NCBI GenBank assembly: GCA_937138395.1
Contig: CAKZPB010000113.1
Coordinates: 1 to 54,812, forward strand
Reading direction: 5' to 3'
DNA length: 54,812 nt
Source: an uncultured Pseudomonadota bacterium
GTDB lineage: Bacteria > Pseudomonadota > Gammaproteobacteria > Xanthomonadales > Wenzhouxiangellaceae
Positions 1-54,812 of this stretch are shown piece by piece (the first letter of the stretch is position 1; each line of letters begins with the position of its first letter). The notes under the pieces are model-generated. The model ran no database searches. It was given only the letters and a program-made list of their open reading frames with translations, and was not told the DNA's origin. The position numbers and the translations under genes were made by a program.

Positions 1-45
1 GTTATGCGGCCGAAATAAAATTACTAACATACTGGAAACGCAAAA

Positions 46-1149
46 ATGATCTCAGAGCTTGCCGGATATACACTGACACGAACTCTTCCGGACAATGTGC
101 TTGCCGGCGTATTAAGTGGTAGCTACAAGATATTTGGGGGAGTGGTCCGAAACGATTCGGGACAGATTGTTGCACATCTAGTTAACGCGGGAAGTTCCAT
201 TGGATCACTGTCAACGCTTCTATCACCTGTAAGCGCTGCCTTTTCTGGCCTCAACAGTTATCAGTTATACCGCATCGGTGCAGACGTAAAGCAGCTTGTC
301 GGTTTGGCTCACGCCAGCATGGTGATATCGGGCCTTACCCTAGCAGTCAGTTCTGCTGGATTTTTGTTTCTCAATCAAAAAATCAACAAGTTAGATAGAA
401 AGCTCACCGAGATTGCTGCGGAACTGAAGGAGATAAAGAAATTTCTTGAGTTACAAGAGCGCGCTAGACTCATTTCAGCATTGAAAGTGATTCGCGAATT
501 AGGTCAACTCCAAGATCCATCGACTCGAAGCCAGTTGCTTATTAACAGCAGACAAACGCTTGGGGAGATAAACGAAAAGTATAAGTCACTCATGCTTGAG
601 GACCAAAACGCGCGAGCATTTGCTCCGGTCGAGGAATACTTCACAATCACGGCAATCGGGCATGCACTTTGCTCAGCAGAGCTTGGGATGCTAGACCAAG
701 CTTCGGATGACCTATTTGAGTCACAACAAATTTGGAGGAAAGCTACAGCAGATTTAATCAGCCATCGCGTAATAGGTAAGAATCCAGAACGATTTTTCGC
801 TAAGAAGTATGTTGAACATATCAAAGCAGAAGAGATCGTGGCTTGGGTGGACTTTAGCGAAGAGAAAGAAATCGGCTTTGATAGATTAGATGACATTAGG
901 CGAATGGGGTCTCGTTTACGAATGGACCTTTCTAGATCAGTAAGCAATGACGAAGCGTTTGCTATAGATCTCGCCCGAAAACTGGTGCAAAGAGATCGCG
1001 TGCTTTTGGGCTATGTTGATCAATACAAATACATCAGAAAGCTCGGAGCGCGGCCATCTGAGTTACAGAGGTTCTTCGATTCCTTGCCAGAAGAAGGTCG
1101 CTTGGGTGATTGCCATGTTTTTGTTCAAAATGAACTTGCAGCCGCATAA
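46..1149 (+). CDS. Cassette-borne protein of unknown function, hydrophobic segment plus coiled coil
   Basis: A 367-residue protein I do not recognise. Residues about 75-110 are hydrophobic and Ala/Gly/Ser-rich and could span or insert into a membrane. Residues about 112-140 (KINKLDRKLTEIAAELKEIK) form a heptad-like charged coiled coil. The remaining about 220 residues are helical and charged with no motif I can name. There is no signal peptide and no catalytic motif. The ATG is preceded by GGAAA eight bases upstream. The gene fills its cassette, with the stop codon inside the attC R'' box, as is usual for cassette ORFs. Codon use is AT-rich compared with glyA next door, which fits recent acquisition. 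A membrane-active helical protein or a defence-related accessory gene is conceivable, but nothing in the sequence proves either. Confidence 0.75.
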   Translation: MISELAGYTLTRTLPDNVLAGVLSGSYKIFGGVVRNDSGQIVAHLVNAGSSIGSLSTLLSPVSAAFSGLNSYQLYRIGADVKQLVGLAHASMVISGLTLAVSSAGFLFLNQKINKLDRKLTEIAAELKEIKKFLELQERARLISALKVIRELGQLQDPSTRSQLLINSRQTLGEINEKYKSLMLEDQNARAFAPVEEYFTITAIGHALCSAELGMLDQASDDLFESQQIWRKATADLISHRVIGKNPERFFAKKYVEHIKAEEIVAWVDFSEEKEIGFDRLDDIRRMGSRLRMDLSRSVSNDEAFAIDLARKLVQRDRVLLGYVDQYKYIRKLGARPSELQRFFDSLPEEGRLGDCHVFVQNELAAA

Positions 1150-1226
1150 CAAAATGCTCAAGCTGCTCGCTTCACTCACTCGGACGCGGATAAAGCCCGC
1201 GCCGCTTAGCTAAGAAGACGTTACAA
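1144..1226 (+). other. attC-like recombination site
   Basis: The order is R'' GCATAAC (1144-1150), an L''-like arm GCTCAAGCTGC (1154-1164), a variable centre, an L'-like arm GCCGCTTAGC (1201-1210), and an R'-like GTTACAA (1220-1226). The two L arms pair as GCT/AGC and AAGC/GCTT with one unpaired C in the left arm. A base outside the helix is a hallmark of attC strand recognition. Total length of about 83 bases is normal for attC. The terminal R' is a poor match after GTTA (GTTRRRY expected), so this may be the last, partly decayed boundary of an array. Confidence 0.55.
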
Positions 1227-1335
1227 CTGAGACACGTGCTCGTTTTGCCTTTGCTTTTTTTTGACTTTGGTGAGCGTGTGAGCCGCCGAAGTGCGAGAAG
1301 CGCGAGCGGCGAAACGCTGAATTTGATTGTAGTGT

Positions 1336-1537
1336 GCCTTGGCGGTGCCGAGGAGCGCAGGGTCAGGCGGCGCTTATGATGACAATCGGGCGAAAAGGTG
1401 TCTGAGCGACAGCGAGTTCTTTTCGCCCCGCGATTGTCATGACAAGCAGCGAGCACCGCAGGGTATCCAGCGCTATGCGCTGGACACCGACACCGGCCAC
1501 AGCGTTTTGGTTACTTTTGCGCAACAAAAGTAACCCG
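1336..1537 (-). repeat. Long intergenic repeat, copy A
   Basis: Read on the minus strand this stretch matches 39023-39204 on the plus strand over most of its length. Shared landmarks in order are a terminal hairpin, CCAAAACGC, GCCGGTGTCGGTG, CCTGCGGTGCTCG, GGGGCGAAAAGAACTCGCT, ACACCTTTTCGCCCGATTG, TCATCATAAGCGCCGCCTG and GGCACCGCCAAGGC. Copy A ends in a perfect 10-bp inverted repeat GTTACTTTTG/CAAAAGTAAC with a 5-base loop at 1510-1534. No plausible protein is encoded. The remaining gap (1227-1335 and 1538-1607) shows no gene or terminator that I can support. Confidence 0.7.
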
Positions 1538-1607
1538 CATCAGCTCACGCAGTGAGCGGCGGAACGCCTTTGACTTTAAAGGTCTAAAAGTGTTGGCTTG
1601 TGAGCAA

Positions 1608-2867
1608 TCACAACTGATATACAGGATATTGCTCACACAACGCCACGGCCGCTTCCCGCACCCGAGCCTCGGTAGCCTCATCACCCAGTTGATCCAGTAC
1701 ATCACAGATCCAGCCAGCCAGCTGACGGCAATCGTCGGGATTGAATCCTCGCGTGGTGATGGCCGGGGTGCCGATTCGTAGACCTGACGTCACGAACGGC
1801 GAGCGCGGCTCGCCGGGCACGGTGTTTTTGTTCACGGTGATGTGTGCGCGTCCAAGGGCCGCTTCGGCGTCCTTGCCGGTAATGTCCTTGTCGATCAGGT
1901 CGACCAGAAATAAATGGTTATCGGTGCCGCCGGAGACGACCTTGTAGCCGCGCTCGATCATGACGTCGGCCATGGCCCGGGCATTCTTGATGACCTGTGC
2001 CTGGTAATCCCGAAACGACGGTTCCAGCGCTTCCTTGAAGGCCACGGCCTTGGCGGCAATGACGTGCATCAGCGGGCCGCCCTGGCAGCCTGGGAACACC
2101 AGAGAATTGAATTTCTTGGTCAGTGCTTCGTCATCGCCCTTGGCCAGGATGATGCCGCCGCGCGGGCCGCGCAGGGTCTTGTGGGTGGTCGAGGTGACGA
2201 CATGCGCATGCGGCACCGGGTTCGGGTAGACGCCGGCGGCAATCAGGCCGGAGACGTGCGCCATATCGACCAGGAAATACGCACCGACCGAATCGGCGAT
2301 GTCGCGCATGCGCGCCCAGTCAACGACCTTGGAGTAGGCCGAAAAACCGCCGATCAGCATCTTGGGTTGGTGTTCCTCGGCCAATTCGGCCATGCGGTCG
2401 TAGTCGATCAATCCGGTGGCATGGTCCAGCCCGTAGTGCACGGCATTGAAGATCTTGCCGGAGAAATTGACCTTGGCGCCATGCGTCAAATGACCGCCCT
2501 CGGACAGGTCCATGCCCAGAATCGTATCGCCGGGCTGGAGCAGGGCCAGGAATACGGCCTGGTTGGCCTGCGAGCCGGAATGCGGCTGGACGTTGGCGTA
2601 GCCGGCGTCGTACAACTGCTTGACGCGTTCGATGGCCAGTTCCTCGGCAACATCGACATACTCACAGCCGCCGTAGTAGCGTCGACCGGGATAGCCTTCG
2701 GCGTACTTGTTGGTCATCTGCGAGCCCTGGGCTTCCAGCACCCGCGGCGAGGCATAGTTCTCGGATGCAATCAGTTCGATATGCAGTTCCTGGCGGCGAT
2801 TTTCATCGGCAATAGCGGCAGCCAGTTCATCGTCGTAACCGGCAATTCGAAAGGAGGAGTCGAACAT
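1608..2867 (-). CDS. glyA: Serine hydroxymethyltransferase
   Basis: Interconverts serine plus tetrahydrofolate with glycine plus 5,10-methylenetetrahydrofolate; cytosolic and PLP-dependent. The 419-residue protein has the family's full length. Visible marks are LIASENYAS near the N-terminus, [24 protein letters not shown], and the PLP-lysine motif [12 protein letters not shown]. The start is ATG at 2867 ([11 protein letters not shown]). A TTG seven codons upstream (2888) is open but less likely, and neither has a strong Shine-Dalgarno sequence. It is followed by the intergenic repeat rather than by nrdR or ribD, as occurs in some other gammaproteobacteria. Confidence 0.97.
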
Positions 2868-2951
2868 GCGTTGGGCCTGAATGATCAAACCAAAACTGTA
2901 CCACTGAGCGGCTCAAGATTGTCTGAAGCAAACGGCAAAACGCGGTAACCG

Positions 2952-2977
2952 CAGATTACACAGATTGCGCAGATTAC
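2952..2977. repeat. Short tandem repeat CAGATTnnn x3
   Basis: Three CAGATT units with a strict 9-base period (2952, 2961, 2970), reading CAGATTACA, CAGATTGCG, CAGATTAC. They lie between glyA and the small HExxH gene, in the probable glyA promoter region. Similar GCAGATT-type short repeats are scattered between genes in many proteobacterial chromosomes. No function can be read from this copy. Confidence 0.5.
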
Positions 2978-3000
2978 AAAAATGCTGATCTAAGTGTTGT

Positions 3001-3495
3001 TTAAGTACGTACTTGTCCCGGCTGTCCTAGACCATGATCGGAAAGCCAGTCCCGGACTTCTTCGGCATCCTGCTCGAACCATGCTCGGGCCGAGCCCAGC
3101 CGAAAGCTGTAGCCCCAGGCATCCATGTCGTGCATGCATTGGCCGGCACTGTAGTCCTGGATGTGGTCTGCCAGCAGGATCTGCAGGTAGCAGACGGCGT
3201 TTTCCTCTTCGTCGTCACCACCGGCATTGGTATGCAGTGCGGCCCGGCGGTCGGGCGTCATGCAGACGAAGTGGCAGGCCTCATGCAGGATGGAGTGCAG
3301 CGGCGTATCGTCGCGCGCCAGCAAGCGATTACCGATCAGGCCGGCTTCGTCGTCACCCCAGAAGCTGCCGGGGATGGCCTGGTCGGCGTCAACCGACTCG
3401 AGCGTGATACCGAATGACTCGAGCAGCGCGCGCACGGAGGCCTGGTGACATTCGGCCCAGCGCAATACATCTGGAGCAGGTGATTCGGAAGCCAC
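3001..3495 (-). CDS. Small conserved protein with HExxH metal-site motif (putative zincin)
   Basis: A 164-residue soluble protein with HEACH at residues 71-75 and an acidic cluster DDEEE at 94-98 followed by AVCYLQILLAD. This is the layout of a zinc-dependent HExxH...E site. The C-terminal MDAWGYSFRLGSARAWF is rich in aromatic residues and looks family-conserved. I believe it belongs to a conserved proteobacterial hypothetical family, but I cannot name a substrate. It starts at GTG 3495, 10 bases after the stop of the response regulator, so it is most likely the third gene of the kinase/regulator operon. Peptidase activity is inference; the motif could also serve another metal-dependent function. 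Confidence 0.8.
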   Translation of the reverse strand: MASESPAPDVLRWAECHQASVRALLESFGITLESVDADQAIPGSFWGDDEAGLIGNRLLARDDTPLHSILHEACHFVCMTPDRRAALHTNAGGDDEEENAVCYLQILLADHIQDYSAGQCMHDMDAWGYSFRLGSARAWFEQDAEEVRDWLSDHGLGQPGQVRT

Positions 3496-3505
3496 GGGTC
3501 GGGCG

Positions 3506-4189
3506 CTAGATGGCTCCGAGCTCGAATGCCTTGAGCACGGCCCGCGTGCGGTCGCGGACGCCGAGCTTGGACAGAATGCTGGACACGTGATTCTTGACCG
3601 TGCCTTCGGCTACGCTGAGTGCTCGCGCGATCTCCTTGTTCGAGTAGCCGCCCGCCATCAGGCGCAGGATTTCAGTTTCGCGATCGGTCAGTGGATCCGG
3701 GCGATCCAGGCTGGAAAATTCCAGTCTGGATCGGCCCAGGCCGGCCAGCAGTCGTTCGGTCACGGCCGGTTTGACCATGGTCTGGCCTTCGGCCACGCAG
3801 CGCACGGCGCCCACCAGTTCTTCCAGCGACACGTCCTTGAGCAGATAACCCCGTGCGCCGGTGCGAATTCCATCCAATACCAAGTCGTCTTCGTCAAACG
3901 TCGTCAGGATGATGGTTGGAGGCAGCTGCTTGGTTGCGTGCAGTTCCTTGAGCACGTCGAGGCCGTTTTTCTGCGGCATGCGGATGTCCAGCAGCATGAC
4001 ATCCGGCTGTACTTTCGGAGCCATTTCGATCGCCTCGACACCATCAACGGCTTCAGCAACCACTTCGATATCGTCGGTCAGCTCCAGCAATGAGCGAACG
4101 CCCTGCCGGACCAGCGTTTGATCATCGACCAGCATGACTCGAATGGCGGGACTGCCTTGCTCGTTTTCTGCTACTTCAGGCTTGTTCAT
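3506..4189 (-). CDS. NarL/LuxR-type response regulator
   Basis: 227 residues: a receiver domain (about 16-130) with acidic pair DD 22-23, phospho-acceptor Asp68 in VMLLDIRMP and Lys in GYLLKDVS, then a LuxR-type helix-turn-helix (about 163-222) with LTDRETEILRLMAGG and NKEIA...GTVKNHVSSI. The type is close to DesR/LiaR-like regulators paired with HisKA_3 kinases. It overlaps the kinase stop by 4 bases (ATGA), so the two are translationally coupled. Target genes cannot be told from sequence; the HExxH gene directly downstream is the obvious candidate partner. Confidence 0.93.
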   Translation of the reverse strand: MNKPEVAENEQGSPAIRVMLVDDQTLVRQGVRSLLELTDDIEVVAEAVDGVEAIEMAPKVQPDVMLLDIRMPQKNGLDVLKELHATKQLPPTIILTTFDEDDLVLDGIRTGARGYLLKDVSLEELVGAVRCVAEGQTMVKPAVTERLLAGLGRSRLEFSSLDRPDPLTDRETEILRLMAGGYSNKEIARALSVAEGTVKNHVSSILSKLGVRDRTRAVLKAFELGAI

Positions 4190-5340
4190 GCGGCTTTCTC
4201 CGGCGGCATCCAGGCGTTGATCTGGAAGCCGGAATTGGGTCGGGTCATGATTTCCAGTCGACCGCCGAGTTCTTTGATGCGTTCTCGCATTCCGGAAATC
4301 CCGTTTCCTGGCAACAGCTCGACAGCGCCACGCCCGTCGTCAATGGCTTCAAGACGCAGACCATCAGGATCTGCAGTCAGGCTGATCCACAAGTTGCTGG
4401 CACGGGCATGTCGGACCGTATTGGTAATGACTTCCTGTGCGCAACGGAGAAGAATCTGCGCGCGCTTCGGGTCGGTCAACGACAGCGTATCCGGTATATC
4501 GAGGTGAATTTTGGGTTCCGGTACTCCGGAGGCCAGTTCACGAATGGCCTGCCGCAGGTCGACCTGGTCTTCGCTGCGCAGTTCGCTGACCACCTCACGC
4601 ACATCGGACAACAACAGTCGAGCAATGGACCCGGCGCGGTCAACGTGCTGTTTGGCCTTGCCATCGGTCGTGTGGCTGGCGACTTCGAGATTCAGACTCA
4701 ATGCGGTCAGGTGATGGCCGACCAGGTCATGCAGTTCACGCGAAATGCGCACGCGTTCCGCAATACGGGTATTTTCAGCCAGCAGGGCCTGCGTTGCGCG
4801 CAACTCGGAGTTGACGCGGCGCACCTCGTTACGGGCTTCGAGCTGATTCAGCGCAAGCGATGATGCCGCATAGGCAAACAGCATCAGGCCCAGGGTCATC
4901 ATCAGTTGGATGGGCGCAATGGTCCAGCCGAACTGGGGGATCAGCGCGACCCAGATGGAAAACACCAGGGCTGTTCCGAACAGCCAGGCCAGGCCAAAAA
5001 ACCTGGGTAGCAACCAGGGCAACACACCGGCCACGATCGTAGACAGGATGACGCCCAGCGATGTTCGACTGAAATAGCTGATCGCGAACACCGACAGCGT
5101 CATGATCAACAGCGCAATCAGGCGCTGCCAGGTCGGTGCCAGGTTCTGCAAACGTGCTGCCGGATGCAGAAACGCCAGGATGAACAGCAACGCGGCCGAC
5201 CACCAGCCGATGACGTTGGGCATCGGCACCGAATCCTCACGCGGCAGGAACTGCAGCAGGAGCAGCGTGATTGCAACCAGCGCCCAGGTTGCAAGCCCTG
5301 CATAGCGCAGCCAGTCCGCCGGGTGTGTTTCTCGCATCAT
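4186..5340 (-). CDS. Membrane sensor histidine kinase, HisKA_3 (DesK/NarX-like) type
   Basis: 384 residues. About five to six membrane segments occupy residues 12-165, with no sizeable periplasmic loop, so it probably senses within the membrane as DesK-type kinases do. The dimerisation and phosphotransfer helix carries His204 in ISRELHDLVGHHL, the HisKA_3 signature. A compact HATPase_c domain follows, with DDGRG and GNGISGMRERIKELGG. ATG ATG at 5335-5340 is the start. It forms an operon with the response regulator (4-base overlap) and the HExxH gene. The signal is unknown; membrane state or envelope stress would fit the topology but is not shown. Confidence 0.92.
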   Translation of the reverse strand: MMRETHPADWLRYAGLATWALVAITLLLLQFLPREDSVPMPNVIGWWSAALLFILAFLHPAARLQNLAPTWQRLIALLIMTLSVFAISYFSRTSLGVILSTIVAGVLPWLLPRFFGLAWLFGTALVFSIWVALIPQFGWTIAPIQLMMTLGLMLFAYAASSLALNQLEARNEVRRVNSELRATQALLAENTRIAERVRISRELHDLVGHHLTALSLNLEVASHTTDGKAKQHVDRAGSIARLLLSDVREVVSELRSEDQVDLRQAIRELASGVPEPKIHLDIPDTLSLTDPKRAQILLRCAQEVITNTVRHARASNLWISLTADPDGLRLEAIDDGRGAVELLPGNGISGMRERIKELGGRLEIMTRPNSGFQINAWMPPEKAA

Positions 5341-5537
5341 GCTCTACGTTGAGTGATCTCAAACCCGATTGTAGTGCCTATGCCAACCGGCTGCCATGGG
5401 TCTAAAGTGCTAGGCAAGCGGGTCGAGCCTACCTGGCGCACGGTTGTAACCGGCGACGGTTCAACACACTGGACCACGCAATCGGCCTGCAGGACCAATC
5501 GATCAAGGGTCTGCGAATTTACACAGACCGGCTTTTT

Positions 5538-6779
5538 TCAGTACAAGAAGCGCGTGCGGATGGTTGCCGGAATCTCGTTGAGCCCGCGGAGCAGCGTGCC
5601 CGCGTCGTCGGTTTCTACATCCATGACAACGTAACCAACGTCCGGGAGGGTCTGCAAGTACTGGCTGGCGATATTGATTCCAGCGGTCGAGAACACCTGG
5701 TTGATGGCCTGCAGGACGCCGGGCTCGTTACGGTGGATGTGCATGATGCGCCGCGCGGTGGCATGGTCGGGCAGGTTGACGGTTGGAAAATTCACCGCGC
5801 CGGTGGTCGAGCCATTGTCGGAATACAGAATCATTTTGGTGGCAACATCCAGCGCAATATTCTGCTGAGCCTCGAACGTGCTACCGCCGATATGCGGCGT
5901 CAGCAGCACGTTATCGAACTGGCGCAGTTCTGAAACAAATTCATCGTTGCCGGAAGCGGGCTCGGCTGGGAAGACATCGATGGCTGCGCCGGCAATATGC
6001 CCCGATTCGAGCGCTTCACACAGAGCCGGTATTGATACCACGCGCCCTCTGGACGCATTAATCAGATGGCTGCCGGGGCGCATCTGGCTGATTTCAGCCT
6101 GGCCGATCAAGTCCAGCGTCAAGTCGGTATCCGGTACGTGCAGTGAAACCAGGTCGGCGCGATCGAGTAATTCGGCCAGGCTGTTGACCGGTTCGGCATT
6201 ACCCAGCGGCAGTTTGCGGTCGATGTCGTAATAGAGTACGCGCAGACCGAGGCCCTCGGCCAACACGCCAAGCTGTGAACCGATGTGGCCGTAACCGACA
6301 ATGCCCAGCGTCTTGCCGCGCACCTCATAGGCGCCTGCTGCCGATTTCAGCCATTCGCCGCGATGCGCAGCGGCATTTTTCGCAGGAATGCCGCGCATCA
6401 GCATGACCAGTTCGGCCAGCACCAGTTCTGCAACTGAACGGGTATTGGCATAGGGCGCATTGAAAACCGGGATGCCCTGATGGCGCGCTGTTTTGAGATC
6501 GACCTGGTCGGTGCCGATGCAGAAACAGCCGATGCCGGTCAGTTTCTCTGCTTTCGCCAGCACGGCATCGGTCAATCGACTGCGAGATCGGATGCCGAGG
6601 AAATGAACGTCGCGGATGCGATCGGCCAATTCGTCCTGGGGCAAGGCGGCCGGTAAACATTCGACGTCGCTGTAGCCGGCGTTGAAAAACTGCTCGGCGG
6701 CACTCTCATGAATGCCTTCCAGCAGCAGCACGCGGATTTTCTCCTTGGCCAGCGAATAGCTTCGGGATGGTTCGGACAT
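5538..6779 (-). CDS. serA: D-3-phosphoglycerate dehydrogenase
   Basis: First step of serine synthesis, 3-phosphoglycerate to 3-phosphohydroxypyruvate with NAD+. The length of 413 residues matches the E. coli-type enzyme. The NAD fold has GxGxxG at 162-167 (GYGHIG). Catalytic residues are Arg244 in NASRG, the acidic residue after AAIDVFPAEP (Glu273) and His296 in LTPHIGGST. A C-terminal ACT domain (about 340-413) suggests serine feedback inhibition. ATG 6779 (MSEPSRS) is chosen. The frame stays open upstream, but that part overlaps the divergent oxidase gene and is not family-like. Enzymes of this type can also reduce 2-oxoglutarate to D-2-hydroxyglutarate, which gives meaning to the divergent neighbour. 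Confidence 0.96.
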   Translation of the reverse strand: MSEPSRSYSLAKEKIRVLLLEGIHESAAEQFFNAGYSDVECLPAALPQDELADRIRDVHFLGIRSRSRLTDAVLAKAEKLTGIGCFCIGTDQVDLKTARHQGIPVFNAPYANTRSVAELVLAELVMLMRGIPAKNAAAHRGEWLKSAAGAYEVRGKTLGIVGYGHIGSQLGVLAEGLGLRVLYYDIDRKLPLGNAEPVNSLAELLDRADLVSLHVPDTDLTLDLIGQAEISQMRPGSHLINASRGRVVSIPALCEALESGHIAGAAIDVFPAEPASGNDEFVSELRQFDNVLLTPHIGGSTFEAQQNIALDVATKMILYSDNGSTTGAVNFPTVNLPDHATARRIMHIHRNEPGVLQAINQVFSTAGINIASQYLQTLPDVGYVVMDVETDDAGTLLRGLNEIPATIRTRFLY

Positions 6780-6878
6780 TCGTTTTGTTGAATCCTGAAT
6801 CGCTTGGGTGGACACTATAGTCGAAGCATACCGGCATAATAGCGTTGTGCCTGAACCAATCGCCTCGAATGCATCCGA

Positions 6879-8264
6879 ATGAATAGTCCGCTGCCCACCC
6901 TGCCTGATCATTTTCAGACGCTGCTGGACGATGAATCCTTGCTTCACTACGGTCAGGACTGGACACGGTTCTGGCCCGCCGCGCCGTCTGCGGTCGTGTT
7001 CCCGAATTCGACCGAACAGGTGGTTGAGCTGGTGCAATGGGCGCGGACTCATCAGGTTGCGCTGGTGCCATCCGGCGGTCGAACCGGCTTGTCCGGCGGT
7101 GCCGTGGCGCATTCCGGCGAGGTCGTCGTGTCGTTCGACAAGATGCGCAGCGTGCTCGCGTTGGATACGACCGAACCCAGCATTCAGGTTCAGGCCGGTG
7201 TCCCGATTGGTGAAGTGCAGCGCGTGGCGGCCGAGCGTCAGCTGTACTATCCGGTTGATTGGGCCGCGGCCGATTCGTCCCAGGTTGGCGGTTCGATCGC
7301 GACCAATGCCGGCGGCATACGCGTGTTGCGCTATGGCATGACCCGCGACTGGGTCCGCGGCTTGACGGTTGTTACCGGCAGCGGCGAAGTGTTGACCCTG
7401 AACCAGGGGCTGATCAAGAACAACGCGGGCCTCGATCTACGTCACCTGATGATCGGCAGTGAGGGCACGCTCGGTTTGATTACCGAGGCCGTGCTGGGCT
7501 TGACCGACGCGCCGCCCCAGCATGCGGTGTTGCTGCTGGCGTTCAGCGGGCTGGAGGCGATCATGCCGGCGTTTACCGAGTTGCGTCAGCAACTCACGCT
7601 GTCAGCCTTTGAATTTTTCGATCAGGCCTGCATCGAGGCCGTGGTGGCGCATACCGGACGAGAATTTCCGCTCGACCGGGCTGCCCCGTTTTATGCCGTG
7701 GTCGAGTTCGATGATATCGATGGTGCGAGTCAGGACGCGGCCCTGGCATCGTTCGAGCGGCTGCTGGAATCGGGCGATGTGATTGACGGTTTGATCAGCC
7801 AGAGTTCGGCCCAGGCCTCAGACGTTTGGTTCTGGCGCGAGGGCATCAGTGAATCGATTGCAGCCAAGGTCCCCTACAAGAATGATCTCTCAGTCCGGGT
7901 CAGCCGAGTGCCAGCGTTCCTGAAGGAGCTCGATGGGCTGGTGAGTCAGCGATATCCGGGGTTTCAGGTCTTGTGGTTCGGTCACATCGGCGACGGCAAC
8001 TTGCACATGAACGTGCTCAAGCCCGAGGACTGGTCGGTGGAGCGTTTCCATTCGGCCTGCAGCACACTGAGTCCGGAAGTCTTCGAGCTGGTACGAAGGC
8101 ACCATGGCAGTCTTTCGGCGGAACATGGCGTTGGGCTGCTGAAGCGCGATTACCTGGCAATGATTCGTAGCCCGGCAGAACTGGGCATGATGCGTGCAAT
8201 CAAGCGCAGCTTTGATCCGGACGGCATTCTGAACCCGGGCAAGCTCTACCCGCTTGAAGACTGA
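6879..8264 (+). CDS. FAD-linked oxidase, D-2-hydroxyglutarate dehydrogenase-like
   Basis: 461-residue flavoprotein of the FAD_binding_4 / FAD-oxidase_C family. The FAD-binding segment has VPSGGRTGLSGGA (about 62-74) and TNAGGIRVLRYG. The C-terminal domain has FGHIGDGNLHMN, the metal/substrate histidine motif of D-lactate and D-2-hydroxyglutarate dehydrogenases, and ends in the usual DPDGILNPGKL. It is divergent from serA with a 99-base shared promoter region. In Pseudomonas a D-2-hydroxyglutarate dehydrogenase paired with serA removes the D-2-hydroxyglutarate made by SerA and feeds electrons onward, so that substrate is the best guess. Glycolate or D-lactate oxidation cannot be excluded from sequence alone. 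Confidence 0.88.
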   Translation: MNSPLPTLPDHFQTLLDDESLLHYGQDWTRFWPAAPSAVVFPNSTEQVVELVQWARTHQVALVPSGGRTGLSGGAVAHSGEVVVSFDKMRSVLALDTTEPSIQVQAGVPIGEVQRVAAERQLYYPVDWAAADSSQVGGSIATNAGGIRVLRYGMTRDWVRGLTVVTGSGEVLTLNQGLIKNNAGLDLRHLMIGSEGTLGLITEAVLGLTDAPPQHAVLLLAFSGLEAIMPAFTELRQQLTLSAFEFFDQACIEAVVAHTGREFPLDRAAPFYAVVEFDDIDGASQDAALASFERLLESGDVIDGLISQSSAQASDVWFWREGISESIAAKVPYKNDLSVRVSRVPAFLKELDGLVSQRYPGFQVLWFGHIGDGNLHMNVLKPEDWSVERFHSACSTLSPEVFELVRRHHGSLSAEHGVGLLKRDYLAMIRSPAELGMMRAIKRSFDPDGILNPGKLYPLED

Positions 8265-8273
8265 CGCGCCTGT

Positions 8274-8849
8274 ATGAACGATGAGCCCACAATCGCCACG
8301 GACTACTGCACGCTCGCGCCCGGTCACCCGTGGCACGGTCCGTATCATGATCAAGAATACGGGTTTCCGGCCATCGAAGACCACGTGTTGTTCGAGCGGC
8401 TGGTGCTGGAGATCAACCAGGCCGGACTGTCCTGGCTGACCATCCTGAAAAAACGAAATCACTTTCGTCAGGCCTATGACAATTTCGATGTTGACCGGGT
8501 TGCTGCATACGATGAGGCAGAGCGCCGACGGCTGTTGAGCGACAAGGGCATTATTCGCAACCGGCTCAAGGTGAATGCGGCCATTGTCAATGCTCAAAAG
8601 CTGGTTGAGTTCCGCGAGCAGTATGGCTCGTTTCGAAGCTGGCTGATGGCCGATCATGCGGGCCTCGATCGACGGAAATTGGCCAGCTGGGTCAAGTTGT
8701 TCAAGTCCAACTTCAAATTCGTCGGGCCCGAGATCGTCAACGAGTTTTTGATGAGTACCGGCTATCTTGCAGGCGCGCACCGCACGGATTGTCCGGTCTA
8801 CACGAGCATTCTCAAGCTCGAACCCGACTGGTTGCGCTGGGCTGACTAA
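8274..8849 (+). CDS. tag: DNA-3-methyladenine glycosylase I
   Basis: 191 residues. Base-excision repair enzyme removing 3-methyladenine. The family pattern is clear: YHDQEYGFP near the N-terminus, FERLVLEINQAGLSW, FDVDRVA, IIRNRLKVNAAI and FVGPEIVNEFLMSTGYL. The zinc ligands of the family appear conserved: an N-terminal Cys (TDYC), the His of YHD, and the C-terminal His and Cys spaced four apart (AHRTDC). The gene begins 9 bases after the oxidase stop, so it is probably co-transcribed with it although unrelated in function. Confidence 0.94.
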   Translation: MNDEPTIATDYCTLAPGHPWHGPYHDQEYGFPAIEDHVLFERLVLEINQAGLSWLTILKKRNHFRQAYDNFDVDRVAAYDEAERRRLLSDKGIIRNRLKVNAAIVNAQKLVEFREQYGSFRSWLMADHAGLDRRKLASWVKLFKSNFKFVGPEIVNEFLMSTGYLAGAHRTDCPVYTSILKLEPDWLRWAD

Positions 8850-8862
8850 GCACAGGAACACT

Positions 8863-9873
8863 ATGAAGCGAACGCTGCACTGCATGGTTATCGTCATCGT
8901 ATGGATTGGAATGCATCCATTTCTGCACGCGCAGACAGCCGATGATGCTGCACGGCTTTCACCGATCGAGCTGGAGGCACACTGGGCGTCGAGAAACCTT
9001 CAGCCCTGGCGTGACTGGCTCTCCACGCTCAACTCGACACGAGCGCAACAACCCGATGCATTGCTGGTGCGTGCGCGCCTGGCGCGGGCCGATGGCCAGG
9101 TCGACCAGGCCACCGATCTGGTTGAGCAGGGGCTGGCAATCACGCCGGACTCTTCGCCGTTGTATTCGCGTCTGGTGTTCGAACGTGCAACGTACAAATT
9201 GGACGGGTTGAATGATGCGGGCATGTTCAGCTCGCTCAGGATTGCACGATCCGTTCGTGATGATTTCGAGCAAGCACATGCTACCGACCCGAACTTCGTG
9301 CGCGCACAGCTCGGCCTGCTGCAGTTTCATGCCAGCGCGCCAGCCATCGCCGGTGGTCGAGACGCCCGTGCAGAGGCCATGCGCACATTGCTGCAGTCAA
9401 CGGCCCCGCATCAACTGACGGTCTTCGAGGCGGCTCAACAGCTCGAGCAGGACCAGGCCCAGGCCGCACTGGAATTGATCGAATCACTGCCAGCGGACGT
9501 GACCTTTGATGATCCCTACTGGATATTGATCATGAGTACTGTGCTGCAGGACCAGGGTCGCTTCGAGCTGGCCAGTCAGTTGATCGAGGAGTCACTGGTT
9601 CGATTCCCCCGGCATGCCGGACTCTGGTATCAGCGGGGACGCATCGCGGCCGAGTCCAACCAAGACCCGGGCCGGGGGCTCGAAGCCATGCTGCAGTACC
9701 TGGAATTGCCGCACTGGCCCGGAGACCCTGAATTAGCGGCGGCCTGGTGGCGCATCGGCCAGCTGCAGCTGGCTTTGGGGCGCGATGAAGGTGCGCGCGA
9801 GGCGCTGGAGTATGCGCTGACCCTAGATCCGGAATTCGAGCCCGCAAAGACGCTACTGGAACAACTGAACTGA
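8863..9873 (+). CDS. Exported TPR-repeat protein
   Basis: 336 residues with an N-terminal hydrophobic stretch ending in HAQ (about 1-23), a good Sec signal peptide with likely cleavage after HAQ. The remainder is a chain of TPR-like helices; the clearest are around 60-95 (ARADGQVDQATDLVEQGL), 225-255 (DQGRFELASQLIEESL) and 290-330 (ALGRDEGAREALEYALTLDP). It is probably periplasmic. It starts 13 bases after tag and ends 29 bases before mlaA, which runs the other way. It has no catalytic motif, and its partners are unknown. Its position next to the mla operon is suggestive only. Confidence 0.85.
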   Translation: MKRTLHCMVIVIVWIGMHPFLHAQTADDAARLSPIELEAHWASRNLQPWRDWLSTLNSTRAQQPDALLVRARLARADGQVDQATDLVEQGLAITPDSSPLYSRLVFERATYKLDGLNDAGMFSSLRIARSVRDDFEQAHATDPNFVRAQLGLLQFHASAPAIAGGRDARAEAMRTLLQSTAPHQLTVFEAAQQLEQDQAQAALELIESLPADVTFDDPYWILIMSTVLQDQGRFELASQLIEESLVRFPRHAGLWYQRGRIAAESNQDPGRGLEAMLQYLELPHWPGDPELAAAWWRIGQLQLALGRDEGAREALEYALTLDPEFEPAKTLLEQLN

Positions 9874-9902
9874 TCGCTTGAAAGCGCAGCGTCGACCGAT
9901 TA

Positions 9903-10673
9903 TCAGTAGTCCTCTTCCAGAAACGAGTCATAGTCCGGCGTATCGGACTCGCCGGTAATCTGGAAGTTTCTGCGCTGTAACCATGCGTCGCGTACGAAAA
10001 GATATTCGTCAAAGGCATCTTCAATCTGATTTTCGAACGGCAGCAGGTTCGCGCGTCGCTGGATCAGATCAACGCCGATCAGGGCCGGGCGCTCTTGCGT
10101 CAGGTCATGCCAGAAAAACGAGCCATACTGACCGAGCGGAATCGGACCGGCAGTCTCAAAGGGTCGACCAACGGAATCTCGAATGGTCGAAGGGCCGAGA
10201 AAGGGCAGGATGAAATAGCGACTGTCCTCCCAGCCCCAGATTGCCAGCGTTTGCCCGAAATCCTCCTCGTAGTACGGAATATTGCCGTCTGTTGCGATGT
10301 CGAAAATGCCGCCAATACCGAAGATCGTGTTCACGAACAGCCGCTCGAACGCGCGGCCGGCATCACCCGGACGGCCCTGCAGCAACAGATTCAGAATGGT
10401 TGGCACCGACTGGATGTTATTCAGAAAGTTGGTCACGCCTTGTTCGACCGGATCGGGTACGACGGCTTCATATCCTGTTGCAACCGGGATCAGCACAGCC
10501 TTGTCAATGGCGCGATTGAACGCATACATGTTCCGGTTGTAGGGCTCCCACGGATCTGCCGGGTCGCGCAGTTCAGGCGGCGGCGCTGTCGTCGCGCAGG
10601 CACCCAGCACCATGGCCACTGTTGCCAGCAGGCAGCTCCTGAAGAGGCCCGTTTTTTTTGAATTCGTGTTCAA
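9903..10673 (-). CDS. mlaA: MlaA/VacJ outer-membrane lipoprotein
   Basis: 256 residues. Outer-membrane part of the Mla system that keeps outer-leaflet lipid asymmetry by removing misplaced phospholipids. The lipoprotein signal has the lipobox LGAC with acylated Cys26. Family motifs are DPWEPYNRNMYAFN, FLNNI, FVNTIFGIGGIFD and EDFGQTLAIWG followed by PFLGPSTIRD. The start is TTG at 10673, overlapping the mlaB stop, with a strong GAGGAAGAG just upstream. Its place as the last gene of the same operon as mlaFEDCB differs from E. coli, where mlaA is separate. Confidence 0.95.
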   Translation of the reverse strand: MNTNSKKTGLFRSCLLATVAMVLGACATTAPPPELRDPADPWEPYNRNMYAFNRAIDKAVLIPVATGYEAVVPDPVEQGVTNFLNNIQSVPTILNLLLQGRPGDAGRAFERLFVNTIFGIGGIFDIATDGNIPYYEEDFGQTLAIWGWEDSRYFILPFLGPSTIRDSVGRPFETAGPIPLGQYGSFFWHDLTQERPALIGVDLIQRRANLLPFENQIEDAFDEYLFVRDAWLQRRNFQITGESDTPDYDSFLEEDY

Positions 10674-10969
10674 CGCTCTTCCTCGCTGGTCCAGCCCAAC
10701 AACGTATCAACCTGGCTCAGCGCCGCGATCGTGCGCAGATTATCGGGCGGGTTCAGAAATTCGATGTTTTGATTCTGCTGCCGAGCCCAGTTCGACCATT
10801 CCAGTAGCAGTGCAACGGCACTGGAGTCGGTTTTGTTCAGTTCCGTCAAGTCAATCGACACAGGCATTGAGCTCGATTGCCAGGCCAGACTCTTTCGATA
10901 GAGTTCCGGCGTCTCATCGACGGTCAGGTCGCCTGCCAGGCTGGCGTTGTTGTCAGTCCTCTGTAACAT
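10670..10969 (-). CDS. mlaB: STAS-domain protein MlaB
   Basis: 99 residues, a single STAS domain: a beta-rich start (ASLAGDLTVD), then SIDLTELNKTDSSAVALLLEW, which carries the conserved Asp-Ser pair of STAS proteins. In E. coli MlaB binds MlaF on the cytoplasmic side and is needed for assembly and activity of the MlaFEDB transporter. ATG 10969 is preferred (MLQRTDNN). This overlaps the end of mlaC by 17 bases, and the gene overlaps mlaA at its 3' end by 4 bases, so the row is tightly coupled. An in-frame start seven codons upstream (10990) is possible. Confidence 0.88.
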   Translation of the reverse strand: MLQRTDNNASLAGDLTVDETPELYRKSLAWQSSSMPVSIDLTELNKTDSSAVALLLEWSNWARQQNQNIEFLNPPDNLRTIAALSQVDTLLGWTSEEER

Positions 10970-11573
10970 CGACCACCAGCATGTTGTCATCGAGGCGCTG
11001 CATCATGCCTTCAAAGCCGTGCGCGCGGACTTCTTCACCAATCTGGTTGCGAAAGGTCGTGACATAGGAAATGCCCTCTACAATGACATCGAAGATTTTC
11101 CAACCTTGTTCGGTGTTGCGGAAAACATAATCGACCGGCGTGCGCGCACCGTTGTTCAGTCGGACTCGAGTGCGCACCTTGGTCATTCGATCGGTCCCGT
11201 CCGGCGCCATCGGCAGAATTTCGATCTGATCACGCGTCTGGAATTCAAGCAGGGCATCGGCGTATCGATCGATCAGCATATCGCTCATCCGGTCTGAAAA
11301 ACGCTCGATCTGTTCCGGTTCCAGACTGCGTCCGTTGCGGCCCAGCACCAGCCGGCCAGAGTAGGTCACATCGATTTTCGGCAGCAGTATGTTGTAGGTC
11401 AGTTGCTTCAATTGTGCTGGATTCCGTTCGAGATTCTGCCGGTCTTCATCGACTGCAGCAAACAGCTCTTGCGTCGTCATTCGCACAATTTCCTGAGGAT
11501 TTTGTGCATACAGCGAACCACAAATCAAGCCATTGAACACGATCAAGAAGATCATCTGGATTGCGCGTTTCAT
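10953..11573 (-). CDS. mlaC: Periplasmic phospholipid carrier MlaC
   Basis: 206 residues with a Sec signal peptide (hydrophobic about 6-20, cleavage near LYAQ). Mature MlaC ferries phospholipid between MlaA in the outer membrane and MlaFEDB in the inner membrane. Family signs are the DxxRQNLERNPAQL region, LPKIDVTYSGRLVLG, FSDRMSDMLIDRYADALLEF, the DYVFRNTEQGWKIFDVIVEG core and a C-terminal SYVTTFRNQI. It overlaps mlaD by 4 bases (ATGA). Confidence 0.95.
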   Translation of the reverse strand: MKRAIQMIFLIVFNGLICGSLYAQNPQEIVRMTTQELFAAVDEDRQNLERNPAQLKQLTYNILLPKIDVTYSGRLVLGRNGRSLEPEQIERFSDRMSDMLIDRYADALLEFQTRDQIEILPMAPDGTDRMTKVRTRVRLNNGARTPVDYVFRNTEQGWKIFDVIVEGISYVTTFRNQIGEEVRAHGFEGMMQRLDDNMLVVDVTED

Positions 11574-12037
11574 GATTCGTCCTCTCCAGTGTTACCAATC
11601 AAGTAGCGGTTAATCAATTGTTCCAGTACGACGGCAGAACTGGTGATCAGCACTTTGTCGCCGTCTTGAAGGATTTCGGGGGAGCCACCGGGTTCGATAC
11701 CAACGTACTGATCACCCAACAAGCCGCTGGTCAGAATAGCTGCTGAACTGTCGTCCGGCAGCTGGTCATATTCGGTATTGATGGCCAGCGTCACGCGCGC
11801 GTTGAAGCTGATTGGATCCAGTTCGATCGAATCGACGCTGCCGATGCGCACACCGCCTAGATTGACCGGCGCCCGTGGTTTCAGGCTTCCGATATTGGCG
11901 AATTCTGCGGTCAGGCGGTAACTGCCGCTGCTGAAACTACCGCCATTGGTTGCCTGGATTGCCAGAAACACCAGTGCCGCAATACCCAGCAGCAGAAATA
12001 CGCCGGCAGCAAATTCGATTTGATGTGAAGATCTCAT
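11570..12037 (-). CDS. mlaD: MCE-domain protein MlaD
   Basis: 155 residues: one N-terminal membrane helix (about 11-28) followed by a single MCE domain (about 38-115) with YRLTAEFANIGSLKPRAPVNLGGVRIG, as in MlaD, which forms the hexameric ring of the MlaFEDB transporter facing the periplasm. The C-terminal part (LLGDQYVGIEPGG) is also typical. It starts 13 bases after the mlaE stop. Confidence 0.95.
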   Translation of the reverse strand: MRSSHQIEFAAGVFLLLGIAALVFLAIQATNGGSFSSGSYRLTAEFANIGSLKPRAPVNLGGVRIGSVDSIELDPISFNARVTLAINTEYDQLPDDSSAAILTSGLLGDQYVGIEPGGSPEILQDGDKVLITSSAVVLEQLINRYLIGNTGEDES

Positions 12038-12050
12038 AGTGCAATTCCAA

Positions 12051-12818
12051 TTAGAGCATCATGGCAGTCAGTACAAAGTCGAGCAGCAGCACGGTGATGG
12101 CCGTAGCGATTACGGTCTGCGTAGTAGCCAGCGCGACGCCTTCGCCGGTCGGTTTGCAGGTCCAGCCATAATAGACCGCCAGCCAGCTGGCCAAAAAGCC
12201 AAAAACGACGGCCTTTATCATACCGCCGCCGAAATCACGTCCGAGTTCAACACTGTTCTGCATATTGCCCCAGAACACGTTGGAATCAATGCCCATCATG
12301 AAAATCCCGAACACGACGCCGCCCAACAGCGCGGTCATGTTGAAGATCAGCGTCAGGACCGGCACGGCAATCAACCCGGCCAACAATCGCGGCTGAACGA
12401 TTCGCTCCATCGGATCGATCGCCATCAGGTCAAGCGCATCGAGTTGTTCTGTGGCCTTCATCAATCCGATTTCGGCCGTCATCGAGGTCCCGGCGCGGCC
12501 GGCAAACAAAATGGCGGTCAATACCGGGCCGAGTTCACGAAACAGCGACAACGAGAGCACGGTACTGACCGCGTCACCGGCGCCAAACCGGGTCAGCGTG
12601 TCGTAGGTCTGCAGTGTCAGGACAAGACCAACAAAAAAACCGCAGGTAATGATGATGATCAGTGATCGCACGCCGACAAAATAGGTCTGGCGCAGCACTT
12701 CGCCCAGCTGCAGTGACGTGAAACGCATCCGCCCGAGAGCCGTCAGTAGAAAGACCACTGCATGGCCCAGCCTGGCAATCGGGCGCGTCAATCGACTGCC
12801 TGAAGACTGCGGATCCAT
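12051..12818 (-). CDS. mlaE: ABC transporter permease MlaE
   Basis: 255-residue MlaE-family integral membrane protein with about five to six membrane segments. Characteristic elements are FVGVRSLIIIITCGFFVGLVLTLQ, GRAGTSMTAEIGLMKATEQLDAL (the conserved coupling region) and DPMERIVQPRLLAG. It is the permease of the inner-membrane phospholipid transporter. It starts with ATG overlapping the mlaF stop by one base (TAATG), which implies translational coupling with the ATPase. Confidence 0.96.
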   Translation of the reverse strand: MDPQSSGSRLTRPIARLGHAVVFLLTALGRMRFTSLQLGEVLRQTYFVGVRSLIIIITCGFFVGLVLTLQTYDTLTRFGAGDAVSTVLSLSLFRELGPVLTAILFAGRAGTSMTAEIGLMKATEQLDALDLMAIDPMERIVQPRLLAGLIAVPVLTLIFNMTALLGGVVFGIFMMGIDSNVFWGNMQNSVELGRDFGGGMIKAVVFGFLASWLAVYYGWTCKPTGEGVALATTQTVIATAITVLLLDFVLTAMML

Positions 12819-13633
12819 TATTTGGGCCCCATGATGTCAGCATCCAGCGCCGGGGCCGGGTAGTGAAAGGGTACCGGGCCATCCGGCAAGCCCTGCATGA
12901 ACTGTTTGATCATTGGCTCGTCGCTTGAACTCAATTCAGCAGGCGTTCCGAATCCAACCACCTTGCCGCCCGCGATGATGCAGGCCAGATCGGCAAACTT
13001 GGATACTTCGGATACGTCATGCGTGATCACAACGCTGGTAATGCCAAGCACGCGATTGATCTGCTGAATCAAGCGGCCACCGGCTGCGAGCGAAATTGGA
13101 TCCAGCCCGGCAAACGGCTCGTCGTACAGCATCAGCTCCGGGTCCAGCGCCAATGCACGGGCCATGGCCACGCGTCGGTTCATGCCGCCGGACAGCTGCT
13201 GTGGATAGAGTTCGGCCGCACCGCGCAGGCCAACGGCCTGCAGTTTGAGCAGCACAATCTTGCGGATCAGCGTCTCGGGCAGCCTGGTGTGCTCGCGCAG
13301 CGGCAAGGCCACGTTGTCAAAGCAGGTCAGGTCGGTCAATAGCGCACCATTTTGCAGCAGCACGCCGATGTCCCGTCGCACCCGGTTGAGCTCACTTCGC
13401 TTCAAGCGAGGGATCTCCTGGTCGCCGATGAAGACGCTGCCCGAGGTTGGTTTCAGTTGCCCGGAAATCAGCTTCATGACCGTGGTTTTGCCCGAACCGC
13501 TCGGCCCCATGATGGCTGTGACCCGGCCGGCCGGAATGCTCAGATTGAATCCGTCCAGCACACGGTGACCGCTGCGGATCATGCGAACATCGCGCAGTTC
13601 AACGGCGGTAGTGCTGGAGTCGGGGATGTTCAT
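12818..13633 (-). CDS. mlaF: ABC transporter ATPase MlaF
   Basis: 271-residue nucleotide-binding subunit: Walker A GPSGSGKT at 43-50, Q-loop LLQNGALLTDLT, signature LSGGMNRR, Walker B ELMLYDEPFAGLDP and switch His in VVITHDVSE. The GALLTDLT segment after the Q-loop is typical of MlaF/Ttg2A. It is the first gene of the mlaFEDCBA operon; a promoter-like sequence lies about 57 bases upstream. Confidence 0.96.
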   Translation of the reverse strand: MNIPDSSTTAVELRDVRMIRSGHRVLDGFNLSIPAGRVTAIMGPSGSGKTTVMKLISGQLKPTSGSVFIGDQEIPRLKRSELNRVRRDIGVLLQNGALLTDLTCFDNVALPLREHTRLPETLIRKIVLLKLQAVGLRGAAELYPQQLSGGMNRRVAMARALALDPELMLYDEPFAGLDPISLAAGGRLIQQINRVLGITSVVITHDVSEVSKFADLACIIAGGKVVGFGTPAELSSSDEPMIKQFMQGLPDGPVPFHYPAPALDADIMGPK

Positions 13634-13690
13634 ATCGATACCGGTTCAAGTCAAAAATGCGGCAACTATTGATCCAACGGCCTGATCATC

Positions 13691-13718
13691 ATTATTGCCG
13701 AAATTGCGGTCTAGCCAA
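13691..13718 (-). promoter_or_regulatory. Probable promoter of the mla operon
   Basis: On the minus strand TTGGCT, a 16-base spacer and AATAAT lie about 57 bases before the mlaF ATG, in the 216-base gap between hslU and mlaF. Both hexamers deviate from consensus but the spacing is good. Nothing else is visible in this gap. Confidence 0.35.
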
Positions 13719-13849
13719 CCCTGTCGATGGTCACGCCGTCAGCCCCGGATCGCATGGCTGGGCTATTCGACCACAGGTCGAGCCATTAGTGCCGCGCAGG
13801 ACGACGAATCGCTTGTGCATTCGACCAGACCGGCAACGTCGCAAGCTGA

Positions 13850-15193
13850 TTACAGAATGTAGCGGCTCAGGTCCTCATTGGCGGCGAGGTCTTTGAGATG
13901 CTCGTCGACGTAAGAATCATCAATGCTCAGTGTGCTTCCGGACCGGTCGGGTGCGGTAAACGAGACCTCATCCAATAGGCGTTCCATGACAGTATGCAGC
14001 CTGCGCGCGCCGATGTTCTCGGTTGATTCATTGACCGCAAAACTGATCTCAGCGAGGCGACTGACGGCGCTATCCAGAAACTTCACTTCCACGCCTTCGG
14101 TTGCCATCAGCGCGTGGTATTGCTTGGTCAGCGAGGCATCGGGTTCGGTCAGAATGCGCTCGAAATCATTTGCAGTCAGGGCGCGAAGCTCGACTCGAAT
14201 CGGTAGGCGGCCCTGCAGCTCGGGCACCAGGTCGGACGGTTTGGCGACATGAAATGCACCGGATGCGATAAACAGTATATGGTCGGTATTGATCGGGCCG
14301 TATCGTGTATTGACCGTGCTGCCCTCGACCAGCGGCAGCAAGTCTCGCTGCACGCCTTCACGTGAGACTTCACCGGCCGTGCCCTGGTCGGATCGACGGC
14401 AGACCTTGTCGATTTCATCGATAAACACGATGCCGTTCTGGGCTGCATTTTCGAGTGCCTGCTGCTTGACCTCTTCGTCGTTGATCATGCTGTCCGCTTC
14501 CTGTTCGATCAGCAGCGGCAGCGCATCCTTGACTTTCATACTGCGCTTCTTGGTTTTATCGCCTGCGACGTTGGAAAACATCTGCTGAAGTTGGGACGTC
14601 ATTTCCTCCATACCGGGCGGCGCCATGATATCGACCCCGACCTGCAAGGTGACGTCAACGTCGACCTCGCGCTCGTTCAGTTCGCCGGCCAGCAGTTTCT
14701 GCATCAACTTGCGCCGGGTCTCGCTTTGACCCTGTTCAACCGGCTCTTCGGGGCTGTTGGCAAAGCCTGTGGTCTGGCGTCGCGGCAGCAGAAGATCGAC
14801 GATGCGCTCCACGGCGGCATCTTCAGCACGTGACCGCACGCCTTCCATGGCGGATTCACGCGCCATCTTGACGGAGCTTTCGACCAGGTCGCGCACGATC
14901 GATTCGACGTCCTTGCCGACGTATCCGACTTCGGTGAATTTGGTGGCTTCGACTTTGACAAAGGGTGCGCGTGCAAGGGCCGCCAGGCGTCGGGCGATTT
15001 CGGTTTTGCCAACGCCGGTCGGGCCGATCATCAGAATGTTCTTGGGCGTGATTTCCGGGCGAAGCTTTTCATCGACCTGCATGCGACGCCACCGGTTGCG
15101 CAATGCAATGGCAACTGCGCGCTTGGCGTCGGACTGGCCGATGATGTGGCGGTCCAATTCCTGGACAATTTCTCGTGGCGTCATATATGACAT
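13850..15193 (-). CDS. hslU: ATP-dependent protease ATPase subunit HslU
   Basis: 447 residues. AAA+ unfoldase that feeds substrates to HslV. The N-terminus [20 protein letters not shown] is the family form, so ATG 15193 is used rather than the TTG one codon upstream. Walker A is GPTGVGKT (57-64); Walker B is [11 protein letters not shown]. The inserted I-domain (about 110-240) is present, including an [16 protein letters not shown] region. The C-terminus EDLSRYIL is the conserved tail that docks into HslV. It follows hslV by 11 bases in one operon. Confidence 0.97.
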
Positions 15194-15204
15194 CAATGCA
15201 TTCC

Positions 15205-15765
15205 TTACGATTCGATAGCCAGCGTTTCGATGGTGTGGTTCTGGTTGGTATAGATGCAGATTTCGCCGGCGATGGTCAGGGCTTCGCGGCAGATCGCTTC
15301 GGCATCGGCATCCGAGTGACGCATCATGGCCATGGCGGCGGCCTGTGCAAACGGCCCGCCTGAGCCTATGGCAATCAGTCCCTCTTCCGGTTCAATCACG
15401 TCACCGTTGCCGGAGATGATCAATGAGGCTTCATGGTTGGCCACGGCCAGCAGGGCTTCGAGCCGACGCAACATGCGATCGGTGCGCCAGTCCTTGGCCA
15501 GTTCAACCGCGGCCCGGGTCAAGTGTCCGGAATGTTGCTCCAGCTTGCTCTCGAAGCGCTCGAACAGCGTGAATGCATCGGCTGTGGCACCGGCGAATCC
15601 GGCAATGACTTCATTGCGGTAGAGTTTGCGCACTTTGCGCGCATTGGCTTTCATGATGGTGTTGCCGAGCGTGACCTGGCCATCGCCGCCGAGTACGACC
15701 TGGTTGCCGCGTCGAACAGACACGATGGTCGTACCGTACAGTTGATCGCTACGTGAATGATCCAT
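15205..15765 (-). CDS. hslV: ATP-dependent protease subunit HslV with N-terminal propeptide
   Basis: 186 residues. Threonine-dependent peptidase of the HslUV (ClpQY) complex. The conserved mature start TTIVSVRR lies at residues 12-19, so 11 residues ([11 protein letters not shown]) must be removed to expose Thr12. The E. coli enzyme loses only its initiator Met, whereas Xanthomonadales-type HslV has a similar short leader. Core motifs [14 protein letters not shown] and [15 protein letters not shown] are intact. It is preceded by a sigma32-type promoter. Confidence 0.96.
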
Positions 15766-15809
15766 GCGGAATCCTTGGCGAATGAGTTCAAATAAGCTTA
15801 GAACTCAAC

Positions 15810-15838
15810 ACATGGGGCCAATGGTCTGCCGCCTCAAG
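15810..15838 (-). promoter_or_regulatory. Heat-shock (sigma32-type) promoter of hslVU
   Basis: On the minus strand CTTGAG, a 15-base spacer and CCCCATGT lie about 45 bases upstream of the hslV ATG. The sigma32 consensus is CTTGAA and CCCCATnT with 13-17 bases between, so this is a close match in sequence, spacing and position. E. coli hslVU is a known heat-shock operon, which supports the call. Confidence 0.72.
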
Positions 15839-15906
15839 CGGACGAACAGGCGCAGATGATCAATTCAGGCCCGGGTTTGCGTTCGCGCTGCGCGTGATGA
15901 ACCTGA

Positions 15907-17406
15907 TCAGCGACGACCAAGCAGGCTGCCGAGCAAGCCGCGTGACAGTTCGCGTCCGATGGTCGTGCCGATCGAACGCATGGTGGACTTCAAGAACGCT
16001 TCACCGGCCGATTGCCGCCCACTGCGGCGCTTGGGCTTGCTGGCTCGTGCGGCGGCTTTGCGTGCCTCGGCTTCTGCTTTGGCCGCTTGATCGGCTTGTG
16101 CCTGGTCCTCGGCGGCCTGAGCGGCCTGTTCAGCCCGGCGAGCCAGCATTTCATGCGCGGAATCGCGGTCAATCGGCGTGTCATATTTCGGCCCGACCGG
16201 ACTGCGCTGCAGTACGGCGGCGCGCTCTTCTTCTGAAATGACACCCATACGGCAGCCGGGTGGCGCAATCAGGGTCTGATCGACCGGCTGGGGTACACCC
16301 TTGTTGGCCAACATCGATACCAGCGCTTCACCCACGCCAAGCGTGGTAATGGTTTCAACCACGTCGATGGACGGATTCGGCACAAAGGTTTCAGCCGCCG
16401 CACGCACGGCTTTCTGGTCACGCGGCGTAAATGCGCGCAGCGCATGCTGGACCCGGTTGCCCAATTGGCCGAGCACGTCGTCGGGCACATCGTCCGGATT
16501 CTGGGTGCAGAAATACACGCCAACACCCTTGGAGCGGATCAGTCGAACCACCTGTTCCACGCGCTGCAGCAGCGCCTTCGGACAGTCGTCGAACAGCAGG
16601 TGTGCTTCGTCGAAAAAGAACACCAGCCTGGGCTTGTCCAGGTCGCCGACTTCGGGTAACTGCTCGAACAGCTCGGACAGCAGCCACAGCAGAAAGCTGG
16701 AATAGAGTCTCGGTTTCAGTATCAGCGATTCTGCGCTCAGAATGTTGATGACCCCCTGTCCGGACAGGTCCTGGCGCATCAGGTCGCTCAATTCCAGTGC
16801 GGGTTCGCCAAAAAAGGCGCTACCGCCATCGGCTTCAAGACGCAGCAGTGCGCGCTGAATTGCGCCGATGCTGGCCGTATTGACCAGCCCGTATTCAGTA
16901 CTGATCTGCTTACGGTTTTCCTGCACGTGGTTGAGCAGGGCGCGCAGGTCATCGAGATCCAGCAACAGCAGGCCCGATTCATCGGCTACGCGAAACACGA
17001 CGTTCAGCACGCCTTCCTGGGTGTCGTTCAATTCCAACATGCGGGCCAGCAGGGTCGGGCCGATTTCGGTCATCGTGGTGCGAATAGGGTGGCCGGACTT
17101 GGCCCAAAGGTCCCAAAGCACCACTGGATTGGCCTGTTGCCGGTAATTCTCGATACCAATAATTTCAAGTCGTTCATCAATCTTGGGATGCGGCGAGCCG
17201 GCCGCGGCCAGGCCGGCGATGTCCCCTTTGGCGTCGGCAACGAAAACCGGGACGCCCATCCTGGAAAAACCTTCGGCCATCAACATCAACGTGACGGTCT
17301 TGCCGGTACCGGTAGCTCCGGCGATCAAGCCGTGACGATTGGCGTATTCACCCAACAGGTGGATGGAATCCGCGCCTTTGCCGATCAGTATGGAGTGTGT
17401 GCTCAA
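15907..17406 (-). CDS. HerA/FtsK-like ATPase, DUF853 (YjgR) family
   Basis: 499 residues. P-loop NTPase with Walker A GATGTGKT (30-37), AKGDIAGL after strand 2, Walker B LVFFFDEAHLLF, and a sensor-like VYFCTQNPDD. The C-terminal about 80 residues include an Ala/Lys/Arg-rich, probably coiled segment with QAAEDQAQADQAAKAEAEA and a basic tail. It belongs to the HerA-like clan of bacterial helicase or translocase ATPases; its cellular role is not established. The start is TTG 17406, which has GAGGAA eight bases upstream, a better context than any nearby ATG in frame. It is monocistronic between hslV and a DUF2007 gene on the other strand. Confidence 0.9.
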   Translation of the reverse strand: MSTHSILIGKGADSIHLLGEYANRHGLIAGATGTGKTVTLMLMAEGFSRMGVPVFVADAKGDIAGLAAAGSPHPKIDERLEIIGIENYRQQANPVVLWDLWAKSGHPIRTTMTEIGPTLLARMLELNDTQEGVLNVVFRVADESGLLLLDLDDLRALLNHVQENRKQISTEYGLVNTASIGAIQRALLRLEADGGSAFFGEPALELSDLMRQDLSGQGVINILSAESLILKPRLYSSFLLWLLSELFEQLPEVGDLDKPRLVFFFDEAHLLFDDCPKALLQRVEQVVRLIRSKGVGVYFCTQNPDDVPDDVLGQLGNRVQHALRAFTPRDQKAVRAAAETFVPNPSIDVVETITTLGVGEALVSMLANKGVPQPVDQTLIAPPGCRMGVISEEERAAVLQRSPVGPKYDTPIDRDSAHEMLARRAEQAAQAAEDQAQADQAAKAEAEARKAAARASKPKRRSGRQSAGEAFLKSTMRSIGTTIGRELSRGLLGSLLGRR

Positions 17407-17474
17407 ATCAATTCCTCATGCTGTGTTGTTGATGCTGAACTGCTATTTTAACGGTCCACTCGCGCGCAACCGAG

Positions 17475-17735
17475 ATGAACTGCATGGCCCTGAAAACCAT
17501 CGACAAACTGTATGACCTGAGTCTGGCCCAGCTGGTCCGTATGAAGCTGGAGTCCGAGCGCATTCCGGTTCACCTGGGTTCCGAGGGTTTCGCGTCCCTG
17601 TTCGGCGTGCAAAGCAGCTACAGCGCAGTTCGCATTCAGGTGCCTGAGGAATACGAACGCCGTGCCAGATCCGTGCTGGACGAGCTCTACGCTGCGCTGG
17701 GCGAGCGCTCGCTTTCCGAGGCCGGAGACGCTTGA
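17475..17735 (+). CDS. DUF2007-type small protein
   Basis: 86 residues resembling the DUF2007 family (putative signal-transducing proteins, PII-like fold): LYDLSLAQLVRMKLESERIPVHLGSE..., then SYSAVRIQVPEEYERRARSVLDEL. The pattern of helix, buried Gly and a second beta-alpha unit is typical. ATG 17475 is used; an ATG three codons later (17484, MALKTIDK) is equally possible. It is convergent with xerC downstream. Function is unknown. Confidence 0.7.
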   Translation: MNCMALKTIDKLYDLSLAQLVRMKLESERIPVHLGSEGFASLFGVQSSYSAVRIQVPEEYERRARSVLDELYAALGERSLSEAGDA

Positions 17736-17797
17736 ATCAACAGGTTCCGAGGCACGCCTCGAAGTCGCATCATGCCATTCAATACCGCTTGGTGCTA

Positions 17798-18754
17798 TCA
17801 GTCATTGCTGCGTGATTTGCGTGCCCGGGGATGCGTTCGGTCATAGACCTCGGCCAGATGCTGAAAATCAAGATGCGTATAGATTTGCGTGGTCGACAAA
17901 TTGGCATGTCCCAACAGTTCCTGCACGGCGCGTAAATCGCCCGACGACTCCAGGATATGCGAGGCAAACGAGTGACGCAGCTGGTGCGGATGTACGGACT
18001 GGCCCAGACCCTGCTGGCGAGCACGCACATCAAAGCGTTTCTGAATGGCGCGCACCGTCATTGCCTTACCCTTCAGCGACGTGAATACCCGTGTTGGTGG
18101 CTCACCAGGCTGATTGCCTTGTTCGCAGCGCCAGGCTTGCAATGCTGAAATGGCATGTCGTCCGATCGGCACCAGGCGCTCCTTGTCGCCCTTGCCGATG
18201 ACGCGGAGCAGGCCCTGTTCGAGATCCATCCGTTCCCAACGCGCGTCGGCCAGCTCACTGACGCGCAGTCCCGAGGAATAGCAAAGCTCCAGCATGGCGC
18301 GATCGCGAATATCCAGAGGCCGGTCTCCGGGTAGGTCTATCAACTGCAGTACCTGGTCGGGATCGAGCGTGCGCGGAAGTTTTCGGCGGGCTCGGGGTGC
18401 GCGCAGATCGGCAGCCGGGTTGGTCTGGATGATGCTGCGCTCGGCCAGGAAGCCAAACCACTTGCGCAAGGCCGACAACCGTCGCTGGATGGATCGTGGG
18501 CTCAAGCCCTGGCGAGCCTCTCGTGCAGCGAAGCTGCGCAGGTGCTGGGCGTCGATCGAGTCGGGTCTATCGAGCTGCTGGTGCTTGCACCAGGCAGCGA
18601 ATTTCTCCAGATCCCGTCGATAGGCCTCCTGACTTGCAGCACTCAGGCGCCCGGCTGCGCGACAGGTATCGAGAAAGTGCTGGATGTGCTTGCCAATGTC
18701 ATCCGGCGAATTGCCATCGGCGGGGTCATGTTCTGCGGTACTGGATTCAGGCAC
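17798..18754 (-). CDS. xerC: Tyrosine recombinase XerC
   Basis: 318 residues. Resolves chromosome dimers at dif together with XerD. The SAM-like core-binding domain lies at about 20-110 and the catalytic domain after 130. All catalytic residues are visible: Arg164 (GLRVSEL), Lys188 (GKGDKER), His257 and Arg260 (HQLRHSFASH), His283 (LGHAN) and Tyr292 (TTQIYTHLDF). The neighbourhood dapF-DUF484-xerC is the one known for xerC rather than xerD. The start is GTG 18754, overlapping the DUF484 gene by 8 bases. It is a housekeeping gene and not evidence for a mobile element here. Confidence 0.95.
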   Translation of the reverse strand: MPESSTAEHDPADGNSPDDIGKHIQHFLDTCRAAGRLSAASQEAYRRDLEKFAAWCKHQQLDRPDSIDAQHLRSFAAREARQGLSPRSIQRRLSALRKWFGFLAERSIIQTNPAADLRAPRARRKLPRTLDPDQVLQLIDLPGDRPLDIRDRAMLELCYSSGLRVSELADARWERMDLEQGLLRVIGKGDKERLVPIGRHAISALQAWRCEQGNQPGEPPTRVFTSLKGKAMTVRAIQKRFDVRARQQGLGQSVHPHQLRHSFASHILESSGDLRAVQELLGHANLSTTQIYTHLDFQHLAEVYDRTHPRARKSRSND

Positions 18755-19433
18755 TGCGCCGCGAGGGCTGTTCCCCGATCAGCAGACCGAGCTGCACGCG
18801 GACGGTTTCACCCAGCAGATCAAGAAACAGCGTGCCCATGTCGGGGTGGAACCGTTCGGCCGATCGCGCGCCAATCAACAGCAGGCCCTGATCGTCCAAC
18901 GGCACCAGCGCCGCCGAAGTGATCTGATCGGCCTCGTCGGCCAGCAGGTGTTTGCGCTTGGCCTGCGTCAGACGTCCGCAATAGGGTGTCTGTTGCTTGA
19001 TCAGTGACTGCACCCAGTCCGGTTGTTCATCGTCGAGCTGGTGGACCAACGCATGATCAAAGACATCGTTTGGCGCCTGGCGCAGCAGAAGCCCAATCGT
19101 ATCGGCGTCAAAATCGTCACGCAAGGCATCGCCCAATCGCTCGATAAAATCGGTCAGATCGGACGTGCTGGATAGGTGCAGGGTCAACTTGTGCAGGCGC
19201 TGCATCAACTTTTCATTCTGACCGGCAATGCCGCTGAGATGTTCAAGCTGATGTTTGAGCTGCCTGTTCTGTTCGATCAACCGTTGATTCTGATAGCCGA
19301 TCAGCGAGGTCACCGACTCGTCACTCGCTGGCAGTTCCAGACCGTCGAGCAATTCGGGGTGTTGTGCCAGGAAATCGGGGTGTTGTTCCAGCCAGGTTCG
19401 AATACGATCCGCATCCAGTTGTGCGTCAGTCAT
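18747..19433 (-). CDS. DUF484 family protein
   Basis: 228 residues. The N-terminus IRTWLEQHPDFLAQHPELLDGLELP is the DUF484 hallmark, then a coiled-coil (about 50-90, LIEQNRQLKHQLEHLSGIAGQNE) and a GAF-like globular domain. The family is regularly found between dapF and xerC in gammaproteobacteria; its function is undefined. It overlaps dapF by 4 bases (ATGA) and xerC by 8, so all three are co-transcribed. Confidence 0.9.
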   Translation of the reverse strand: MTDAQLDADRIRTWLEQHPDFLAQHPELLDGLELPASDESVTSLIGYQNQRLIEQNRQLKHQLEHLSGIAGQNEKLMQRLHKLTLHLSSTSDLTDFIERLGDALRDDFDADTIGLLLRQAPNDVFDHALVHQLDDEQPDWVQSLIKQQTPYCGRLTQAKRKHLLADEADQITSAALVPLDDQGLLLIGARSAERFHPDMGTLFLDLLGETVRVQLGLLIGEQPSRRSA

Positions 19434-20272
19434 GCAAGGCGACCCTCATAAAGAAAACGTGCCGGTCCGGTCAAATAGACCAGTTCTTGATCCACATCCC
19501 AATCTACCATAACCCCGCCGCCCGGCTGTATGACCTGGAGTGGTGTATTCAACGAATGCCTGAGCAACAGACTGACCGCCGCAGCACAGGCGCCGCTGCC
19601 GCAGGCACGGGTCGCAGCAGCGCCGCGCTCGAACACGCGCAACTCGACAACGCCTGAACCCGTTGGATCATCTGACGCCTGCAAGCAGGCCAGGCCGATG
19701 TTGCAGCGATTGTGCCAGCCGGGCTGGTTCTGGACGAAGCGGGCGACTTCGATCAGCGTTGCCTCACTGGCCGGTTCAGGCCAGTGGATCACCAGATGCG
19801 GGTTGCCCAGGAGGATCAAGTCCGCGTGTAGCGCTTGATCGGGCAGCGCCGGCAGCTCGGCTTGTTCAATCCGCTTCACTCCGGGAAGGCTTGCCGTATA
19901 GCGTTGATGTCTGGCGCGGGACAGCGTTGAAATGCCTGCCGGCGTTTGAAGCTGATGGTTGGTCTCGAGCTGGCCGCGGCGGTCGAGCCATAGCGCAATG
20001 GCTCGGAGCCCGTTGCCGCATTGTTCGGCCGCAGTGCCGTCACAGTTGAAAATGGTTAGCTTCAGCGCGACCGGTTCTGCAGATGAGTCGGTCGGGTCGA
20101 GTGCGTGGTTCAGCAACAGCAACTGATCGAAGCCAACGCCGGTTCTGCGATCGCCGAGCTGATCAATCTGTCCAGGGCTGAACGTCGCCGTCTGTGTTCG
20201 CTGGTCGACCAGCATGAAGTCATTGCCGAGCGCTTCCAGCTTGTAAAAATGCAGTCCGGAAAGTTCAGTCAT
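19430..20272 (-). CDS. dapF: Diaminopimelate epimerase
   Basis: 280 residues. Converts LL- to meso-diaminopimelate for lysine and peptidoglycan. The two catalytic cysteines are Cys85 (GTAAEQCGNGLR) and Cys224 (TRACGSGACAAA). The N-terminus FYKLEALGNDFMLVD and GVGFDQLLL are typical. Small deviations from the common pattern are NCDGT for NADGS and the AAATR loop before the second Cys. ATG 20272 (MTELSGLHF) is used; the open frame upstream runs into the methyltransferase gene and is not family-like. It is preceded at 10 bases by the methyltransferase gene. Confidence 0.95.
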   Translation of the reverse strand: MTELSGLHFYKLEALGNDFMLVDQRTQTATFSPGQIDQLGDRRTGVGFDQLLLLNHALDPTDSSAEPVALKLTIFNCDGTAAEQCGNGLRAIALWLDRRGQLETNHQLQTPAGISTLSRARHQRYTASLPGVKRIEQAELPALPDQALHADLILLGNPHLVIHWPEPASEATLIEVARFVQNQPGWHNRCNIGLACLQASDDPTGSGVVELRVFERGAAATRACGSGACAAAVSLLLRHSLNTPLQVIQPGGGVMVDWDVDQELVYLTGPARFLYEGRLA

Positions 20273-20282
20273 GGTGCCGTGT

Positions 20283-20969
20283 TCAGTGGTCAAGCTGTCC
20301 CTGCGCGATCCAGTGGCGGTCGCTGATGCGCTGCACCTCCAGCGTGAGTCCGGCTGCGCGAACCTGCGCTTGCACTTCATCCAGCGTCCAGGCGGCTTTG
20401 AGGCTATTGAAGAAATCCTGTTTCAGCACGTCAGGCGCGTGTTCGGCATAGCGTTGCACGAGTTGATCTGCCTGGTCTTCGCTGGCCGGTCGTTCCAGGT
20501 CCATGACCTGAACAGAAGCACCAGTAGCGCCGAGCTGCTTGATACTGTTCCAAAGAACTGATGGGTCCGGTAAATGATGCAGCAGACTGTTCGACAGTAC
20601 GATCTGATAATGCTGCTGCGGAAGGGATGGATCAGGCAGGTGGGCGAATTTGAATTCCACTCGATTGTTCATCGATTGAAGCCGTGCTGCGGCTTCGGCG
20701 GATTTCAACATATTGGCCCCCGCATCAACACCCTGAATGGTCCAGTCCGGCCGCTGCCTGGCCAGTCGCAAACAGATATCGCCCGGACCGCAGCCCAGGT
20801 CGACCAAACGAACGGGTCGAGTTTGGAATTGTAGAACCGACGGCATGTGCAGCAGTTGGTCGACGAACAAGCGGTTGGACTCGGCGAAATCGGCTTCGCT
20901 GTAAGCCTGTACCTGATCGGGCGCATCCATCAGCTCCGGTTCAGGGACGCGTTGCATCGTCATCTTCAT
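20283..20969 (-). CDS. Class I SAM-dependent methyltransferase, substrate unknown
   Basis: About 228 residues. A Rossmann methyltransferase with motif I VDLGCGPGDICLRLA, the acidic end of strand 2 in GVDAGANML, and NSLLHHLPDPSVLW at motif IV/V, similar to small-molecule (Methyltransf_11/25) enzymes. Three in-frame ATGs lie close together (20969, 20963, 20957) with no decisive ribosome-binding site, so the exact start is uncertain. It overlaps the end of lptM by about 29 bases. In many gammaproteobacteria lysA occupies this place between lptM and dapF; here the methyltransferase stands instead. Its substrate cannot be inferred. Confidence 0.85.
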   Translation of the reverse strand: MKMTMQRVPEPELMDAPDQVQAYSEADFAESNRLFVDQLLHMPSVLQFQTRPVRLVDLGCGPGDICLRLARQRPDWTIQGVDAGANMLKSAEAAARLQSMNNRVEFKFAHLPDPSLPQQHYQIVLSNSLLHHLPDPSVLWNSIKQLGATGASVQVMDLERPASEDQADQLVQRYAEHAPDVLKQDFFNSLKAAWTLDEVQAQVRAAGLTLEVQRISDRHWIAQGQLDH

Positions 20970-21126
20970 TCTCGTTGGCCTGTGGATCAGGTTCGGCTTG
21001 TGCGGGTGGCGCTTCTGGCAGGTACAGGTCACCCTTCAATCCGCAACCAGTCAGCCATAGCAAGCACAGCAGCAGTGCCAGAAGGCCTGCACATGCAGGT
21101 AGAATTCTCGATATGTCAGAAAACAA
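20941..21126 (-). CDS. lptM: LptM (YifL)-type small lipoprotein
   Basis: 61 residues. A hydrophobic signal (about 8-25) with lipobox LTGC, then GLKGDLYLP, the conserved start of mature LptM/YifL, which assists oxidative maturation of the LptDE LPS translocon in E. coli. The acidic, Pro-rich tail is variable in the family. No ATG is available; TTG 21126 with AGGA about 9 bases upstream is the best start. That start lies 14 bases inside the divergent esterase gene, an unusual 5'-5' overlap. It heads the lptM-methyltransferase-dapF-DUF484-xerC operon. Confidence 0.8.
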   Translation of the reverse strand: MFSDISRILPACAGLLALLLCLLWLTGCGLKGDLYLPEAPPAQAEPDPQANENEDDDATRP

Positions 21127-21799
21127 AAAAACAATCCTGGATTGCGTGGTAAAGGAAACCGGGCAACATCCACAGCGGTGCGTGATCTGGCTGCATGGTT
21201 TGGGTGCTGACGGTCATGATTTCGAGCCGATTGTACCGCAGCTGATCGAAACCACGCGCAGCCCGACGCGCTTCGTGTTCCCGCATGCGCGGGTGCGGCC
21301 GGTCACCATCAATAACGGCATGGCCATGCGCGCCTGGTATGACATTCTGGGTATGCAGATCGATCGAGACCAGGACCGCGCGGGCATCGAGCAGTCGATT
21401 GATGACGTCAATCAGCTGATCGACCGTGAACTGGAGCGTGGATTCAAACCCGAGCAGATCGTGCTGGCCGGTTTTTCCCAAGGCGGTGCTATTGCCTTGC
21501 GCTGTGGATTGTCGCGCCAAGTCGCGCTGGCCGCGGTTGTCGGATTGTCCTGCTATTTGCTGCAGGCCGATAACCGAGCGGAATGGTTGTCCGATGCCGG
21601 ATCTCAGACACCAGTGTTCATTGGCCATGGCAGCGTTGATCCAGTGGTGCCGATTGCGTTGGGGCAACACGCGGCAACGGCGCTGCAGTCCAGTGGGCTC
21701 AACATCCAATGGCAACACTGGCCGATCGCCCATGGCGTCAGTCCCGATGAGATTGCCACGCTGGATCGCTGGCTTGGCGAGCAGTTGAAGATGGCCTGA
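21113..21799 (+). CDS. Carboxylesterase (phospholipase/carboxylesterase family)
   Basis: 228-residue alpha/beta hydrolase of the Abhydrolase_2 type. The sequence WLHGLGADGHDFEPIVPQL is at the N-terminus. Nucleophile Ser122 lies in GFSQGGA, acid Asp176 in GHGSVDPVVP and His207 in IAHGVS. It resembles Pseudomonas EstB/carboxylesterase II: cytoplasmic, broad on short-chain esters. ATG 21113 is the family-like start; the open frame further upstream (from 20684) lies over the methyltransferase gene and is not real. It is 6 bases upstream of the AlgR-like gene. Confidence 0.92.
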   Translation: MSENKKTILDCVVKETGQHPQRCVIWLHGLGADGHDFEPIVPQLIETTRSPTRFVFPHARVRPVTINNGMAMRAWYDILGMQIDRDQDRAGIEQSIDDVNQLIDRELERGFKPEQIVLAGFSQGGAIALRCGLSRQVALAAVVGLSCYLLQADNRAEWLSDAGSQTPVFIGHGSVDPVVPIALGQHAATALQSSGLNIQWQHWPIAHGVSPDEIATLDRWLGEQLKMA

Positions 21800-21805
21800 C
21801 CTCGC

Positions 21806-22513
21806 ATGAAGCCGCTTAAACTATTCATCGTCGATGATGAGCCGCCTGCTGTAGAGCGGATGACAAGCCTGTTAGCCGACATGCCGGACGTCGAGATTGT
21901 CGGCTGTGAATCGCGCAGTGATCGCGTGCTCGAGCGTTGCGTCGAACTGGCGCCGGATGCCATCCTGCTGGATATCGAAATGCCCGGTCTGGATGGCATG
22001 CAATTGGCTACCAGGATTCATGACCTGAAATCACCGCCCCAGATTATCTTTGTGACCGCCTATGAAGACTATGCCGTCGATGCTTTCGGCCTTGAGGCCG
22101 TGGATTACCTGGTAAAACCCGTTCGGCCAGGCCGGTTACAGCAGGCGCTGAAGCGATTGCAGCCCGAGTCCGCTTACCTTGAAAGCGCACACCTCGCCGC
22201 CAGAATTGGTGATCGCCTGATCCGCTTGCCGCTGCAATCGGTGCGTGTATTGGTTGCCAGTGACAAATGCGTGATTGCACATAGCCTGGATGGCCAGAGT
22301 CTGCTCGATGGCAGCCTGAAGCAGATCGAAGAGCAATATCCAGGTCACTTTGTGCGCGTGCACCGAAATGCACTGGTCAGCCGGTCGCATATTCGATCGG
22401 TATACCGAAATTCGGACGGGATCGAACGGGTCGAAATCGAAGGCACCGACGTCCAGCCCGAGATCTCGCGTCGTAATCGCGGCGAGTTGAAACGCTGGTT
22501 GAAGCAATCATGA
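21806..22513 (+). CDS. algR: LytTR-type response regulator, AlgR-like
   Basis: 235 residues: a receiver domain (1-120) with DDE 10-12, phospho-Asp56 (ILLDIEMPGLDGM) and Lys in YLVKPV, then a LytTR DNA-binding domain (about 135-232) with VRVLVASDKCVIAH...GHFVRVHRNALVS. In Pseudomonas algR lies in the same order before hemC and hemD and is paired with the sensor AlgZ. No algZ is seen here; the upstream gene is an esterase. It overlaps hemC by 4 bases, so regulator and haem genes are co-expressed. Confidence 0.88.
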   Translation: MKPLKLFIVDDEPPAVERMTSLLADMPDVEIVGCESRSDRVLERCVELAPDAILLDIEMPGLDGMQLATRIHDLKSPPQIIFVTAYEDYAVDAFGLEAVDYLVKPVRPGRLQQALKRLQPESAYLESAHLAARIGDRLIRLPLQSVRVLVASDKCVIAHSLDGQSLLDGSLKQIEEQYPGHFVRVHRNALVSRSHIRSVYRNSDGIERVEIEGTDVQPEISRRNRGELKRWLKQS

Positions 22514-23427
22514 AGGACAATCGCCTGATTATTGCAACCCGAAAGAGCCGGCTGGCCCTCTGGCAAAGCCATTTTGTCATGCATGAGCTGATGCAAGCGT
22601 GGCCCGGGCTGGAAGTGGAGCTGTTGCCCCTCAGTACGCGCGGCGATGAGGTGCTGGATCAACCGTTGACGACCATTGGCGGCAAAGGCCTGTTTCTGAA
22701 AGAGCTGGAGCGTGCCCTGCTTGATGGGCGCGCAGATATTGCGGTGCATTCGTTGAAGGACGTGCCTGCTGAATCACCCGAGGGCCTGATGCTGGGCGCC
22801 GTATTGCCGCGTGCGGATGCCGAGGATGTTTGGATCAGTCGACATGGGCTATCGATCGGTCAGCTAGCGAGCGGCAGTCGCGTTGGCAGCTCCAGCCTGC
22901 GTCGCATGAGCCAGCTTTGTGCCGTGCGTAAAGATCTTGAGCTGGTTGGCCTGCGCGGCAATGTGGAGACTCGGTTGAAGGCGGTTGCGTCCGGACAGGT
23001 CGACGCGACGATTCTAGCCGCGGCCGGGTTGCGCAGACTCGATATCGAGCCGGAAAACGCAATCGAGCTGCCGCTGGAGGAGTGGCTGCCGGCGCCGGGG
23101 CAGGGTGTGATCACCGTTCAGTGCCGTGCGTCGGATTCGGCCGTGACAGAGCGGATCCGGGCCATCCACTGTAGCCATACCGCTGCGGTGGTTGCAGCCG
23201 AACGCGCGGTGGTGGAGCGCCTGGGCGGGGACTGCAGAATGCCACTGGCTGCGCTTGCTGTACTACGAGAAAATCAGCTGCGGCTCAAAGCACGATTGGG
23301 CAGTACTTCTGGGCTATTGATTGATTGCGATGAGACGGATACTATTGATAATGCGAAATCGCTCGGATCTCGAGTGGCTGACCAACTATTGGCCAAAGGA
23401 GGCCAGCAATTACTCGCTATTGACTAG
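22510..23427 (+). CDS. hemC: Hydroxymethylbilane synthase (porphobilinogen deaminase)
   Basis: 305 residues. Joins four porphobilinogen molecules in haem synthesis. Conserved parts are ATRKSRLALWQ, GGKGLFLKELE, HSLKDVP, VGSSSLRRMSQL, LRGNVETRL and the cofactor-attachment Cys242 (GGDCRMPLA), at the same number as in E. coli. It starts with ATG overlapping algR. A terminator and structured region follow before hemD. Confidence 0.96.
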   Translation: MKDNRLIIATRKSRLALWQSHFVMHELMQAWPGLEVELLPLSTRGDEVLDQPLTTIGGKGLFLKELERALLDGRADIAVHSLKDVPAESPEGLMLGAVLPRADAEDVWISRHGLSIGQLASGSRVGSSSLRRMSQLCAVRKDLELVGLRGNVETRLKAVASGQVDATILAAAGLRRLDIEPENAIELPLEEWLPAPGQGVITVQCRASDSAVTERIRAIHCSHTAAVVAAERAVVERLGGDCRMPLAALAVLRENQLRLKARLGSTSGLLIDCDETDTIDNAKSLGSRVADQLLAKGGQQLLAID

Positions 23428-23551
23428 TCATTCACGTTAGATCTGCATACTCAAATCTCTTATTGGAGTGATTAGAAAAAATAATCAATTGCATCTGGAC
23501 ATGAGTGTTTCATTTATGTAACAATTCGTTTCACTTGATACCAAGTTTGCT

Positions 23552-23692
23552 TTCCGGATGTCATCAACGACCTAGTTGACTGATGCACGTCCCCCTACTG
23601 CCAACGCCAACACGCAAGCCCCCAGTGTATTGGTTCGTTAGGTCAGACATCCGGAATTTATCCAAAAGACCTGCCTTCGGGCAGGTCTTTTT
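23552..23692 (+). ncRNA. Candidate structured small RNA with C-rich loops
   Basis: The 340-base gap between hemC and hemD has no ORF on this strand but carries a long nested hairpin. Perfect 11-bp arms TTCCGGATGTC (23552-23562) and GACATCCGGAA (23646-23656) enclose a second pair GACCTA/TAGGTC (23569-23574, 23639-23644) and an inner CCAACAC/GTG(TA)TTGG stem (23607-23613, 23625-23633). Two runs of five C (23591-23595 and 23619-23623) sit in predicted single-stranded positions. A complete intrinsic terminator ends the region at 23692. The flanking DNA upstream (23430-23550) is AT-rich and could hold the promoter. C-rich exposed loops recall Xanthomonas sRNA sX13, which pairs with G-rich targets; homology was not tested. 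It could instead be a leader or attenuator for hemD. Confidence 0.5.
23667..23692 (+). terminator. Intrinsic terminator between hemC and hemD
   Basis: Stem AGACCTGCC / GGCAGGTCT (9 bp) closed by the stable TTCG loop and followed by TTTTT. It would end hemC transcripts or the candidate small RNA, so hemD must be reached by read-through or its own promoter. Confidence 0.85.
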
Positions 23693-23767
23693 CGTACTGA
23701 ACAACATGCAACCGATGGATTGTTGACCAAGTATTCGATTGCATCTTCCAGGTGATATTCTGAAATC

Positions 23768-24517
23768 ATGAATATACCGTGTGTTGTCGTGACACGACCC
23801 GTACCCGATCATCAGCATCTGATGGATCAATTGTCCGGTCTCGGGCTCCAGGCGATCCACGCGCCAGCCTTCGAGCTGGAACCTCACACACTCGATGACG
23901 CCACCAGGCAAGGTCTGAATCGGTGCGAGCTGATGATTGCTGTCAGTCCAATGGCCGCACGCTCCGCTGTTGACCAGCTTTCACCCGAATTGCTCGGCCA
24001 GGTCCAATGGCTGGTTCCCGGTGCGGGGACAGCAGCAGTCCTCCAGCAGCATGGCTACAGCGCAGCGTATCCGCCGAAATCAAGTACCAGTGAGGCGCTG
24101 CTGAATTTGCAGGCACTCGAGCAGGTCAAGGGTAAAACCATCGGCCTGCTGAATGCACGGCAGGGTCGCCGACTGCTGCCCGAAACGCTGGCCGAGCGCG
24201 GCGCAACGGTAATCGAGGCTGAAATCTATCGAAGAATCGCGCTGCCGCTTCCGCAATGCCTGCTGAAACAACTTGATTTACCCGCCGGCGAAGCAGTCCC
24301 TGTTGCCACATTGATCAGTAGCCGGAATGCATTCGATCATTTAGCGGATGCGCTTGAGCCGGATCGTCGCCAGCGCTGGTTGAAGGGCAGGTTCATTGTT
24401 TCCTCAGCGCGTTTGTCAAACCATTTGCAAGGCAAGGGCGCGCAACGAATCCTGGTGGCGGATGGCGCTGGCGATAATGATATGCTCGATGCATTGGCCC
24501 GGTCTGGATGGTGCTGA
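23768..24517 (+). CDS. hemD: Uroporphyrinogen-III synthase
   Basis: 249 residues. Closes and inverts ring D of hydroxymethylbilane to uroporphyrinogen III. HemD is poorly conserved, but the two-domain pattern is visible: VVVTRPVPDHQHLMDQL at the start, LMIAVSPMAARSAVDQL, WLVPGAGTAAVLQQHGYS, GKTIGLLNARQGRRLLPETLAERGATV and YRRIALP. The context after hemC and before hemX/hemY makes the call firm. Confidence 0.9.
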   Translation: MNIPCVVVTRPVPDHQHLMDQLSGLGLQAIHAPAFELEPHTLDDATRQGLNRCELMIAVSPMAARSAVDQLSPELLGQVQWLVPGAGTAAVLQQHGYSAAYPPKSSTSEALLNLQALEQVKGKTIGLLNARQGRRLLPETLAERGATVIEAEIYRRIALPLPQCLLKQLDLPAGEAVPVATLISSRNAFDHLADALEPDRRQRWLKGRFIVSSARLSNHLQGKGAQRILVADGAGDNDMLDALARSGWC

Positions 24518-24604
24518 GAGTGTCCAACACTCCACGGCCAGCTGCTTCACGTTCCACTCGATAATCCGGTAGCATCTTGTTCAGGTGTACCGAAGACTGA
24601 TGCA

Positions 24605-25948
24605 ATGACAGATTCAAAACAATCGGAGCAGCCTGAGCAGCCGGGCAAGTCGCCTGAGCGCGAGCCTGGAGACGACCCGCAGGCCGTTGAGCCGGCGTCG
24701 CCCGAACAATCCGACGCCGCTTCAACTTACCGGGCCGAATCGTCCACAGCTTCACCTGCTGAGGATTCAAGGCCCGCAGGTGCCGGTCGCACTGGCCGTC
24801 CACTGGCGCTTGGCGCATTGTTGATTGCGCTGCTGGCATTGGCCATGGCCAGTTATCCCTTCTGGCCCCGGGCAGATGACTCAACGTTGCCCAGCCTGAA
24901 CCCGCAGACCCAAGCCATGTTGTCCGACCTCGAAGCTGCAGTTGACCGCCTTGAGCAGGCCCAGCAGTCGCTGCAGCGCGAGGTTGATGATCAACCGGAG
25001 CGTTTGCAAACCAGACTGCAGGCGCTGCAGCAAAGCATGGATCAGGGCGAGACACTGGAGTCGATGGAAATCGAGCTGCGTAATGCAATGGCAGCGGCAA
25101 CCGACCGGGTCAATCAGCGGCTGGCCGCAATCGAGGGAAATCAGAACAGCCAGCAGGGCGCTTTTCAAGCTCGACTGGATCGTCTGGAGGAAGATTCACG
25201 ACGACAGATCGAGCAGCTTGCCTTGCGCCTCGATCAATTTGACAGCAGCCTGCAGAATACCGATCGAAGCCTGGCTGAGCGGTTGACGCTGATTCAGATC
25301 GATGCCTTGCTGACGCTGGGCCAGGACAAGCTTGTGCTGGAGCGAGACCCGAGCACCGCATTGCTCGCCTGGCAGCGGGCATCGTCGCGGATACAGCCAT
25401 TGGATTCTGCCGTATTCGATCGTTTGAAAGAAACACTTTCGCAAGAGCAGGAACGCCTCAGGGCCTTCGCAAATAACCACCAGCCGTTGACAGCACTGGA
25501 GCGATTCGGGCAGCTCAATCGCATGGCCGATGCGGTCAATCAATGGCCGACACTGGCCGAGCAGGCCGACCTGGGCATGCGTCTCGAGCCCGAAGCGGAC
25601 CAGAGCTGGAGCGCACGCGTCGGGCAGGCACTCGAAGGTCTGGTTCGAATCGAAAGCGTCGAGGAAGCCGGACCATCGCTGCCCGAGACCGAGCAAGCAG
25701 TCACACGGATCGAACAGCATCTCAGGGCCGCGGCCCTGGCCACGGCGCGGAACGACTGGGCGCTGAACCAGGCGCTGATTGAGTCGGCCGAAGAAGGCTT
25801 GAGGGCATTCTTTGACGTTAGTGCAGAACCGGTTGCGCGCGGTCTTCAGGAATTGAAACGGCTTGAACAGGCGCCTGAACCAGCGCCATTGCCGGAGCTG
25901 GGTGGCGCGCGAGACCAGGTCCAGCGCTTGCTGGAGCAAACACAGTGA
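24605..25948 (+). CDS. hemX: HemX-like membrane protein
   Basis: 447 residues. An acidic, Gln/Pro/Ser-rich cytoplasmic N-terminus (1-65), one membrane helix (about 68-87, LALGALLIALLALAMASYPF), then a long periplasmic coiled-coil region (about 100-215) and a helical C-terminal domain. This is the layout of gammaproteobacterial HemX, often mislabelled as a uroporphyrin-III methyltransferase; no methyltransferase motif is present. It lies 87 bases after hemD and overlaps hemY by 4 bases. Confidence 0.88.
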   Translation: MTDSKQSEQPEQPGKSPEREPGDDPQAVEPASPEQSDAASTYRAESSTASPAEDSRPAGAGRTGRPLALGALLIALLALAMASYPFWPRADDSTLPSLNPQTQAMLSDLEAAVDRLEQAQQSLQREVDDQPERLQTRLQALQQSMDQGETLESMEIELRNAMAAATDRVNQRLAAIEGNQNSQQGAFQARLDRLEEDSRRQIEQLALRLDQFDSSLQNTDRSLAERLTLIQIDALLTLGQDKLVLERDPSTALLAWQRASSRIQPLDSAVFDRLKETLSQEQERLRAFANNHQPLTALERFGQLNRMADAVNQWPTLAEQADLGMRLEPEADQSWSARVGQALEGLVRIESVEEAGPSLPETEQAVTRIEQHLRAAALATARNDWALNQALIESAEEGLRAFFDVSAEPVARGLQELKRLEQAPEPAPLPELGGARDQVQRLLEQTQ

Positions 25949-27153
25949 AGCGCGGTCTGATCGGCGTTCTGTTGGTGGTACTGATTGTATTTGCGATCAT
26001 CGCCGGTGCCTGGTTGGCGCCCTGGTTGGTCCAGAACCCGGGCTATGTGATGATCGAGATTGGCGGTTGGCGGATGCAGATGTCACTGCTGGTGCTTGCT
26101 GGCAGTGTGCTGCTGATCTGGCTTGTGATTTCGATGCTGGTAGGTTTCTTCAAGATGCCGGGCCGTGCCATGCGAAAAATGAAGCAGGCCAGCCATCGGC
26201 GCCATCTGAATCAGGGGTTGCTGGCCTTGTCCGAGGGCAATTGGTCGGGTGCCGAGCAGGCGCTGGCCAAAGCAATGCGCGGTCAATCTTCGACCGCCGG
26301 TTATCTGGCTGCAGCCCGGGCAGCCCAGGGCCAGTCGGCATTGACTCGACGCGATCAGTACCTGGCGCTGGCTGACAAACCGTTCGGTAAAGAACACTTC
26401 GCAACCGGTCTGGCCCGGGCACGCTTGCTCATGGGCGAAGGCGATCCAGAGCAGGCGATCGGGTTACTGGAGCAGCTGCATCTCAAAAAGAAGCGTCATC
26501 AAGGCGTGCTGAAACTATTGCTGCAGGCATATCAGCAGTGTGATCGCTGGCATGAAGTGCGCCTGCTGATTCCAGCAACTGAAAAGGCCGGCATCGTCGA
26601 TGCCGAGCGTGCGACCGAACTGATGCGTCTGGCCACCGCGCGGGAGTTGGAATCCGCAGCTGACCTGGCAAGCCTGGAACAAATCCACAAGAGTTTGCCC
26701 AGGACGGTGCGCGAACAAACCGAAGTGGCCGCTGCTTTTGCCCGAAGAGCGTTGGAGCTGGACCAGGCCCAGGCCAATGAAGTCGTGCTGCGCCGTGCGT
26801 TGGAAAGCCAGTTCGACGAAGCGCTGCTCAACCTGTATGCCGAGGCCGATCCTGGCGATGTGGCACAGCGCCTTCAATTTCTTCAGCGCAGCTTGAAAGA
26901 CCACTCGGAATCGAGTGCGTTGCACCTTGCGCTGGGCCGCTTGTTTCTGATCCAGCGCGATCATGACCAGGCGCGGGAACACCTGGAAATTGCTGTGCGC
27001 AAGAGTCCGGACCCGGCCGCATATGCTGCATTGGCCCAAGTGCTTGACCGTGCGGGTGATCTGGAGGCAGCGATCCGCTGTTATCGGAACGCACTGCGCA
27101 TGGAACAGGGCCGGGCGCCTGAACCGCTACCGCCGCCGAGCCAAAGTCAATAA
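25945..27153 (+). CDS. hemY: HemY-like TPR membrane protein
   Basis: 402 residues. Two membrane helices (about 5-26 and 45-68) with a short GYVMIEIGGWRMQ hairpin between them, the HemY_N signature, followed by TPR-like helices to the C-terminus (RKSPDPAAYAALAQVLDRAGDLEAAIRCYRNAL in part). In E. coli HemY is part of the hemCDXY operon and may scaffold haem enzymes; it is not the oxidase of the same name in Bacillus. GTG 25945 overlaps the hemX stop (GTGA). Confidence 0.9.
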   Translation: MKRGLIGVLLVVLIVFAIIAGAWLAPWLVQNPGYVMIEIGGWRMQMSLLVLAGSVLLIWLVISMLVGFFKMPGRAMRKMKQASHRRHLNQGLLALSEGNWSGAEQALAKAMRGQSSTAGYLAAARAAQGQSALTRRDQYLALADKPFGKEHFATGLARARLLMGEGDPEQAIGLLEQLHLKKKRHQGVLKLLLQAYQQCDRWHEVRLLIPATEKAGIVDAERATELMRLATARELESAADLASLEQIHKSLPRTVREQTEVAAAFARRALELDQAQANEVVLRRALESQFDEALLNLYAEADPGDVAQRLQFLQRSLKDHSESSALHLALGRLFLIQRDHDQAREHLEIAVRKSPDPAAYAALAQVLDRAGDLEAAIRCYRNALRMEQGRAPEPLPPPSQSQ

Positions 27154-27226
27154 CCAGATCATGATCCGGGCGCCGTGCTGATCACAGAGCGGCAAGGCTG
27201 CATCGATGACGTCGTGCTTGTTCTAA

Positions 27227-27522
27227 GAAACCTCGGAACAAGTCTGCGCGCAGCGCGTTTCAGTGGAAACGCCGCAGATTGTCTGGTGCGGCGCGAGTGA
27301 CAGCAGCCATCGTGATGACCGGGTGACGCAACGCGCGAGTTGGGCTTTTCCTGCGAAACCTTTCGGGACCGGCCTTTGCAGGGCCTCCGCCTCGTTTCCA
27401 CTCGCTGATTTGAAATCACCGCTTGTTTTAACAAATTTTTTGAAGATGAGTGCTCGCCCAAACCGAGCCCGGGACACCGGCTAAGGGTCCGTCGAGCCGG
27501 CATTGGGTTATTCAGAGGTTGC
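27227..27522. mobile_element. MITE-like element with inverted ends (possible IS5-type remnant)
   Basis: A 296-base stretch after hemY bounded by imperfect inverted ends: GAAACCTCGGAACAAG on the left and, reversed, GCAACCTCTGAATAAC on the right (G-AACCTC--GAA-AA shared). The flanks are CTAA and CTGA, close to the 4-base YTAR duplications of IS5-family elements. The inside has no transposase ORF; open frames there look like chance. The rest of the 27154-27549 gap shows no gene. The element type is inference from the ends and flanks. Confidence 0.45.
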
Positions 27523-27549
27523 CTGAGCCATAAAACCCCTGGATCGGTT

Positions 27550-28533
27550 TCAGGAGACTGGGGATTCAGCCGGCACCAGATAGTGCATGCTGAACAATTG
27601 ATCGGGGTCGGTCCAGGTCTCGATCAGCGTCAGACCGGCCTGCTGGGCGAGTGCAGTGAAGGAAGCAACCGAATATTTGTGGCTGTTTTCAGTGTGAATG
27701 CTGTTCCCTTTCGAAAACACGAACTCGCGCCCATCGAGTTGGATTCGTGTGTCGCGTTGTGCGACGAGGTGCATTTCGATTCGCTCGAATCGATCGTTGT
27801 AACGGGCTTCGTGCCTGAAATCACCGATTTGCAGGTTGGCGCCGAGCTCGTCCCGCAAGCGCTTGAGCAAATTGAGATTGAAGTCTGCAGTCACGCCGGC
27901 CGCGTCGTCATAGGCTGCCAGCAGTTGATCGGTGGATTTGATCAGATCGACGCCGATCAGAATGCCGCCGCTGGCTTCGGTCATGCGTTTCATCCGGTTC
28001 AGAAACTGCTTTGCCTGGTCGCGGTTGAAATTGCTGATGGTTGAGCCTGGAAAATACACGACGCGCCGCCGCGCGGGCGGCTCGAGCTGCAGCACTTCAT
28101 CTGGAATATCCTGCGTATAGTCGGCATTGAGCGGGCGCACGTCCAGGTTCGGGTAATCGTGCTGAAGGCGGTCAACGGATGCGGCCAGTGCTTGCGCAGA
28201 AATTTCGATCGGCGTGTAGGCGCGCAGATGTTCTGCAGCATTCAGCAAGAGCCGGATCTTGGTGCCTGCGCCCGAACCGAATTCGATAATGTGAGCTGCC
28301 GGTCCGATACGCTCGGCAATGGCATTGGCATGGGCCTGGTGCAGCGCCAGATCAGCGCGGGTCACGTAATATTCAGCGGTCTGGGTTATGGCCTCAAACA
28401 GGGCTGAACCACGTTCGTCATACAAATATTTGCATGGGATTTCCGGCTGTTGCTGAGCAAGCCCCTGAAGGACTTCATCGAGAAACACGTCGGATTGTTC
28501 GGTCAGTTCTGCTTGAGGTTTGTTCTCAGTCAT
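27550..28533 (-). CDS. egtD: L-histidine N-alpha-methyltransferase EgtD
   Basis: 327 residues. Trimethylates histidine to hercynine with SAM, the first step to ergothioneine. Family signs are IPCKYLYDERGSALFEAIT, TAEYYVTRADL, the SAM site IIEFGSGAGTKIRLLL, YTPIEIS, VYFPGSTISNFNRDQAKQFL and GGILIGVDLIKS. ATG 28533 lies one base after the egtB stop, so the pair is one operon (egtB first). It is unlike the mycobacterial five-gene cluster: only egtB and egtD are here. Confidence 0.95.
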   Translation of the reverse strand: MTENKPQAELTEQSDVFLDEVLQGLAQQQPEIPCKYLYDERGSALFEAITQTAEYYVTRADLALHQAHANAIAERIGPAAHIIEFGSGAGTKIRLLLNAAEHLRAYTPIEISAQALAASVDRLQHDYPNLDVRPLNADYTQDIPDEVLQLEPPARRRVVYFPGSTISNFNRDQAKQFLNRMKRMTEASGGILIGVDLIKSTDQLLAAYDDAAGVTADFNLNLLKRLRDELGANLQIGDFRHEARYNDRFERIEMHLVAQRDTRIQLDGREFVFSKGNSIHTENSHKYSVASFTALAQQAGLTLIETWTDPDQLFSMHYLVPAESPVS

Positions 28534-28534
28534 T

Positions 28535-29929
28535 TTATTCGCAGTCTCTGGCCAATCGCAGACCGCTGAATTGCCAGCGATCGTTCGGATAGAAAAAATT
28601 TCGATAGCTCGGTCGCACATGACCCGCCGGCGTCGCGCAGCTGCCTCCGCGCAATACCATCTGGTTGGCCATGAACTTGCCATTGTATTCGCCAATAGCA
28701 CCTTCAGCGGCGCGAAAGCCCGGGTAGGGAGCGTAACTGGACTGGGTCCATTCCCAGACTGTACCGAACAGTTGTTGCAAGGCCACACTGGACGTGCTGT
28801 CGGCGGGTTCAGGATGGTACCGCTGCAGGTCGGCGAAGTGACCCTCAATGGGTGGCGCATGCTGGCGTGCGGCCTGTTCCCATTCTGCCTCGGAAGGCAA
28901 TCGCGCGTCTTGCCACTGCGCATATGCCATTGCTTCATACAAACTCAGGTGACAGACCGGATCCTGTGGACGAATACGGTTTTTGCCGGTCAGGGTATGC
29001 TGAAACCAGTGCTGGTCGTGCTGAAACCAGTACAGCGGACACTGGATTTGATGCTGCTGCACCCAGGCCCAGCCATCGGAAAGCCAGAGATCAGGATTCC
29101 GGTAGCCCCCGGCTTCGATGAATTGCATGAATTCCCCACAATTGACCGGCCGATGGGCCAGTTCGTAATCGCTGTTCAAATGCACCGTGTGGGCGGGAAA
29201 TTCATTGTCAAAGGCAAACCCCTCATGGTCGTTTGGTAAGCCGATCGTAACCGGTCCGCCCTTGAAGCGAATCCATACCAGCTCAGGTGAACGCACATCA
29301 GACGGTTCCGCTGTCTGCCCCAGCGCTGTCGCAAGCGGATTGTGTGGCAGGCAGGCCTTGTAATCGGTAATGATCAGTTCCTGGTGCTGCTGTTCATGGT
29401 TGATTCCAGTCAGAATCAGGCTCGCCAATGCATCCCAATGAGTGGGGTCGGTACGCTCGATCAGGTCAACCACTGCGTCGTCAATGGTCGCGCGGTAAGA
29501 CGATACCTCGCGATGGTCAGGTCTTGATATCAATGATCGTAATGCGCGCGGATGCTGACGACCGATGCCGTTGTAGTAGCTGTTGAACAGTTCACAATAG
29601 AGTGGATTGACCCACGACCACTCCGGCTTGAACTTTTTCAGCACGAAGGTCTCAAAAAACCAGCTGGTGTGTGCACGGTGCCATTTGATAGGGCTGGCTT
29701 CAGGCATGGCCTGGATATTCTGGTCCTCCGGACCAAGATCGACGATCAGATTCTCGGTTGTATGTCGAACCGACTGAAAGGCGTTGATCAAGTTCTCAGC
29801 GGAAAAGTGGTTGCGCTTCAGTGCATTGGATTCGCTGGGCTTAACGGAATCTTTAGCCGTTTTGTGCAATAAGCTAGGCATGAATCGGTTATTTGCGTTG
29901 GTTCGCTGATCGATTATCGCTGAAACCAT
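28535..29929 (-). CDS. egtB: Ergothioneine biosynthesis protein EgtB (sulfoxide synthase)
   Basis: 464 residues. Non-haem iron enzyme joining a thiol substrate to hercynine with O2. The N-terminal DinB_2 domain carries the iron-binding HxxxHxE region NHEQQHQEL. The C-terminal FGE-sulfatase domain has LPSEAEWEQAARQ, GTVWEWTQSSY and VLRGGSCATP...RPSYRNFFYP. Two ATG starts are possible: 29929 (used) or 29881 (MPSLLHKTA); neither has a good ribosome-binding site. No egtA, egtC or egtE is nearby, so the thiol donor (gamma-Glu-Cys or Cys) and the C-S lyase step are open. Confidence 0.94.
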   Translation of the reverse strand: MVSAIIDQRTNANNRFMPSLLHKTAKDSVKPSESNALKRNHFSAENLINAFQSVRHTTENLIVDLGPEDQNIQAMPEASPIKWHRAHTSWFFETFVLKKFKPEWSWVNPLYCELFNSYYNGIGRQHPRALRSLISRPDHREVSSYRATIDDAVVDLIERTDPTHWDALASLILTGINHEQQHQELIITDYKACLPHNPLATALGQTAEPSDVRSPELVWIRFKGGPVTIGLPNDHEGFAFDNEFPAHTVHLNSDYELAHRPVNCGEFMQFIEAGGYRNPDLWLSDGWAWVQQHQIQCPLYWFQHDQHWFQHTLTGKNRIRPQDPVCHLSLYEAMAYAQWQDARLPSEAEWEQAARQHAPPIEGHFADLQRYHPEPADSTSSVALQQLFGTVWEWTQSSYAPYPGFRAAEGAIGEYNGKFMANQMVLRGGSCATPAGHVRPSYRNFFYPNDRWQFSGLRLARDCE

Positions 29930-30040
29930 GCCGAAAAGGGGTGAGGGTTTCGACGATCTCTGTATTGGAAAGCATCGTCCATTTCGATGCGGAGCATTTT
30001 TTTAACCTTATATTTTGTAAACAAACAGTTGAATTGATTT

Positions 30041-30076
30041 CGTTTGACCATTGTCTATATGTGAGATAATCAAACG
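30041..30076 (+). promoter_or_regulatory. Promoter-like region with inverted repeat before the DUF11 gene
   Basis: CGTTTGA (30041-30047) and TCAAACG (30070-30076) form a perfect 7-bp inverted repeat 22 bases apart. A promoter-like pair TTGACC (30044) and GATAAT (30065) with a short 15-base spacer overlaps both arms. That is a natural place for a dimeric repressor or activator. It lies 37 bases before the ATG at 30113, in AT-rich DNA divergent from egtB. Confidence 0.35.
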
Positions 30077-30112
30077 AGGTGAATCCGCTGGATAACGTGA
30101 ATACTAAATTTT

Positions 30113-31369
30113 ATGAAAAGCGCTTTGAAAACAATACGATCTAGTTTGGGGGCAGCTGTGCTGATGCTTGCGCCATTGGCATCTGCAGATGTAGTTCTCA
30201 GCATCGATGGGCAGCTTGTGCCGCTGGACAGCCAGCTCAGCAGCATTACGTATCTGCCGGGGGAGTTGCGTTTGGAAATCAACACGGCTTGGGATGATCT
30301 GCGCTGCGCTCTGAATCCAGAAGGGCCCGTAGTCAGTCTGCCTGACCCGGAACCAGGCGATTTTGTGCTTGCTCTGGATTTTCTTGATGGCGATTTAGTG
30401 GGTGAATATGTAATTGAGTCGGACGGTTCGATTTCTCAGTTGCTTGGTGCGCTCGCTGGTGATCCGGTTCAGTTAGAGATCGTGACCAGCGTAGCCCGCA
30501 TCAACGACTGTGTCGGCCAGGAATGCGCAGTTTTGATTTGCACAGCTGGAGGAACACCAATTTTCAGCGATGATTTCAACACCCCACCTCCGCCTCAAGT
30601 GGACCTGTTTTTAACCGGTGGCGGGAACGATACCGTTGTTGCCGGTTCCGGTCCGAATAACGCCGCACTGCAGATTATTGCTTCAAACATTTCGAATGAA
30701 AATGCAAACAACGTCGAAATTATGATTTCAAACAGTCTGCCGACTGGCGTAACGGCCGGCACGTCTTCGGCGACTTCAGGTTCTTACGATGCCAATACCG
30801 GCATCTGGTCTGTTCCAGCGTTGGTCAACAACACAAACGAAACCTTGACGCTGATCTACTCGGTTGCTGCTTCAGCAAGTGACGGTGCCGATCTTTGTGC
30901 GGATGCCTCGGTCAACGCTGCGGATGAAGACATCATTAATACCGCTGATGATCAGCACGACCAGTGTGCAACCGTTGTCCGCGAAATTGACCTCGGACTG
31001 CTGATTAATAATCCTACTGAGCCTCAGCTGGCTGGAAATGTGGTCAATTACATCGTCGAGCTGGATACCAATGGACCGTCCGATGCATCCAACGTTGTTG
31101 TCGATATTGCATCGACGCTTCCCCCAGATGTAACCCTGAGTAATTCGTTTGTCAGCGTCGGCAGCTTTGATGGTTCAACCTGGACCATCCCGAATGTTCC
31201 ACTAAGCCCCCCGGCTACCCGAACGCTGAACTTGTTTTATACCATTGGATCTGCTGCCCAGGATGGCTCGGTGATTGATGTGTCTGCATCCATCACTGCG
31301 GCCGATGAGCTGCTGATCAATACCGCTGACGATTTGGTCTCGGACACTACCGCAATTTCAAATCCGTAA
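30113..31369 (+). CDS. Secreted DUF11-repeat protein
   Basis: 418 residues. A signal peptide (about 1-25, cleavage near ASAD), a unique N-terminal domain (about 26-150), a short IFSDDFNTPPPPQ linker, then two DUF11-type beta-sandwich repeats (about 160-275 and 285-418) sharing NANNVEI/DASNVVV, VTAGTSS/VTLSNSF and AADEDIINTADD/AADELLINTADD. Such repeats occur in surface or exported proteins of environmental bacteria. The IFxDxF motif ahead of the repeats resembles a short motif often seen in exported proteins of Xanthomonadales relatives. No anchor or sorting tail is visible. It is followed by a strong terminator. Function is unknown. Confidence 0.85.
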   Translation: MKSALKTIRSSLGAAVLMLAPLASADVVLSIDGQLVPLDSQLSSITYLPGELRLEINTAWDDLRCALNPEGPVVSLPDPEPGDFVLALDFLDGDLVGEYVIESDGSISQLLGALAGDPVQLEIVTSVARINDCVGQECAVLICTAGGTPIFSDDFNTPPPPQVDLFLTGGGNDTVVAGSGPNNAALQIIASNISNENANNVEIMISNSLPTGVTAGTSSATSGSYDANTGIWSVPALVNNTNETLTLIYSVAASASDGADLCADASVNAADEDIINTADDQHDQCATVVREIDLGLLINNPTEPQLAGNVVNYIVELDTNGPSDASNVVVDIASTLPPDVTLSNSFVSVGSFDGSTWTIPNVPLSPPATRTLNLFYTIGSAAQDGSVIDVSASITAADELLINTADDLVSDTTAISNP

Positions 31370-31391
31370 CCGATCCGGAACCAGTGTTTGA

Positions 31392-31424
31392 ATTACAAGG
31401 GCCGGAATTCCGGCCCTTTGTAAT
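31392..31424. terminator. Bidirectional terminator between the DUF11 gene and pilR
   Basis: A 14-bp near-perfect palindrome, ATTACAAGGGCCGG / CCGGCCCTTTGTAAT, with an AATT loop and one unpaired T. It lies between convergent genes. It lacks a long T tail, but the GC-rich stem flanked by A/T would work on both strands. Confidence 0.6.
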
Positions 31425-31503
31425 TGGTTGAAGGTGATTGGTTGAAGATGCTGAAGTGCCATCATTGAGCAGGTGGCGTTAGGTTAGGCGGCGGCAGCCC
31501 GGA

Positions 31504-32952
31504 TCAGTCGATACCGTATTTATCCAGCTTGTAGCGGAACGAACGAAACGTGATGCCGAGACGGCGCGCTGCTTCGGTCTTGTTGTAGCGCGCATCTTTC
31601 AGCGCATTTTGCAGGATGCGCTTTTCGATCTTCTCCATATAGTCATCAAGACCTTCATCTTCCGGCGTGCTGTCCATCGTCGCTGAATCATCCATTTGAC
31701 TGCGGTCGAGGTGGATGTCATCGACGCCGATTTCGGCGCCATCGCTCAAGGTCACGGCGCGTTGCAGCACATTGAACAGTTCACGCACATTGCCATTGTA
31801 GCGATGCGCCTTGAGCTCCTTGATTGCATCATCTGACAGCGTTCTGGGCTCTTCGCCCCACTGTTCGGCAATCACGCTCAGGAAGTGTTCAACCAGCAGT
31901 GGAATATCCGACTGACGCTGCGACAGGTTTGGCAAGTTCAGCTCGATGACATTCAAGCGGAAATACAGGTCACTGCGGAACTCATTGTTGTCAACCAGCG
32001 GCTTCAAGGCCTTGTGTGAGGCCGACAGGATACGAACGTCAACCGGTGTTTCGGTTTTGCCGCCAATCGGCCGCACGCGTTTTTCCTGAATGACCCGCAA
32101 CAACTTGACCTGCATGTTCAGCGGAAGATCGGCCACTTCATCCAGAAACAGCGTGCCGCCGTTGGCCGATTGAAACAGCCCGTCTTTATCGCTGTCAGCG
32201 CCGGTGAAGCTGCCCTTTTTATGGCCGAAGAACTCGCTTTCCATCAGTTCGGTCGGGATTGCCCCGCAGTTGACAGCAACAAACGGTTGCTCGGAACGCG
32301 GGCCAAGATCGTGAACCAGACTCGCGGCCAGCTCCTTGCCGGTGCCCGATTCGCCGCTGATCAGGACAGGCGCCTGGCTGCGTGCCAGTTTGACGATGGT
32401 TTTTCGGACCTGCTCGATCGCGTCGGATTTTCCGATCATTCGATTCAGAATGTCCATCTGAACGGACTTGTTGGGCTCTGGAGTTTCAGTCTTTGCCGGT
32501 GTCTGGGCCGGGACGGCTTCTTCATCACCTGAATCCGCTGCCGTTTCGTCCGCAGGCTGCATTTTCTCTTCATCATCGCGACGCATTTTCACGGCAGTGC
32601 GAACCAATCCGCGCAGGTCGTCCAGGTTGACCGGCTTGGAAACAAAGTCGAACGCGCCGTATTTCAATGCAGAGACTGCATCGTCAACCTTGCCATAAGC
32701 GGTGATCATCGCAATCGGCATCTCCGGATGGTCGCGATTGACTTCCTTGATCAGGCTCAGACCGTTGCCGTCCGGTAGCCGCATGTCGGTCAAGCAGAAT
32801 GCATAGCTGTTGCTGCCCAGTTTGGCCCGGGCCTGAGCCAGATCCTCGGCCGTATCCACATCGACCCCCATTCGGGTCAGCGTCATGGATAGCAGTTCGC
32901 GCAGATCGGGTTCGTCGTCGACGACGAGAGCATGGGGTGGCGTTTGTTCCAT
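31504..32952 (-). CDS. pilR: Sigma-54 response regulator PilR
   Basis: 482 residues. Receiver (1-120) with Asp56 (CLTDMRLPDGNGL), an AAA+ domain (about 170-410) with Walker A GESGTGKE, the sigma-54 contact loop GSFTGA (Ser variant of GAFTGA), Walker B GGTLFLDEVADL and arginine-finger regions, and a C-terminal Fis-type helix-turn-helix (NKTEAARRLGITFRSFRYKL). It activates pilA transcription in Pseudomonas-type systems. The linker (about 125-165) is Glu/Ala/Pro-rich. It lies 36 bases after pilS. Confidence 0.94.
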   Translation of the reverse strand: MEQTPPHALVVDDEPDLRELLSMTLTRMGVDVDTAEDLAQARAKLGSNSYAFCLTDMRLPDGNGLSLIKEVNRDHPEMPIAMITAYGKVDDAVSALKYGAFDFVSKPVNLDDLRGLVRTAVKMRRDDEEKMQPADETAADSGDEEAVPAQTPAKTETPEPNKSVQMDILNRMIGKSDAIEQVRKTIVKLARSQAPVLISGESGTGKELAASLVHDLGPRSEQPFVAVNCGAIPTELMESEFFGHKKGSFTGADSDKDGLFQSANGGTLFLDEVADLPLNMQVKLLRVIQEKRVRPIGGKTETPVDVRILSASHKALKPLVDNNEFRSDLYFRLNVIELNLPNLSQRQSDIPLLVEHFLSVIAEQWGEEPRTLSDDAIKELKAHRYNGNVRELFNVLQRAVTLSDGAEIGVDDIHLDRSQMDDSATMDSTPEDEGLDDYMEKIEKRILQNALKDARYNKTEAARRLGITFRSFRYKLDKYGID

Positions 32953-32988
32953 AAGTCAGTACTGTATTGGTGAATGATTACAAGATTG

Positions 32989-34638
32989 TTAGCCGGACTG
33001 GAAACTGACCCGGCGAATGGGGTCAATACGATCTTCCATCGTATCCTGTCGCTGCAAAAGAATGCGGAAACAGGCCCCGGCGTTGGGCATCTCAACATAC
33101 TCCAGCGGTGCCTGGTTGGCATCGCACAACTGGCGCGCCAGAAACAGGCCGAGCCCGGAGCCCTGATTGTGAGTCGTGAAAAAAGGTTCGAAGATCTGGC
33201 TGCGTTTCTCGATCGGGATGCCCGGCCCATCATCAATGATATCGAGTGCCATTTCGCGCTGGCCGCGGATCGGGCTGAGACGTAGTATCAGGCTGGGCGG
33301 TTGATCATCCTTGACCGCGTGGCGCAGCGCGTTTTCCAGCAGGTTGGTAACAGCCTGTCCGAGCTGGCTTGGATCAACCAGCACATTGATTTCCGATTTT
33401 GGTGCTTCCACTTTCAGCCGCACCTGCGGCAGATCATGCTGCGAGCGAAACTCATTGGCCAGGTCACGTACCCATTGGCTGATATTGACTTTTTCAATCG
33501 TGGCCCGTTCCCGACGGGACAGCTTGAGCACGTTTTCGACGATGTCATTCATGCGCGCGGTGTGATTGCCGATAATTTCGATCATCCGCGCATCTTCTTT
33601 GCTCAAATCGCTGGACTCACCCAGTAGTTGCGACGCATGGCTGAGTGCGCCCAATGGATTCCGAATTTCATGTGCAATCGAGGCCGAAAGTCGCGCCAGC
33701 GATGCCTGGGCCAGGTCGCGGGCGCGCCGACTGATGACCGAGGTGTCTTCGAGAAAGATCAGCGTCGCTTCGCCGCCCAGGCCCGGCAGCTTGACGAATT
33801 GAGGAACCACGGCCGCCTGCGTCGACTTCAGCAACAGGCTTTCTTCTTCCGACTGACCGCTATTGCGCCACTGCACCAGACGGTCCAGCAGAGGCGGTGC
33901 GATCACTTTGAGTCGACGTTCGCTCGAGGGCGGACTGCCCAACAGATACCAGGCCGATTGATTCATCTGGCGAATCTCGAAATCCGAGTCCACGACCAAT
34001 ACGCCGGAACGCATGCGGCGGATGATCAGGTCATTGACTTGCTCCAGTCCGGCCAGGTCGCTGTGCCGGCGTTCGGCCAGCAGCTGGTATTCGCGGCCCC
34101 AGCGCCCAAGCAGAGAAGCTGCCAGCGCGGTGACGAAACTCGCGATACCGTAGATGCCGGCCTGAAGAATCGTGCTGTTCGCATTGCCGCTGTTGATGTT
34201 CAGGATGGTTTCAATAATGACACCGAGCGAAATCAATGCGGCCAGGAAAAGCGCGGTCTGAATCGGCAGCAACAAACCGGCGATGGCGACCGAAAAAATC
34301 AGGAACACGGCCAGGCCACTACCAAGACCACCGAAGCAGTGCATGATCAACAGAATGATGACAATATCAGTCAGGATCGAAAAGCGGGCCAACTCATCGG
34401 GTGGGTGCCAGGAACGGTATTGAAACAATGCAAAGGCGATCGCCGCCATGACATAGGTGAGAGCGCCGGATTGGGCCAGAAATAATTTATATTCTGGTTC
34501 CAGCGATGCTCCGATTTCGCCAAATGCTGCCCAGGCAATAATGACGGCCAGTGCCAACCTGAAGAACGCCAGAAAATTCAGTGAGCGATGGATCAGATGC
34601 GTATCCACGGCACTGTTATGAAAAAGTTTTGCGAACAC
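32989..34638 (-). CDS. pilS: Sensor kinase PilS
   Basis: 549 residues. Six membrane helices (about 20-180), a PAS-like domain (about 200-300), HisKA with the phospho-His in SIAHEIRNPLGALSHAS and an HATPase domain with NLLENALRHA, DDGPGIP and GSGLGLFLARQL. PilS of Pseudomonas senses pilin levels in the membrane and controls PilR. The start is GTG 34638 or TTG 34641; GGAG upstream fits GTG (8 bases) slightly better. It is expressed from a clear promoter at 34721-34749. Confidence 0.93.
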   Translation of the reverse strand: MFAKLFHNSAVDTHLIHRSLNFLAFFRLALAVIIAWAAFGEIGASLEPEYKLFLAQSGALTYVMAAIAFALFQYRSWHPPDELARFSILTDIVIILLIMHCFGGLGSGLAVFLIFSVAIAGLLLPIQTALFLAALISLGVIIETILNINSGNANSTILQAGIYGIASFVTALAASLLGRWGREYQLLAERRHSDLAGLEQVNDLIIRRMRSGVLVVDSDFEIRQMNQSAWYLLGSPPSSERRLKVIAPPLLDRLVQWRNSGQSEEESLLLKSTQAAVVPQFVKLPGLGGEATLIFLEDTSVISRRARDLAQASLARLSASIAHEIRNPLGALSHASQLLGESSDLSKEDARMIEIIGNHTARMNDIVENVLKLSRRERATIEKVNISQWVRDLANEFRSQHDLPQVRLKVEAPKSEINVLVDPSQLGQAVTNLLENALRHAVKDDQPPSLILRLSPIRGQREMALDIIDDGPGIPIEKRSQIFEPFFTTHNQGSGLGLFLARQLCDANQAPLEYVEMPNAGACFRILLQRQDTMEDRIDPIRRVSFQSG

Positions 34639-34720
34639 CAACCATCTCCGGCTTCTGTAATTATTATGTTGAGCCTGCGTCGAACCCCAGTGAACTGCTG
34701 CATCACCAGCCTGACCTTAG

Positions 34721-34749
34721 ATAATAGGAGCAGACCATGCCTACGTCAA
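34721..34749 (-). promoter_or_regulatory. Sigma70-type promoter of pilS-pilR
   Basis: On the minus strand TTGACG, exactly 17 bases, then TATTAT, about 83 bases before the pilS start. Both boxes are near-consensus with ideal spacing, making this the best sigma70 match I see in the window. Confidence 0.65.
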
Positions 34750-34838
34750 CGTGATGCGGTTCTCGTTTTTGACAATATAGCCGATGATGGTCCATTCGGG
34801 AAGGGCCCCGTTTCGCATGGATCACCGAGCGCTTGGAG

Positions 34839-34869
34839 TTGCCAGCGCCAAAATCAGCCGATGTACAAT
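34839..34869 (+). promoter_or_regulatory. Weak promoter candidate for sucCD
   Basis: TTGCCA, a 19-base spacer and TACAAT, 215 bases before sucC. The spacing is longer than optimal. The rest of the 34642-35083 gap contains the pilS promoter on the other strand and a possible 21-codon ORF at 34964-35029 that I cannot support. Confidence 0.25.
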
Positions 34870-35083
34870 AGCGGCCTGCTGAAACCGGTCCCGAATGATC
34901 CAATCTCGAGACGATAAAATACGGTTTCTGCATTGATCCGATACGGAGTCATGGGGTTATCCGATGTCTGATGATCTCAAGCCAGTTCCATCCCGATCGG
35001 CACTTGGTGTTCGTACTGGCTGCGTTTAGTTCAGCAATAGCCAAGTTCAACAACTCAACGAATCAACTATCCAGGAATCAGGC

Positions 35084-36244
35084 ATGAATTTTCATGAATA
35101 TCAGGCCAAGGAACTGTTTGCCGACTACGGCATACCAGTACCCAAAGGCGAACTGGCGCGCAGCGCCGATCAAGCCGTCGAGGCAGCGCAGAAAGTCGGC
35201 GGCGATCAATGGGTGGTCAAGGCGCAGGTCCATGCCGGCGGGCGCGGCAAGGCGGGCGGCGTTAAATTGGTCAATAGCCTCGATGAAGTGCGGGCATGCG
35301 CCGAGAAGATGCTCGCCATGAGCATCGAGACTTATCAGACCGGTGGACGTGCGTTACCGGTTGACTCGGTACTGATTGCCGAAGCCACCGACATCAAGCA
35401 GGAGCTGTACCTGTCGGCGCTGGTCGATCGCGGCCAGCGTGCAGTCGTATTCATGGGATCAGCCGCCGGTGGCGTCGATATCGAGCAGGTTGCCGAACAA
35501 GCCCCTGAAAAAATCATTTCAGTCGCCATCGATAACGCGGCCGGGTTCATGCCCTTCCAGGCTCGCCAGATTGGCTTCGGTATGGGTCTGAATGCCAAGC
35601 AGGTTCGTCAGCTCGGCAAGATCATGGACGGCCTGTATCGATTGTTTATCGAAAAGGATCTGGCCATTGTCGAGGTCAACCCGCTGATCATCGATAACGA
35701 AGGCGATCTGATCGCGCTGGATGCCAAGATCAACGCCGATGGCAGCGCGTTGTTCCGCCATCCGGATCTGGCCGCGATGCGCGACGAAGCCCAGGAAGAT
35801 CCGACCGAGCTGGCGGCCAGCAAGCATGATCTGAACTACGTCACGCTGGATGGCACGATTGCCTGCATGGTCAATGGTGCCGGCCTGGCCATGGCCACGA
35901 TGGACGTGATCAAGCTGGCTGGTGGAGAACCGGCCAATTTCCTCGACGTCGGCGGCGGCGCGACCAAAGAACGCGTCACCGAAGCCTTCAAGCTGATCCT
36001 GGCCTCGGACAACGTCAAGGCCATCCTGGTCAACATCTTTGGCGGCATCGTGCGCTGCGATCTGATTGCCGACGGCATCATCAGCGCGGTGCGCGAGATT
36101 GGCGTCGAGGTGCCGGTTGTTGTGCGTCTCGAGGGCACCAATGTCGAGCAGGGCAAGCAGCTCCTGGCTGACAGCGGTATGGCCATCATCCCGGCTGACG
36201 ATTTGAACGACGGCGCACGCAAGGCCGTTGAAGCGGCTGCGTAA
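35084..36244 (+). CDS. sucC: Succinate-CoA ligase (ADP-forming), beta subunit
   Basis: 386 residues. TCA-cycle enzyme making succinate and ATP from succinyl-CoA, acting as a complex with SucD. An ATP-grasp domain with [38 protein letters not shown] and EVNPLI, then a CoA-ligase domain with [17 protein letters not shown] and [20 protein letters not shown] 35084 follows AGGAATCAGGC. It is in an operon with sucD (21 bases apart), and not next to sucAB as in enterics; adjacency to pilSR is known from Xanthomonas-type genomes. Confidence 0.97.
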
Positions 36245-36265
36245 GCGAACAACAGGAATTTAGGC

Positions 36266-37138
<873 letters not shown>

Positions 37139-37146
37139 TCGATTCA

Positions 37147-37168
37147 AACCCGCCACTGGCGGGTTTTT
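37147..37168 (+). terminator. Intrinsic terminator of sucCD
   Basis: Stem AACCCGCC / GGCGGGTT with an ACT loop, followed by a T run (37164-37168). It lies directly after the sucD stop. Confidence 0.85.
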
Positions 37169-37307
37169 ATACAAGGTGCATAATTCATGCCTGTTTTCGC
37201 ATGCGATTGAATTCATTACGATTCAAAACTGCTTTCCTGCATGCAGATGAATACTGGCGCGAGCCTGGCGTGCACTTGAATCGGTTGTTTGATCAGGAAT
37301 TGGACCC

Positions 37308-38939
37308 ATGCTGAATATTGCTTTGGCGCAGTGGGATTTTCCGGTCGGTCGTCTGGGCGAGAATCGTGATCGTATTCTGGAACTGGCTGCGAAGGCACGC
37401 GACCGGCACCAGGCGGACCTGATTGTCTTCCCCGAGCTGGCACTGACCGGCTATCCGCCCGAGGATCTCGTGTTGCGTCCGGGCTTCATGAAGCGCACCG
37501 AAGAAATCTTTGCCGAAATTGTGCAGTCCGTTCAGGGCATCGACGTCGTTCTACCCTATCCGCGCGCAGCGGGTGAGCAGCGCTACAACTCGGCTTCGTG
37601 GATTCGCAACGGGCAGATTCTGGGTACCTACGACAAGTGGGATCTACCCAACTACGCGGTATTTGATGAACGGCGCTATTTCGTTCAGGGTGACCAGCCG
37701 ATGGTGATTGAAGTGGCCGGCGTCCGGGTCGGCATCATCATCTGTGAAGACACCTGGACGCCCGAAGCCAGCGCGGCGGCCAAGGCGGCCGGCGCACAGA
37801 TCATCGTGTCCAGCAACGCATCGCCATTTTACCGCGACAAGCACCTGGACCGCGCCCAGGTGCTGAAAGATCGCAATCACGAAACAGGCTTGCCGGTGCT
37901 GTATCTGAATTGCGTCGGTGGACAGGACGACCTGGTCTTCGACGGCCACTCGATCGCGATCAGCGCAGATGGCGAATTGTCGCCCCCTGCGCCGTCTTGT
38001 CAGGATGCGTTACTGCGGGTCGGCTTTGATCCCGAACAGCCTGGCCTGCAGTATCACGAGTGGCCCGAAGGCCAAACCGAATCCATGCCAGTCATTTATG
38101 GTGTGCTAAAACGCGGTCTGCAGGACTATGCGCGCAAAAATGGCTTTCGAAGCGTCACACTGGGCTTGTCGGGTGGCATTGATTCTGCACTGACTGCCGC
38201 CGTGGCGGCCGATGCATTGGGTGGTGAACATGTACATGCCATCATGATGCCGTCCCGGCACACTTCCGAAAAGTCATTGATTCTGGCCACCGAGCAGATC
38301 GATCGTATGGGCCTGCAGCACAACAATATCTCGATCGAACCGATCTACCAGGCCTCGATCAAGCAACTGGCCGACACCTTTGCCGGACGTCGGGAAAACA
38401 TCGCCGAAGAAAACCTGCAGTCACGCGCCCGCGGCATGGTGCTGATGGCCTTGTCCAATAAATTCGGTCATCTTGTGCTGGCCACCAGTAACAAGAGCGA
38501 GTTGGCTACCGGCTACAGCACGCTGTACGGCGATATGTGCGGTGGCTACAGCCCGATCAGGGATTGTCTCAAGGGCCTGGTGTACGAGCTCTGCAAATGG
38601 CGGAACGCACAGTCGCTGGCTATCCCCCAGGGTGTGATCGATCGCCCGCCATCGGCTGAACTGGCGCCGAACCAGCTCGATTCCGACAGCCTGCCGCCGT
38701 ATGACGTGCTCGACCGGATCATCGTCGCCTATGTCGAGCAGGACCAGTCCATCGAGCAGATTGTCGAAACACTCCAGATTGAAGAAAAGGTTGTTCGTCG
38801 AGTCGCCGGCATGGTGCTTGCGGCAGAATTCAAGCGCCGTCAGGGCGCGCCGGGTCCACGGATTACGCGCAAGGCGTTTGGACGCGATCGACGATATCCG
38901 ATCTCTTCGGATTGGCATGATAGTGGGGAAAAGTTATAA
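37308..38939 (+). CDS. nadE: Glutamine-dependent NAD+ synthetase
   Basis: 543 residues. Last step of NAD synthesis. The N-terminal nitrilase-type glutaminase domain (1-250) has the Glu of VFPELALTGYP, the Lys of TYDKWDLPNY and the nucleophile Cys of IIICEDTW. The C-terminal synthetase domain (about 270-540) has the ATP P-loop LGLSGGIDSAL, MMPSRHTSEKS and TSNKSELATGYSTLYGDMCGG. The length fits the two-domain form. ATG 37308 has AGGA about 10 bases upstream. No operon partner. Confidence 0.95.
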   Translation: MLNIALAQWDFPVGRLGENRDRILELAAKARDRHQADLIVFPELALTGYPPEDLVLRPGFMKRTEEIFAEIVQSVQGIDVVLPYPRAAGEQRYNSASWIRNGQILGTYDKWDLPNYAVFDERRYFVQGDQPMVIEVAGVRVGIIICEDTWTPEASAAAKAAGAQIIVSSNASPFYRDKHLDRAQVLKDRNHETGLPVLYLNCVGGQDDLVFDGHSIAISADGELSPPAPSCQDALLRVGFDPEQPGLQYHEWPEGQTESMPVIYGVLKRGLQDYARKNGFRSVTLGLSGGIDSALTAAVAADALGGEHVHAIMMPSRHTSEKSLILATEQIDRMGLQHNNISIEPIYQASIKQLADTFAGRRENIAEENLQSRARGMVLMALSNKFGHLVLATSNKSELATGYSTLYGDMCGGYSPIRDCLKGLVYELCKWRNAQSLAIPQGVIDRPPSAELAPNQLDSDSLPPYDVLDRIIVAYVEQDQSIEQIVETLQIEEKVVRRVAGMVLAAEFKRRQGAPGPRITRKAFGRDRRYPISSDWHDSGEKL

Positions 38940-39022
38940 GTTGGTTTTTTTGAATTCTTAACTTCAAAGGCCAATTCCAAAACAACGGCATTTCGCCGCC
39001 AGCTTCGCTGGCTGATGCGAGC

Positions 39023-39204
39023 GACTTTTTCGGCGAAAAAAGTCACCAAAAACGCTTCCGCCGGTGTCGGTGCCCGGCTTCGCCGGGTTCCCTGCGGTGC
39101 TCGTGCCAGGCGGGGCGAAAAGAACTCGCTACGCTCAAACACCTTTTCGCCCGATTGTCATCATAAGCGCCGCCTGCCCCTGTGCTCCCCGGCACCGCCA
39201 AGGC
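39023..39204 (+). repeat. Long intergenic repeat, copy B (inverted relative to copy A)
   Basis: Matches the reverse complement of 1336-1537 over most of its length, including GCCGGTGTCGGTG, CCTGCGGTGCTCG, GGGGCGAAAAGAACTCGCT, ACACCTTTTCGCCCGATTG and GGCACCGCCAAGGC. It opens with its own hairpin GACTTTTT/AAAAAGTC (39023-39044); the hairpin sequence differs from copy A but the design is the same. It sits after nadE in a gap of about 300 bases (38940-39238) that otherwise shows no gene. Confidence 0.7.
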
Positions 39205-39238
39205 TCATCAAAGTCAAGATCAAATTCAAAGACAAACC

Positions 39239-39367
39239 ATGACTTACAAGTGTTGCAGGTCAACAGTACTATCGTGGCTAGTGTTGCTGCTGGTAGGTTT
39301 GTACGTCATTGGAAAATTGCTCTTCAGATTTCAAAGCCAGCATATAAGGTTAATCATTGATCAGTGA
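39239..39367 (+). CDS. Possible 42-residue single-span membrane protein
   Basis: A short ORF starting at ATG 39239: a Cys pair (YKCCRS), then one hydrophobic helix (about 12-31, SWLVLLLVGLYVIGKLLF) and a basic/polar tail. It is AT-rich, follows repeat copy B directly and has no clear ribosome-binding site. Membrane topology is plausible, but expression is unproven. Confidence 0.35.
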   Translation: MTYKCCRSTVLSWLVLLLVGLYVIGKLLFRFQSQHIRLIIDQ

Positions 39368-39429
39368 AGTAATTTGATGGGTAATTTTGCACTAGCCGAA
39401 AAGGGAGCTGATAGTCTATGTGGCAATGA

Positions 39430-40732
<1,303 letters not shown>

Positions 40733-40845
40733 TAGGGAGCCCTCTATCGGCTAGCCTAGCCCCTGATGCCTGCCGGTTAGAGTGTCTGGTGTCGATAAAA
40801 TAGAACGCATATACTTCGCATTCAACTCAGTGAGTACTCACCAAA

Positions 40846-42195
40846 ATGAGTGCGCCAAATGCTTACCAGGATGTATTGAGCAACAGCCCAGGAATTGCTA
40901 AGGCCTCTGTAGGGTTGATGGCTTTATGTTGTATTGCCTTTATCTTGGTGTTCTATCCCGGCTATGTCAGCTTCGATGTGCTGGACCAGTTGGAGCAAGG
41001 CCGTACAGGTAACTTCAGCAACGTATCGCCCCCGGCCAACGCGCTGTTGTTGGGTCTGTCGTTTGCACTGAGTGGATCCACCGCCCCGTTGTTTCTGCTG
41101 AACACCATTGTGCTGTTCGCATCGTTAGCCTGGATCATTGCAATGCTGCGCCTGAATGCAGCCCACCTGTTGTTGCTGCTGGCCGTGTTGCCGCTCATTC
41201 CTATCCTGCCGCATCTTTGGACAGATGTTCATCTGGCCGCTGTGCTCGCCCTGGCAACTGCGCTGATGCTGTTTGCCTCGAAGACCGACCGGCCGATTCA
41301 TCGACACATGGCCTGGTTGGGCTTGTTGCTAATACTCTGCTGGGCAACCTGGGTGCGGCATAACGCGATCCTGGCGGTTCTGCCCTTGGCGCTGTTGCCG
41401 ATCGCGCAGGCGGTGTTCGGTACGCGAGAGGTGCGTGCCAGATCGATACTGGTCATGTCCGCACTGGTGCTGGTAGTCGCTCTGGTCTTTATACGATCAA
41501 CGTCCAATTGGGTGGTTGATCGACCCGCCAGTACGTGGGCCGTGACGACGATGTGGGATCTTCAATACCTTTCGATTGAAGCCGGTGAAGTCTTGTTGCC
41601 GGAACACTTTATCGGGCCCGGAATGGATATCGACGATCTGCAGCAGGCCTACAGCCCCAATTCTGCGGTTCCGCTGTTTGTCCGAACCAGCAGCGGGGTT
41701 CGAAACCCAACACTGGAAACGTTTGCACCGGAGAAAAGTCAGCAGCTGCTGGGTGCATGGATTGAATCGATTGCTGACAATCCGCTCGGTTGGCTCGAGC
41801 ATCGCAGCACCGTGTTTGTTCGATTGTTCGGCGCACACAAGGAAGACGACTTGGTCTATATGGTCGATTCTCCAAGATTTTTGCATCCAGAAGCCAGGGT
41901 TGGATGGCAGATTGGGATGCATGATCAAGTACGTGTGATTGTGGAAAAGGGGAAAGATCTCGGTCTGTTTTCACCCTGGATCAGTTTTCTTATTGCACTT
42001 TGCGCTATTGTTGCCGGTTGGCGTCAGGGCTTCGGAAGGACAGCCGCACTGCAAGTTGCATTATTAGTTTCAACTGCGTTATATCTTTCGATGCTGCTGC
42101 CATTAACACCCTCCGCAGAGCAACGTTATCTTCTATGGCCGCTTTTGGCTTTAGTCCTGGCTGGTGTCATGGCGCTGGAAAAGCAGAACGAATGA
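40846..42195 (+). CDS. Polytopic membrane protein, possible GT-C-like fold
   Basis: 449 residues with about ten membrane helices and a larger hydrophilic domain (about 225-360). Early loop FYPGYVSFDVLDQLEQGRTG and PHLWTDVHLAAVLAL recall membrane glycosyltransferase-like (GT-C/ArnT-type or DUF6020-like) proteins, in which acidic residues in the first loop matter, but I cannot assign a family firmly. The last helices end in LLWPLLALVLAGVMAL. Stands alone, 113 bases after the dehalogenase and convergent with the next gene. Confidence 0.75.
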   Translation: MSAPNAYQDVLSNSPGIAKASVGLMALCCIAFILVFYPGYVSFDVLDQLEQGRTGNFSNVSPPANALLLGLSFALSGSTAPLFLLNTIVLFASLAWIIAMLRLNAAHLLLLLAVLPLIPILPHLWTDVHLAAVLALATALMLFASKTDRPIHRHMAWLGLLLILCWATWVRHNAILAVLPLALLPIAQAVFGTREVRARSILVMSALVLVVALVFIRSTSNWVVDRPASTWAVTTMWDLQYLSIEAGEVLLPEHFIGPGMDIDDLQQAYSPNSAVPLFVRTSSGVRNPTLETFAPEKSQQLLGAWIESIADNPLGWLEHRSTVFVRLFGAHKEDDLVYMVDSPRFLHPEARVGWQIGMHDQVRVIVEKGKDLGLFSPWISFLIALCAIVAGWRQGFGRTAALQVALLVSTALYLSMLLPLTPSAEQRYLLWPLLALVLAGVMALEKQNE

Positions 42196-42302
42196 TTTTG
42201 AAGATCGATAACGCAACTGAAACGGACATTTTGTTGACTATGATGAGGTGATCAAAAGTCAAAAATATCAAGCTTCAATCGTCTACCTACTCCCTACTGA
42301 TT

Positions 42303-43076
42303 TCAAAAACGTGTGCCTTCAAAGCGCAAGGTGAACACGGCTTTTACAAAATCGCTTACTGGCTCGATCAGCCCCGGAAAACATTGCGTTATCAGTGGAA
42401 TCAAGTTCACCAGAACTGCGAGGCGAATTGCCGGGTGACGAAGCATGGAGTGTCGTGCAGCAATGGCAATGGTCAAGCCAATGATGATGGTCGTAGAAAT
42501 GACCGACGGGATAACAATGATCTTGGTAAAAAATTGCTCGGTTTCGAATCCATTGATCAGGATGGAGGCGTTCTGCACACCTCGCCCGATGGCAGGAAAC
42601 ATAATGATGAATGCTGTTGATACCAGCCATGTAGCATGGTCTTGTTTGGATTTTCGATGAATGATCGCTTGGTAGACTGCAAACAGAAATGCAATGGCCA
42701 GAAAAAATTCGGAAATTGCGATTGCATAGAAAAACTCGGGCGTGAAGCCCCCCAGACCACCAGGAGTAGCCTCGACGAAGCGGCCGAACCCAACCGTGTT
42801 TGGCAACATGCTCAATGCCGTAAATCCCACGCCCCCTGCAATCGCGAATCCGATGATGCCAACGGTGCGATGATTGAAGTATCGTTCCTTGGCAATGAGA
42901 TAAGGCTGGCTGATCAATAATACGTACCAGGCAGTTACCGTGATGACGTGGATGTGGATTGACCAGGGTGCACCCAGAAAATCCACATAATAATCAGGCG
43001 CAATAAATAGCTGTATTGCAACGAACGGCACAATCATCGATAGATGTAGTTTGTCCAACCGGCTTTGTTGACTCAA
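42303..43076 (-). CDS. Seven-helix membrane protein of unknown function
   Basis: 257 residues with about seven membrane helices. Polar residues inside the helices include His in SIHIHVITVTAWYVLL and NHRTVGIIGF, a spacing seen in haem- or quinone-binding membrane proteins, but no family is certain. The start is TTG 43076 with GGGGA about 7-8 bases upstream; an ATG 13 codons later (MIVPF) is an alternative. AT-rich relative to typA. It is 84 bases downstream of a divergently placed promoter region and upstream of the TIGR03032 gene on the same strand order. Confidence 0.7.
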   Translation of the reverse strand: MSQQSRLDKLHLSMIVPFVAIQLFIAPDYYVDFLGAPWSIHIHVITVTAWYVLLISQPYLIAKERYFNHRTVGIIGFAIAGGVGFTALSMLPNTVGFGRFVEATPGGLGGFTPEFFYAIAISEFFLAIAFLFAVYQAIIHRKSKQDHATWLVSTAFIIMFPAIGRGVQNASILINGFETEQFFTKIIVIPSVISTTIIIGLTIAIAARHSMLRHPAIRLAVLVNLIPLITQCFPGLIEPVSDFVKAVFTLRFEGTRF

Positions 43077-43160
43077 AGAAACTTCCCCGTGTGTTGATGG
43101 ATCACTTTGCTCATTTGCTATCAGTCACTCAGTGATCCAGAAAACAAGGCGTAACGCAAT

Positions 43161-44252
43161 TCAAATTTCATCGAACTTGATCATGTGCTTGATTTCATCG
43201 GTCTTGAACCCAAGCAGCATCGGGCGAATGGCCTCCGGCAAAATGGCGACGTCGAACAGTTCTTCGACGATGCCGTCGATGCGCATACTGTGGATCAGGT
43301 TGCCGGTATTCAGGTCGATGACGGCAATGCCACAGCGGGCTTCGGCATTGCGCTTTTTGAGCTCGTCATCCAGTGCCAGGCCGGAGAAGGACTGGTTGCG
43401 GGCCTTCGAAAGCCCGACCAGCGCATATTGGCCGTGAAAGGCCAGACCGCGAGCATAGCCGGGCACAAAACATAAGGGTTCAAATTCGCCTTTGGCCGGG
43501 TCGATGCTGCCCAGTTCGCCAGTGCCCGAGTTCAGCAGCCACAATCGTTTCTTGTACCAGCGCGGCGAGTGCGGCATGGACAGGCCTTCGCAGACTATCT
43601 CATTGCTGCGCACATCCATGACCAGGCCGCCGGACTGGCGGTGGTCACGCCAGCCTTCAGACACATCGCTTTGGCTGATCATCGTGACCCAGCCCGGCTG
43701 GCCTTCGTACATGGCAAGCCCGTTCAAATGACAGCGATCTTCCGGCGCCAGCTTGCTGATGAAAGGAGGCTTCCAGATCACCTCGAAGCTGGCTGTATCG
43801 GATGGCCTTGCAAGGCAACTGAACAGCGTATTGACAAATACCGGGCGGCCTTCGGCATCGATGCCGATATCGTGCGCATCAACGTCGCCGGTGGTCCAGC
43901 CCAGCTGTGGAATGAACAGCTTGTCATAGCCCTGATAATTCTCCCCGGCGCCGAGTACGTTATTGAAGCGCCATAATTGATACTGACTGGCCAGGTAGAA
44001 ACGGTCGGCGCGCGTGGCAATGCCCATACAGCGGGCAAAGCTGCGCTCGGTGATACTGATGCCCTGTTCGCCCATGCCGACCATGAACACCTTGCCGGCC
44101 TGGTAGGTCGTGAACGTAAAGCTGGCATTGAAGCCCTTGTACCAGCTTTCAAACTGGCGTGAGAAGTGCAGCCCGAACTGTGGCTGGTCTTGCTGCGCAG
44201 CCTGTGGAGCCGATTGGTCATAGCCGCTAGATTGGTTCAATGGTTTGTCCAC
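43161..44252 (-). CDS. TIGR03032 family protein
   Basis: 363 residues. Beta-propeller-like protein with NASFTFTTYQAGKVFMVG, ARCMGIAT, YLASQYQLWRF, DAHDIGID, VFVNTLFSCLA, CHLNGLAM, SMPHSPRWYKKRLWLLNSGTGEL and PGYARGLAF, the pattern of TIGR03032 (conserved, uncharacterised). No signal peptide is visible. The start is GTG 44252, without a strong ribosome-binding site. Divergent from typA. Confidence 0.88.
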   Translation of the reverse strand: MDKPLNQSSGYDQSAPQAAQQDQPQFGLHFSRQFESWYKGFNASFTFTTYQAGKVFMVGMGEQGISITERSFARCMGIATRADRFYLASQYQLWRFNNVLGAGENYQGYDKLFIPQLGWTTGDVDAHDIGIDAEGRPVFVNTLFSCLARPSDTASFEVIWKPPFISKLAPEDRCHLNGLAMYEGQPGWVTMISQSDVSEGWRDHRQSGGLVMDVRSNEIVCEGLSMPHSPRWYKKRLWLLNSGTGELGSIDPAKGEFEPLCFVPGYARGLAFHGQYALVGLSKARNQSFSGLALDDELKKRNAEARCGIAVIDLNTGNLIHSMRIDGIVEELFDVAILPEAIRPMLLGFKTDEIKHMIKFDEI

Positions 44253-44343
44253 GATGAATTTTTCTCATCATAGCGACTTTAGGCCGTCAGCCTTGGTCGC
44301 CTTTCGAAATGCAGTGATTCGGCGATTGAAGCGCTGCAGCCGA

Positions 44344-44349
44344 TATAAT
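44344..44349 (+). promoter_or_regulatory. Minus-10 element of the probable typA promoter
   Basis: A perfect TATAAT 31 bases before the typA ATG. No good minus-35 box lies at the right distance (around 44321), so an activator or weak minus-35 is implied. Confidence 0.4.
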
Positions 44350-44379
44350 GCTCGATTGCCTTTTACCTGGACCACCAGC

Positions 44380-46188
44380 ATGAAACTTCGCAACGTTGCG
44401 ATCATCGCGCACGTCGATCACGGAAAAACAACGCTGGTTGACCAGCTCTTGCGTCAGTCGGGTGAATTCGCAGCTCACGAGAAGCTGACTGAGCGGGTCA
44501 TGGACTCGAATGATCAGGAACGCGAGCGCGGCATTACCATCCTGGCCAAGAATACCGCGATTACCTGGCAGGACTGGCGCATTAATATCGTTGACACGCC
44601 CGGTCACGCCGATTTCGGCGGTGAAGTCGAGCGCGTCTTGTCCATGGTTGAATCGGTGCTGCTGCTGGTCGACGCGGTTGACGGCCCAATGCCGCAAACA
44701 CGCTTTGTTACGCAGAAGGCCTTCGACATGGGTTTCCGGCCGATCGTGGTGGTCAACAAGATCGACCGACCGGGTGCGCGGCCGGATTGGGTCGTGGAAC
44801 AGACGTTTGACCTGTTCGACAAACTGGGGGCGACTGATGAACAGCTTGATTTCCCGGTCATTTATGCTTCGGCCATCAACGGCTATGCCGGTATGGCTTC
44901 TGATGTCAGCGAGGGCGATCTGACGCCGCTGTTCGAAGCGCTGGTCGAGCACGTACCGGCGCCCGATGTCGATCCGCAGGGACCGTTTCAGATGCAGGTA
45001 TCCAGCCTGGACTACTCCAGCTATGTTGGCCTGATCGGGATCGGGCGCATCGTGCGGGGCAGGGTCAAGCCCAATCAATCGGTCGTCATCGTTGACAAAA
45101 ATAGCGATGAGCGCAAGGGCAAGGTGCTACAGGTGCTCGGTTTCAAAGGCTTGAGCCGTGACGAGGTCGATCAGGCCGAAGCGGGCGATATCATCGGTAT
45201 TTCCGGCATCAGTGATATCGGCATTTCCGATACCTTGTGCGACCCGGCCGAGGTACAGGCCCTGCCGCCGCTGACGGTCGATGAACCGACCATCCACATG
45301 ACCTTTCAGGTCAACGATTCACCATTTGCCGGCAATGACGGCAAGTATCTGACCAGCCGTCAATTGCGCACCCGCCTGTACCAGGAGGCGACGCACAACG
45401 TTGCGCTACAAGTCAACGATACGTCCGATCCGGATCAGTTCGATGTGGCCGGACGGGGTGAGCTGCACTTATCCGTACTGATCGAAACCATGCGCCGCGA
45501 AGGCTTCGAGCTGGCGGTGTCGCGGCCCCGTGTGCGCAAGCGCGAAATCGATGGTGAGCTGCGCGAGCCCTGGGAGCAGGTGGTGCTTGATCTGGACGAA
45601 CAATACCAGGGTGCGGTCATGCAGGCCATGGGTGAACGCAAGGCCCGCATGGAAAACATGACGCCGGACGGTACAGGTCGCGTTCGATTGGATTACATTG
45701 CACCTGCCCGCGGCCTGATCGGTTTTCAGAGCGCGTATCGCACCATGACCGCGGGTACCGGCCTGTTTTTTCGCGTGTTTGACCACTGGGGACCAGCCAC
45801 CGAGCGGATCGCGGCGCGGACCAACGGCACGTTGATCAGCATGGATACCGGCACCACCGTCGCATATTCCTTGTTTACCCTGCAGGATCGCGGCAAGTTG
45901 TTTCTGGGTGCTGGTGAAGAAGTCTATGAAGGCCAGGTCATCGGTTTGCATTCTCGAGATAACGATCTTACCGTCAACCCGCTCAAAACGAAGAAACTGA
46001 GCAACGTGCGCGCGGCAGGCAAGGACGACGCGCTGTTACTGACGCCGCCTGTTCGAATGAGCCTGGAGCAGGCGCTGGAATTTCTGGCCGATGATGAATT
46101 GCTGGAAGTTACGCCGAATCACATCCGGGTTCGGAAGCGCTTCTTGAAGGAATACGAGCGCAAGCGCGCCAGCCGAGAGGCGAAGTAA
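44380..46188 (+). CDS. typA: Ribosome-associated GTPase TypA/BipA
   Basis: 602 residues. Translational GTPase of the EF-G/LepA class acting on ribosome assembly and stress adaptation. G1 AHVDHGKT (10-17), G2 region RERGITI, G3 [12 protein letters not shown]4 NKIDRPGA, followed by EF-Tu domain 2, EF-G domains and the BipA-specific C-terminal domain ([18 protein letters not shown], then [13 protein letters not shown]). ATG 44380 (MKLRNVAI) is the family start. It ends at a strong bidirectional terminator. Confidence 0.97.
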
Positions 46189-46200
46189 TCAGAAACAAAA

Positions 46201-46230
46201 AAAACCGGAGCAGGGCTCCGGTTTTTTTTT
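46201..46230. terminator. Bidirectional terminator between typA and the HiPIP gene
   Basis: Stem AAAACCGGAGC / GCTCCGGTTTT with an AGG loop, flanked by A and T runs, so it works for typA (plus) and the convergent HiPIP gene (minus). Confidence 0.88.
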
Positions 46231-46248
46231 GGATATGAAACTGCCGGT

Positions 46249-46581
46249 CTATTGTGCAGCAACCCAGGCGCTGCACCAGCCACCGGATGCAACTTGCTTG
46301 CCGGGGAACAGCGCACAGCCGATCCAGTCACCTTCACCAGCGCCCTGTGCCAGCTGGCAGTTGGCACAGTTCTGGCTGACATCGTGGGTCGGATAGGCTG
46401 CATTGTCCACCTCGTTGGTGTCGTGCTTGTAGCCCAACGCCTTGGCCTGTGCATTTTCAGGATCGAGCTGTTCGCCATCCTGAGCCAATGCAGTGTTCAT
46501 CTGCACAAACGACGGCAACAGCAGGGCCAGTGAGCCAGCACCAGCAATCTTGAACAATTTTCTACGGGAACAATTCGCCAT
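46249..46581 (-). CDS. High-potential iron-sulfur protein (HiPIP), Tat-exported
   Basis: 110 residues. Periplasmic electron carrier with one 4Fe-4S cluster. Twin-arginine signal SRRKLFK (5-11) and hydrophobic helix to about residue 33 (ALAQ cleavage). The four cluster cysteines are Cys72, Cys75, Cys89 and Cys103, in NCANCQLA, WIGCALFPG and GGWCSAW, the standard HiPIP spacing. ATG 46581 has GGAG seven bases upstream. A Fur-box-like site lies about 65 bases upstream. Partners may be cytochromes or an oxidase elsewhere; no partner gene is next to it. Confidence 0.95.
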   Translation of the reverse strand: MANCSRRKLFKIAGAGSLALLLPSFVQMNTALAQDGEQLDPENAQAKALGYKHDTNEVDNAAYPTHDVSQNCANCQLAQGAGEGDWIGCALFPGKQVASGGWCSAWVAAQ

Positions 46582-46646
46582 AACAAACTCCTTCACGGTC
46601 GGTATTTGAATGATTGGAATAACGGATTCTTGCCGAGAACAGAATA

Positions 46647-46665
46647 TAAATGATTCTCATTAAGA
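46647..46665 (-). promoter_or_regulatory. Fur-box-like operator before the HiPIP gene
   Basis: AATGATTCTCATTA (46649-46662) matches 12 of 14 central bases of the Fur consensus AATGATAATCATTA and is itself near-palindromic. A TATATT minus-10-like box (46643-46648 on the minus strand) abuts it, so bound Fur would block transcription toward the HiPIP gene. The gap 46582-46892 also holds the fasciclin terminator; nothing else is seen. Confidence 0.55.
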
Positions 46666-46839
46666 ATTAGTAGTAATATCAGTTACTTACGATGTATGAA
46701 TAGTACACCAAGACGCATACCTGGTGTGTCAACAAACGTTTACATTACGCAGGTTTCCCTAAACCCACGATGAACAGGTTTGCTGGTTGGGCGGTTGAAT
46801 TTGTCAGGAGTCGAAGTGCTTGACTGCCAATATTCAGAC

Positions 46840-46867
46840 AAAAAAAGAGCGAGCCGAAGCTCGCTCT
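46840..46867 (-). terminator. Intrinsic terminator of the fasciclin gene
   Basis: On the minus strand the stem AGAGCGAGC / GCTCGCTCT with a TTCG loop is followed by a run of T. It lies 26 bases after the stop codon. Confidence 0.88.
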
Positions 46868-46892
46868 CAACACAGCGGTTGGAGGCAGTGTT

Positions 46893-47372
46893 TTACGGAA
46901 GAATTACCGCGTCGATGACGTGGATTACGCCATTGCTGGTTTCGATGTCGGTCTGTACGACGTTAGCGCCGTCTACCATGACACCTGCGTCTGATACGGT
47001 GATGTCGATATCAGAGCCCTGGACGGTCGTGGCTGAGTCCAGGCCAACAACGTCGGCTGCCATGACTTTTCCGGCAACGACGTGGTAGGTCAGTACCGCG
47101 GTCAACTGTTCAGTGTCGGCCAGCAGCGCATTGAGGTCGGCTTCCGGGATTGCAGCAAACGCTTCGTCGGTCGGCGCAAACACGGTGAATGGGCCTTCGC
47201 CCTTCAGCGTTTCGACCAGACCGGCAGCCTGTACTGCAGTAACCAGCGTATTGAAACTGCCAGCTTCGATGGCGGTGTCGACAATATCTTTCTTGCCGTG
47301 CATATCAGCCATGACAGAGACTGAGAACATCGAAGCGAAAATCAACAGCGCGAATTGAGTTAATTTATTCAT
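46893..47372 (-). CDS. Secreted fasciclin (FAS1) domain protein
   Basis: 159 residues. A Sec signal peptide (1-22, cleavage near VMADMHG) and one FAS1 domain: [53 protein letters not shown] and the C-terminal [13 protein letters not shown]. Such proteins are secreted adhesion-type domains of unclear bacterial role. ATG 47372 has AGGAG eight bases upstream. Divergent from the AlkB-like gene only 19 bases away, so their promoters must overlap the coding ends. Confidence 0.93.
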
Positions 47373-47391
47373 GATAAAACTCCTGTAAAGT

Positions 47392-48090
47392 TTGTTGGCC
47401 CTAAATTGGACCCTCCCAGTATCCGTGTCGAACATCGATGCAGCGTCAAATTCAAATGAAGGTTTTGTCAAGGTCTGCGCGCCTGATGGTGTCGTGCAGT
47501 ACTGTCCTGGCTGGCTGCAATGCCCCGATGCCGACCGTTTGTTCCGAGTCCTGAAATCCGATCTGGAGTGGCAGGAACGGCGCATTACGATGTTCGGCCG
47601 CACGATGCTGCAGCCCCGTCTGATCCACTTCCAGGGTGATTCCGGCATAGCCTATCGCTATTCAGGCGGACGCTATGAGGCCCAGGGTTGGCATGCCGAC
47701 GTGCTGCAACTGCGCGATGAGTTGTTGACGCATATACGAGCCGGCATTGCAGCGCTGAGGACTGATCAAGGGTTGATCAATACCATTCGTTTGAACAGCG
47801 TCTTGATCAACCAGTATCGAGATGGCCAGGATTCAATGGGCTGGCATTCGGATAACGAGACCGAGCTTGGAGCCAATCCCCTGATTGCATCGATCAGTCT
47901 GGGTTCACCGAGGCGGTTCATATTGCGAAACAAGACTTCGAGACAAACGTTTGCGATTGAACCTGATCACGGCAGCCTGATCATCATGGCGGGCGATTTG
48001 CAGCACCACTGGCAGCATCAAGTGCCCAAGACCAGAAAGCCGGTCGGAGCCAGAATCAATCTGACGTTTCGCACCATTGTTGAAACTTGA
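47392..48090 (+). CDS. AlkB-like 2-oxoglutarate/Fe(II) dioxygenase
   Basis: About 232 residues. DNA/RNA repair-type dealkylase: [42 protein letters not shown] with the iron Hx[14 protein letters not shown], a later His in HHWQHQVPK and RINLTFR with the 2-oxoglutarate Arg. Closer to the short AlkB-like group of proteobacteria than to E. coli AlkB. The first start (TTG 47392) is uncertain; GTG 47425 would remove 11 residues and leave room for the fasciclin promoter. Confidence 0.9.
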
Positions 48091-48122
48091 TATTGCCTGT
48101 TGATTAAAGCACGCGTTATGAA

Positions 48123-48377
48123 TTATTGGCTTTCGGGTTCAAACGGCTCGGCACTATCTTCGTTGTCTACATCGCTGAGCTTTTCGATCGTCTGCTGCGC
48201 CTCGGTCAGCATGGTCTGACACTGTTGGCTCAACTTGATGCCCTGCTGGAAACGGTCGAGCGAATCGGCCAGCGGTAGCTCACCGGATTCCAGCTGGTCA
48301 ACCAGCGCTTCGAGTTTCTCCAGCCGTTGTTCAAAATTAAGATCGGGCTCGGGTGTATCGGATGATGTCTTGGGCAT
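48123..48377 (-). CDS. xseB: Exodeoxyribonuclease VII small subunit
   Basis: 84 residues. NFEQRLEKLEALVDQLESGELPLADSLDRFQQGIKLSQQCQ is in part the XseB signature, a helical hairpin that binds XseA. The tail is acidic. In many genomes xseB precedes ispA-dxs; here it is last in the gluQ-accA-tilS-xseB row, 31 bases after tilS. The large subunit is not in the window. Confidence 0.93.
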   Translation of the reverse strand: MPKTSSDTPEPDLNFEQRLEKLEALVDQLESGELPLADSLDRFQQGIKLSQQCQTMLTEAQQTIEKLSDVDNEDSAEPFEPESQ

Positions 48378-48408
48378 GGATCATGATCAGTGGAGTTGTA
48401 GCTGAATT

Positions 48409-49764
48409 CTAGCAGCCCGGGTTGAATGCGCCTGCGCTTTTCCATTCCAGCTGAACGTGCTGGCTTTCCAGGCTGCGCCAACAATCTCGAGCCAACCAGC
48501 GTGAACCCAGCGCAAGCAGTTGCCCTTCATTTCGAATGCGCGGCCAGCGGGTCCTCCGCCAGGGCGGTATGCCCTCAGAGCGCAGCAGCTCGTTGACGTT
48601 ATTGGTGCAGCGCGCATGGGTCTCCAGATCAATCACCTCACCGGGAAATACATCACCGGCCTGGCCACTGTCAACCAACCACTGGCCTGACGGCAATGCC
48701 GATCCATGCAATCGTAGGATGCCCAGCGGCGCCGGCAGCGCAAACTGGAGATTCGTGTTCGTGACTACCGCTTGTTCAACCGCCCACTGGTCCGGCGGTA
48801 CGGGTTTGCAATCCAGCCACAGCACATCATCCCAGCGACGTAGCTGGGCCTCCGGCCAATCGAGCAGCGGCTGGCGATCCGGGCTCGCATGCATGCACTG
48901 ACGGTACCACTCCTGCAGGCGCGCGCCGGGCGGAGCTTCGATCGACCGGGTTCGGCACCAGTGCCGGATCAGTTCCAGCGCACGACCGGCTTCGAACTTC
49001 AGCCAGGGCTGGAGCTGAATGGTATCTTCCCCGAGGCGTTGCTCGCTGCACTGCGCGAAGTCCTGCTCTGCACGATCTTCGAGCGCGTCGCGAGCGCTCG
49101 CCATCCAGTCGATCGAGCTCAGCACTGCGCTTCGATAGCCGGGCCAGCGCTGCTCGATCTGTGGCAGCACGGTTTGCCGCAGGTAGTTACGATCCAGCGT
49201 CGTATCCTGATTGGTCGGATCCAGGATTGCGGTCAGGTCATGACGCTCCAGGTAGTCGAGAATCTCCTGGCGCGACCAATGCAGAATCGGACGTGCCAGA
49301 AAGCCAGCTCCAAAAGACCGAACGACCGCCATGCCGGACAGCCCGCGGGCGCCACTCGCGCGCAGCAACCGCAAGAAAAACGTTTCGATCTGATCGTCCC
49401 CGTGGTGCGCAGTCAGCACATGGTCGTTGTCGGAAAGTCTGGCCTGAAGACGCGCATACCGTGCATGACGTGCGGCAGCTTCCGGTCCACCCTGGGACGG
49501 CAACTCGTCAGGATTCAGTCGTTCGACATGGCAGTGCATGCCGAGCTGTTTGGCTGCATGCCTGGCTTGTTCGGCACGGCAGGCGCTGCCGGAATCCAGT
49601 CCATGATCGATGTGTATCACGTCCAGGCGATCACGTAATCCGGCTTCCAGCAGCAGATGCAGCAGACACAGCGAATCGGGCCCGGCGCTGAAGGCCAGCC
49701 AGTGATGGGCGTGGCTGGACAGTGCGTTGGGGTTCAGCCGAGGTGCGGCGCTTTCAGGCTTCAC
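48409..49764 (-). CDS. tilS: tRNA(Ile)-lysidine synthase
   Basis: 451 residues. Converts C34 to lysidine in tRNA-Ile(CAU), essential for decoding AUA. The PP-loop reads [11 protein letters not shown], with Ala in place of the usual second Gly of SGGxDS. Other motifs fit: [46 protein letters not shown] and [15 protein letters not shown]. The C-terminal domains are divergent but of normal length. The start is GTG 49764, overlapping the accA stop by 4 bases. Confidence 0.93.
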
Positions 49765-50720
49765 TCTCGGTCGAATACGCCCATGTTCATGAAGCGCTGG
49801 TAGCGTTGTTCGATCAAGTCGTCCGGCGTTTCGCGATCCAGCGTTTCGAGCTGGGCGATCAGGCGTTCCTTGATTCGTTCGGCGACTTCTTCAGGGTTGC
49901 GGTGGGCACCGCCAAGTGGTTCACGGATGATGGTGTCGATCAGGCCCTGTTCTTTCAGGCGGGTTGCTGTCAGGCCCAATGCACCGGCAGCAATTTCAGC
50001 CTTGTCGGCGCTCTTGTACAGAATTGACGCACAGCCCTCGGGCGAAATGACCGAATAGATCGAATATTGCAGCATATTGGTCCGATCGCCCACGCCGATG
50101 GCCAGCGCACCGCCGGAGCCGCCCTCACCAATCACCGTGCACAAGATCGGCACTTCGAGCCGGGCCATGATCATCAGATTGCGCGCAATGGCTTCCGATT
50201 GGCCGCGCTCTTCTGCGCCCACGCCGGGATAGGCACCGGGCGTATCGATCAGCGTCAGGATTGGTAAACCAAAACGCTCGGCCATTTCCATCAGACGCTG
50301 AGCCTTGCGATAGCCTTCCGGGCGCGGCATGCCGAAGTTGCGGTGAATCTTTTCCTTGGTGTCCCGGCCCTTCTGGTGGCCGATCAGCATGACGGCCCTT
50401 CCATCCAGTGAGGCCAGACCGCCGACGATGGCATTGTCGTCGGCGAAATGCCGGTCGCCGTGCAGTTCCTCGAAACGATCGAAGATCAGCGGAATGTAAT
50501 CCAGCGTGTAGGGCCGTTCGGGATGACGGGCCAGCTGCGCAATTTGCCAGTCGGTCAGGCCAGCAAAAATCGATTCGGTCCGTTCCTGACACTTGGCTTC
50601 GAGGCGCTGAATCTCCTCGTCCAGGTTCAGATCCTGATCCGTACTGACGTTGCGCAGTTCGTGCAGCTTGGTCCGCAGCTCGGCGATGGGTTGTTCAAAA
50701 TCCAGATAAGTCGAGGACAT
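49761..50720 (-). CDS. accA: Acetyl-CoA carboxylase carboxyltransferase alpha subunit
   Basis: 319 residues. First step of fatty-acid synthesis together with AccB, AccC and AccD. Conserved parts are [71 protein letters not shown] in part and [21 protein letters not shown] in part. ATG 50720 (MSSTYLDFE) is the family start; the open frame upstream is not homologous. Overlaps tilS; accA-tilS adjacency is common in gammaproteobacteria. Confidence 0.97.
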
Positions 50721-50750
50721 TCTGGTCTCTGTATTGATTCGGATGAGTCG

Positions 50751-50756
50751 AGTATA
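50751..50756 (-). promoter_or_regulatory. Minus-10-like element before accA
   Basis: On the minus strand TATACT lies 31 bases before the accA ATG, in the 100-base gap after gluQ. No good minus-35 box accompanies it, so it is only a candidate internal promoter. Confidence 0.3.
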
Positions 50757-50820
50757 TCCGTGATAGCCGACATTCGCACGGGGCGGCATTTGGCAAAAAG
50801 CATGATCCGCCCAATTGCAC

Positions 50821-51687
50821 TTAACGGCCTGGCGATGGAATGGGCTGGCTCGGGATTCGGCGGGTTTGCCAGTGCCCGCGTACCCATTGCCAGACTGCAT
50901 CGATGGAATGCAATGCTTCCGGCGGTTGCTGACCGAGCATGTGCAGTACGGTCTTCAACGTTTGTAACGGCGGCTGAGCATGCACCGGATCGGCGTCGGT
51001 CGATTTGCCGAGTTTTTGCTGGTCCTGGTCAACCACCAGCGGAAGATGAAGCCAGCTTGGTGGTTCTGCGCCCAGGGCCTGCCACAGCGCGATCTGACGC
51101 GCCGTTGAACCGAGCAAGTCAGCACCGCGCACGACTTCAGTTACGCCCTGATCGATATCATCGACGACCACGGCCAACTGGTAGGCCACCAGGCCATCGG
51201 CGCGGCGAATTACGAAATCACCGACGGTGTCGCTCAGCTGTTCGATTCGCTGACCGAAAACCGCATCGTTGAATTGGATTGGATCATCAGGCACCCGGAA
51301 GCGAATACTGCGGGCATCCTTGCCGGCTGGTACCCCGTTGCGACAAGTACCCGGATAAATCCCCGAAGCCGGCAGATCAGCGCGACTGCAGCCACAATTG
51401 AAGGCCAGGCCCCGAACCATAAGATCGTCAATCACGGCATCGTGACGCGCCCTGGACTGGCTTTGCAGGATTACAGGCTCGGCGCTGACCATACCAAAGC
51501 GCTTCAGGTCGTTGATTTGCCGATCCACCGCGCCTGGAACCTGCCGCGCAGGATCAATATCTTCAATCCGGATCAGCCAGCGGCCATCATGCAGCAGTGC
51601 CTGAGCATAGCTACCGACCGCAGCCAGCAGGGAGCCCAAATGAAGATCGCCGGTGGGTGAAGGCGCAAATCGTCCAACGTAGGTCAT
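50821..51687 (-). CDS. gluQ: Glutamyl-Q tRNA(Asp) synthetase
   Basis: 288 residues. Truncated GluRS paralogue that attaches glutamate to queuosine in tRNA-Asp. HIGH-like motif [25 protein letters not shown], the zinc-binding set CGCSR...YPGTC and a KMSKS-like QKLGKST. Lacks an anticodon-binding domain, as expected. It is usually next to dksA; no dksA is seen here. ATG 51687. Confidence 0.95.
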
Positions 51688-51814
51688 GGCCTATCTGGCT
51701 GCAGAGGCCGCTTCAGTTCGATGCAAGAAACCTTGATTTTTCGTGCAATTGAAACCATTTCAGTGCATTCTAGCAATGCAATTATTGCGGTTACGGCGAC
51801 GAGGAATATCGACA

Positions 51815-52702
51815 ATGCGCAGAATTCTATTATTTTTGGGTACCAACCTGGCGGTTCTGATGGTCTTCGGATTCGTCATGAATTTGCTCGAACCCTGGCT
51901 GATCGCCAACGGCATCAACGTCAATCAGGCCGGATGGCTGGTATTCGCTGCTTTGTTTGGAATGGGCGGCGCGCTGGTTTCGCTGCTGATGAGTAAACGC
52001 ATCGCACTGATGTCGACCAAGGCCGAAATCATCAAAAACCCCAGCAATCAGGTCGAACGCTGGCTGGTTACGACCGTCGAGCGGCAGGCGCGTGAAGCCG
52101 GCATTGGCATGCCCGATGTAGCCATTTTCCCGTCACCGCAGCCGAATGCCTTTGCGACCGGCGCCTCGAGAAACAATTCGCTGGTTGCTGTCAGCGCAGG
52201 CCTGTTGCAGCACATGAAGCCGAATGAAGTCGAGGCGGTGCTGGCGCATGAAGTAGCCCACGTGGCCAATGGCGATATGATCACGATGACGCTGCTGCAG
52301 GGCGTGTTGAATACGTTCGTGCTGTTCCTGTCCAGGATGATCGGACAAGTCATTGACCGCGCGGTATTTCGCAGCAACAGCGGTTACGGGCCCGGCTATT
52401 TTATTACGGTGATGGTGCTGCAGCTGGTGCTGGGAATTCTGGCCAGCTTCATTGTCATGGCATTTTCGCGCTGGCGAGAATTCCGTGCCGATGCAGGTGG
52501 CGCCAAGCTGGCCGGTCGCAGCAACATGATTGCCGCGCTGGAACGACTGAAGCAGGGCCATGGCGCGCGCGATGCCCAATTGCCCGAAGCGGTCGAGGCT
52601 TTTGGCATCAAGGGCAGGGCCGGTGAGGGCATCAAGCGCCTGTTGATGAGCCATCCGCCGCTGGACGAGCGGATTGCAGCCCTGCGCAATTCAGCAGTTT
52701 GA
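51815..52702 (+). CDS. htpX: Membrane protease HtpX
   Basis: 295 residues. Zinc-dependent M48 endoprotease of the inner membrane that degrades misfolded membrane proteins. Two N-terminal membrane helices (about 4-28, 40-58), the HEVAH site at 145-149 with a later Glu (FRADAGGAKLAG), and two further helices (about 155-215). The ATG is preceded by GAGGA at 9 bases; open sequence further upstream is not family-like. No clear heat-shock promoter could be confirmed in the 127-base upstream gap. Confidence 0.96.
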   Translation: MRRILLFLGTNLAVLMVFGFVMNLLEPWLIANGINVNQAGWLVFAALFGMGGALVSLLMSKRIALMSTKAEIIKNPSNQVERWLVTTVERQAREAGIGMPDVAIFPSPQPNAFATGASRNNSLVAVSAGLLQHMKPNEVEAVLAHEVAHVANGDMITMTLLQGVLNTFVLFLSRMIGQVIDRAVFRSNSGYGPGYFITVMVLQLVLGILASFIVMAFSRWREFRADAGGAKLAGRSNMIAALERLKQGHGARDAQLPEAVEAFGIKGRAGEGIKRLLMSHPPLDERIAALRNSAV

Positions 52703-52739
52703 AACTACCGGGGCCTGTTGCCAGCCGCTTGATCCCGGT

Positions 52740-54797
52740 TCAATCCTCGCTGGCAAACTGGTCCTGAACCAGCGTTACGCCGACCTGCCACAAGGTGGCC
52801 AGGTCACTGGTATTTTCGACCGATGGGGCAATGACGTGCGTATTGTTTTCACCGGCTTCATCGACCAGCTGCTTGAGCACATCGCGAACTTTCTTGTCTT
52901 TACCAAGCGATGCCAGGATTTTGGGATCCAGCTTGATGTAGCTGGTTTCGAGGTTCTTCATCGTCAGCTCGACGCGTGAGCCAAGCTCGACGTCGAGTAG
53001 GGCAAAGCGCACACCCCGCAAGCCAAAGCGACTGATAAATTTCTGCACGTCCTTGAGCTGATCTCGAATTTCGGGCTCGTGAAATCCAATGACGAGCTTT
53101 CGGCCGTCCAGCGTATCGCCGTCGACCGCCGATTGAAGGTGATCAATGACCGCATTGTCAGACAGGCTGGCAGCCGACAGCGGCAACAGCCAGGCGCTCG
53201 GCGCCGGCCCGTCGATTGCCGATCCGTCCTGCATCAGCTTCAGCATGTGATCGATGAACTGGCGGTCCAGTTCTGCGGCCAGCCCACACTCGGCCGCTGC
53301 TGGCCTGAATACCGACGGCAGGATGATTTCTTCATTTTCTTCCGAACGCAGCCGGCTTTCCAGCTCGACAATCAAGAACTCGTCGTCCTCCATATCGGTG
53401 ATTGGCAGCTGGACCAGGCGGAATTCGTTGTTGTCCATTGCGTGGCGCAGACGCTCTGCCCATTGTTCGCCGCTGCTGGCATCGCCGCGGTCGGTGCTCG
53501 GTCGATAGCGCAGATAGCTGTTGCCGCCGGAGCGCATGGCCTCGACTCGTGCCTGATCGGCATGTGCCAGCGTTTCATCCACGGTGAACATGGATTTACC
53601 GCCCACCGCGACGCCCACGCTGGCAGTGACGGTTGGTGTCTTACCCTGGATTTCCAGGATACTGCCGGAGAAGGCGTCCACGAGTTGCTTGGCGAGCTGG
53701 GCGGCCTGTTCCCGATCGTCGAGCCAGGTGCGGATGGCGAACACCTGATCGGACAGTCTGGTCGGCAGATGATCGTCTTCGGTTGCGTCGGCGAACAACG
53801 CGGCGGTCTGCTTGACCAGCTGATCGGTGGCCGACGTGCCCACGGCCAATTGAAGCCCTTCCTGATCGTCGAGCGACAACAACAACACCGCAAGGTCACC
53901 GTGCTGATTATCGTCTGCGTATTCCTGCTCGAGCTGCTGAACAAAGGCCTGGCGATTCATCAGCCCGGTCAGCAGATCGTGACTCCGAAGCTTTTCCAGC
54001 TCTTCCTGAAGCTCGGCATTGTCGGCCTGCTCGAACTGTTCGCGCACCATGGCCTGAATACAGGCCTCACCCTCATAGCGTGCGGGCGCGAATTCAACCA
54101 GCGCGTTGAACGTTGAGCCGTCAGCGCGAACAGCGTTAACGGCTACCGGGTCATCAGGGATGACGCCCTTGGCCAGCGACTTCAGAAAATGCTTCAGGTC
54201 GGTGCCATCGCCGCTGGGCTTGAGCAGATCGAGTACTGAATACCCTTCGAGATCTTCGATGTTCAAATAGCCGAACTGTTCCAGATAGCTGGGATTGGCG
54301 TAGACGTGCAGGCCCTCGTGCAGATAGGCAATGGCCTCACTCGACGACTCCAGCAGCAGGTTGTAGCGCTGGTGTAGATCACTGACCTGATGCAGCGTCT
54401 CGGACTGACTGCGTGACTCGCGAATCTGGCGAAAGCGATTGGTCAATAGACGGCGGACCGTGCGCTCATCATCCAGCCGTGCACAGCCCTCGACCCCGGC
54501 CTGCGCTGCATGTGCAGCCGCCTGTGGTTCTGCGCTGACCAGTGCGATCAGTCCCGGCGGCGGATTCAGGGCCCGTAACTGCTTGGTTACCGGGTCGACC
54601 AACCCGGTCGTGCCCTCATGAATGTTGATCAAGGCCAGGTCTATCGGAGATTCATCAACAATTCGTGTGATTGCATTGGGCGTATCGGCGAAGTGAAGAT
54701 TGATATGCGCATCTCCCAACGACTGCTCCAATTCACGAATTGACGCGATTTCGTCATCGACGGCGAGGATATTCAGGATTTCAGGCGTTGCCGACAT
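52740..54797 (-). CDS. FimX-like protein: REC-PAS-GGDEF-EAL, all signature motifs degenerate
   Basis: 685 residues. Receiver-like domain (1-120) with DD 14-15 but Asn58 where the phospho-Asp is expected (ALINIHEG); PAS domain (about 140-265, LLESSSEAIAYLHEGL); GGDEF-like domain (about 280-440, SHDLLTGLMNRQAF) with LSDQVF instead of GGDEF; EAL-like domain (about 455-685) with VELESRL where EAL is expected, ending in WQVGVTLVQDQF. This is the architecture of Pseudomonas/Xanthomonas FimX, an enzymatically inactive c-di-GMP receptor needed for type IV pilus function. ATG 54797 is used; the start lies 15 bases from the window edge, so a slightly longer form cannot be excluded. Confidence 0.82.
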   Translation of the reverse strand: MSATPEILNILAVDDEIASIRELEQSLGDAHINLHFADTPNAITRIVDESPIDLALINIHEGTTGLVDPVTKQLRALNPPPGLIALVSAEPQAAAHAAQAGVEGCARLDDERTVRRLLTNRFRQIRESRSQSETLHQVSDLHQRYNLLLESSSEAIAYLHEGLHVYANPSYLEQFGYLNIEDLEGYSVLDLLKPSGDGTDLKHFLKSLAKGVIPDDPVAVNAVRADGSTFNALVEFAPARYEGEACIQAMVREQFEQADNAELQEELEKLRSHDLLTGLMNRQAFVQQLEQEYADDNQHGDLAVLLLSLDDQEGLQLAVGTSATDQLVKQTAALFADATEDDHLPTRLSDQVFAIRTWLDDREQAAQLAKQLVDAFSGSILEIQGKTPTVTASVGVAVGGKSMFTVDETLAHADQARVEAMRSGGNSYLRYRPSTDRGDASSGEQWAERLRHAMDNNEFRLVQLPITDMEDDEFLIVELESRLRSEENEEIILPSVFRPAAAECGLAAELDRQFIDHMLKLMQDGSAIDGPAPSAWLLPLSAASLSDNAVIDHLQSAVDGDTLDGRKLVIGFHEPEIRDQLKDVQKFISRFGLRGVRFALLDVELGSRVELTMKNLETSYIKLDPKILASLGKDKKVRDVLKQLVDEAGENNTHVIAPSVENTSDLATLWQVGVTLVQDQFASED

Positions 54798-54812
54798 CAA
54801 TTGGTTCCATTC

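Follow-up and report, generated by a model that had tools for sequence, protein, structure and literature searches.

What is the C-rich, structured stretch that parts hemC from hemD in an uncultured bacterium of the Wenzhouxiangellaceae, and does it act on the haem genes between which it lies? A first-pass annotation of the window, that is, the whole 54,812-nt contig (CAKZPB010000113.1) analyzed here, had placed a candidate small RNA at this site and had offered two readings of it: a new trans-acting RNA or a haem-linked attenuator. The placement is right, with hemC ending at 23427 and hemD starting at 23768 (Table 1), and the architecture that was read from the letters proved accurate as well. 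The outer 11-bp stem is perfect, and it encloses a nested stem (23569-23575 with 23638-23644) that contains six Watson-Crick pairs. The predicted fold continues with a further helix (23578-23588 with 23625-23635) and ends in a small inner hairpin at 23595-23618, which is flanked by two runs of five C at 23591-23595 and 23619-23623. Nine of these ten C residues are unpaired in the predicted fold; C 23595, the last of the first run, pairs within the inner hairpin. The TTCG-loop terminator, described as following within 10 bases, begins seven bases past the stem. Two features go beyond that description, namely, a conserved stretch between the C-runs and a predicted promoter at 23496-23525.

Table 1. 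Features of the hemC-hemD region, in window coordinates
Feature	Position	Strand	Basis
hemC, flanking gene on the 5' side	22510..23427	+	Pfam PF01379/PF03900
RNA promoter: -35 TGGACA (23496-23501), 18-nt spacer with extended TG, -10 AACAAT (23520-23525)	23496..23525	+	consensus scan and family pattern
Small RNA, ~161 nt, expected start to terminator end	23532..23692	+	predicted extent, from promoter, structure and terminator
Conserved 109-nt structured core (model R1)	23549..23657	+	covariance model match, alignment A1 and covariation
Outer helix P1, 5' arm	23552..23562	+	pairs with 23646-23656; covariation
Inner helix P2, 5' arm	23569..23588 (23569-23575 and 23578-23588)	+	covariation
Invariant apical region of 33 nt: two C5 runs around a small hairpin with a CA-rich loop	23591..23623	+	identity across family copies
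Inner helix P2, 3' arm	23625..23644	+	covariation
Outer helix P1, 3' arm	23646..23656	+	covariation
Intrinsic terminator, TTCG loop	23664..23692	+	sequence; family-wide terminator scan
hemD, flanking gene on the 3' side	23768..24517	+	Pfam PF02602

The segment 23553-23694 (142 nt) has a predicted folding energy of -57.6 kcal/mol, compared with -32.5 +/- 3.6 kcal/mol for 200 dinucleotide shuffles (z -7.0), none of which was equally stable. A search of the whole window against Rfam 15 returned no match at the gathering score. At E values up to 10, the RNA region gave six matches, all below gathering, of which five fell in or around the terminator and the sixth, Phe_leader (26 bits against a gathering score of 55), lay across the hairpin and terminator.

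Relatives carry the same element. With a BLAST-type search, 30 of 61 genomes gave matches; the window's own is among them, and all 30 belong to its family. The covariance search in relatives that had been proposed at first pass extended this: model R1, built from 30 copies, matched 36 of the 43 family genomes (for the window core, which is one of those 30 copies, the match scored 114 bits with an E of 3.9e-23). Under stricter filters, with which weak matches are lost, R1 matched 40 of 299 genomes across the order, these being the same 36 plus 4 genomes of a second family, f8, and in a class-wide sample of 369 genomes it matched the window's own only. When f8 was searched by itself, the same 4 of its 39 genomes were matched. 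In the model search, the hemC-hemD RNA occurs once per genome. Five of the seven family genomes without it belong to genera g3, g4, and g5, and the other two, G019 and G035, are small genomes of g6.

The fold is supported by covariation. Alignment A1 contains the 30 of 36 family copies that were fetched first, leaving aside those of the second family, and 29 of its 30 rows have no internal gap. Standard pairs fill 97.7% of its 989 paired cells, and 17 of 33 pairs show two-sided changes; none of 500 shuffles reached any of five measures, a test that is inflated by relatedness. Controls that retain the relatedness were made by sliding the partners by 1 to 3 columns, and only 25 to 38% of cells then pair. 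Compensatory changes in the 11-bp arms, which the first-pass annotation had singled out as a check, are present: helix 1 aligns as 10 pairs, 4 of them with two-sided changes and with 100% of cells paired. Helix 2 (P2) has 18 pairs, 13 with two-sided changes, and 95.9% of its cells are paired. The small inner hairpin (helix 3, five pairs) shows no covariation in A1, as its pairs barely vary. Among the paired cells of 34 copies there are 180 G-U and 2 A-C combinations, and therefore the transcribed strand is that of hemC. A coding peptide was also considered and rejected. Every one of the six frames is interrupted by a stop in 7 or more of 34 copies, so that a peptide does not explain the conservation.

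Does the RNA belong to the haem operon? The earlier statement that it interrupts an otherwise tight operon holds where loci can be compared. The hemC locus was read in 15 genomes that lack the RNA, and in 7 of them a hemD-like frame lies -4 to 7 nt from hemC: two of the window's family (G008 and G012), two of the second family (G043 and G053), and three from elsewhere (G040, G042, and G045). The other eight have no hemD-like frame directly after hemC; it lies 491 and 846 nt past hemC in G009 and G013, and in G007, G037, G038, G039, G046, and G047 none was found in the sequenced stretch examined after hemC. RNA-less neighbors thus abut, and where hemC and hemD are still adjacent the RNA is present or absent as a unit. 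Where the RNA is present, both hemC upstream and hemD downstream were detected in 32 of the 36 family copies, including G006, which has ~1.3 kb between hemC and the RNA. Of the remaining four, G028 gave only the hemC flank, the contig of G025 starts past the point where hemC would be seen, and in G030 and G065 neither gene was detected in the RNA locus. In the second family, G158 has both genes as neighbors, G074 and G193 have hemC upstream and, by inspection, a hemD-like frame downstream, and G114 has hemC upstream on a contig that ends soon past the RNA.

This regular position, together with a terminator that lies upstream of hemD in most family copies, favors a cis-acting attenuator or riboswitch that would control hemD from the hemC transcript. 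Several observations argue against it. The first comes from G030, which has no hemC match and yet keeps both the promoter motif and the RNA, here between a carboxylesterase gene and a frame in the hemX position that has no Pfam match. The RNA locus of G065 is arranged in the same way, except that its frame has a weak match to hemX (E 9e-4) and that hemY comes next. The listed completeness is 95% for G030 and 63% for G065, and so the argument for independence from haem rests mainly on G030 and its closed-up locus. As a side observation, a hemC match is absent from three small family genomes, G019, G030, and G035, among the 22 genomes searched, which suggests that haem synthesis has been lost in them.

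The second observation is a promoter motif of the RNA's own. In the window it agrees with the consensus at 9 of 12 positions, a weak signal alone, given that 801 nt contain two such sites against 1.1 in shuffles; transcription would be expected to start near 23532. The family pattern is far more telling: T[AG]GAC[AT]-N17/18-NANNNT, with TG before the second hexamer, occurs upstream of the RNA in all 36 family loci and nowhere else in the 223,530 strand-bases of those loci, a count that expresses specificity and is not a blind test, since the pattern was derived from the same loci. At the other end, a strict intrinsic terminator, variable in sequence from copy to copy, was located at this place by our own scan in 31 of 36 family copies. 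Of the five that the scan missed, three have a G+C-rich hairpin and then T-rich sequence by eye; the other two, G030 and G065, do not, and none of the four second-family copies has a terminator by the same scan. (A simpler scan of the window did not list the terminator at 23664-23692, although it is visible in the sequence.) In single-sequence folds the hairpin and terminator coexist, and the predicted folds, which sample the alternatives rather than exhaust them, contain no competing antiterminator. With its promoter motif in 36 of 36 loci, its persistence in G030, the absence of hemC and hemD from the G030 and G065 loci, its lack of a terminator in the second family, and short copies of it at other loci where hemC and hemD are missing from the flanks (see below), the RNA is very unlikely to be an attenuator.

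We consider a separate small-RNA gene to be the strong reading of this comparative evidence. The RNA would be transcribed alone, from its own sigma-70-type promoter motif and mostly with its own terminator, and the hemC-hemD position would be its address and not its function. The other half of the original proposal, a new trans-acting RNA, thereby comes forward: besides the promoter motif, the terminator in most family copies, and the covarying stems, the RNA has an invariant loop and related hairpins elsewhere, and it is present in a genome with no hemC match. Trans action is likely, because the RNA persists without a hemC match and because its loop recurs on short hairpins. That it acts in trans through C-rich seeds, from a free-standing gene between hemC and hemD, is the complete explanation that we prefer, with a confidence somewhat above even.

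The loop is the most striking part of the molecule. Of the 36 family copies, all but two (G030 and G065) agree letter for letter over positions 23591-23623. In the 34 that agree, the stems on either side have a mean column identity of 81 to 82%, with 23 of 76 columns invariant. That a 33-nt loop stays unchanged between genera while its stems turn over suggests a very strongly constrained partner. The second family keeps the loop in part: nearly whole in G114, without the first C-run in G158, and shortened in G074 and G193. An asymmetric internal loop at about alignment columns 16 to 21 forms a second unpaired stretch, which is also largely conserved. Viral contigs were searched for 28 nt of the loop and gave no exact match. 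A 13-letter string of it occurs once each in two papers, on tunicates and on Shewanella, as far as the available text of these goes.

The same loop, or a slightly shortened version of it, also sits on a different, G+C-rich 12-bp stem in eight short hairpins from six genomes (G010, G016, G022, and G064 once each and G017 and G025 twice each). Six of these came from BLAST with the window region and two from model R1, and several miss two or three loop letters. Judged by eye, six of the eight lie a few bases past a -10-like box (TGTGCTAGGAT and variants). In the six that were checked, the fetched flanks gave no match to any of eight window proteins, among them those of hemC and hemD. Model R2, built on the eight short sequences, is not significant for covariation alone, with one pair showing a two-sided change and 264 of 500 shuffles scoring as high. 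The recurrence of the loop on these stand-alone hairpins already marks out the functional unit and opens it to direct testing. The short hairpins could be stripped-down siblings that present the same module.

Dispersed hairpins of this kind raise the possibility of a mobile or repeat-type element, REP- or MITE-like, that sits between hemC and hemD by chance, the more so as two short copies (L098 and L104) lie near AbiEi/AbiEii pairs and one (L099) lies near a SIR2-like gene and a transposase. A fourth has a Toprim/AAA protein and TatD nearby. The copies are few, and such neighbors may reflect no more than residence in accessory DNA. A mobile element would not readily account for the hemC-hemD copy, which stays at its site in two families, occurs once per genome in the model search, and combines a promoter motif with stems that covary, and we regard this explanation as extremely improbable. 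Separately, two weaker matches, one in G010 (E 1e-5) and one beside the G022 copy (E 1e-3), have the stem of the short hairpins with other loops (L097:8124-8194 and L101:8471-8540; the one at L097 begins 115 bp past a copy with the usual loop), and four further matches were obtained at E values of 0.1 to 0.35. There may be a larger group of promoter-plus-hairpin elements whose loops are exchangeable.

If the separate small-RNA gene acts through its C-runs, which mRNAs would it pair with? The first-pass annotation had pointed to G-rich ribosome-binding sites, as in sX13 of Xanthomonas, and G-run enrichment of this kind was not seen at the 43, 116, and 137 start sites sampled from RNA-bearing genomes. 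With gene starts picked by a simple rule that favors Shine-Dalgarno matches, which makes the test only a rough one, GGGG occurs at 5 of 43 start regions in the window (4.5 expected), at 8 of 116 in G003 (27.6 expected), and at 15 of 137 in G017 (25.6 expected), while in RNA-lacking G008 it occurs at 6 of 131 (12.8 expected). Ahead of start codons, GGGG is thus rarer than expected from shuffles in the samples from G003, G017, and G008 (L116-L145). Nor did the loop prefer sampled start regions over gene interiors more than shuffled loops did. These sequence counts give no support for sX13-like control of G-rich ribosome-binding sites on a broad scale; there could be a few targets with G-rich start-site motifs.

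Longer complements were sought in the 43 family genomes. For the 3' half of the loop (16-mer, 2 mismatches) there were 99 matches, of which 39 are copies of the RNA, leaving 60 against 77 for the reversed control; for the 5' half (14-mer, 1 mismatch) there were 50, of which 43 are RNA copies, leaving 7 against 27. Long antisense targets were rejected on this basis, as there is no excess over reversed-pattern controls once the RNA copies are set aside. One exact 14-mer complement, in G030:C110, does not belong to a copy of the hairpin and probably falls within coding sequence. Pairing with rRNA was likewise tried and rejected, using E. coli rRNA as a stand-in: the longest exact match to 16S, to 23S, and to 5S rRNA is 7 nt, within the shuffled range, and of 50 shuffled loops, 40, 6, and 27, respectively, did as well as or better than the loop in best duplex energy.

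Known RNAs help to place these results. GcvB R1 is a stretch of ~30 nt that is conserved far above the rest of its RNA through pairing with many mRNAs, and in this respect the loop described here is similar. R1 is G/U-rich, however, and binds C/A-rich targets, whereas the present loop is C/A-rich itself and stands at the tip of a hairpin. Because conserved stretches this long are known from multi-target RNAs such as GcvB, antisense pairing through short seeds is our first choice: the apical region would be the working part of the RNA, most likely offering short C-rich seeds to several mRNAs, and a constraint shared by several targets would freeze its sequence. A frozen stretch of 33 nt is longer than most pairing seeds, which counts against an antisense reading.

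A protein partner is a serious rival. The invariant apical region may be recognized by a conserved RNA-binding protein, which the RNA would sequester or guide, with the short hairpins serving as extra sites; 6S, CsrB, and CrcZ are models for RNAs that work on a protein in this manner, and they too carry conserved unpaired motifs on variable stems. Such a partner would fit the freezing of the whole 33 nt, beyond the C-runs, in 34 of 36 copies, as well as the appearance of the apical module on a different stem, the lack of an excess of complementary targets, and the conservation of the second unpaired stretch at columns 16 to 21. Nevertheless, recognition would have to be tolerant, because the loop is shortened in G074 and G193 and is incomplete, by two or three letters, in several short hairpins. 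Also, unlike these models, the loop has neither GGA nor a repeated A-rich motif nor a 6S-type bubble, and there is one site per molecule. We regard protein binding as a substantial minority possibility, well short of even.

Other C-rich RNAs offer resemblances at the level of principle. The 6C RNA family, of which we take mycobacterial B11 to be a member, comes from another phylum and has a different architecture, and 6C was not among the six Rfam matches at E values up to 10. The likeness lies in stems that present C-rich loops in a short RNA; B11 is the subject of PMC10470900 and PMC12395582. Comparison with sX13 gave a mixed outcome, with agreement in the exposed C-runs and disagreement in architecture and genomic place. 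As described, sX13 is an intergenic RNA of 115 nt with three stem-loops bearing 4C, 4C, and 5C, located downstream of polA and reported only from the Xanthomonadaceae (PMC3771888). The present RNA is alike in size (~161 nt), in having C-runs exposed in loops, and in being intergenic with its own gene. In contrast to the three sX13 stem-loops with one C-run each, it forms one long hairpin in which two C5 runs flank an invariant CA-rich hairpin, it is located at hemC-hemD rather than next to polA, and enrichment of the G-rich start-site motifs expected of sX13-like targets was not seen in our samples, although the targets could be few. The likeness is a resemblance in principle only. Literature on hemC/hemD small RNAs, Wenzhouxiangella small RNAs, sX13 and C-rich loops, and candidate structured RNAs did not contain the element in the portions available, which is no proof that it is unpublished. 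What is added here is a strongly supported structured RNA that is covered by no Rfam 15 family at the gathering score.

Upstream of the hairpin there is a further regularity. The leader from promoter to hairpin varies from 21 to 81 nt across the family, and 28 of the 36 leaders contain GGGG, where shuffles predict 5.1. This enrichment despite variable length would suit a self-gated RNA, in which the leader G-run pairs with an apical C-run and switches the molecule between closed and open states. So would the under-representation of GGGG upstream of genes in two of the three RNA-bearing samples (G003 and G017), and also second-family G158, which by eye lacks both the 5' C-run and the leader G-run. 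Yet the window copy itself has no leader G-run, exact complements of the loop in the leader are, at their longest, little longer than those in shuffled leaders (mean 5.4 versus 4.7), and the loop is invariant, so that covariation cannot test the pairing. Self-gating is very unlikely on balance. Individual leaders, for example those of L004 and L019, have G-runs able to pair with the loop C-run, and the leader of L017 has GGCAGTAG instead of a G-run, which is complementary to another part of the loop.

A more speculative proposal, to which we give limited credence, would treat the RNA as a modular device. A frozen 33-nt domain with a conserved partner would be carried on two unrelated scaffolds, the long hemC-hemD hairpin and minimal promoter-plus-hairpin elements, some of them beside AbiE or SIR2-like genes; the minimal elements might act as sponges or satellites, and the leader G-run might gate the domain.

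Two minor observations concern the surroundings of the RNA. Second-family loci L071 and L072 share a different conserved stretch (TTTACGATAGTGTTCGTACTAAG) about 50 to 80 nt upstream of the RNA model match, recognizable also in L070, slightly further up; it is perhaps another promoter or operator. In the window, the minus strand at 27550-29929 has in a row a histidine-specific methyltransferase frame and an FGE-sulfatase/DinB frame (Pfam), which we take to be an EgtD/EgtB-like ergothioneine pair.
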